DNA of 40,326 nt from Acidobacteriota bacterium. GTDB taxonomy: Bacteria > Acidobacteriota > Terriglobia > Terriglobales > Acidobacteriaceae. The translations under genes were made by a program, and so were the position numbers. Positions 1 to 40,326 of the stretch are shown piece after piece. Each line of letters opens with the position of its first letter. The stretch's first letter is position 1. The notes beneath the pieces are model-generated. The model was not told the origin of the DNA. It made no database searches and saw only the letters and a list, made by a program, of their open reading frames with translations. The stretch spans positions 1 to 40,326 of the forward strand of contig JAFAUE010000248.1 in NCBI GenBank assembly GCA_019243475.1, given 5' to 3'.

Positions 1-441
1 ATGGCGGCTCCAGGTCATAAGAGGACGTGCCAACAGACCGTGGAAGAATCGTCTGTTGAGGTCTTCAAAGATAGTCCCGAGATCGTAGGTGCGGCCCTTC
101 GCGGTCAGCAGCACCTTTCGCCCACGCTCCTGCCGCAACAAATGTGCTTTGCTGGAAACGTCCCGACGTCCGAGGTATTTGCGATACCTGGACGCATGCC
201 GAGCTTCGATGTTTTTTCCGTAGAGCTTCGAAATGAGGATGTGCGCAATCGCGTGCAGAACGTCCTTGGGTGCGCCGGAAAGCAGATCAGAAATGCGCGC
301 AAATATCACGCCTTCGCGCAGCCGAATCGTGTTGTTTATGTTCGAAAAGGCGAAAAACTCTACGCGAAATTCAGGAATTGCAGCGCGCGGACGCACTTCA
401 CGGTACGCCTTTAAGAAAATTTCCTGAAGCCGGGGGATCAC
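1..441 (-). CDS. SprT-like domain protein, N-terminal part (runs off the left edge)
   Basis: Reverse-strand frame open from about 441 to 1: (V/M)IPRLQEIFLKAYREVRPRAAIPEFRVEFFAFSNINNTIRLREGVIFARISDLLSGAPKDVLHAIAHILISKLYG...YDLGTIFEDLNRRFFHGLLARPLMTWSRH. The LNxxFFxGxLxRPxxTWS motif is typical of SprT-like metalloprotease-fold proteins. GTG start at 441 is uncertain. The listed + ORF 1..414 is antisense to it. Confidence 0.6.
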   Translation of the reverse strand, partial: MIPRLQEIFLKAYREVRPRAAIPEFRVEFFAFSNINNTIRLREGVIFARISDLLSGAPKDVLHAIAHILISKLYGKNIEARHASRYRKYLGRRDVSSKAHLLRQERGRKVLLTAKGRTYDLGTIFEDLNRRFFHGLLARPLMTWSRH

Positions 442-518
442 CTGGCAGTGAATGTAGCACGACCGACCTGAGCTCTCCTCTCTCTGGATCGCGGATGATT
501 CGATAGAATGCCTGCCTA

Positions 519-1550
519 ATGGCGCGCCTGCCAGGAACCAACCCGCTACAAACTTTTCGGAAAGTGCTCTGGATCGGTTGTGCCCTGCTGATTCTTTCCG
601 CAATTGGGACGATCGGTTTTCACCTGATTGAAGGATGGTCCTGGCTCGATAGCTTTTACATGGTTGTCATCACCTTCAGCTCCATTGGCTATGGCGAGGT
701 TCATCCATTAAGCCGTACCGGCCGCATCTTCAACGTGGGACTGATCATCTGCGGCGCCTTGGCAGTGGCTCTCGGTATCGGATCGCTTACCGAGGCTTTG
801 CTAGAATTCGAACTCCTGCAGTACTTCGGCAAGCGCAAGATGGACCGGCAAATCGCCCGGCTTTCGGGTCACTACATCATTTGCGGCGCCGGACGCGTTG
901 GCCGCAGCGCGGCCCGCGAACTCGCCAAGAAGCCTGTTCCCTTTGTTGTGGTTGAAAGAGAACAAGCGAAGGCGGAAGCGCTGGATCCCGAGTGGCTGGT
1001 CATCCATGGTGATGCAACTCAGGAAAGCACACTTCAGGCAGCACGCATCCAGGAAGCAGCTGGACTAGTCGCCGCCACCACGACCGACGCAGGCAACATT
1101 TTCATTGTGCTGAACGCGCGCAGCTTGAATCCCAAACTGAAAATTATCGCGCGTGCGAGCGAAGAGGAAGCGGCCAAGCACCTGACAAAGGCAGGAGCCA
1201 ATTCTGTGATTTCGCCATATGTCTTCGCCGGCCATTACATTGCGCAGGGACTGCTCCGCCCGAACGTGGTGGATTTCCTGACTCTCACGACAGGCAGGGA
1301 CGGCCGGCACGACATGGTGATCGAGGAGATCGCGATCGGCGCCAGCTCACCCCTCGCGGGAACCACCATCGGACAGTCTGGAATCCATCGCGACTATGGC
1401 GTGATTGTGCTGGCCATCAAGCATCCAGGAGGCGAGACACGTTTCAACCCGCAGGCGCGCGATGAGATCGGCGCCGGTGATTGCCTCATCGCGATGGGCG
1501 AGCCAAGCAACATGTCGAACTTGGAACTCGCGGCTGCCGAGCAGCAATGA
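519..1550 (+). CDS. Potassium channel family protein with TrkA-N/TrkA-C (RCK) domains
   Basis: Pore motif FSSIGYGEVHPLSRTGR, then Rossmann motif HYIICGAGRVGRSAARELAKK and a TrkA-C-like tail. Confidence 0.85.
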   Translation: MARLPGTNPLQTFRKVLWIGCALLILSAIGTIGFHLIEGWSWLDSFYMVVITFSSIGYGEVHPLSRTGRIFNVGLIICGALAVALGIGSLTEALLEFELLQYFGKRKMDRQIARLSGHYIICGAGRVGRSAARELAKKPVPFVVVEREQAKAEALDPEWLVIHGDATQESTLQAARIQEAAGLVAATTTDAGNIFIVLNARSLNPKLKIIARASEEEAAKHLTKAGANSVISPYVFAGHYIAQGLLRPNVVDFLTLTTGRDGRHDMVIEEIAIGASSPLAGTTIGQSGIHRDYGVIVLAIKHPGGETRFNPQARDEIGAGDCLIAMGEPSNMSNLELAAAEQQ

Positions 1551-3121
1551 AAATCGTTACCGCCGCGGAGATGGGCGAGATCGACCGCCTGACCACCGTT
1601 AAATATGGCATCGCTGCGCAGACCCTCATGGAAAGCGCGGGCGAATGCGTTTCCCGTTTTATTCTCAGTTTCTTTTCGGGAAGGCAACGCATTACGGTCG
1701 TCTGTGGCAAAGGAAACAATGGCGGAGATGGCATGGTTGCGGCTCGCCGTCTTCACGAACAAGGTAAGGACGTTGTCGTCGTACTGCTTGGCCGTCCCGA
1801 GGAAACGAAGGGCGACGCAAAGCACAATCTGGAGCGGCTTCCCTTTCCTCCGGTGAGTGTTCTTTCCGAGTTGGAGCTCGAGCTGCACAAGTCGTTACTC
1901 CTGAACACCGATCTCATTGTCGACGCGATCTTTGGCACAGGTTTTCGACCACCGCTGCCGCCGCTGGCAGCCACATTCATCGGACTGATTGCGAACTCCG
2001 ACGTGCCCGTAGTCTCGGCTGATCTACCATCGGGAGTCGACGCGGACTCATTGACGGTCGAGCAACCAGGAGCCTGCCGATCAGATGCAATTGTCACTTT
2101 CACTGCTCTAAAGCCGTCCCTGGTTTTTACTGCTCTCACGCGCGGACCTATTGTGGTACACGCGATCGGGTCGCCCGAAGAAATTGTCCAGTCCAAACTT
2201 GGCCTCGAATGGAATTCGCCGCCAAACATTCTTCGCAGCCAACGGCCCCTGAATTCCCACAAAGGGCTATATGGCCACGCTCTTGTCATAGGCGGCTCAC
2301 TGGGAAAGTCGGGAGCGCCTTCGATGTCGTCGCTCGCCGCACTGCGAGTCGGAGCGGGATTGGTGACCTGCGCGGCGCCAAAGAGCATTCTCCCTATCAT
2401 CGCGGGTTATGCGCCGGAGCTGATGACCGAGGCTCTCGACGAATGCCAAGGCGGAACTCTGTCAGTCGATGCGTTGGAAGAGCCGATGGCAAAAGGCTTG
2501 CTTGCAGGCAAGACGGTTGTCGGCATCGGTCCCGGACTGGGACAAGACGAGGATACGCAGCGCGCCATTCGCCGGTTCGCCGCACGGTGTGAAGTGCCGC
2601 TGGTTATCGATGCCGATGGACTGAATGCCTTCGCGGGTCAGGCAAAACTTCTCGACGGAAGCAAGCGTCCGTTAGTTCTGACGCCGCATCCTGGAGAGAT
2701 GTCGCGTCTGAGCGGCTTAAAAGTGGCGGAGATCGAGGCGAATCGGGTCGAGATTGGGCGGCGCTTTGCCCAGGAGCATCAGGTCATTCTCGTGCTAAAG
2801 GGCTGGCGCACGCTGATCGCTGATCAGGTTGGAACTGTCTGGGTGAACACCACGGGCAATCCGGGCTTGGCCAAAGGCGGCAGCGGCGACGTTCTTACCG
2901 GCCTGGTAACGGGGCTGATTGCGCAGTTTCCCGATTCGGTACTCGAAGCAGTTCGCGCGGCAGTCTATCTGCATGGTTTAGCGGCCGACCTCACTTTACA
3001 AACCCAGACCGAGCGCACGATGTTGGCCACAGACATTTTGTTGGCGCTGCCGGACGCGCTGCGCGCAATTCGCAAATATGAAGACTTCACCTGGATCCAG
3101 CGGGGCGAGACGGACCGGTGA
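1547..3121 (+). CDS. nnr: Bifunctional NAD(P)H-hydrate epimerase / ADP-dependent NAD(P)H-hydrate dehydratase
   Basis: YjeF_N (VCGKGNNGGDGMVAARRL; DAIFGTGF) plus carbohydrate-kinase-like domain (VIDADGLNAF, LTPHPGEMSRL, KGGSGDVLTG). Start taken as ATG 1547, overlapping the upstream stop as ATGA. Confidence 0.9.
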   Translation: MKIVTAAEMGEIDRLTTVKYGIAAQTLMESAGECVSRFILSFFSGRQRITVVCGKGNNGGDGMVAARRLHEQGKDVVVVLLGRPEETKGDAKHNLERLPFPPVSVLSELELELHKSLLLNTDLIVDAIFGTGFRPPLPPLAATFIGLIANSDVPVVSADLPSGVDADSLTVEQPGACRSDAIVTFTALKPSLVFTALTRGPIVVHAIGSPEEIVQSKLGLEWNSPPNILRSQRPLNSHKGLYGHALVIGGSLGKSGAPSMSSLAALRVGAGLVTCAAPKSILPIIAGYAPELMTEALDECQGGTLSVDALEEPMAKGLLAGKTVVGIGPGLGQDEDTQRAIRRFAARCEVPLVIDADGLNAFAGQAKLLDGSKRPLVLTPHPGEMSRLSGLKVAEIEANRVEIGRRFAQEHQVILVLKGWRTLIADQVGTVWVNTTGNPGLAKGGSGDVLTGLVTGLIAQFPDSVLEAVRAAVYLHGLAADLTLQTQTERTMLATDILLALPDALRAIRKYEDFTWIQRGETDR

Positions 3122-3564
3122 CCACGCACCGCGACTTCTCCTCCAATTCGCCGGAACAAACCATAGCCGCCGGACGCGAGCTCGCCCGTTTTCTTCAACC
3201 AGGTCAGCTAATCGCCCTGCGCGGCGATCTGGGCTCCGGCAAGACGACTATCGTAAAGGGCATTGCCGAAGGCCTTAACGCCGGACTGCGGGAGAGCGTC
3301 ACGAGTCCTACGTTCACGCTCGTGCACGAATATCGCGGACCCTCCATTACGGTGTTCCATATTGATCTGTACCGGATTGAAACTGAACGCGAACTCCTGA
3401 CTGTCGGCATCGACGATCTGCGTGCGGAACCCAGTGCGCTTTTATTGATCGAATGGGCAGACAAATTTCCCAGCGTCCAGCAAGACAGCGATGCTGAAAT
3501 CGTGCTCGAGCGAACCGCAGATCGCGAACGCAAGGTTACGTATCGGTGGCATTCGAGACGATGA
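3118..3564 (+). CDS. tsaE: tRNA threonylcarbamoyladenosine biosynthesis ATPase TsaE
   Basis: GDLGSGKTTIVKGIAEGL Walker A; SPTFTLVHEYRG; HIDLYRIE; IEWADKF. GTG start overlaps the nnr stop (GTGA). Confidence 0.9.
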   Translation: MTTHRDFSSNSPEQTIAAGRELARFLQPGQLIALRGDLGSGKTTIVKGIAEGLNAGLRESVTSPTFTLVHEYRGPSITVFHIDLYRIETERELLTVGIDDLRAEPSALLLIEWADKFPSVQQDSDAEIVLERTADRERKVTYRWHSRR

Positions 3565-3573
3565 AGCAGCTTA

Positions 3574-3630
3574 CGCACCAGCGGCAAGAGCTTCTCGAGT
3601 TAAAGTGAAGCTACTCCTGCCGCCGGTGCG
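3574..3630. terminator. Nested inverted repeat between convergent genes, putative bidirectional terminator
   Basis: CGCACCAGCGGCA (3574-3586) pairs with TGCCGCCGGTGCG (3618-3630) with one mismatch; inner stem AGCTTC (3589-3594) / GAAGCT (3607-3612). Confidence 0.5.
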
Positions 3631-3656
3631 AAGTCACTGATCGTTTTCAGCCGCTT

Positions 3657-3995
3657 TTACAGTAATTTGACTGTAGTGACCTTCAGAGTATCGCCCTGCA
3701 CGTCTCCGCTGACATCGACACGAAGGTGGTCTTCTTTCTTGGAACTCTTGATTGCGGCGAGGACCTTCTGATTGCCGGCTGAATCGAACTTAAGGAATTT
3801 CTTATCACTCGTGATGATTCCGAACCCGCCGCCCTGACACGCAATGGCACAGGCTTTGGTGTGCGCATCGGGATTGTCCGCCACCTTCTTAGAGCACATC
3901 GTGTCCACAACGGGAACATTGTTGAACGTCTGCTCCGCGCAGAAAGCAGGGATGGTAAAGGCCAGAAGTAATGCAAGCGAAGTCAATCGTTTCAT
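3657..3995 (-). CDS. Small secreted protein of unknown function with Cys residues (MCSKK...HTKACAIAC)
   Basis: Signal peptide MKRLTSLALLLAFTIPAFCAEQ; short mature domain ending KVTTVKLL; starts 26 nt after the doxX-like stop. Confidence 0.75.
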   Translation of the reverse strand: MKRLTSLALLLAFTIPAFCAEQTFNNVPVVDTMCSKKVADNPDAHTKACAIACQGGGFGIITSDKKFLKFDSAGNQKVLAAIKSSKKEDHLRVDVSGDVQGDTLKVTTVKLL

Positions 3996-4020
3996 TTTGT
4001 TTTCTCCTTTTTCTAAAAGG

Positions 4021-4449
4021 CTATGCGACTGCGACCCCTTGAGATCGCTGCGCAAGATTGTCCGTGAGTTCTTCGCGTATAGTCGTGAGCTGCGATAGAA
4101 CGAATGCACTCACGGCAAGTTCGACGTCGCGCACTGCGATGTCATAGAACATTCCCGTGGTTAGCAGATTGATGGAAATTCCCAACAGCCAAAGCATCAC
4201 AACGTAGCTGCCCATCTTGGTCCACCGGCTCAGCACCACGATGCCGGCGAATACTTCGATCACCCCCACAACATGCATGAATGTCGCTGGGGTAACCGGG
4301 ACCACTTTCGTTGCCAGGGGACTGAGATACATCTCCCAGTTGGCAATCTTGTCAAAGAACTTATCCAGACCTGCAACGATGGGGCCTACCCCAAAACAGA
4401 TCCTCAGGGCCCACCACGCGGTATTGAGTCGATTATCGAAGCGCTTCAT
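4021..4449 (-). CDS. DoxX-family membrane protein
   Basis: LRICFGVGPIVAGLDKFFDKIANWEMY and several hydrophobic helices; start at MKRFDN with upstream GGAGGAGC-type RBS. Confidence 0.75.
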   Translation of the reverse strand: MKRFDNRLNTAWWALRICFGVGPIVAGLDKFFDKIANWEMYLSPLATKVVPVTPATFMHVVGVIEVFAGIVVLSRWTKMGSYVVMLWLLGISINLLTTGMFYDIAVRDVELAVSAFVLSQLTTIREELTDNLAQRSQGVAVA

Positions 4450-4464
4450 TGCTCCTCCTGCCGA

Positions 4465-4494
4465 AATGGAGTTGCCAGGCAGCAAATGGTTACA
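4465..4494 (-). promoter_or_regulatory. Candidate ECF-type promoter element facing doxX
   Basis: Reverse complement reads TGTAACC ATTTGCTGCCTGGCAA CTCCATT; same motif and spacing as the + strand element. It overlaps sequence close to the doxX start (4449), so the leader would be short. Confidence 0.45.
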
Positions 4495-4544
4495 ACCTCC
4501 TTCCAGGAAACATCTGTAACCTTTTTCAAGCATGGTGCTCTATT
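4488..4544 (+). promoter_or_regulatory. Candidate divergent ECF-type promoter region (+ strand element TGTAACC-N16-CTCTATT at 4515-4544)
   Basis: TGTAACC at 4515-4521, 16-nt spacer, CTCTATT at 4538-4544. The mirror element TGTAACC-N16-CTCCATT lies on the minus strand from 4494 to 4465. Confidence 0.5.
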
Positions 4545-4591
4545 GTTTCGGGGACCTACACTCGAGGAAGGACTAGGGGTTCAGGCACAGA

Positions 4592-5266
4592 ATGGAGCAG
4601 ACTGCAGTCTTAGAAACATCCGACTCGCGGGCCTTGTCAGACCAAGAGGTGATCGCGCGGGTGCTCGCAGGCGAAACCGCACTGTACGAGATCATCATGC
4701 GCCGCTACAACCAGCGGCTCTATCGGGCAGTGCGCTCTGTGCTCCGCGACGAGGACGAAGTCGAGGACGTGATGCAGGACGCGTACGTGCGCGCCTATCG
4801 CCATCTCGCAGATTTCGAAGGACGGTCCCTGTTCTCCACGTGGCTGCTCCGCATCGCGCTACATGAAGCCTTCGCGCGCAAACGGCGCAGCAATCGCCTG
4901 CAGCCTCTAAATGAAAATCCAGAAGGAGTAGATATGCTTCCGGCCACGACCATTGACCCCGAGCAGCAAGCCTCGCGAGGCGAACTCGCCCATCTGCTGG
5001 AGAGCACCATTTCGGGCCTGCCGGAACAGTTCCGTACGGTGATCATGCTGCGCGACATCGAAGAGCTCAGCACTGCGGAGACGGCGGCGGCCCTGAACAT
5101 CTCCGAGGAAAACGTGAAAACTCGTCTCCATCGCGGACGCGCCATGGTTCGCCGCACACTATTCGAGAAGGTCGGCAGCGACGCTCCGCAGGCCTTTGTT
5201 TTCATGGGCGCACGGTGCGACCGCGTAGTAGGTCGAGTGATGGAACTGCTCGAGATCCCCGACTAG
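4592..5266 (+). CDS. RNA polymerase ECF-type sigma factor
   Basis: Region 2 (EDEVEDVMQDAYVRAYRHLADFEGRSLFSTWLLRIALHEA) and region 4 (LPEQFRTVIMLRDIEELSTAETAAALNISEENVKTRLHRGRAMVR). Confidence 0.92.
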   Translation: MEQTAVLETSDSRALSDQEVIARVLAGETALYEIIMRRYNQRLYRAVRSVLRDEDEVEDVMQDAYVRAYRHLADFEGRSLFSTWLLRIALHEAFARKRRSNRLQPLNENPEGVDMLPATTIDPEQQASRGELAHLLESTISGLPEQFRTVIMLRDIEELSTAETAAALNISEENVKTRLHRGRAMVRRTLFEKVGSDAPQAFVFMGARCDRVVGRVMELLEIPD

Positions 5267-5275
5267 TCCGGTTTT

Positions 5276-5305
5276 AGCGGACCGACGGCAGTCCGCCGCT
5301 TTTTC
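5276..5305 (+). terminator. Putative rho-independent terminator after the sigma factor gene
   Basis: GCGGAC-cgacggca-GTCCGC stem followed by CGCTTTTT. Confidence 0.6.
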
Positions 5306-5427
5306 TCTCAAGCCTTTTGCTTTAACTCTTCAGAAACATCACCTTAGACCGCATCATTTTCTATCCGGGACGGCGAAAATAAGGCTAAAATCCGTCCCTA
5401 TAGTGTTCCCCAATTCCCAAGGCAGTT

Positions 5428-8292
5428 ATGGCCGATTTTAAGGGCGGCTCGGGCCCCGGATTTAATCGAGGTGTCGGCGCACCCACTGCGGTGAGTTCAT
5501 CAGGGTCGAGCGCGTCGGGGTCGGCCCCTGCCCGCGGTCCAGCCGGAAGCGCGCTGCAGATCGGCGACGTGCTCGCCGACCGCTATCGGATTCTCGATCT
5601 GCTCGGCCAGGGCGGCATGGGGGCGGTTTACAAAGCGGAAGACCTGAAACTTTCACGCTTTGTCGCCGTGAAAGTGATCCGGCGAGAACTCGCTGCCGAC
5701 CCGTCCGTGATGCAGCGATTCCGGCAGGAACTGATCCTCGCCCGCGACGTCACCCACCAGAACGTAATTCGACTTTATGACATCGGCGAAGCCAACGCCG
5801 TCGATTTCATCACCATGGAGTTCGTCGATGGCGAAGACCTCAGCACCATGCTGGCCCGCAAAGGGAAGCTCTCGCCGGACGAAGCTGCGGACATCGTCTC
5901 GCAAATCTGCGCCGGGCTGCAGGCGGCACACGCGAAAGGCATCATCCATCGGGATCTGAAGCCCGGCAACATCCTGCGCGAGAACACAGGCCGCATCGTT
6001 GTCATGGACTTCGGTCTGGCGCGCACGCTGGAAACCGAAAGCATGACGCGCTCTGGCGCGCTTGTCGGAACCTTTGAGTACATGTCGCCTGAGCAGGCGC
6101 AGAACGCGAGTATCGACGCGCGTTCGGACCTGTACACCGTCGGGCTGATTTTCTACGAGCTGCTCACTGGAGACCGTCCATTTCGCGCAGAGAGCGCGAT
6201 TGCTAGTTTGCTCATGCGCACTCAACAGCGCGCCAAGCCTCCGAGCACGCACGATTCGTCGATTCCTAAAGGCATAAGCGGAATTTGCGAAAAGTGCCTG
6301 GAGATCACTCCCGCAAGCCGATACCAGAGTGCCGGAGAATTAGTTGCGGAAATCGCAAATTGGAAGTCACCGGCGCCGGTTCGCGTTCAGTCGAAGTGGC
6401 CCTTATTCGCGATCGTTGGAGCACTGGTAGTAGCAGTTGCGGCGATTGCGGCCTTATTGTTCCTGCGTCCTAAGACGGCAGCAACCGCGCAGCATGCGCC
6501 CGTGAGCGTGCTGGTCGCCGACTTCAGCAACCAAACCGGCGATTCCGTCTTTGACGGCACACTCGAACCGATGTTCAACCTGGCGTTGGAAGGGGCGTCG
6601 TTCGTCAATGCTTTTGATCGCAGCCTGGCGCGCACGCTCGCGCTGAAACTTCCGAAACCATCTGCCGGACTCGACGAGGAGCACGCCCGCCTTGTCGCGA
6701 TTAGCCAAGGTGTGAGTACCGTCGTTACGGGCGAACTGACCCGGCACGGCTCCGGCTACAGCATTTCTACAAAGGCCGTGGATGCCGTTACGGGAAAGGT
6801 TCTCGCGACCAATGACATCAACGCCGCTAACAAAGACGAGGTCGTCAGCAAGATTCCCAACCTCGCAGCGCCGATCCGCAAAGCTCTTGGCGACACCACT
6901 CCGGCATCGGTTCAGTTTGAAGAAGTCGCAGGGGGCTTCACCGCCGACTCGCTCGAAGCGCTGCATGAGAACGCGATCGGAGTCGAGCAGCAGTTTGCCG
7001 GGAAATTCGACGAGGCATTCCAGTCCTTCCAGAAAGCGACCGAACTCGACCCGAAATTCGCGGGCGCGTATACCGGCATGGTGGCGATGGCGCAGAATCT
7101 CGGACGCCCGCAAGACGCCGAGAAGTACATGAAGCTCGCAATGGAGCACGTCGATCGCATGACTGATCGCGAGCGCTATCGCAGTCGCGGGCTCTATTAC
7201 CTCAGCACCGGCGACTCGAAAAAGTGCGTCGAGGAGTACAACCAGCTGGTCAGCCGATATCCCGCCGACCGCGTCGGACAAAACAACCTCGCCAGCTGCT
7301 ACACATCGCTGCGGGACGCTCCCAAGGCTTTGGAAGCCGCGCGCAAGGCAGTGGAGATCGTTCCTAAGGGCGTGGGACCGCGGCTGAATCTGGCGTTCAT
7401 CAGCGTCTTCGCCGGCGACTTTGCCAGCGGGGAGAAAGAAACCCGCGCCGCGCTCGACATCAATCCCGCCGCACAGCTGGGCTCTCTGCCGCTTGCCGAA
7501 GCGCAGCTAGGCGAAGGACAACTTCAGAACGCAGCTCAGAGCTATCACAAGCTCGAGACCGACCCGCTGGGCAAATCCGTCGCCAGCTCTGGACTCGCGG
7601 ATCTGGCCGCGTACGAAGGCCGTCATTCCGAATCCGCGCACCTTCTCGAGCAAGGTGCCAACACCGATTTGGCGGCGAAGATGCCCGATAACGCCGCGAG
7701 AAAGTTTGTCGCGCTAGCGGAGGAAGATATTCAGCTCGGACGCAAGCCGGCGGCCCTCGCGGCGGTCGACAAAGCACTGGCCGGCAGCAAATCTGTGCCG
7801 ATCAGATTCTTAGCCGCGCGGGTTTACGTCGAAGCAGGAGACACCGCCAAAGCGCAGAAACTCTCCGACGATCTCTCCGGGGAACTCACTGCCGAGCCGC
7901 AGGCCTACGGCAAGATCATCGCGGGCATGCTGGCGTTGAAGAAAGACGATTCGCGCGCCGCCATCAAGAACATCACCGACGCGCAGGCACTGCTCGACAC
8001 CTGGATCGGCCGCTTCGAACTTGGCCGCGCTTATCTTGAAGCCGGCGCATTCACCGACGCCGACTCAGAATTCGACCGCTGCAACAAGCGTCGCGGAGAA
8101 GCCATGGAGCTGTTCATGGACAACGTTCCCACGTACTCTTACTTCCCCCTGGTTTACTACTATCAGGGACGGGTCCGGGAAGGCATGAAGAGCGAGGGCT
8201 TTGTCGATTTCTATAAGACCTACCTCAGCCTGCGCGGGGCCGCCAACGAAGATCCGCTGCTCGCAGACATCCGCCATCGCGTCTCCCAGTAG
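5428..8292 (+). CDS. Serine/threonine protein kinase with C-terminal TPR region
   Basis: LGQGGMGAVYKAED, VAVKVI, IIHRDLKPGNIL, DFGLAR, GTFEYMSPEQ; TM segment LFAIVGALVVAVAAIAALLFL; TPR-like repeats in the extracytoplasmic part. Confidence 0.92.
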   Translation: MADFKGGSGPGFNRGVGAPTAVSSSGSSASGSAPARGPAGSALQIGDVLADRYRILDLLGQGGMGAVYKAEDLKLSRFVAVKVIRRELAADPSVMQRFRQELILARDVTHQNVIRLYDIGEANAVDFITMEFVDGEDLSTMLARKGKLSPDEAADIVSQICAGLQAAHAKGIIHRDLKPGNILRENTGRIVVMDFGLARTLETESMTRSGALVGTFEYMSPEQAQNASIDARSDLYTVGLIFYELLTGDRPFRAESAIASLLMRTQQRAKPPSTHDSSIPKGISGICEKCLEITPASRYQSAGELVAEIANWKSPAPVRVQSKWPLFAIVGALVVAVAAIAALLFLRPKTAATAQHAPVSVLVADFSNQTGDSVFDGTLEPMFNLALEGASFVNAFDRSLARTLALKLPKPSAGLDEEHARLVAISQGVSTVVTGELTRHGSGYSISTKAVDAVTGKVLATNDINAANKDEVVSKIPNLAAPIRKALGDTTPASVQFEEVAGGFTADSLEALHENAIGVEQQFAGKFDEAFQSFQKATELDPKFAGAYTGMVAMAQNLGRPQDAEKYMKLAMEHVDRMTDRERYRSRGLYYLSTGDSKKCVEEYNQLVSRYPADRVGQNNLASCYTSLRDAPKALEAARKAVEIVPKGVGPRLNLAFISVFAGDFASGEKETRAALDINPAAQLGSLPLAEAQLGEGQLQNAAQSYHKLETDPLGKSVASSGLADLAAYEGRHSESAHLLEQGANTDLAAKMPDNAARKFVALAEEDIQLGRKPAALAAVDKALAGSKSVPIRFLAARVYVEAGDTAKAQKLSDDLSGELTAEPQAYGKIIAGMLALKKDDSRAAIKNITDAQALLDTWIGRFELGRAYLEAGAFTDADSEFDRCNKRRGEAMELFMDNVPTYSYFPLVYYYQGRVREGMKSEGFVDFYKTYLSLRGAANEDPLLADIRHRVSQ

Positions 8293-8333
8293 GCCGTCAA
8301 ACTGCCTCCAGAACCGAATTCCGACGGCCGCCA

Positions 8334-8369
8334 AAATTCCCTGGTTGAGGGAATTTCTGAGGGAATTTT
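8334..8369. repeat. Inverted repeat AAATTCCCT-ggttg-AGGGAATTT with alternative distal arm AGGGAATTTT
   Basis: Perfect 9-bp stem 8334-8342 / 8348-8356; alternative 10-bp arm at 8360-8369 pairs with 8333-8342. Confidence 0.6.
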
Positions 8370-8544
8370 CGAAGTCGCCGGACAGATTTCTCGCGTTTCT
8401 GCCCAAAATCCGCAGATTCTTGCGGTAGCTGAGGGAATGGCTCAGGGAATTGCGGGAATTTCGGCCAATCGTTTTGAATCCAGACAACTTGCACGCCATA
8501 AATGCTGGAAGTTTTACGGCCGATCTGGGAATTAGCAGGGAATT
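8348..8544. repeat. Cluster of GGGAATT short direct repeats downstream of the kinase gene
   Basis: GGGAATT at 8349, 8361, 8445, 8454, 8527 and 8538, plus GGGAATG at 8433 and an inverted copy (AATTCCC) at about 8335. Confidence 0.6.
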
Positions 8545-8717
8545 TCGATGTTCACTGTAGGGGTAGCTTTTGCCAGATGCCCGCACCTGAGTTAAGAGAA
8601 ATTAGACCCGCTCTTTGCATGCCTAAGCGCGCGATACTTTGCGGGTCGCGGCACTGGCCTTCGTCTTTTGTCTCAGCCCGTGGAAGATGGGTCTGCGTTA
8701 TTCCCAACCTCATCTGA

Positions 8718-9326
8718 CTAGCGCACCTTGCGCGAATGGCGCCGCGCCTTCACACGATTTCCACATCCCGCCATGCTGCACCACCGCCGGGTCCCATTTT
8801 TGCTTGTATCCATGAAGATCCACCCACAATCGCCGCTGCCCGGGCAGCGCTTCAACCGATTCGCAAGGCCAGATTCGAGCAAATCCACCACATCGAGAGC
8901 GATCCTCGAAGAAATTAGCTCCAAATCATGGCGGACCTGCCAGTGAAACTGCTGTCCGTGCTGGTAGAGTTGGGCGTGTTCAATGGCCTCATGAAAAGCG
9001 TGCTGGATGATATAGAGTTCGCTATCAGCCGGGCGCCGATGCGCGGCCAGCGCAGAGAACACTCGATAGAGTGGCTCCCTCAGCGTTATTGCACGCCCGA
9101 ATGCTGCTTGGGCCTGCCGCTTTGACGCGTGAGCGGTCCGTATCAGGCGCTCCCCTTCCATCCGGGTTACGACCCGGGCCCGCATAGCCCAAAGCGCTAA
9201 TGCTGAATATGTCGGGGTGTAGTCCACGGGATCCTCTCCTTCCCGCGGGTCGACCGTGTTTACGAAATTCACAGATGGGCGGAACGAAACGATCCGAAGT
9301 TTGTTCAATGGCGGTGCCGGATTCAT
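8718..9326 (-). CDS. CGNR zinc-finger / ABATE-domain putative transcriptional regulator
   Basis: C-terminal RWCSMAGCGNRVKARRHSRK (CGNR motif); N-terminal FVNTVDPR. Confidence 0.8.
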   Translation of the reverse strand: MNPAPPLNKLRIVSFRPSVNFVNTVDPREGEDPVDYTPTYSALALWAMRARVVTRMEGERLIRTAHASKRQAQAAFGRAITLREPLYRVFSALAAHRRPADSELYIIQHAFHEAIEHAQLYQHGQQFHWQVRHDLELISSRIALDVVDLLESGLANRLKRCPGSGDCGWIFMDTSKNGTRRWCSMAGCGNRVKARRHSRKVR

Positions 9327-9486
9327 ATCGGACTTCTCGCCTAACCGTCTAAACAGTCTTTGATGGTTGCATCATAGCAATAAGCTCTGATAACCTTCAA
9401 ACTCGATATGAGTGGTTAAAACATCATATCCTTTTGGAACTGGGCTACAGGCAGAAATCCCGGCCGATGTTGAAAGGAGCCCGAGA

Positions 9487-12033
9487 ATGAGGTTTGAGGA
9501 AATTCTGGATAAGTGCTGGTCAGATCTTCGCAGGGCTGCCCGTCAGTTGTGGAAGTCACCGGGATACAGCGCCGCTGCCATCATCACGCTGGCGCTGGGA
9601 ATCGGCGTGAATACTGCCATATTCACCTTGACGAACGCCGTTCTCCTGGAGCAACTGCCGATTAGTCGGCCGCAGGAAGTCGTCAGCCTCGGTGACAGTG
9701 TCCTGAATGGTGACACCGCACTGCTGCAGGATAGCTTCACGCTGTACTCCCATGCCTTATACCGTCACATCCGCGAACAGACATCTGGCACCTCGGGTGT
9801 TGCAGCCGTGCAGTCGTGGCTTGCAACGGTCAGCGCGCGGCGGGCGAACGAGCAACGCCCGGTTCCCGCCCGTGTGGCTTATGTTTCCGGAAATTATTTC
9901 AGCGTGCTCGGTGTGGCGACGTTTAGCGGGCGGGCACTGCGGGATGATGACGATCAGCCCGGCAGTCCAGCCGTGGCAGTGATGAGCTACGCTGCATGGA
10001 CACGGATCGGACGTGACCAGGCCATCATCGGCGATACCGTCGTGATGAACGGTATTCCCGTCACGATCGTCGGTGTTGCCGCGCCAGGATTCTTCGGTGA
10101 AACGTTGCGATCTGATCCGCCGGACTACTGGCTACCGCTGTCGCTTGAGCCGGCAACAACGACTGATAATCCCCTGCTGAATAAAGATCAGGTCTTCTGG
10201 CTATACGTGCTCGCTCGTATTGCGCCGACGACCAACATCGAGCGATTACAGCACGACGTGACGCTGGAGGTGCGGCGCTGGATCATGGACCGCCATCTGT
10301 TTCCCGAGAGCGAGCACGCGCGCGTCGCAGCGTTGCGCGTTGCCGTCACACCTGCATCGGGAGGAATTGCGGGCTTACAGCGGACCTACGGAGAGGGACT
10401 GAGGCTGTTGACTGTTCTCTCAGCCTTTGTACTTGCCATCGTCTGCGTTAACGTTGCGAACCTTCTTCTGGCGCGGGGTGCTCAGCAACGTTCGGAATTG
10501 GCGGTGCGAGTCGCGCTCGGAGCGCGGCGTAGCCGGCTCATATCGGCAATGATCACCGAAGGACTGTTGCTTGCCGCAAGCGGAGGAGTAGCAGGCGTGG
10601 CAGTCAGCGCGCTGGTAACGCCCGCCATCGTGGCCTTGGCTCTGCGCAATGAGAGCTCGGCACCGTTTTCGACCGCCCCATCGCTCCCTGTAATCATCTA
10701 CGCCCTTTCGCTTGCAATGTTCACGGGATTGCTGCTCAGTGCGGTGCCGGCGTGGCGCAATTCGAATGCGCATCCCGCTGAGGCGCTCCGCGGCGCTGGC
10801 CGCGGCACGCCTGACAGCGATACTCGGCCGCAGCGCTGGCTGCTCGCCGGCCAGGCAATCTTTTCGCTAGTGTTGCTGGCTGGCGCCGGTCTGCTGACAA
10901 CAACCTTGCGAAATCTGGAGCAGCAGTCTCTGGGTTTTTCGCGCGAACGGGTGGCCGTCATCGGTCTAAATCCGGCGCTCGACGGTTACGATTTAAACCG
11001 TTTACCCGTGCTCTATCGCAAGCTTGATGATCGTTTGGCCCGTATCCCGGGCGCGGTGAGCGCTAGCTATGCACTGCACGCGCCTCTTGACGACTGGAAT
11101 TGGGGAGCGCGACTCCAGATTGAGGGACGGCCCGTACCGAGCGGAACGGTAAATCGCGCGTGGTATTCGCGCGTCAGCCCTCGGTACTTCGAGACTATCG
11201 GTACCAGGCTGGTGCGCGGGCGCGCCCTTGACGAACACGACAACGATAGCTCAGTACGTGTTGCCGTCGTGAATGAGACGTTCGTATCGAGATATTTCCC
11301 GGATCAAGATCCCTTAGGCCGCCACTTCGGCTATGACGCGCCAGGACACGGGCGTGATTTCCAAATCGTCGGCGTCGTGGAGAATGCAAAGTATCGCGAT
11401 GTGCGCCAGCCGGCGGAACCGATGTTCTTCCTGCCATTTACCCAAACCGTTTCATACCAGAACGCCACCCAAGCCGCGTATCAGCGCTGGTCGATGTTCA
11501 TCGACGGAATCCAGGTGCGGGCAACAGCGAGCACTGCTTCGATTCGGCGAGAAACCGAGCAGGCAATCAATGACGTCGATCCCAATCTTACGATCCTTCA
11601 TTTCCGGCCGCTGAGTGACTACGTGGACGTACAGTTGAACAGCCCTCGCCTGCTCGCACGGTTGACGGAATTGTATGGCGCACTCGCGCTCCTACTGGCA
11701 TGTGTAGGTCTTTACGGAGTGACAGCCTATTCGGTAACACGTCGCACTCGCGACATTGGCATACGCATGGCTCTCGGTGCCAAACCATGGCAGCTCGTCA
11801 TGAGCGTTTGTCGCCAGGCTCTAACCCCGGTGGTCTTGGGAGTTCTGGTGGGAGTACCCGCCGCATTCGCCGGGCGACGCGCTATTGCCAGCCAACTGTT
11901 CGGGAATTCGAACGGCGGCGTGGTGATTGTTGCAGCGGCCGCGCTGGTCCTTTGCTTATCCGCGTTTGCAGCGGCGATGATTCCTGCTCGCTGGGCGGCC
12001 AAGGTTGATCCCCTAGTCGCAATGCGCGAGTGA
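9487..12033 (+). CDS. ABC transporter permease, MacB/FtsX type (ADOP-like)
   Basis: LRRAARQLWKSPGYSAAAIITLALGIGVNTAIFTLTNAVLL and C-terminal RTRDIGIRMALGAKPWQL...DPLVAMRE; GAAAGGAG RBS upstream of ATG 9487. Confidence 0.88.
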   Translation: MRFEEILDKCWSDLRRAARQLWKSPGYSAAAIITLALGIGVNTAIFTLTNAVLLEQLPISRPQEVVSLGDSVLNGDTALLQDSFTLYSHALYRHIREQTSGTSGVAAVQSWLATVSARRANEQRPVPARVAYVSGNYFSVLGVATFSGRALRDDDDQPGSPAVAVMSYAAWTRIGRDQAIIGDTVVMNGIPVTIVGVAAPGFFGETLRSDPPDYWLPLSLEPATTTDNPLLNKDQVFWLYVLARIAPTTNIERLQHDVTLEVRRWIMDRHLFPESEHARVAALRVAVTPASGGIAGLQRTYGEGLRLLTVLSAFVLAIVCVNVANLLLARGAQQRSELAVRVALGARRSRLISAMITEGLLLAASGGVAGVAVSALVTPAIVALALRNESSAPFSTAPSLPVIIYALSLAMFTGLLLSAVPAWRNSNAHPAEALRGAGRGTPDSDTRPQRWLLAGQAIFSLVLLAGAGLLTTTLRNLEQQSLGFSRERVAVIGLNPALDGYDLNRLPVLYRKLDDRLARIPGAVSASYALHAPLDDWNWGARLQIEGRPVPSGTVNRAWYSRVSPRYFETIGTRLVRGRALDEHDNDSSVRVAVVNETFVSRYFPDQDPLGRHFGYDAPGHGRDFQIVGVVENAKYRDVRQPAEPMFFLPFTQTVSYQNATQAAYQRWSMFIDGIQVRATASTASIRRETEQAINDVDPNLTILHFRPLSDYVDVQLNSPRLLARLTELYGALALLLACVGLYGVTAYSVTRRTRDIGIRMALGAKPWQLVMSVCRQALTPVVLGVLVGVPAAFAGRRAIASQLFGNSNGGVVIVAAAALVLCLSAFAAAMIPARWAAKVDPLVAMRE

Positions 12034-12288
12034 CGGAAATCTGAATAGGACCGAATCTAGGAATGTGCGTCATAAAATGACGGCACGGCCCATCGACAAC
12101 GTTGCGCATCATTCCTTGGCGAAACGGAAAAGAACTCTACTGCTCGCTATGCGCCCTTATTCTTTGAGTACCCAACTTTAGCTTGCTTCAAGAGTCGGAC
12201 TTCTGGGTCCGCATTTGTTCAGACTGTCGTGAACGAGAAACATGCATGTCTTGCCTTTGGAGTGAACCAGTGGCGATGTAGTTCGGGG

Positions 12289-13818
12289 TTAGTGAGGCTC
12301 CGCAAAAACTTCGGCTGAGCCAAGCGCAAGCAAACACAGCATGTCCATTCGGCCTCCAGCAGCATTCCCCCCAGCAATGAGCACGGAACCATCCGAAAGC
12401 AAAATCGCGGTGTGGGCTGATCTCGGGACTCCCATTGATCCTAGTGCAGTGAAGACGCCGGTTGCGGGATCATAGATTTCGGCACTATCCAAAGTACCGT
12501 CTTGCGCGCTGTTGCCGCCGACAATCAAGACCTTGCCATCCGCGAGCAGCGTTGCTGTATGCTCCTCCCTCGCGACCGTCATGTGGCCGGTGGGATTGAA
12601 GGTTCCTGTGACCGGGTCGTATAACTCGGCAGTTGCAGAAACAACTGTGGGCGTCGATCCGGAACACGGCGAAGATAACGGAGACACTGCACTCAGTCCC
12701 CCCGCGATCAGCACCTTTCCATCGGGGAGCAGAGTAGCGGTGTGCCCGCCGCGCGGGCTACCCATCTTCCCTGTCGGCACAAACTTTCCCGTAACGGGAT
12801 CATAGATCTCAGCGCTCGTAAGTGCCGTGGAGACCGAACCTGGAATAGGCACGCTGGAGAAGCCGCCCACAACAAGAACCTGACCGTTGCCCAGGGCTGT
12901 AGCCGTATGCGCATAACGAGGGGCTCCCATCGTGCCGGCTGATATGAACTTGTTTGCCGCAGGATCGTAAAGCTCAGCGGTCGCCGTAGCGGGATCAAAT
13001 GCCGGGAAACCGAACCCCCCAGAGGCCCCGCCGCCCGCGATGAGTACTCGTCCGTCTTCCAGCGGAGTGGCGGTGTGAGCTACCCGTGGAATGCTCATCT
13101 CCCCAATCGCCGTGAAACTCAAGGCCGCCGGGTCGAACAATTCTGCTGAACTCTGGGCGGGAGGTTGATCCAGCCCTACCCCGAGACCGCCCGCGACCAG
13201 GACTTTCCCGTTTTGCAACAGCGTCGCAGTATGAAAATCGCGTGGTGAGGTCATATTTACAGTAGTGGTAAAACGTTTCGCGACCGGATCGTAGAGTTCG
13301 GCGTCGCGTTGGCCAGCCTGCTCGAAATCTTCGGTGTACCCCTGGCTGCCTCCGACCATCAACACCTGTCCGTTGGCGAGAAGAGTTGCGGTGTGAACCC
13401 CGAGTATTCGGTTCATGTTTCCGACCGGCGCGAATCCTGCCATGGGTTGGCCCACCGTGACGGTTGCGGAAGCGCTCTTGGTTGGATCTGCGGCAGCTGC
13501 CGCAATCAGATGAAAGGTGCCCGGCGCAGCAGGAGCGGTATAAAGACCCAAACTAGTCACCTCGCCGCCTGCCGATCCTTCTTGAATGGACCAGTTAACA
13601 GTGAGATCGCCTTGTTGCCGAATCACGTTAGCTTGGAATTGCTGGGTTCCGCCGGTTGGCAAAAAGGCCATCGATGGAGTTAATGCGACTGAAATAATGG
13701 GATTGGTTGAAAGTTGGGAAGGCGGAGGAATGACAGTCACGCTCGCGCCTCCTCCCCCACATCCAAGAGAACAGACCGCGATTAAAGCGATCGAAACTCG
13801 TAATGACTTCATGCGCAT
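12289..13818 (-). CDS. Kelch-repeat lipoprotein with N-terminal Ig-like domain
   Basis: Lipobox SLGCGGGG; repeats of HTATLLxDGKVLIAGG...AELYDPxTGxF. Confidence 0.85.
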   Translation of the reverse strand: MRMKSLRVSIALIAVCSLGCGGGGASVTVIPPPSQLSTNPIISVALTPSMAFLPTGGTQQFQANVIRQQGDLTVNWSIQEGSAGGEVTSLGLYTAPAAPGTFHLIAAAAADPTKSASATVTVGQPMAGFAPVGNMNRILGVHTATLLANGQVLMVGGSQGYTEDFEQAGQRDAELYDPVAKRFTTTVNMTSPRDFHTATLLQNGKVLVAGGLGVGLDQPPAQSSAELFDPAALSFTAIGEMSIPRVAHTATPLEDGRVLIAGGGASGGFGFPAFDPATATAELYDPAANKFISAGTMGAPRYAHTATALGNGQVLVVGGFSSVPIPGSVSTALTSAEIYDPVTGKFVPTGKMGSPRGGHTATLLPDGKVLIAGGLSAVSPLSSPCSGSTPTVVSATAELYDPVTGTFNPTGHMTVAREEHTATLLADGKVLIVGGNSAQDGTLDSAEIYDPATGVFTALGSMGVPRSAHTAILLSDGSVLIAGGNAAGGRMDMLCLLALGSAEVFAEPH

Positions 13819-13876
13819 TTTCCTCCGCTTCTAAACCGCAGGCGGCGCAGGCGAAACAACGCTTGAAAGTTTCACC

Positions 13877-14413
13877 TCATCGTTGTTTGGAATCGTCGGT
13901 GACTCGCGTAACGGTATGGGATCGTTCTAGTGGCACTACCATGGTGTTCACACTGCTCTGATCCTCCAGCGTGCCTTCCTGTCCGAGCAGTAGCGTGTCC
14001 TTAACACCTGCGCCGACCACCAGGTCGGCCAGTGCTGCCTCGAAGTCGTCGAGTCTGTTTTCACTCAAGCTCGTGTTAACAGGAACGAACCCCTTGAACG
14101 GATCGACTGCGAGCGCAGCTCTGGCGCGACCGCGAATGCGGTTATCTGCCAGTACGCTGTCTGCGACGAAACCTCTCACTTCAATGCCGGCATTGAGAGC
14201 GCCGAAGGTTTTGCCCTTCGGTGGTGACATAGCGGTCTCGTTGTCCAACACGACGGCGTGCTGCATCGGCCACGCTGAGAATTGGCTAAACACTCCGATG
14301 CCGATTGCCTGGAGTTGGGGAGGCGGAGGAATGACGGTTATGTTACGGCCTCCCCCACAGCTCGCCGCAGACATTACGACCAAGGTAGCAACAACAGGAA
14401 GTGATTTCCTCAT
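13877..14413 (-). CDS. Chimeric lipoprotein: kelch-type lipoprotein leader joined to the C-terminal domain of the beta-helix protein
   Basis: Leader MRKSLPVVATLVVMSAASCGGGRNITVIPPPPQL resembles the 12289-13818 leader (CGGGGASVTVIPPPSQL). From AIGIGVFSQFSAWPMQHAVVLDNETAMSPP the protein resembles the 16673-17929 C-terminus (AIGIGVFSQFSAWPMEHAVVLDNDVIMSPP). Confidence 0.7.
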   Translation of the reverse strand: MRKSLPVVATLVVMSAASCGGGRNITVIPPPPQLQAIGIGVFSQFSAWPMQHAVVLDNETAMSPPKGKTFGALNAGIEVRGFVADSVLADNRIRGRARAALAVDPFKGFVPVNTSLSENRLDDFEAALADLVVGAGVKDTLLLGQEGTLEDQSSVNTMVVPLERSHTVTRVTDDSKQR

Positions 14414-14575
14414 GACAACCTCCGGATCGACTCGCGTCAGTGTGTTACTTAGCGAGTCGGAGCTCGAAACTTGGCGCAACGTCGATCACAGGAATCCTCG
14501 TATGACAAAATTCGGTCGTGTCACCGAACCCGGTACCAAGAAGGGCGCGTCAGCGCGCTCATGACAACTGACCCT

Positions 14576-16534
14576 TCACGTGCCTACGGTTCCGATGAGT
14601 GTCAAAGCTCCGGTTGAGGTGTCGATGCTGTATATCGAGACATCATTCGAGCCGGAATTAGTCACGTAGGCAAAGTTGCTTGAAGGAAGGATAGTTATCG
14701 AGCTCGGAGCCACTCCCGCATTTACCGTTCCAATGGACGTTAAGAGTCCCGTTGTGGCGTCGATGGTGTACATGGAGATGTTGTTGGAACCAGCATTCAC
14801 CGCATAAGCGAACTTGCTGGTGGGATCCACGGCCACGGAAGTAGGACCTGCTCCTGCAGCAATGGTCCCATTCGGCGTCAGGGTTCCGTTCGTGGAGTCG
14901 ATCGTATATGTCGAGAGATCGTTATCGCCGGCATTAGCCGCATACGCGAATTTGCCGGACGGAGCGACCGTCACCGAAGTGGAATTCACTCCTGCTGCGG
15001 CCGTTCCTATGAGCGTCAAGCCGTGTGAATCGATGCTGAAGATTTCGATTGGAGTGGGAGTAAACGTCTGGTACGCGAAGTTTGCCACGTACGCGAACTT
15101 TCCGGATGGATGCACAGCAATCGACGAGGGATACAACCCGATGTCGTAGAAGACCTCACTTGTCGGCGTTAGGATCCCGTTCGTCGCATTTACTGTGTAG
15201 GTTACAACGCTTCCAATATCGTCTTCGCATGCAGTACTCGCCACATAGACAAACCTGCCCAACGGGTCGCTGGCAATTGATTGGCTACAGGTATATGCGA
15301 GAACCGGTGGAGCTATAAGCGTTAAGGTCCCGGTGTTGGGGTCGATCGTGTACATGGACACATTGTTGACGAAAGCCTCGGTGTTATTCGCCACATACAG
15401 GAACTTGCCAGAAGGATGCACGGCCATGCTGACTGGATTCGCCCCTGCCGCTATCCTGCCGTTAAGCGTGAGCGTCCCGATGGCGGTGTTAATCGTGTAC
15501 ATAGAGATATCGTTCGAAACGGAATTCGTCACATACGCAAACTTGCCGGTGGGGTCCACCGCTACTGACTGAGGAGACACTCCGCCCGTCGCAATGGTGA
15601 AGTCCAGCGAATTGGAGCTACCCCCGCCCGGAGAGGGATTGAAGACGCTAACAGTGGCTGTGCCCGTCGCAACAATGTCACTTGCCGGAATCTGCGCGGT
15701 GAGGGTGTCGGCGCCAAGAATCGTGGTTGGCCGGTCGTTGCCATTCCACCGCAAGACCGAATTGGCTGTAAAGCCATAGCCACCTACTCTCAAAGTGAAA
15801 GCTGGCCCGCCAGCGGCCGCGCCGCTTGGATCAAGGGCGACAATGTGTGGGGTCGGATTGGAAGTCTGGACGGCGAACACCGATGCATTCGAGATACCGC
15901 CGCCGGGCGCGCGGTTGATCACCGTGACTTCGAATGTGCCGACATTGGCAATATCCGAAGCTTGAATCGCCGCAGTGAGTTGCGTTGTGCTGATGAAGGT
16001 GGTTACCCGCACATTGCCATTGAAGGTGACCGTCGAGCTGCTGATGAAGTTCGTGCCGTTCACCGTTAAGGTGAATGCCGCCCCGCCGATTATGGCGCTG
16101 ATAGGCGAGACGCTGGTTATGGTTGGCGTGGGATTGATTGGAGCGGGATTGACTATGGTGAAGGGCACAGCATTCGAAGTGCCCCCACCGGGCGCAGGGT
16201 TAGTTACTGTTACGGCTGCAGTACCGGCGGAGGCAAACGCGGCGGCAGGGATGGCGGCAGTCAATTGCGTGGAGCTAACAAAGGCAGTGGTACGCGCCGC
16301 ACCGGCGAAGTTGACTACCGACGCCGAAATGAAATTCGTCCCGTTGACGGTCAGCGCAACATCTGCCTTACTGCCGGCCACGGCACTCGTGGGTGAGATT
16401 ACGGTGATCGTGGGGAGGGGATTACCGCTACGATCAGTCGAAGTCGTGCCGCCTCCGCCGCAAGCGGTAAGAAGCACAAGATTCACGACTACTAAAATCA
16501 CAAGTGCACTCGTTAGTGGCGTCCTGCTCTTCAT
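14576..16534 (-). CDS. Lipoprotein with three IPT/TIG-like repeats and a C-terminal YVTN/lactonase-type beta-propeller
   Basis: Lipobox LLTACGGGG; repeats VNGTNFISxSxVxFxGxxRxTTFxSxTQLTAAI; propeller repeats VAVDPTGKFAYVTNSxSNDISMYTI. Confidence 0.85.
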   Translation of the reverse strand: MKSRTPLTSALVILVVVNLVLLTACGGGGTTSTDRSGNPLPTITVISPTSAVAGSKADVALTVNGTNFISASVVNFAGAARTTAFVSSTQLTAAIPAAAFASAGTAAVTVTNPAPGGGTSNAVPFTIVNPAPINPTPTITSVSPISAIIGGAAFTLTVNGTNFISSSTVTFNGNVRVTTFISTTQLTAAIQASDIANVGTFEVTVINRAPGGGISNASVFAVQTSNPTPHIVALDPSGAAAGGPAFTLRVGGYGFTANSVLRWNGNDRPTTILGADTLTAQIPASDIVATGTATVSVFNPSPGGGSSNSLDFTIATGGVSPQSVAVDPTGKFAYVTNSVSNDISMYTINTAIGTLTLNGRIAAGANPVSMAVHPSGKFLYVANNTEAFVNNVSMYTIDPNTGTLTLIAPPVLAYTCSQSIASDPLGRFVYVASTACEDDIGSVVTYTVNATNGILTPTSEVFYDIGLYPSSIAVHPSGKFAYVANFAYQTFTPTPIEIFSIDSHGLTLIGTAAAGVNSTSVTVAPSGKFAYAANAGDNDLSTYTIDSTNGTLTPNGTIAAGAGPTSVAVDPTSKFAYAVNAGSNNISMYTIDATTGLLTSIGTVNAGVAPSSITILPSSNFAYVTNSGSNDVSIYSIDTSTGALTLIGTVGT

Positions 16535-16672
16535 AAAGAGCTCCCTTTAATTGCCCGTGAGTTGACGACAGCTTCCGCCACGATCCGTCGATAAGCAGCT
16601 GTGCTCATCCTCCTTTGGAGGCCCCGCAGTTCCCTCGAGCGTTGGCTCATACGAAACGCGGCGATTGATGAA

Positions 16673-17929
16673 TTACCTCGTTCCTGACGCAATCTTATGG
16701 TTCTCAGCTATTCTTTGCTGTCCGAGAACCAGAGTGTCAGTGACGCCTTGCCCGAAAGACACCGGCACTCCTTCGAAGTCATCGACCTCATTCAGGAGCA
16801 ACGCGTTATTAGTAGGAGTTCCACCTTTGAAAACATCTATGGCGATCGCGGCTCGAGCGCGACCTCGAATCCTGTTGTTCGCAATGACGTTGTCACGCGT
16901 GAAGCCCCTCACGTCGATCCCGGCGCTGAAATTGCCGAATACCGTCCCGGCAGGCGGCGACATGATCACATCGTTGTCCAACACGACGGCGTGCTCCATC
17001 GGCCACGCTGAGAATTGGCTGAACACTCCGATGCCGATTGCCTCCGGGTCAGGCCATTCGCATTCGATGCTGTTGTGGGTCACCACATAGGAACCGGTGT
17101 TGACGACACGAATCACTTCAGGGCGCGGGGCTTTTTGCGAGGAAATCGGACCGGTGTGAATCACATTGCCTTCAATGTGAGCTCGTCCGCCGATCCGGCG
17201 GAAATTGATTGCGGGTTCCGTCGTGTTGCTGATCCGATTCCCGGAAATGAAAAGATCGGCTTCGCGGTTCGGGGATTCCCCAACGCTGAATACCGTAATT
17301 CCCAGTGTGTTATCCGCAACCGATCCTCCGCTGACATCGATATCGTTGTCAGCGATCAACACCCTACCCGAGATGTTTTCGGGGTGTCCGGGTTGACCCG
17401 GAGTCGGTACGGCGCCGCTGGTATCGATGTCGATCGCGATACTGCCGCCAAGCGCGCTGCTCGGCACGATCCCATCAATCTTGCAAGAGGTGATTGTGAG
17501 ACCCGCGGCCGAATAGACGAGAATTGCCTCTGCTATCGGGTGTTCGAAGCGCAAGGCCCGAATCGAGACGTCGGCTCCGGGAGCCTCAACGTAAAACGGA
17601 ATCGTGCCTCCTTCTATCTCGGTGAGATCATCTCTGTCTCTTCCTACTCCCGATATGGCAACCGACTTCGATATTCGAATGGTTGCAGCCGGGTATTGCA
17701 TGCCCGCGAGAGCAGTCAATACGGTAGGCGGTTGGTCAAAAGAGAAGCGCCCTCTCAACGTGACTGCACCGCCCTGGTCCACCGCAGCTTGAACCGCTGG
17801 GATGTCGATGTCTGCGTGGCCGGTTCCAACCACCTCGGTGGAGTGTGCCATTGCGCTGCCCGCAAGCAGAAGCACCCCGAGAAAAAGGCTAAGAACACGA
17901 ACATCTACTGCAAGCAATGCTCGATTCAT
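16673..17929 (-). CDS. Secreted right-handed parallel beta-helix (pectate-lyase-like) protein
   Basis: Signal peptide VLSLFLGVLLLAGSAMA; repetitive VLIADNDIDVSGG, LFISGNRISNTTEPAINF, HIEGNVIHTG pattern; RBS GGAGAACCAATATG. Confidence 0.75.
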   Translation of the reverse strand: MNRALLAVDVRVLSLFLGVLLLAGSAMAHSTEVVGTGHADIDIPAVQAAVDQGGAVTLRGRFSFDQPPTVLTALAGMQYPAATIRISKSVAISGVGRDRDDLTEIEGGTIPFYVEAPGADVSIRALRFEHPIAEAILVYSAAGLTITSCKIDGIVPSSALGGSIAIDIDTSGAVPTPGQPGHPENISGRVLIADNDIDVSGGSVADNTLGITVFSVGESPNREADLFISGNRISNTTEPAINFRRIGGRAHIEGNVIHTGPISSQKAPRPEVIRVVNTGSYVVTHNSIECEWPDPEAIGIGVFSQFSAWPMEHAVVLDNDVIMSPPAGTVFGNFSAGIDVRGFTRDNVIANNRIRGRARAAIAIDVFKGGTPTNNALLLNEVDDFEGVPVSFGQGVTDTLVLGQQRIAENHKIASGTR

Positions 17930-18295
17930 ATTGGTTCTCCTAGGCATTAAATCGATGAGTGTTCGCCGTCTCGATACGGCGATTTTGTTGGGGCTCGAAG
18001 TCCTATTCGCGGTCCCGCTCGCGGCCATCATCATTCTGTCCTCCTAATTTGTTTGGAACGGAAACCAGCTTCGCTCCCACCGCCGGCCTTGCCCAACGCA
18101 AGGAGCGGTGGTGAACGCCGGCCACCATCGCTCACAGGGGCAGCGACACTCAATGTCTCAAGCGTGACATTCGTCTATTTCTCTTGTGGTTGTGCAAGTT
18201 GCAGCAAACGGGACACTTACAATCGGCCGGGGATTTGGAGCAGCAATCTTGCTTAAAGGTAACCGTGATAAACTCGCGGCATTTCAGGTACCTGA

Positions 18296-20209
18296 GTGGC
18301 TATTTCTGCACCGTCAGCGCGCATTCGCTTCGATGTTTTTGAAGCCGACTTGCGCTCCGGGGAATTGCGGAAGCATGGGCTGAAGATCAAGCTCCATCAG
18401 CAGCCCTTCCAGGTTCTCACCGCCCTGCTTGAGCACCCCGGCGAGGTCGTCACCCGCGAGGAACTGCAAGCCCGGCTATGGCCGTCCGATACCTTTGTGG
18501 ACTTCGAAGTGGGCCTGAACTCCGCGGTGAAAAAGCTGCGCGAGGCTTTGCGCGATTCCGCCGAAACGCCGCGCTTTATCGAGACGCTTCCCCGCCGCGG
18601 CTATCGCTTTATTGCGGCCATTAATAACGCCCTGCCCGTTGAGGCGCCAGCGACGGTTACGCCTCAAGAATTAGAAGATCCAGGCAATGGTGCAGCGGAC
18701 GAGAGGACGCGCAAAACCAGTCTGCCATTCCGGCGTCGTTGGCTGATAGCCGGTTTTGGTGTGGCAGTTCTTGCTGCGGGCTGCTGGTTTTTTGGCAAAC
18801 GACTACTACAACGGCAGAGCACTTCGAGCACTGCTACTCCAGCTCAAATTCGCGCCATCGCGGTTCTACCGCTCGAAAATCTCACCGGCGATCCCGGACA
18901 GGACTACTTCGCCGATGGAATGACGGACGCTCTGATTACTGACCTGGCGCAGATTAGTTCCTTGAAAGTGATCTCGCGCACTTCGACGATGCGCTACAAA
19001 CGCACACAGAAAACTCTTCCCGAAATCGGAAACGAGCTGAACGTCGACGGCATCGTGGAAGGCGCAGTGATTCGATCCGGCGAACGCGTGCGTGTTGATG
19101 CTCAATTGATCGAAGCAAAGAGCGATCGCCATATCTGGGCGAGCACGTACGAACGAAACCTTGGCGATGTAATCTCATTACAAAACGAGGTGGCCCGCGC
19201 TGTTGTTAACCAGATCCAGGCCAGGCTCACGCCTCAGGAGCAAGCACATCTCCTACGCAGCGAAACAGTCGATCCACAGACGTATGAGCTTTACCTGAGA
19301 GGCCGCCACTTCTGGAACAAACGTGACGAAGAATCAATCCGCAAGAGTATCGATAGCTTCCAACATGCCATTCAACGAAGCCCTAACTATGCCGCCGCAT
19401 ATGCCGGCGTCGCGGAAGCCTATGTTGTGCGTGACGACGTACCGCCCCAGGAAAGTTTTTCTGCCGCGAAGGCGGCGGCCCATCGAGCGCTCGAAATGGA
19501 CGAGAGTCTTGCCGCAGCCCACAACGCATTAGCAATGAGCCTTTTCGCGTACGACTGGGATTGGACCGGTGCGGAAAAGGAATTCCAGCGTGCAATTGCA
19601 CTGAACCCGAACTATGCCCAGGCGCACCAATGGTACGCACAGTATCTAAGGACCATGGGACGCCAAGACGCCGCGGTCGAGGAGCTGAAACATGCCGAGG
19701 AGCTAGACCCAATTTCCCCCGTTATCGCAGGCGGTAGCGGCAGATACGGCAAACAATATGACGTGATGATCGAGCACGCCAAAGAGAAGCTCGAACTCGA
19801 TCCCAATTCATTCGCTACATACAGGATGTTGGGAACTGCTTACGCCCTGAAAGGGATGTATCGGGAATCCATCGCGGCATATCAGAAGGCACGCGATCTC
19901 TCCGCCGGAGCTCCTCACAGCTTGGCCGACTTGGGCTATACCTATGCGATATGCGGCAAACGGGCTGAAGCGTTGAATGTAATTGGAGAGCTGGAGGAGC
20001 TCTCAAAACACAGATATGTCTCACCCTATTACTTCGCGCTAATCTATACGGGATTGGGTGAAAAAGATACGGCGTTCACGTGGCTGCAAAAGGCCGTGGG
20101 CGAGCGTTCGATATCACTTGCCAGCTTCAGAACGGGAGAGGAGTTGGCAAACTTGCGCTCTGACGCCCGCTATCGTGAACTATTGAACCGCATTGGCCTC
20201 CCGCAGTAA
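18296..20209 (+). CDS. Winged-helix (OmpR/CadC-type) DNA-binding protein with TM, FlgO/TolB_N-like and TPR regions
   Basis: LRSGELRKHGLKIKLHQQPFQVLTALLEHPGEVVTREELQARLW...RRGYRFIA; TM segment; IRAIAVLPLENLTGDPGQDYFADGMTDALITDLAQI; TPR-like repeats. GTG start. Confidence 0.87.
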   Translation: MAISAPSARIRFDVFEADLRSGELRKHGLKIKLHQQPFQVLTALLEHPGEVVTREELQARLWPSDTFVDFEVGLNSAVKKLREALRDSAETPRFIETLPRRGYRFIAAINNALPVEAPATVTPQELEDPGNGAADERTRKTSLPFRRRWLIAGFGVAVLAAGCWFFGKRLLQRQSTSSTATPAQIRAIAVLPLENLTGDPGQDYFADGMTDALITDLAQISSLKVISRTSTMRYKRTQKTLPEIGNELNVDGIVEGAVIRSGERVRVDAQLIEAKSDRHIWASTYERNLGDVISLQNEVARAVVNQIQARLTPQEQAHLLRSETVDPQTYELYLRGRHFWNKRDEESIRKSIDSFQHAIQRSPNYAAAYAGVAEAYVVRDDVPPQESFSAAKAAAHRALEMDESLAAAHNALAMSLFAYDWDWTGAEKEFQRAIALNPNYAQAHQWYAQYLRTMGRQDAAVEELKHAEELDPISPVIAGGSGRYGKQYDVMIEHAKEKLELDPNSFATYRMLGTAYALKGMYRESIAAYQKARDLSAGAPHSLADLGYTYAICGKRAEALNVIGELEELSKHRYVSPYYFALIYTGLGEKDTAFTWLQKAVGERSISLASFRTGEELANLRSDARYRELLNRIGLPQ

Positions 20210-20236
20210 CAGATCGCTTCGATTCAGCCTCATCGG

Positions 20237-23200
20237 TTAAAAAATAAACTTCAACTGCATCGCCATGGAGCGAATTCCGCCATCGGTAAGCCTCGAATTC
20301 AGGAACTGTCCCGGCGGTGAATTCACGACATCACGGCTGGGCGCTTGCACAAATTGCCGATGATTGAAAACGTTAAAGGCGTCCCAGCGAAACTCCAGCT
20401 TCTTGCCTTCCCGAACTGGAAAACGCTTGGCCAGAGCCACATCCCAGTTATTGGTGCCGCCTGCGAGCAATGTGTTCCGTCCGACCGTCGGGCTACCGGC
20501 AAGGCCGGAGCCTTCGACAAAATGAACATCGGCCGGAGTGACGCAGGTTCCCGTATCGGGATTTCTATAGCCGGTGGAGCAGGATCCCGGACCAAGGGCA
20601 GGGGTTATCAGCGCGCGTGTGTCCACCGGAGCGGCCGGATTTCCAATGTCAGGGCGATCGTTGGCAAAGCCGTCATGGTTGCGGTCAAAGCCGTTCTCCA
20701 CCGTATACGGCGTGCCCGACTGAAAAATAGTAATTCCCGAAACCGACCAATTGCCCAGTAGAAGCTGCCGCGCGCCGCGTCCTGGATCCGGCAGATCCCA
20801 AATATACGCAACCGTAAAGCGGTGACTGCGATTGAAGTCGCTGGGTCCTCGATCAAGATTCAAACCTCCGAGGCTTGCGGGAATGGAGGGCAGGTTTAGA
20901 TTTTGCGAGTTGGTATTGACCAGCAGCGACTCGCTTGCATTGTCGATGGCGCGCGACCAGGTATAGGAACCATTGATATGCAGACCTTTACCGAGCCGCC
21001 GTTCCACTTCCAGCTGCAAGGCATGATAAACCGAGTTTCCATTGCTTGAGCGAATGACTCGTGGACCAAAATCCGGATGTAATCGATTTCCATCCAATTG
21101 CCGCGGGTTCACATCGTCGCGAACAAAGAGATGATGGCTTTCTGCACCGACGTAGGCCAGATCCAGCACAAGCCCTTTTGTCAGCGTACGCTGCAGGCCC
21201 AATGTCCAGCGCTCGGTGTAAGGATTGCGAATGTTCTTATCCAATACCGCAAGCTGCCCGTCTCCAAGTCTGGGCGACGGAGCCGACTGGGGAAATTGCG
21301 AAGACCAGTTACTGGTCCCGCGTCCAGCGGAGGAGCTTACTTCATTGATCTGGACTGTATTGGGACTGTCTCCCATTATGAAGTTAAGTAATTGCGTGAA
21401 GAACGTGTCATAGCTGACCTGATAGCCGGCATGCCAAACCGTCATCCCCGAGCCTAAAATGCTGCCGAGAATTCCCGATGTGAACGATGGGGACCAGGCG
21501 AGTCCCAAAACAGGACCAAGGTTCTTTCTGTAGGAATTTACTTTGTTGGGAACGAGAAATTGACTTGCATCAAAACCCGCAAAGGCGGGAAAGCGGAGAG
21601 AATTCGCGGGCTGCCCGAAGTTCTCATAGCGCAATCCGAGGTTGAAGGTCAGCGACGGCCGCGCTTTCCACGTGTCCTCAAAGAAGTAGGACTGCCGGAA
21701 AGAGTCGGGATAGAAGACTGGATTGCCGAAATTTCGGCGGATGGTAGCAGACGGTCCGCTGAAGTCATCGAGGAAATTGGCGAACGCCGAATAGCCAGGA
21801 GAAGCGGTGTACCCAATTTGCCCACGTCCGGCGAAACCGGCTCCCAGTTGTTTGCCTAATTGCCAGAGAAACTCAACACCGTAGCGGAATGTATGAGCGC
21901 CTGCCAACTTCGATTGCGTTTCCTGCAGCAGCCAATTGTTTACATGCTCGAACTGGGGAGAGCCTCCGCCGATTCCGGGGGCAGCGAACGGAGCAGGAAG
22001 CTGTATTGCGGGGATGACACGAGCTGACGGCACGGCGTTAGCCGAAATCGGCGAATCTGCCGCTTCGCGCGCATAAGACAATCGAAGTTCATTGGTAAAC
22101 GTGCTTCCAACTGTGTAGGTGTCGCTGACCAGAAAGTTGTGGTCTCCGTTGCTGGCGTCGGCAAAGTACTGAGGAAAGGAAGGCGGAGAACCTTGCAGTG
22201 GGGATTCCATCTCGGAATCAATCAGGTAGCGGAGCGACATCTGATGCGATGGTGACCAGGAATGATCGAGACGCAAAAGACCTTCAGTGTCGTTGCGGGT
22301 TGATGGATAAGGCCATCTTGCGTTCGCAAAAACCACAGAACCGCGATCGTTGCCGCTGGCAGGATCAACCCCAAGCGTCACTGCGATTGGATTGGAGGAG
22401 CCACGAAGATCACCGAGCGAGTTCACGTACAAAGCGAGACGCGAATTGGAGGGGAATAGAGATTGTAGAGTTATGGCTGCAGAGTTCGTCGGGACGACAT
22501 AACTGAACTGGCCGGGCGAACGAAACCGGTCTTGCTGGAACGCGGCAAAGAAAAATGTCTTGTTCTTCGTGATGGGGCCGCTGACGGTAAAGCCATAGAT
22601 GTTCTCTCGGAAATCAGGAGAAGTGCTGCCGCTAGAGGTATTAAGGCTGGGCATTGAATTGAACGCTTGCGAAGTAAATCGCCATAACAGGGTTCCGTGC
22701 AGCTGATTGGTTCCCGATTTGGTAATGACGTTAACAATGCCACCACCAGCCCGACCAAACTCGGCGCCGAAGTTGCTGGTTTGAACGGAGACTTCCTGCA
22801 CGGCGTCGGCGATGTTGAAGGGCTGCGCTGTTCCAGTAAATGACAGATCGTTATTATCCGTTCCGTCGAGAAGGTAATTGTTTCCCCTGGGGCGCTGGCC
22901 GTTGATGGCGAACTGCGTGGTTTCACCTCCGTTTCCATAGACAAAGGTTCCGGATGGAGCGACCGCGCCTGGAAGCATTCCGGTGAGTGAGATTGGGTTC
23001 AAGACATCGAGCGGAAGGCGGCTTACGTCTTCGGCTTGAAAGCTGCCGCCGCGCAGCGCCGAGTCTTTCAGCAGCAGCTCTTCCACCGCGGCGTTTACCT
23101 GCACAACCAATTCGCTGCCTCCAAGCTGCAAGATACTGTCGATCGTTGTGGTGCGGTTGCTCTCGACAATCACCCCTTTGTTCAGAAAAGATGCAAATCC

Positions 23201-23437
23201 TGGCTTACTGATCCGCAGCTCAAAGACGCCAAGATCCACCGCATCGAAGCGATAGATTCCTGCCGCATTGGTGCTCGTCGACCGAACGATGCCAGTTTCG
23301 TGTTGCGTCAGGCGCACGTATGCATCTGCGACGATGGCGCCGGAGGCATCCGTTACGGTGCCAGACACAGTCCCGCGGCTTGTCTGCGCCAGCGCAGGCG
23401 TGACTAAAACAAGGATCGCAAATGCTCGGAACAACAC
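20237..23437 (-). CDS. TonB-dependent-receptor-like outer membrane protein with N-terminal carboxypeptidase regulatory-like domain (Oar-like)
   Basis: GTVSGTVTDASGAIVADAYVRL; plug-like FNIADAVQEVSVQTSNFGAEFGRAGGGIVNVITKSGTNQLHG; terminal MQLKFIF. Confidence 0.9.
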   Translation of the reverse strand: MLFRAFAILVLVTPALAQTSRGTVSGTVTDASGAIVADAYVRLTQHETGIVRSTSTNAAGIYRFDAVDLGVFELRISKPGFASFLNKGVIVESNRTTTIDSILQLGGSELVVQVNAAVEELLLKDSALRGGSFQAEDVSRLPLDVLNPISLTGMLPGAVAPSGTFVYGNGGETTQFAINGQRPRGNNYLLDGTDNNDLSFTGTAQPFNIADAVQEVSVQTSNFGAEFGRAGGGIVNVITKSGTNQLHGTLLWRFTSQAFNSMPSLNTSSGSTSPDFRENIYGFTVSGPITKNKTFFFAAFQQDRFRSPGQFSYVVPTNSAAITLQSLFPSNSRLALYVNSLGDLRGSSNPIAVTLGVDPASGNDRGSVVFANARWPYPSTRNDTEGLLRLDHSWSPSHQMSLRYLIDSEMESPLQGSPPSFPQYFADASNGDHNFLVSDTYTVGSTFTNELRLSYAREAADSPISANAVPSARVIPAIQLPAPFAAPGIGGGSPQFEHVNNWLLQETQSKLAGAHTFRYGVEFLWQLGKQLGAGFAGRGQIGYTASPGYSAFANFLDDFSGPSATIRRNFGNPVFYPDSFRQSYFFEDTWKARPSLTFNLGLRYENFGQPANSLRFPAFAGFDASQFLVPNKVNSYRKNLGPVLGLAWSPSFTSGILGSILGSGMTVWHAGYQVSYDTFFTQLLNFIMGDSPNTVQINEVSSSAGRGTSNWSSQFPQSAPSPRLGDGQLAVLDKNIRNPYTERWTLGLQRTLTKGLVLDLAYVGAESHHLFVRDDVNPRQLDGNRLHPDFGPRVIRSSNGNSVYHALQLEVERRLGKGLHINGSYTWSRAIDNASESLLVNTNSQNLNLPSIPASLGGLNLDRGPSDFNRSHRFTVAYIWDLPDPGRGARQLLLGNWSVSGITIFQSGTPYTVENGFDRNHDGFANDRPDIGNPAAPVDTRALITPALGPGSCSTGYRNPDTGTCVTPADVHFVEGSGLAGSPTVGRNTLLAGGTNNWDVALAKRFPVREGKKLEFRWDAFNVFNHRQFVQAPSRDVVNSPPGQFLNSRLTDGGIRSMAMQLKFIF

Positions 23438-23585
23438 GGCGAAACCAGGGTTCCTCCGGCGTTGTGCTCATGCAACGCCAAACATGGTGCCGGTATTGCC
23501 TTGACGCGCCAGCAATTCTGGTGTGTTACCTAACCTGTGTCAATCGCTAGGTCGTAATCACGAATAATCGACTGCGCCACGCGCC

Positions 23586-23675
23586 TGATTCTGCGCGATG
23601 CGTGTTCAGTGGAATCAAGTAAATTTTCAAGATCCTGATTCTTTCGCCACCCTGATCTCGAGTTCTCCGAAATTG
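23586..23675 (-). pseudogene. Duplicated 3' end of the NADP-dependent oxidoreductase gene (gene remnant)
   Basis: Gap-free 90-bp match to 35320-35409, 85/90 identical by eye. Minus strand encodes NFGELEIRVAKESGS-stop, versus NFGKLEIRVAKESGS-stop in the intact gene. Confidence 0.75.
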
Positions 23676-23764
23676 GGGGGCGAGGTTGCTTCCTTGCATG
23701 CGCCGAGTCCTTAAACGTTAGAGCCTGCCGACGAGCATTCCTGCGGCCGAAATCAGATTCCGGC

Positions 23765-25111
23765 TCAGTGGAAGATTTCAGCTGAAGCCTGGGGCTGATC
23801 GGAGCCAATCCCTCCAGCAACTAAAACTGACCCATCTGGCAGCATTGTGGCGGTATGCCAGAACCGGCCCGTGTTCAGGGGATCAGTGGGCGTGAAGGAT
23901 CGACTCTTAGGATCGTAGATTTCAGCAGTGTTGTAGCTTTCGTATCCTGTTGAGCTGTTCCAATCTTTGAATCCTCCCGCGACCAATACCGTACCATCAC
24001 TTAAGATGACGGCCGTGTGTCCAGTTCGCCCAGTACTCATCGGTCCGGCAGGCGCGAAAGATCCGGAAGCAGGGTCGTAGATTTCAGCAGACATCTGCCC
24101 AGTACTGCCGATCACCATCTGGGCAACGCCCAAGGCAGGAGTTGCCGCACCACCCGTGATCAGGACAGATCCGTCGGGAAGCAAAGTCGCAGTATGCCCG
24201 ACTCTCGGTGTTGCCATCTTGCCTATAGTCGTGAAGGAATTACTCGCCGGATGGTAGAGCTCAGCTGTCGCCAGCGCTCCCTGCTCATTCTGACCGCCGA
24301 TGATCAACACATCGCCCGAGGGCAACAATGTTGCGGTGTGCCCCTCCCGTGGCGATCCCATGTTCCCGTCAACTGCGAACTTCCCCGTGCCGGGATCGTA
24401 GATTTCGACGCTGGCCAGCGTCACGGTGGACGTAGAGGCGCCTGTCCCGGAATTGGCCGACCCTCCGGTAATCAGAACACGGCCGTCGGGGAGCAAGGTG
24501 GCGGTGTGACAAGTCCGTCCGACGGCCATGCTTCCGGTGTTCGAGAACGTGCTGCTCGCCGGATCGTAGAGCTCGGCGGTCGCGGTTGGCGTCAACCATG
24601 TTGGATATCCGTCGAACCCGTTGCCGCCCGCGATCAGAACTTTGCCATTGGACAGGAGCGTGGCCGTATGGAATTCTCGCGCGATACACGGTGTCCCTGT
24701 GGGACTGAATGTCCCGGTCGAAGGATCGAACAGCTCTGCTGAAACAATCGAGACCAGCAGGTCGTCGATGTCTAATTGGCCACCATCGACGATGAGTACC
24801 TTTCCATTGGCCAAAAGAGTTGCGCTATGGCCAGCTCGGGGCTGTGTCATAACACCGGTCGGCACAAACTTGGAATTGCCAGTCCCGGTCGCTGCTGATT
24901 TATTGCCGCCCCATAATAAGGAGTTGCTGTCGCAGCCACTTGCCGCTGACACGGTGCTGCCGCTTCCGGTCGTAGTTCCAGTTCCGCCCGCTCCAAGAGC
25001 GGGAGGGTTCTGCTGCGAAGACGATTGCACGGAAGTGGTCGCGGTTCCGCCGCAGGAAACCATCCAGGGTGCGACCCCGACTAGCAATGCAATGGAAAGT
25101 CGCTTCAGCAT
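23765..25111 (-). CDS. Kelch-repeat lipoprotein
   Basis: Lipobox WMVSCGG; repeats HSATLLANGKVLIVDGG, HTATLLPDGRVLITGG, AEIYDPxSxSF. Confidence 0.87.
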   Translation of the reverse strand: MLKRLSIALLVGVAPWMVSCGGTATTSVQSSSQQNPPALGAGGTGTTTGSGSTVSAASGCDSNSLLWGGNKSAATGTGNSKFVPTGVMTQPRAGHSATLLANGKVLIVDGGQLDIDDLLVSIVSAELFDPSTGTFSPTGTPCIAREFHTATLLSNGKVLIAGGNGFDGYPTWLTPTATAELYDPASSTFSNTGSMAVGRTCHTATLLPDGRVLITGGSANSGTGASTSTVTLASVEIYDPGTGKFAVDGNMGSPREGHTATLLPSGDVLIIGGQNEQGALATAELYHPASNSFTTIGKMATPRVGHTATLLPDGSVLITGGAATPALGVAQMVIGSTGQMSAEIYDPASGSFAPAGPMSTGRTGHTAVILSDGTVLVAGGFKDWNSSTGYESYNTAEIYDPKSRSFTPTDPLNTGRFWHTATMLPDGSVLVAGGIGSDQPQASAEIFH

Positions 25112-25327
25112 GTTTCCCTCCCACTAGAACTGCCTGGGGGCGAAATATCGACTCTTCACAAGTAGCAGCACCATGGTCAGCATCTGACGCTTGTCTGAAA
25201 TGATTCTGACGGTGCAACTCACTCGCGCGGAGGGTTTTAGCTCACATCCAGGATGAAGAAACTGTGCGTTTTTGCGGCTCCGGTTTGCACTCCGGTGCTA
25301 GACTCTCGCCATTCGTGGAGAGATGAG

Positions 25328-27226
25328 GTGGAAGTTTCTACGCAGGCTCGCAGGCTCCGTTTCGCAGCATTTGAGGTCGACCTGCGCTCTGGGGAGCTGC
25401 GCAAATTCGGATTGAGGATCAAGCTCCAAGACCAGCCTTTTCAAGTTTTAGCACTGCTGCTGGAGCGCCCCGGAGAAGTGGTTAGCCGCGAAGAGTTGCG
25501 GCAGAAACTCTGGGCAGCGGATACCTTTGTCGATTTCGATGTAGGTCTAAATAGCGCAGTTAAAAGACTTCGCGACGCACTAGGCGACACCGCGGAAGAG
25601 CCGCGGTTCATTGAGACGCTGCCGCGACGGGGTTATCGCTTTGTTGCATCGGTCGAGGAAGAGGTCTCAACTTTTCCTGGTAGCAAGTCCTCTTCCGACA
25701 TGCCCGTGCAAATGCAGCGACCGGCGACCGCGGAAGGGGAGCCTGCGGTTCTTCCGCCCGGACCGCCAGTCGTCTTTCGCCGCTCCTCCAGCGTGCGCTG
25801 GGTTGTGGTTGCCACAGCCTTCGTAATTTTGGCTTTGGCTGTATTTGAAACGCTGCAGTACCGGGTCTTTGATAAGCTGCGCACGCATCCTTACACTATC
25901 GCAGTACTTCCATTTAGGAATCTCAGTCCTGAACCAGACCGTGACTACTTCAGCGATGGGCTTACCAGCGAAATCATCCGGAACCTTTCCGCGATCGATG
26001 GATTAGAAGTCCGCTCACAGACATCTTCCTTCGCATTCAAGGACAAGTCGCCCAAGGTCCGTGACGTGGGCGCACAGCTTGCAGTGAAACTTGTACTCGA
26101 AGGATCGGTTCGACGCCTGGGTGACAAGCTGCGCATCAGCACACAACTGGTCCGCGTGTCTGACGATGTACCAATCTGGTCCGGCAACTTCGATCGCGAA
26201 TTGAAGGACGTGTTTGCGATCCAAGACGAGATCTCCCGCTCGATCGTCAACCAGTTGCGTCTCAAGCTGGGTTCCGGACAGAGACGCTACAACATGGACG
26301 TTGAGACCTACGATCTCTACTTACAAGCCGATACGCTGGCAACATTGCATAGCGATCAGTTGGCAAAAAGTATCGATCTGTTCGAGAGCGCCATCGCCCG
26401 TGATCCCGAATTCGCGCCTGCTTACGCAGGACTAGCCATCGCCTATGCCGACATCTCAATCAATCCGCGTGTGTTCTCCGCTGACGCGGCCTACCCGAAG
26501 ATGCGAGCTGCAGCGGAAAAAGCTCTTCAACTCGACCCGTTGCTGCCCGAGGCGTATGACGCCATGGGGCTCGTCTATGCCCGCGATCAAAAATGGAAAC
26601 AGGCGGAAGCAGCGTTTCGTCGATCCTTGCAACTGAACCCCGGAGTGTCGCGCACACACGCTGATTTTGGAGTTTGGGTTCTCTTTCCTCAAGGGCGGAT
26701 GGACGAAGCAGTGCAGCAGTTACACATCGCGCTCCGTTTCGATCCGTTGTCCATGTCGGTGCGCAATGGTTTGACCTGGGTGCTGCTCAGCGCTCGCAAA
26801 TATGACGAGGTGCTCAAAAGTTGCGCCGGCGTTCCGTGGGATCCCAATAATATGCAGATTAGGCATATGTATCAGGTCTGCGGACGTGCATTGGTGCAGA
26901 TGGGTAAGCTGCGCGACGGAATTGTGATTTTGGAGCGGGACGAAGCCAATAGCCCCGGTTTTCTCGGCTACGCCTACGCCAAGGTCGGGCGGCGAAGCGA
27001 GGCGGAGCGGCTTGCAACAAAATATAGCGCTCGGATCTGGCAGGAAGCGTTGATTTATGCAGGTCTCGGCGACAAAGAACGTGCGCTCGAGCTGCTGCGG
27101 CAAATGGCTGACCAGCACCAACCAATGCTGGGTCCGTACCTCACATATCCAGAATTCGATTCTCTGCGTGGTGATCCCAGATTTAACCAGCTACGCGAGC
27201 AACTGATGCAGCCCCTGAACCGATAG
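25328..27226 (+). CDS. Winged-helix (OmpR/CadC-type) DNA-binding protein with TM, FlgO/TolB_N-like and TPR regions
   Basis: FEVDLRSGELRKFGLRIKLQDQPFQVLALLLERPGEVVSREELRQKLW...RRGYRFVA; YTIAVLPFRNLSPEPDRDYFSDGLTSEIIRNLSAI. GTG 25328 with upstream GGAGAG preferred; the open frame extends to ATG 25253. Confidence 0.85.
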   Translation: MEVSTQARRLRFAAFEVDLRSGELRKFGLRIKLQDQPFQVLALLLERPGEVVSREELRQKLWAADTFVDFDVGLNSAVKRLRDALGDTAEEPRFIETLPRRGYRFVASVEEEVSTFPGSKSSSDMPVQMQRPATAEGEPAVLPPGPPVVFRRSSSVRWVVVATAFVILALAVFETLQYRVFDKLRTHPYTIAVLPFRNLSPEPDRDYFSDGLTSEIIRNLSAIDGLEVRSQTSSFAFKDKSPKVRDVGAQLAVKLVLEGSVRRLGDKLRISTQLVRVSDDVPIWSGNFDRELKDVFAIQDEISRSIVNQLRLKLGSGQRRYNMDVETYDLYLQADTLATLHSDQLAKSIDLFESAIARDPEFAPAYAGLAIAYADISINPRVFSADAAYPKMRAAAEKALQLDPLLPEAYDAMGLVYARDQKWKQAEAAFRRSLQLNPGVSRTHADFGVWVLFPQGRMDEAVQQLHIALRFDPLSMSVRNGLTWVLLSARKYDEVLKSCAGVPWDPNNMQIRHMYQVCGRALVQMGKLRDGIVILERDEANSPGFLGYAYAKVGRRSEAERLATKYSARIWQEALIYAGLGDKERALELLRQMADQHQPMLGPYLTYPEFDSLRGDPRFNQLREQLMQPLNR

Positions 27227-27241
27227 TCCACCGGGACCGTT

Positions 27242-30200
27242 ATGTCGGTATCACTGACATATTTTATTGGCGAGATTTTCCAGCCTTTCGGCAGCGTTCC
27301 GTTTCGGGACAAAGTGCGATTATTCCGGAGAAAGCTGTCCTCCTTCTTCTTCGTCCTTCCGATGTTCTTGGGCGCACTTTCCGCCGCGCTAGCACAATTA
27401 CCCGCAGCAGGCTCGATCGAGGGCAGCGTAACTGATCCAACCGGAGCGGTCATAGTTGGAGCGTCAGTAGTGGCCCGCAGCGTAACTGCTGGCGCCGCCT
27501 TCAAGACCACGACCGACAATGATGGACTCTTTCGCGTTCTAGTGCTCGAAGTCGGCACTTATGAGTTGAGAATCGAGCACGATGGCTTCACGCCGCTGAT
27601 TGACAAAGAGGTGGTTGTCACAGTGGGCGCCGGAGTCAGCATTGCATTGAAGATGACGGTAGCAGGAGGCGCGGAATCGATCTCTGTCACGTCGTCGCCG
27701 TTAATAGAGGACACGCGTACTCAGCTCAGTACGACGATCGAGAATCAATTCATTTCAAAGCTACCCGTGAACGGACGTGACTTCTCCAAATTTGTTCTGC
27801 TCGCTCCCGGCATCACTCGCGATGCTCGCGGCGGCCTCAGTGTGGGCGGACAGCGCGTCATGAACTCCCTCGTGGTGGATGGCACGAATAATGACAACAC
27901 ATTCTTCGGGGTCCATCTCGGCGGCACCGGTTTCAGCGCCGGCGCAAATGCCACGTTCCACATTAGCCAGGAAGCAGTGCAGGAATTTCAAGTGAACACA
28001 AACGCTTATTCGGCCGAACTTGGTCGCGCCGGAGGCGCAGTGATCAATGCGGTTACGAAGTCCGGCGGCAACGACCTGCACGGTACCGCGTTTTGGTTTT
28101 ACCGCGATCGATCGCTCAACGCCAACGACCCAGTTAACAAGCTGAATGACTTGCCGAAAGACCCCTTTCATTTCAATCAATTCGGCGGAGTGGTTGGCGG
28201 ACCCGTGCGGAAAAACCGTCTCTTCTTTCTGCTGAATTATGAAGGGCTTCGCAGCAACAGCCCTAACGCTGTTGTGCTCAATCTGCCGCTTAGGTTTCAG
28301 TTCTCTCCGAATCAAACCGTAGCCGCTTTTCAGAAGCTCGCAATCAATTACCTCGGTGCGCGTGCGGCCCCTTGGACAGAGCCCTTCACCATCGACGACT
28401 CTCTGGCAAAGCTCGACTGGCAGATCAATCCCTCTCATCACTTCGACTTGCGATGGAATCACGAAAGCCTATCCGAAGACTTTGTTACGGGCCAGCAGAA
28501 TTCCTTCGAACACACCACGCCGGACGTCGATCACGACGATGTGATCAGCGCTTCATTAACTTCCGTTCTCTCACCCTCGCTTGTGAACACGGCACGTTTC
28601 GCCTTCGTCCACGAAGCGTCCCCATTTTTGGCGAATGGCCATCGGCCGGAGGCGAATGTCTTTGAGGCCGGCCAACTGGTTCTAAGCATCGGTACCGGAC
28701 CCAATGTGCCAGAGGACGCGGAGATTCATCGCACGCAGTGGGTAGATACCGTTGCGCTCGCACACGGCCATCACGCGTTGAAGTTTGGAGAGGATGTAAT
28801 GCTGGATCGCATAACTTTCCGCCACTCTGAAACTTTTGCCGGGACTTACCGGTTCAACAGTCTTGAGAGTTTTGGGCGGAGTCTGGCCGGAGCTCCTGTC
28901 CCTATACAAGGAGACTCATATCAGCAGTCATTCGCAGGCGATGGCTCGAATGAGTCGGTAACGCACCCGGACATTCTGTTGCTCGCCGGTTTCGCGCAGG
29001 ACGAGTGGCACCCCCGACCGCGTCTCACCATGAATCTTGGCCTGCGTTATGACCTGCAAGTCACGCCAAATCCGCCAGTACGCAATCCCGCCGCGCTGGC
29101 TGCAGGTCTCGATACAAGTACGTTGCCAACGGATGAAGACAATATTGCGCCGCGCGTGGGCTTCGCCTGGATGCCCCTGCGCAGCCAGCGTTTCGTTCTT
29201 CGAGGAGGCTACGGAATTTTTTATGCCATTACGCCAGCGGAAATGACGGCCCGGGCGTTCTTTCAAAACGGCGTCAGCGTGCAAACACGCGCGCTTTCAG
29301 CCGCGACACCACTGGGTGCAGCGCTCATACCTGCGTATCCGAACACGCTCTGCGGTCCACCTCCCTCGTCCGGCGCGATTCCAGGCTGTCTTCCTCCAGT
29401 GGCCAGCGCGAGCAATCAAATTCTGGAACTGTTTGCGCGGAGCTTCGAGCAGCCATATGTGCAGCAGGGCAGCTTTGGCTGGGAAGCGCAACTCAGCACC
29501 AATTCCGCTATTGAAGCAAGCTACCTATTTTCGAAAGGAACTCACCTGCCACACGTGCGCGATATCAATTTGGGACTGCCATCCGCAACCCTCCCAATCG
29601 GCATCGCCGGCACGCCTACTGTGCTGAGTTACCAGCGTTTCTCCCTGCCCCGTCCGATTTCTACCTTCAATCGCGTTCTCCAATTCACCAGTAGCGGCAA
29701 TTCCATTTACCACGGCTTGGTTGTGCAGGCAACCAAGCGCTTTTCGAGCAACTACTCTTTCCTTGCCTCATACACCCTGAGCAAAGTGATCGACGATAAT
29801 CCCAATGTATTCGCCATACGACCGAACCCAAGTAATGCTATGTTCCTGTCGGATCCCACCAATCCTCGCGCGGATCGCGGGCCTGGCGCGAACGATCAGA
29901 GACATCGTCTGGTGGTCAGCGGAATTTGGGAGCTCAATCATGCAAAACATCTCTCCGGTGCAAGCAGAGCTGTGCTGGAAGGCTGGCAAGTAAGCGCGAT
30001 TCTAACCGCGGAAACCGGCCAGCCATATTCCGGGCTGGTGGGATTCGACCTGAATAATGATGGGAACTTCGCTACCGATCGCGTGCCCGGCTTAGGACGA
30101 GACACTTTCTATTTGCCAGCTTCGATCTCGCTCGATCCACGCTTGACGCGCACTGTGCGCCTCCGCGATCGGCTTCAACTGCAAATGATGTTTGAAGCCT

Positions 30201-30403
30201 TTAATGCCTTTAATCACAGCAACATCACCCGAGTTCGGACCACGGAATTTGCTGTGGTGCAATCGCCGGCAAGCTGCGGCATCGCCGGTAGCCCATGTCT
30301 GGTGCGCCAGAATACGCAGACAGCCGGCCTGGACGCTTTTGGCACACCGACCGCAAGCTCCGGAGCGCGCATCCTGCAGTTCGGCGCGAAGTTAATCTTC
30401 TGA
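27242..30403 (+). CDS. TonB-dependent-receptor-like outer membrane protein with carboxypeptidase regulatory-like domain (Oar-like)
   Basis: GSIEGSVTDPTGAVIVGASVVA; EFQVNTNAYSAELGRAGGAVINAVTKSGGNDLHGTAFWFYRD; terminal LQFGAKLIF. Begins 15 nt after the upstream regulator. Confidence 0.9.
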   Translation: MSVSLTYFIGEIFQPFGSVPFRDKVRLFRRKLSSFFFVLPMFLGALSAALAQLPAAGSIEGSVTDPTGAVIVGASVVARSVTAGAAFKTTTDNDGLFRVLVLEVGTYELRIEHDGFTPLIDKEVVVTVGAGVSIALKMTVAGGAESISVTSSPLIEDTRTQLSTTIENQFISKLPVNGRDFSKFVLLAPGITRDARGGLSVGGQRVMNSLVVDGTNNDNTFFGVHLGGTGFSAGANATFHISQEAVQEFQVNTNAYSAELGRAGGAVINAVTKSGGNDLHGTAFWFYRDRSLNANDPVNKLNDLPKDPFHFNQFGGVVGGPVRKNRLFFLLNYEGLRSNSPNAVVLNLPLRFQFSPNQTVAAFQKLAINYLGARAAPWTEPFTIDDSLAKLDWQINPSHHFDLRWNHESLSEDFVTGQQNSFEHTTPDVDHDDVISASLTSVLSPSLVNTARFAFVHEASPFLANGHRPEANVFEAGQLVLSIGTGPNVPEDAEIHRTQWVDTVALAHGHHALKFGEDVMLDRITFRHSETFAGTYRFNSLESFGRSLAGAPVPIQGDSYQQSFAGDGSNESVTHPDILLLAGFAQDEWHPRPRLTMNLGLRYDLQVTPNPPVRNPAALAAGLDTSTLPTDEDNIAPRVGFAWMPLRSQRFVLRGGYGIFYAITPAEMTARAFFQNGVSVQTRALSAATPLGAALIPAYPNTLCGPPPSSGAIPGCLPPVASASNQILELFARSFEQPYVQQGSFGWEAQLSTNSAIEASYLFSKGTHLPHVRDINLGLPSATLPIGIAGTPTVLSYQRFSLPRPISTFNRVLQFTSSGNSIYHGLVVQATKRFSSNYSFLASYTLSKVIDDNPNVFAIRPNPSNAMFLSDPTNPRADRGPGANDQRHRLVVSGIWELNHAKHLSGASRAVLEGWQVSAILTAETGQPYSGLVGFDLNNDGNFATDRVPGLGRDTFYLPASISLDPRLTRTVRLRDRLQLQMMFEAFNAFNHSNITRVRTTEFAVVQSPASCGIAGSPCLVRQNTQTAGLDAFGTPTASSGARILQFGAKLIF

Positions 30404-30428
30404 AAGATTAGCTTCCTACTTTTGTTTT
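30388..30428 (+). terminator. Putative terminator hairpin overlapping the receptor stop codon
   Basis: GAAGTTAATCTT (30388-30399), loop CTGA, AAGATTAGCTTC (30404-30415): 11 Watson-Crick pairs plus one G-T, followed by CTACTTTTGTTTT. Confidence 0.5.
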
Positions 30429-30599
30429 CATTCAGCAGGCGTACGCCGCGCCAGCCTGGCATTTAAAACTACTGCCCGCAATAACTTGCATCGCCAGAAT
30501 GATTTCACCGACTCGTCATTTGACGATGGCCGATCTTCAGCACAACACTGCACAACCCGCAACACAGGGCCAACGAAATTCACAGAGGAGAATTAAAAA

Positions 30600-31112
30600 A
30601 TGAGAACGAGAATCGCATCCATCGTTGTGGCTGGAGTGGTTTTCAGCCTGCTGCTGACGCAGACAATTTTTCCCTCACACAAACTTGACATTGTTCCGAC
30701 GGCCTACGCAGACGATGATCGCGGTGCTCCTTCAGCACAGGATCACGATGAGAGTGCAGTTTGTTCCGTCGCTACGCTGAATGGTTCTTACGGCTTTTTC
30801 CGAACAGGCGCGACTGCAGTCGGTCCGCTGGCGGCTGTAGGGATCGTGACTTTTGATGGCAATGGTGCCAGCGCGGCACGCCAAACCATCCGCAAGAACG
30901 GCGTGACGACTTCTGACTTGTTCGTCAATCCACCTGCAGAAGGTCCCTACGAAGTTGACGCGGATTGCGCAGCAAGGTTTCTAAATCCCGACGGCAGTGT
31001 TATCTCCCACGCTGTGATCGTGGATGGAGGCAATGAACTCTTCATTCTGAGCCTCTCGAACGGAAATTCAGTCTACGGGGTCATGAAAAAGATCGGCAAA
31101 CACCAACACTGA
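30600..31112 (+). CDS. Small secreted protein of unknown function
   Basis: AGAGGAGAATTAAAAAATG start context; N-terminal signal sequence VVAGVVFSLLLTQTIFPS; mature part CSVATLNGSYGFFRTGATAVGPLAAVGIVTFDGNG. Confidence 0.7.
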   Translation: MRTRIASIVVAGVVFSLLLTQTIFPSHKLDIVPTAYADDDRGAPSAQDHDESAVCSVATLNGSYGFFRTGATAVGPLAAVGIVTFDGNGASAARQTIRKNGVTTSDLFVNPPAEGPYEVDADCAARFLNPDGSVISHAVIVDGGNELFILSLSNGNSVYGVMKKIGKHQH

Positions 31113-31264
31113 TAAATGCTGGAACGCAATGAAGCCACAAAAAAGTGGCGCTGCTTGGGAGGTCTCCAGTGCGAGTCCGACCTGCTCCTCCTAGGATTGA
31201 CGCTCGATTGAGTCTGAGGTCGGAAATCCAAACCCTCCAGCTGCACTTGTGAACCAAGCGTTTT

Positions 31265-31310
31265 GGAACAAGTGGAACAGACGGAAATTTCCGTTCGTTC
31301 CATTTGTTTC
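31265..31310. repeat. 46-nt imperfect palindrome in noncoding DNA
   Basis: GGAACAAGTGGAAC AGA CGGAAATTTCCG TTC GTTCCATTTGTTTC; core CGGAAATTTCCG is a perfect 12-bp palindrome. Confidence 0.65.
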
Positions 31311-31789
31311 ATTGGCGACGCAGTCGCAATCCTCGCGTCCATCCGGTAGTTGAACCAAAACGTGCCTGGAGACTGCGACGAAGCGAGTACTCTCTCGACC
31401 TCGGACTTCTCAATTCGAGCATATTTCCGCGCTTGTTCGGCTATTTGGCGCTCCTGTTGGGTTTCGCATTTGGCGGGCTTGGTATTGTCTTTCTGCGGGT
31501 TCTTGTACTGCCCAACGGAGCGGCAGCGTGTGCCTGCATTCAAGGAGTGTGGTGGCTGACTGCAGCCATAACCCTCATTGTGCGGAGCGCAGAGATGCGG
31601 GAAAGAGCGCGAGACAACGTTGCGTTTGCCTCCAAGGCATGAGAACACTCATCGTCAAGCTGTCAAAAGAGAGCGATCAAACCCTTCCGGGTAAATGAGG
31701 CGTCATCATTTAGCTTCTTGGAAGCAATGGCAGAATCTGTCGTGATGGTCGAGGCGATTGATCATCCCGCAACCGGGAGACGGAACCAT

Positions 31790-32222
31790 ATGAACGTAAA
31801 AAAACAGATCAAGAAGTACATTACCAGCCAGCCAGAGCCAAAACGCGGCGATTTGCGAAAGTTGCATCAGCTCACACTGCAGCTGTCGCCAGAATGCAAG
31901 TTATGGTTCTTCGATGGTAAAGACAGTAAAAATCGTACGGTTTCCAACCCTACCATCGGATATGGATCTCACTCCAGGAAATATGCCGATGGAACGAGTA
32001 GAGAGTTTTTTTCAAATCGGTGTGAGCGGAAATAAAACCGGAATCTCTGTCTATATTCTTGGCCTCAAGGATAAGAAGTACTTAGCCAAGACGTATGGAA
32101 AAAAATTGGGCAAGGCAAGCGTCACGGGGTATTGCATTCGGTTTGAAGCTCTAAAGGATCTAAACCTCGACACGCTCGGAGCGGCAATACGACGTGGATT
32201 TGCAAGCTCGAAGAGTGTCTGA
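31790..32222 (+). pseudogene. DUF1801-like protein, single frameshift in a T7 run
   Basis: Frame 1 MNVKKQIKKYITSQPEPKRGDLRKLHQLTLQ...NPTIGYGSHSRKYADGTSREFF, then (one T removed from 32006-32012) QIGVSGNKTGISVYILGLKDKKYLAKTYGKKLGKASVTGYCIRFEALKDLNLDTLGAAIRRGF. Confidence 0.75.
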
Positions 32223-32837
32223 ATTTCGTTTCCTACTTGCGTCCCAGTATTGAATCAAGAGGACTCGACGGGTACGTAAACGATTGTTTCAGGGAACTTG
32301 TTTGCTCGACCATCGTGTTTCTGATTGGGGCCTGCCCAATGTGACGAACCCGTTTTAAAATGCAGACATAAATTCCCTTTTGGAACAGTGCGTTTCAACA
32401 CAATTGCGCACTTCGGAAGTCACAACACTCCTCGGTTGGCCGCAACCGCGATCTATATCGCTCCAGACGACTAACGGAAACGTCGAATTCCTCCGACTCC
32501 CAGAGCTGAGACTCCTGATCAGCCCTGCTTTTCCTACGACCCTGGCGCTCGTGGTTGTGCGCTCATGACTGAGCCTTGCGGTGGGTTGGTTCTGACTGGC
32601 CTTGTCTTGTGGCTTCAGCGACGGTCTGAGCAAGTGTCCAAATATTGGCACGCATAGCAGAAGTCAGACGTCACCCAAATCCAGCCATCACAAAGAGTTG
32701 CGGACAGTGTGAGCTTGGCTAACGAAGTGCCTTCCTGATCTATAGCGGCCCCAAACAACGGGACGACTGCAAGGTAGTTGGTTGTAGCGGCGAGAAGCCC
32801 GGGCCCACCTGAGACTGGACGATTAGGAGCGTGCAGC

Positions 32838-33221
32838 ATGCTGCTTAGTAAAAATGGGATGCAGAGTGCGGCTGGCAATGCGATTCGCGGCTACGACTCC
32901 GCGATGAGATCTGGCGAAATGGAACGAATGTCTGGCTTGCGCTGTGCACTGGCCGGTGACAGCCAGGACGCGCCAATGCTGTCGGTTGTTGTCCCCTTCT
33001 ACAACGAAGGCAGGAATGTGATCGAACTGCATACGCGGTTGCGAACCGTCCTCGATAATATCGGCTGGCCTTACGAATTCGTCTTTGTCGATGACGGCAG
33101 CACCGATGAGACGCCTCGGCTGCTGCGGGGCCTTGCCGAGATCGATCCGCTGTTGACCGTCGTGCGGCTGCGTCGCAACTTCGGCCAGACAGCTGCACTC
33201 GCCGCCGGATTCGCCCAGAGC
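32838..33221 (+). pseudogene. Truncated family 2 glycosyltransferase (N-terminal half only)
   Basis: MLSVVVPFYNEGRNVIELHTRLRTVLDNIGWPYEFVFVDDGSTDETPRLLRGLAEIDPLLTVVRLRRNFGQTAALAAGFAQS, then homology stops abruptly near 33221. Confidence 0.75.
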
Positions 33222-33452
33222 GCCCTTAGTCATCACCACCGCGCGTTCGATTACGTTCTGCAGTTCGCGGACATTGCCGGGCCAGTGGTATTGGCTCAGC
33301 GCTGTCATCGTTTCCGAAGCGATGCTGTCGATCTGCTTGTTCATGCGGTTCGCATACAGCTTGGTGAAATGCCGTACCAGAATGGGAATGTCGTCGGCAC
33401 GCTCCCGCAGCGGTGGAACGCGAATGGGAAATACGTTGAGACGGTAGAAAAG
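33212..33452 (-). pseudogene. Internal fragment of a sigma-54-interacting (AAA+) transcriptional activator
   Basis: Reverse strand LFYRLNVFPIRVPPLRERADDIPILVRHFTKLYANRMNKQIDSIASETMTALSQYHWPGNVRELQNVIERAVVMTKGALGE. Confidence 0.8.
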
Positions 33453-33630
33453 AGGCCAGAAGATGAACATCGACCCAGCCGATCCTCAGACCGGCCAAGC
33501 GGTGACGATCAACGAACGTCAGCACCTCGTGGTGTTCCGTAGCGCGCACATGCGGAAGCTTCAGCAGCAGCACCAGGATTTCAGACCAGCGCTGAAGAAC
33601 GCCGAGCGCCAGTTCTACGACGTCATCCAA
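33451..33630 (-). pseudogene. Fragment of a PIN-domain (VapC-like) toxin
   Basis: Reverse strand VVELALGVLQRWSEILVLLLKLPHVRATEHHEVLTFVDRHRLAGLRIGWVDVHLLAS; no N-terminal catalytic start and no normal C-terminus. Confidence 0.65.
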
Positions 33631-33732
33631 CTGACACAACGTTTTAATTTGAAACCAATTCCGCGCTTGCAAGATTCCGGACTGCACGGATAGGCAGCTG
33701 CATTGACGCATGCGGAAGCCACGGACGAGCCT

Positions 33733-34134
33733 TTACGTAACCAGCGAAAATCCCTCCTGGTCAAAGTGTGGATCGAACCCGAAGGCCTCTGCCACGCTCC
33801 CTCTGCGCATCACGATGAAGGAAACGGCGTCAACGAGACTAAGTTGTCGCTTCCGCCGGTCGAGCAGCAAGTCGAGTCCAGCGTTGTGGAGTGCTTCATC
33901 GATCCACACCACATCGATCACAGGCGCGAAGTCTGCCCGAAAGCTTCGCACAGCTTCAAGGCCCAGTCGCCGGCCCAGAAGGGCATAGGTTTCAACCAAG
34001 ACATAAGACGTAGACACGAGCAAAGCTTGCCGGGTGCGCAAGTTTGCGAAGGCGCGCTTCGCCCGGGCATGGTTCTCATCTGTGGTACTGAGGAGGGCAA
34101 AGAGGCCAGACGTATCTGCGAAAACAGCGTTCAC
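33733..34134 (-). CDS. PIN-domain toxin (VapC-like)
   Basis: MNAVFADTSGLFALLSTTDENHARAKRAF...VSTSYVLVETYALLGRR...LSLVDAVSFIVMRRGSVAEAFGFDPHFDQEGF. GTG start overlaps the antitoxin stop. Confidence 0.82.
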   Translation of the reverse strand: MNAVFADTSGLFALLSTTDENHARAKRAFANLRTRQALLVSTSYVLVETYALLGRRLGLEAVRSFRADFAPVIDVVWIDEALHNAGLDLLLDRRKRQLSLVDAVSFIVMRRGSVAEAFGFDPHFDQEGFSLVT

Positions 34135-34379
34135 TTGAACGCCTCGTCGAGATAGCGATCGTGTTTGCTCGACACGTTGCGTACGCCGCGGAGGTCGCGA
34201 AAACGTCCGACCACACGCGCCGCGCGGTCATAAAGCGCGGCACGATCCGGCATATCCTCCGCCAATCCTTTGTCAACGCAGCGCCGAATCACCTCTGCGA
34301 GCGACAAGCCGCGATCGCGCGCCTGGGCGCGCAGCCGGCGCGCTTGCTGGTCGGTAAGCTGAATCTGTGTTCGCACCAT
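34131..34379 (-). CDS. Ribbon-helix-helix (CopG-type) antitoxin
   Basis: MVRTQIQLTDQQARRLRAQARDRGLSLAEVIRRCVDKGLAEDM; 4-nt overlap with the PIN toxin gene. Confidence 0.8.
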   Translation of the reverse strand: MVRTQIQLTDQQARRLRAQARDRGLSLAEVIRRCVDKGLAEDMPDRAALYDRAARVVGRFRDLRGVRNVSSKHDRYLDEAFK

Positions 34380-34424
34380 ACCCTCGATTGTAAGCACATC
34401 ATGATGTAGTGTCAAAGGATCTAG

Positions 34425-34928
34425 TCTCCTGACGGTATCCCCATGTTCCGAGCGGGCGATGAGTTCCTGAATACCCAGTTTGGGAACAACAATCCTTACA
34501 ACCAGGACAACGAGATCAGTTGGTTAGATTGGAGCCAATTGGAAGCGAATCGGGACATCTTTTCTTTCTTCAAAAACATGATTGCTTTCCGCAAGTCGCA
34601 TCCTTCTTTATGTCGCAGTAGATTCTGGCGTGACGACATCTCTTGGTATGGCACCGGTCCTGAAGTTGATATGTCTCCAGATTCCCATAGCCTTGCATTC
34701 TGCCTGCACGGTTCATCGCAGGGAGATCACGACATCTACGTCATGATCAATGCTTATTGGCAAGAGCTGCAGTTCGAAATCCAGGAAGGTAAGTCCGAGG
34801 ATTGGTTACGGATGGTAGATACGGCTTTGCCAAGCGGCGACGATTTTTCCCAATCTGGCCAGCCTTTAGCTGAAATCATCTATCGAGTGGCGCCACGGTC
34901 TGTTGTCGTTTTGCTCCGACGCAACTAA
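34425..34928 (+). pseudogene. 5'-truncated glycogen debranching enzyme (GlgX/isoamylase type), C-terminal remnant
   Basis: SPDGIPMFRAGDEFLNTQFGNNNPYNQDNEISWLDWSQLEANRDIFSFFKNMIAFRKSHPSL...; in-frame TAG at 34422-34424 and no catalytic domain upstream. Confidence 0.75.
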
Positions 34929-35360
34929 AGGGCGTCGAAGCTCAATGCCTATTGTGCAAGGCGAATTTTGATCGAGCCTCGGAACTTGGTCTTCGCGACT
35001 GGCGAGGGGGAAGGTCAGTTAGCAAGGCAACTTGCCGTTTGCCTAGTTAAAGAAGGGTGGAACACCATTGGATGGCGCTTGAATGTCAAGCAGTATTCTG
35101 GCGAGCCCAGATTTCTGTGTTCGGGTCTTTGAACCCTTACACCGGCGCGTGATGGATCGCCAATGCACTCACTGAACAGGATTGCTACCTTAGGAGCGAC
35201 AGGAGCGCCCGAACTACACATCGGCAGCTGCGCTGTCACCAGTGCGGCATTCCTGAAACTCTGGTCTGTAGTTCAGTCTCCTTGCTCGTGTTCCAGCAAT
35301 CGTTATCGAGAGTGCGCGCTGATTCTGCGGGATGCGTGTTCCGTGGAATCAAGTAAATGT

Positions 35361-36380
35361 TCAAGATCCTGATTCTTTCGCCACCCTGATTTCGAGTTTT
35401 CCGAAATTGTCTCCCGTGAACAGCATCAGCAGCGTCTCAGGAAACTTCTCTAGCCCATCCACGATGTGCTCACGCGACTTCAACCGACCCGCTCTGATCC
35501 ATCCCGCGATCTCTCGCATCCCTTCCGGATAACGCGGGAGATAATCCAGAATGATCATGCCTTTCATGGTGGCCCGGTTCACCAGCAGCGAAAGATAGTT
35601 ACTGGGCCCCTTCAAGGGGCCGTTGTTGTTGTACTGGGAGATCGCGCCGCAAATGACAATGCGCGCTCCGAGATTGATCTGCTCAAGGACGGCGTCGAGA
35701 ATGTCGCCGCCAACGTTGTCGAAGTAAACGTCGATGCCCCGTGGACAGCTTTTCCGCAGAGCCTGACCAACGGCCTCTTTCTTGTAATCAATGGCCGCGT
35801 CGAATCCAAGCTCGTCTGTGAGATAGCGGCATTTCTCCTCGCCGCCGGCAATTCCCACAACGCGGCACTCCTTAATTTTTGCAATCTGCCCCACTACCGA
35901 ACCTACCGCTCCGGCTGCCGCCGAAACCACTACGGTGTCATCCGCTTTCACTTGGCCCGTTTCCAGCAAGCCGAAATATGCGGTCATGCCCGGCATACCT
36001 AGCGCGCTGAGATACACGGGCAGAGGCGCCAGTGAGGGATCGATTTTGAAGAATCCGCCGCCATCGGAAAGCACATATTCCTGTGCCCCCGGCATTCCGG
36101 AGACGTAATCCCCAACGGCAAATTTTGGATTTTTCGACGCGATCACCTGGCCCAGTCCGAGCGCGCGCATCACATCGCCTACCGGCACCGGCGGAATGTA
36201 CGATTTCCGATCATTCATCCAGCCGCGCATGGCCGGGTCGAGCGAAAGATACAGAACCTTGATCAGCACCTCGCCCTCGCGCGGCTCCCGGACCGGCTCT
36301 TCGACGTAAGACCAATCGCTGGCTTTGGGCATGCCAACCGGACGGGCTGCGAGCCGAACCTGATGGTTCTTTATGTTCAT
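35361..36380 (-). CDS. NADP-dependent oxidoreductase, MDR superfamily (leukotriene B4 dehydrogenase/CurA-like)
   Basis: VSAAAGAVGSVVGQIAKIKECRVVGIAGG...YFDNVGGDILDAVLEQINLGARIVICGAISQYN; RBS GGAGGAGACGG before ATG 36380. Confidence 0.9.
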   Translation of the reverse strand: MNIKNHQVRLAARPVGMPKASDWSYVEEPVREPREGEVLIKVLYLSLDPAMRGWMNDRKSYIPPVPVGDVMRALGLGQVIASKNPKFAVGDYVSGMPGAQEYVLSDGGGFFKIDPSLAPLPVYLSALGMPGMTAYFGLLETGQVKADDTVVVSAAAGAVGSVVGQIAKIKECRVVGIAGGEEKCRYLTDELGFDAAIDYKKEAVGQALRKSCPRGIDVYFDNVGGDILDAVLEQINLGARIVICGAISQYNNNGPLKGPSNYLSLLVNRATMKGMIILDYLPRYPEGMREIAGWIRAGRLKSREHIVDGLEKFPETLLMLFTGDNFGKLEIRVAKESGS

Positions 36381-36647
36381 CCGTCTCCTCCTACTTTGAG
36401 TGAGTTTATTCTTGCGTCCGCCGGCATGGAACGCGCTCCGCGCCATGGCTTTGCCTGACTGGATTAGGCGCGAATCATAGCCCCCAAACCGGAGACATGA
36501 AAGGGGTGAAGCCATCGGCTTTTATGGACGCTACGCCAGTACTACAACACTCGCTGGGGAGAAACGGCCACCAGTGGCTTGGATTACAAACGGAGGTAAA
36601 GCTGCGCCAGTAGCAGACGGTCTGTTCCGGGAGTAAAAGAAACAACC

Positions 36648-36676
36648 CGCGTGGGCAGCCTGTCCTGCCACACGCG
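36648..36676 (-). terminator. Putative terminator downstream of the phosphoesterase gene
   Basis: CGCGTGGGCAG / CTGCCACACGCG stem with one bulge; on the minus strand followed by GGGTTGTTTCTTTT. Confidence 0.5.
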
Positions 36677-36692
36677 AGTTGCAACGTGAAAT

Positions 36693-38249
36693 CTAGTTTG
36701 GCGTAGGCGTGCAGTCCAAGAACGCCGGTGAAGCCTGCTCGACTGGCGTGTTCAGCGACGGTGAGCCATTGAAATCGAACAAATCGAGCAGAGGACTAGC
36801 GTTGAGATCGCGCAAGGTGAGGTGCGGCCTCACGCCGTCGTCGTCGCCCATAAAGACCGTCTCGATGAAAGCTAGTAGAGAAGTGTGGTCCGCAATGGTG
36901 TGCGAGACGTATTGCGGCTTCGAGAACGGTGAGACCGTAATGAATGGCACGCGAACGCCAAGCTGGTTAAAGTTGGCGCAGCCAGCGGGATAAGGACCTG
37001 AAGCAGTAAAGCCAGAGCAAAGCGCCGCAGCGTCGCTCATGCTGAATGAGCAATTGGCTCCGCCGCCCGGCTGCTCGCTGGCAGGAGGGTTAGACAGATC
37101 CGCGCATTGACCGGGATTGATGCCGTCGGGATTGAGTGCGCCACCCTGCGCCGCCGCCGGCGGTTGGGCGTGATCGTAGAAGCCGCCGTGCTCGTCGTAG
37201 CCGATAAAAATGACTGAGTCGTTCCAATATGGGCCGTTACGCAAAGCGTTAACTACCTCCGAGACATAGAACTGACCACGCCGAATGTCCGTCGGCGGGT
37301 GCTCGTCGTTTTCAACGGCCAAACCAAAAAATCCGAAATTGGGATCGAGGAAAGATACCTGCGGCAGCGTGCCCGCGCCGGGTGTTCCTGCAGCCTGCGC
37401 CAGAAATGCTGCTAGCGGCTGGAAATGCGTATCGGGAGGCACAGGGGGAAACACGCGGAAATCGGCAGCCTGCGGCACATCCTGGAAATAATCGGCCCAA
37501 CTCACACCGTGCGCATCCATGAGGTCGAAGATGCTGCCGGTGATTGGTTTGTATCCGCCCGGCGGTGGCACGATTTCGTTTGTGCTGAGGTGGCCGAACG
37601 AGGTTGCGGCCATCAGATAGGCCCGGTTCGGGAACGTGGGGCCAATCAGCGAAGAGAAGTAGCGATCGCTAATGGCGAACTTCTGCGCCAGATCGTAGTA
37701 GAACGGAATCTCGTTCTGGGTGTAGAAGCCCATGGTGTCATCTTCCGTTGCGTTCTCGCCAAGCAAGTCTTGCTGCTCTGACGCATCGTTAACCCGCACG
37801 AAGCCGTCGTTCAACGGATGCATCAGCGCGAGGTTGCCGTCGGCGAAGTTGATCTCACGATGGGCGCCGGGCCAACTATGGTCCAGATCGGGGATGACGC
37901 AGACGTGCGGATCGTGGAAGGCATTAACAACTCTGCCGTCAGCCTCAACATTGGAGTTCGTGCAGGTGAGATTGCCGGTCGAATCTGTCGCGCAGCTGAG
38001 ACCATCGACACAAGCGTGATCATTCTGTTTGCAGCCGGCGGGGCTGCCGCCGTGCGCAGGCGCCGGCTGATGATACGGGCTGCCGGGAGCATAAGCGAGC
38101 GCCCCGAAGTAATTGTCAAAGGAATGGTTCTCCTGCATGACGATGATGACGTGCTTAACCTTGTGCGGATTGCCCGAAGCTATCAAGAAGACGGGCATGA
38201 TCATTGTGAGCAGAGCATTAAGCAGCACCGGACGGGTAACGGAACGCAT
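36693..38249 (-). CDS. Alkaline phosphatase family/phospholipase C-type phosphoesterase
   Basis: VKHVIIVMQENHSFDNYFGALAYAPG; FIGYDEHGGFYDHAQPP; VPFITVSPFSKPQYVSHTIADHTSLLAFIE. Confidence 0.88.
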   Translation of the reverse strand: MRSVTRPVLLNALLTMIMPVFLIASGNPHKVKHVIIVMQENHSFDNYFGALAYAPGSPYHQPAPAHGGSPAGCKQNDHACVDGLSCATDSTGNLTCTNSNVEADGRVVNAFHDPHVCVIPDLDHSWPGAHREINFADGNLALMHPLNDGFVRVNDASEQQDLLGENATEDDTMGFYTQNEIPFYYDLAQKFAISDRYFSSLIGPTFPNRAYLMAATSFGHLSTNEIVPPPGGYKPITGSIFDLMDAHGVSWADYFQDVPQAADFRVFPPVPPDTHFQPLAAFLAQAAGTPGAGTLPQVSFLDPNFGFFGLAVENDEHPPTDIRRGQFYVSEVVNALRNGPYWNDSVIFIGYDEHGGFYDHAQPPAAAQGGALNPDGINPGQCADLSNPPASEQPGGGANCSFSMSDAAALCSGFTASGPYPAGCANFNQLGVRVPFITVSPFSKPQYVSHTIADHTSLLAFIETVFMGDDDGVRPHLTLRDLNASPLLDLFDFNGSPSLNTPVEQASPAFLDCTPTPN

Positions 38250-38707
38250 GGGGGATGGCCTCGACTTCCTCGCAAGTACTTACTCTCTAGCAAGGTGCGC
38301 TCGCGCTAAGGGGCTGTCAAGTCTGCCGCCCATTCCTGAGTCGCCGAACCGTAATGGCGAGCTACCGTGACACGGCTCCATGACAGGAACGGATTATGAA
38401 GTTACCGCACACGTAAATGCAGCACGGCCCTTTCGATGTCCCGAAACACATGACTACGTTTAACCGAATACACGCAGTCTTGGAAGGGTGATCTCACGTC
38501 TGGTCAGATCGTTCGCTTCCCGATCTGAAACCGACATCGCAAAATACGCGAACGCCCTCTATTAGCCCATCTGGTGGAGCTGGGCTAGCAGCAGACGTCT
38601 GTTCGGGCGCAAAGGAACTCTCGAAGTTAAACGGAATGCATACTTGGGCGGAGCGGCTCGCAAGGGGCGCCTGCCTTGTGCATTGCTTTTTATAAGGAGA
38701 TGAAGGT

Positions 38708-40276
38708 TCAAGCCTGCTGGGACTGTGATTCCCGCTCGCGCAAGACACGGCGGAGCAGTTTGCCGGCAGGTGATTTTGGCAGAGAATCGACAAATTCGAG
38801 TTTGCGAATTTGCTTATACGACGCAACACGGGTTGCGACAAATTCGATGACGTCTTCCGCGGCAACCGGCTGACGAACAACGACGAACGCTTTCGGCACT
38901 TCCCCCATCTTTTCGTCCGGGCTGCCGATCACAGCTGCCTCCGGAATCGCGGGATGGCTAACAAGGATTGATTCCAGTTCGGCAGGCGCGACCTGGAAGG
39001 CATTGCACTTAATGAGCTCCTTAACGCGATCGACAATATAGAAATAACCATCTTCATCGGCGTAGCCGATATCGCCGGTGTGATACCAACCTTCCGCGTC
39101 TACGGCGACGGCCGAAGCTTCGGGATTGTTCAGATAGCCCTTCATCACCTGCGGGCCGCCAATGTAAATTTCCCCAGGTTCATTGGGGCCAAGTTCAAGC
39201 CCTGTTCCGGGGTCAACCACTTTGGTCAACACGTTCGGCACGCAGGGGCCGACTGTGGCTGGTTTCTTCAAACCCGCAGTCTCGATGCTGCCATGGGTCA
39301 GCCCCGCCATTTCAGTCATTCCGTACCCTTGGATCACGGGAACCCCCAGGCGCTGTTCACACTTCTCTTGGGCGCTCACGCTAAGGGGTGCTGCACTTGA
39401 AGTTATGACTTTCATACTGGAAAAATTGAAGTGCTCCAAATCGGGATACTGAGCCAACGCCGAGATAATCGGGGGAACGAGTGGCACAAATTCGACCCGG
39501 TGATCCTGGATCGTTCGTAAGAGCAGCGCAGGATCAAAACGGCGCATGAGAACCACCGTCGTGCCCGCATACAAGCACAGGAGCAGTATGCAGACCATGC
39601 CGCCGATGTGGAAGAAGGGCATAAGTCCGAGATCTTTGCTTCCTTCCTTCAGGAGCGGGAACGCAGCACTGGTTGCCAGCACGCTTGCAATTAGGTTTGC
39701 GTGCGTCAGCATTACTCCCTTCTGCTTACCACTGGTTCCGCTGGAATAGGGCAACACCGCCACGTCTTCAAATGGATCGATCTTCATGTCGGGGATTGTG
39801 CGATCGCCTAGCAGATCCGTGAACGACGTCGCCCCGGAGGCATTCCCTATAACAAACACCTCGCGCAGCTGCGTACACGCGGCACCTGCAGTTACTCGGT
39901 CCAGGCACTGTGGAATCGTCAGCAAGTATTTGGCGCCTGAATCCCTCAACTGATTCGCGATCTCATCGGCGGTATACATGGGGTTCATGGTCGTGACTAT
40001 TCCGCCAGCCGAAAGTACGCCAAAAAATGCCGTCGCAAACTCCGGCACATTGGGCAGCATCAGAGCGAACACGTCTCTCTTGCGCATTCCGTGACGAGCA
40101 AGCCCTGCAGCAACCTGCTGCGCCTCGCTCGCAAACCCTGCAAACGTTACGGTACGTTGTGCGTCCGGATCGAGAAAGGCTGGTATTGCGCCCCATTGCT
40201 CCGCGCGGCTCAGAATCAAGTGCTGGAATGGGACGTCAGGTATTGCGGTGTCGGGATACGGACTCCGAAAAATCAT
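38708..40276 (-). CDS. AMP-dependent synthetase/ligase (4-coumarate-CoA ligase / acyl-CoA synthetase-like)
   Basis: LPYSSGTSGKQKGVMLTHANL; GYGMTEMAGLTH; GWYHTGDIGYADEDGYFYIVDRVKELIK; SPAGKLLRRVLRE. Start placed at MIFRSPYPD (40276); the frame is open to 40318. Confidence 0.9.
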   Translation of the reverse strand: MIFRSPYPDTAIPDVPFQHLILSRAEQWGAIPAFLDPDAQRTVTFAGFASEAQQVAAGLARHGMRKRDVFALMLPNVPEFATAFFGVLSAGGIVTTMNPMYTADEIANQLRDSGAKYLLTIPQCLDRVTAGAACTQLREVFVIGNASGATSFTDLLGDRTIPDMKIDPFEDVAVLPYSSGTSGKQKGVMLTHANLIASVLATSAAFPLLKEGSKDLGLMPFFHIGGMVCILLLCLYAGTTVVLMRRFDPALLLRTIQDHRVEFVPLVPPIISALAQYPDLEHFNFSSMKVITSSAAPLSVSAQEKCEQRLGVPVIQGYGMTEMAGLTHGSIETAGLKKPATVGPCVPNVLTKVVDPGTGLELGPNEPGEIYIGGPQVMKGYLNNPEASAVAVDAEGWYHTGDIGYADEDGYFYIVDRVKELIKCNAFQVAPAELESILVSHPAIPEAAVIGSPDEKMGEVPKAFVVVRQPVAAEDVIEFVATRVASYKQIRKLEFVDSLPKSPAGKLLRRVLRERESQSQQA

Positions 40277-40326
40277 TTGGGTTCCTGTGCGCCCGTCTCG
40301 ATTGCGACCTACCAGCATTTGCGCGG

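Follow-up and report, generated by a model that had tools for sequence, protein, structure and literature searches.

Gene content of the locus

The window, i.e. the whole 40,326-nucleotide stretch that was analysed, is contig C368 of the draft genome of a soil acidobacterium (512 contigs, 88% complete). Among named relatives, the nearest that has a matching locus is Acidobacteria gp1 MAG AA112 (QIBC01000259.1, hereafter locus G003:C389). A minus-strand series of exported-protein genes, flanked by an ADOP permease and a winged-helix/TPR regulator, includes a kelch lipoprotein of 509 residues (12289..13818), a beta-propeller lipoprotein (14576-16534) and a beta-helix protein of 453 residues (16673..18034), all on the minus strand. 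Within the same series, with the kelch gene beginning 58 bp downstream of it, lies an open reading frame (13877..14413, minus strand) described here as the mosaic gene. Its ATG at 14413 has a GGAGG motif 5 bases upstream, a normal distance, and 178 codons follow to the stop at 13877; no stop or frameshift was seen within the frame, which is thus intact as originally proposed.

The first 35 codons (14309..14413, minus strand) encode a lipoprotein leader, MRKSLPVVATLVVMSAASCGGGRNITVIPPPPQLQ, comprising a charged N-terminus, a hydrophobic stretch and the lipobox ATLVVMSAASC, whose cysteine falls at position 19, within the range of 15-35. This lipobox fits the PROSITE PS51257 pattern, and the product is predicted to be a signal peptidase II substrate and hence lipidated. 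A search of the genome with the entire mosaic protein returned exactly two matches, the beta-helix protein and the kelch leader. When the 35-residue leader is queried alone, it matches the kelch leader (13711-13809) with 53% identity over codons 3-34 (E 4.6e-5), bearing out the proposed resemblance, at a significance that may be inflated since the match is short and partly composed of Gly/Pro runs. Within this genome nothing but the kelch leader matches it convincingly, and across six genomes of the genus nothing else matched below E 0.03 (next best, E 0.036).

Beyond the leader, the mosaic protein matches the beta-helix protein with 61% identity over query residues 32-152 (E 3.5e-43), such that codons 36 to ~152 correspond to the last ~117 residues of the neighbor. 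The original prediction had assigned everything after the switch to the end of this protein; this holds except for the last ~26 residues, SSVNTMVVPLERSHTVTRVTDDSKQR (13877..13957 with the stop, minus strand), which match neither the beta-helix protein nor the kelch lipoprotein. The join of the two parts was placed at 14308-14310, in agreement with the predicted switch near 14310. The gene is therefore a fusion of two parts with different nearest relatives, meeting at one join within a single open frame, and GFVADSVLADNR is an example of a peptide unique to its product. The beta-helix protein scores 28.1 bits with PF13229 (Beta_helix), above the cut-off of 25.9; the mosaic protein misses the gathering score of this family, and scores no other Pfam (no match at E <= 1) or NCBIfam family.

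The structural model of the beta-helix protein (mean pLDDT 55, with higher values over residues 150-430) features repeated three-strand coils, the shared part included, with a helix at residues 78-86 preceding the first of them. Its structural neighbors are weak, namely beta-helix polysaccharide lyases and tailspikes, none below E 0.001. A sequence search of the PDB gave no match, and the structural model obtained for the mosaic protein (pLDDT 28) carries no usable information. The join corresponds to residue 332 of the beta-helix protein, which in the model lies between coils, just before a predicted strand (333-338) that opens a coil, and the mosaic protein would accordingly hold approximately three final coils and no N-terminal part. 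Judged from this model, the shared segment is a piece of beta-solenoid rather than an independent domain. The proposal of domain shuffling, in which a lipid anchor gained a C-terminal domain, is upheld as to chimeric origin but goes too far, since the segment appears to be about the three last coils, not a separate domain. Right-handed beta-helix proteins of PF13229 are among the closest known systems, as the C-terminal part of the mosaic protein shares ancestry with the end of a protein scoring in that family; unlike them, the mosaic protein lacks the first ~330 residues, bears a lipoprotein leader and has no family score.

The patch at the join and the diverged remainder

The resemblance to the beta-helix gene is uneven. 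A patch of 73 nucleotides at the join (14238..14310, minus strand) is identical at 71 positions to 16971-17043 (minus strand) in the beta-helix gene, whereas the rest of the beta-helix-like part (13958..14237, minus strand) shares only ~58% of its nucleotides and 55% of its amino acids with the neighbor. Counted in codons, the first 24 past the join agree at 69/72 nucleotides and the next 90 aligned codons at 156/270. This mosaic pattern rules out a simple cut-and-paste of recent date from the beta-helix gene as it now stands, since the 97% identity is confined to 73 nucleotides. Protein constraint alone is likewise an insufficient cause of the high identity, because synonymous sites agree too: at identical residues (Met and Trp excluded), 19 of 20 third positions are the same in the patch versus 18 of 39 beyond it (Fisher p 1.7e-4; p 0.0015 in a change-point permutation test). 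The patch is therefore a short high-identity tract, synonymous sites included, within otherwise diverged paralogs, i.e. the signature of a gene-conversion mosaic.

The ortholog of the beta-helix gene in a congener (L004/L032) served as an outside reference for the patch. Within the patch, 69/72 positions are shared by the mosaic and beta-helix genes, and 59/72 by the beta-helix gene and the congener. Over the nine codons that follow, at which point the congener contig stops and leaves most of the diverged part without an outgroup, the corresponding values are 12/27 and 20/27. Only the mosaic comparison falls while that with the congener holds, so the change lies in the mosaic gene. Moreover, only within the patch does the mosaic gene stand closer to its neighbor than the congener does, which further opposes constraint as the sole explanation. 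At all three differences within the patch the congener carries the base of the beta-helix gene, indicating that it is the mosaic gene that holds the derived bases. This is consistent with the beta-helix gene having been the source of the copy and the mosaic gene its recipient. Constraint may explain part of the high identity, as the patch region is the best-conserved stretch between the beta-helix gene and the congener (third positions 18/24, compared with ~0.2-0.5 in most other windows). The end of the congener contig (L032, at 4203 of G003:C389) falls ~33 codons past the start of a conserved AIGIGVF segment, near the place of the patch.

In the diverged remainder, codon positions 1 and 2 are identical to the beta-helix gene at 90/132 sites and position 3 at 26/66. 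The dN/dS comparison that had been suggested yielded a dN of 0.38, with dS saturated. These values show long constraint, and the remainder therefore descends from a coding paralog. Taken from the alignments, these data imply that the patch is probably a recent copy, and the remainder an old partial paralog.

Distribution and origin of the mosaic gene

The same fusion was sought in other genomes, as had been proposed, and its architecture was found in none of 150 relatives, 398 family genomes or 396 phylum genomes (samples overlap), nor in 399 class genomes queried with the full beta-helix protein (again overlapping the other samples). A fusion ortholog is absent from five congeners; the beta-helix gene was found in only one congener, and contig scans for orthologs returned only that congener's beta-helix contig. 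The congener G001 has a kelch homolog (L030:7698-9440) and lacks a mosaic gene alongside. In G059, G073 and G176, hits to the N-terminal beta-helix region were rejected as they stop short of the C-terminal part. The hits found in G025, G324 and G439 are chance matches, as they overlap unrelated genes; those in the last two (L050, L051) are weak profile hits with stops in their frames, overlapping unrelated conserved genes. The claim of chimeric origin is thereby sustained: the nearest relatives of the two halves differ, both lie within 3.5 kb, and the architecture occurs in no other genome searched.

We consider it probable that the mosaic gene arose by the joining of local duplicates together with short-patch ectopic copying, a history read from sequence comparison. 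An old beta-helix paralog, partial or once full-length, would have come to sit behind a kelch-related lipoprotein leader. At or after this fusion, the mosaic gene would have received a copy of ~73 bp of the beta-helix gene, 2.7 kb away, extending inwards exactly from the join, probably by short-patch ectopic recombination or template switching; we infer both the direction and the mechanism of this copying. Such a gene would encode a small lipoprotein with approximately three beta-solenoid coils and no N-terminal part. Since the patch starts exactly at the join, fusion and patch may share one replication-based template-switch event. Synthesis would then have left the leader, copied ~73 bp of the beta-helix gene at a distance of 2.7 kb and switched back to the diverged paralog, whose first ~330 codons would thereby have been lost. 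If so, the age of the patch is that of the chimeric gene itself. We regard this single-event version as rather doubtful, and a subsequent conversion, limited by where homology stops, agrees equally well with the data.

Whether formed in one step or two, the mosaic gene is more likely young or marginal than established. It is possible, though somewhat unlikely, that it is a decaying remnant without a role, in which a deletion cost a full-length paralog its first ~330 codons and brought a leader into frame by chance, the frame staying open simply because little time has passed since. Truncated solenoids without their N-terminal part are unlikely to fold well, which is consistent with such decay, as are the unmatched C-terminal tail and the confinement of the gene to one genome among those searched; the intact frame, ribosome-binding site and lipobox argue against it. 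The same intact signals, along with the in-frame diverged part and its dN, would be expected of an old, established small lipoprotein, in which an ancient fusion became functional under purifying selection and the patch is a later, unrelated conversion ending where homology ends. We think this unlikely: the constraint could predate the fusion, having acted on a full-length paralog, the protein is a fragment without the N-terminal part of the beta-helix, and no fusion ortholog appeared in the five congeners or elsewhere among the genomes searched.

A further alternative concerns the descent of the leader. Across the VIPPP(P/S)QL stretch, 22 of 23 DNA bases are identical between the mosaic and kelch leaders. 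Their signal-peptide parts align poorly at the DNA level, and this, with the shortness of the protein match and its Gly and Pro runs, would be consistent with a generic Gly-rich acidobacterial leader having no descent link to the kelch gene, only the beta-helix part being shared with a neighbor. The near-identity of that stretch, and the lack of any other close leader in the six genus genomes, make this improbable. A hairpin in the leader was considered as a hot spot for the switch, but folding was no better than that of shuffled sequences. A metagenome assembly artefact joining reads from two loci is very improbable despite the fragmented draft genome, as the longest exact word shared in the patch (25 bp) is on the short side for the final k-mer of an assembly, the two parental genes are each complete on this one contig, and nowhere else in the genome does the remainder have a match good enough to mark it as a misplaced fragment.

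Chimeric genes and conversion mosaics of neighboring paralogs are a known kind in bacteria; our literature search found no specific published case matching this one. The mosaic gene resembles them in drawing its leader and C-terminal part from different neighbors within an open frame, and in its short high-identity tract within diverged paralogs. It differs in that the tract lies exactly at the fusion point, with both parents in place within 4 kb. The gene is thus real and ordinary in kind, a chimeric gene with a conversion tract, yet unusually legible. Bacterial chimeric genes are usually observed long after the event, but here the parents in place, the intact frame and the patch at the join make the order of events readable and its age estimable from strains. 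The gene represents no new kind of system and implies no function; it is mainly a clear example of how chimeras arise.

Other repeats in the window

A dispersed ~128-bp element with repeated GGGAATT words occupies 8334-8461 (up to 8544). It has no match in Rfam, and recurs at >20 sites on other contigs of the same genome (~70-82% identity), but barely in congeners. A direct repeat of ~95 bp, likewise without an Rfam match, occurs at 23581-23675, upstream of a receptor gene (20237-23437), and at 35314-35409, overlapping the 3' end of an open reading frame at 35361-36515; the copies are 94% identical and lie 11.7 kb apart. Moreover, a module comprising a winged-helix/TPR regulator adjoining a CarboxypepD_reg and OMP_b-brl_4 receptor is present twice (18296-23437 and 25253-30403), and the two regulators share 71% DNA identity over ~280 bp.
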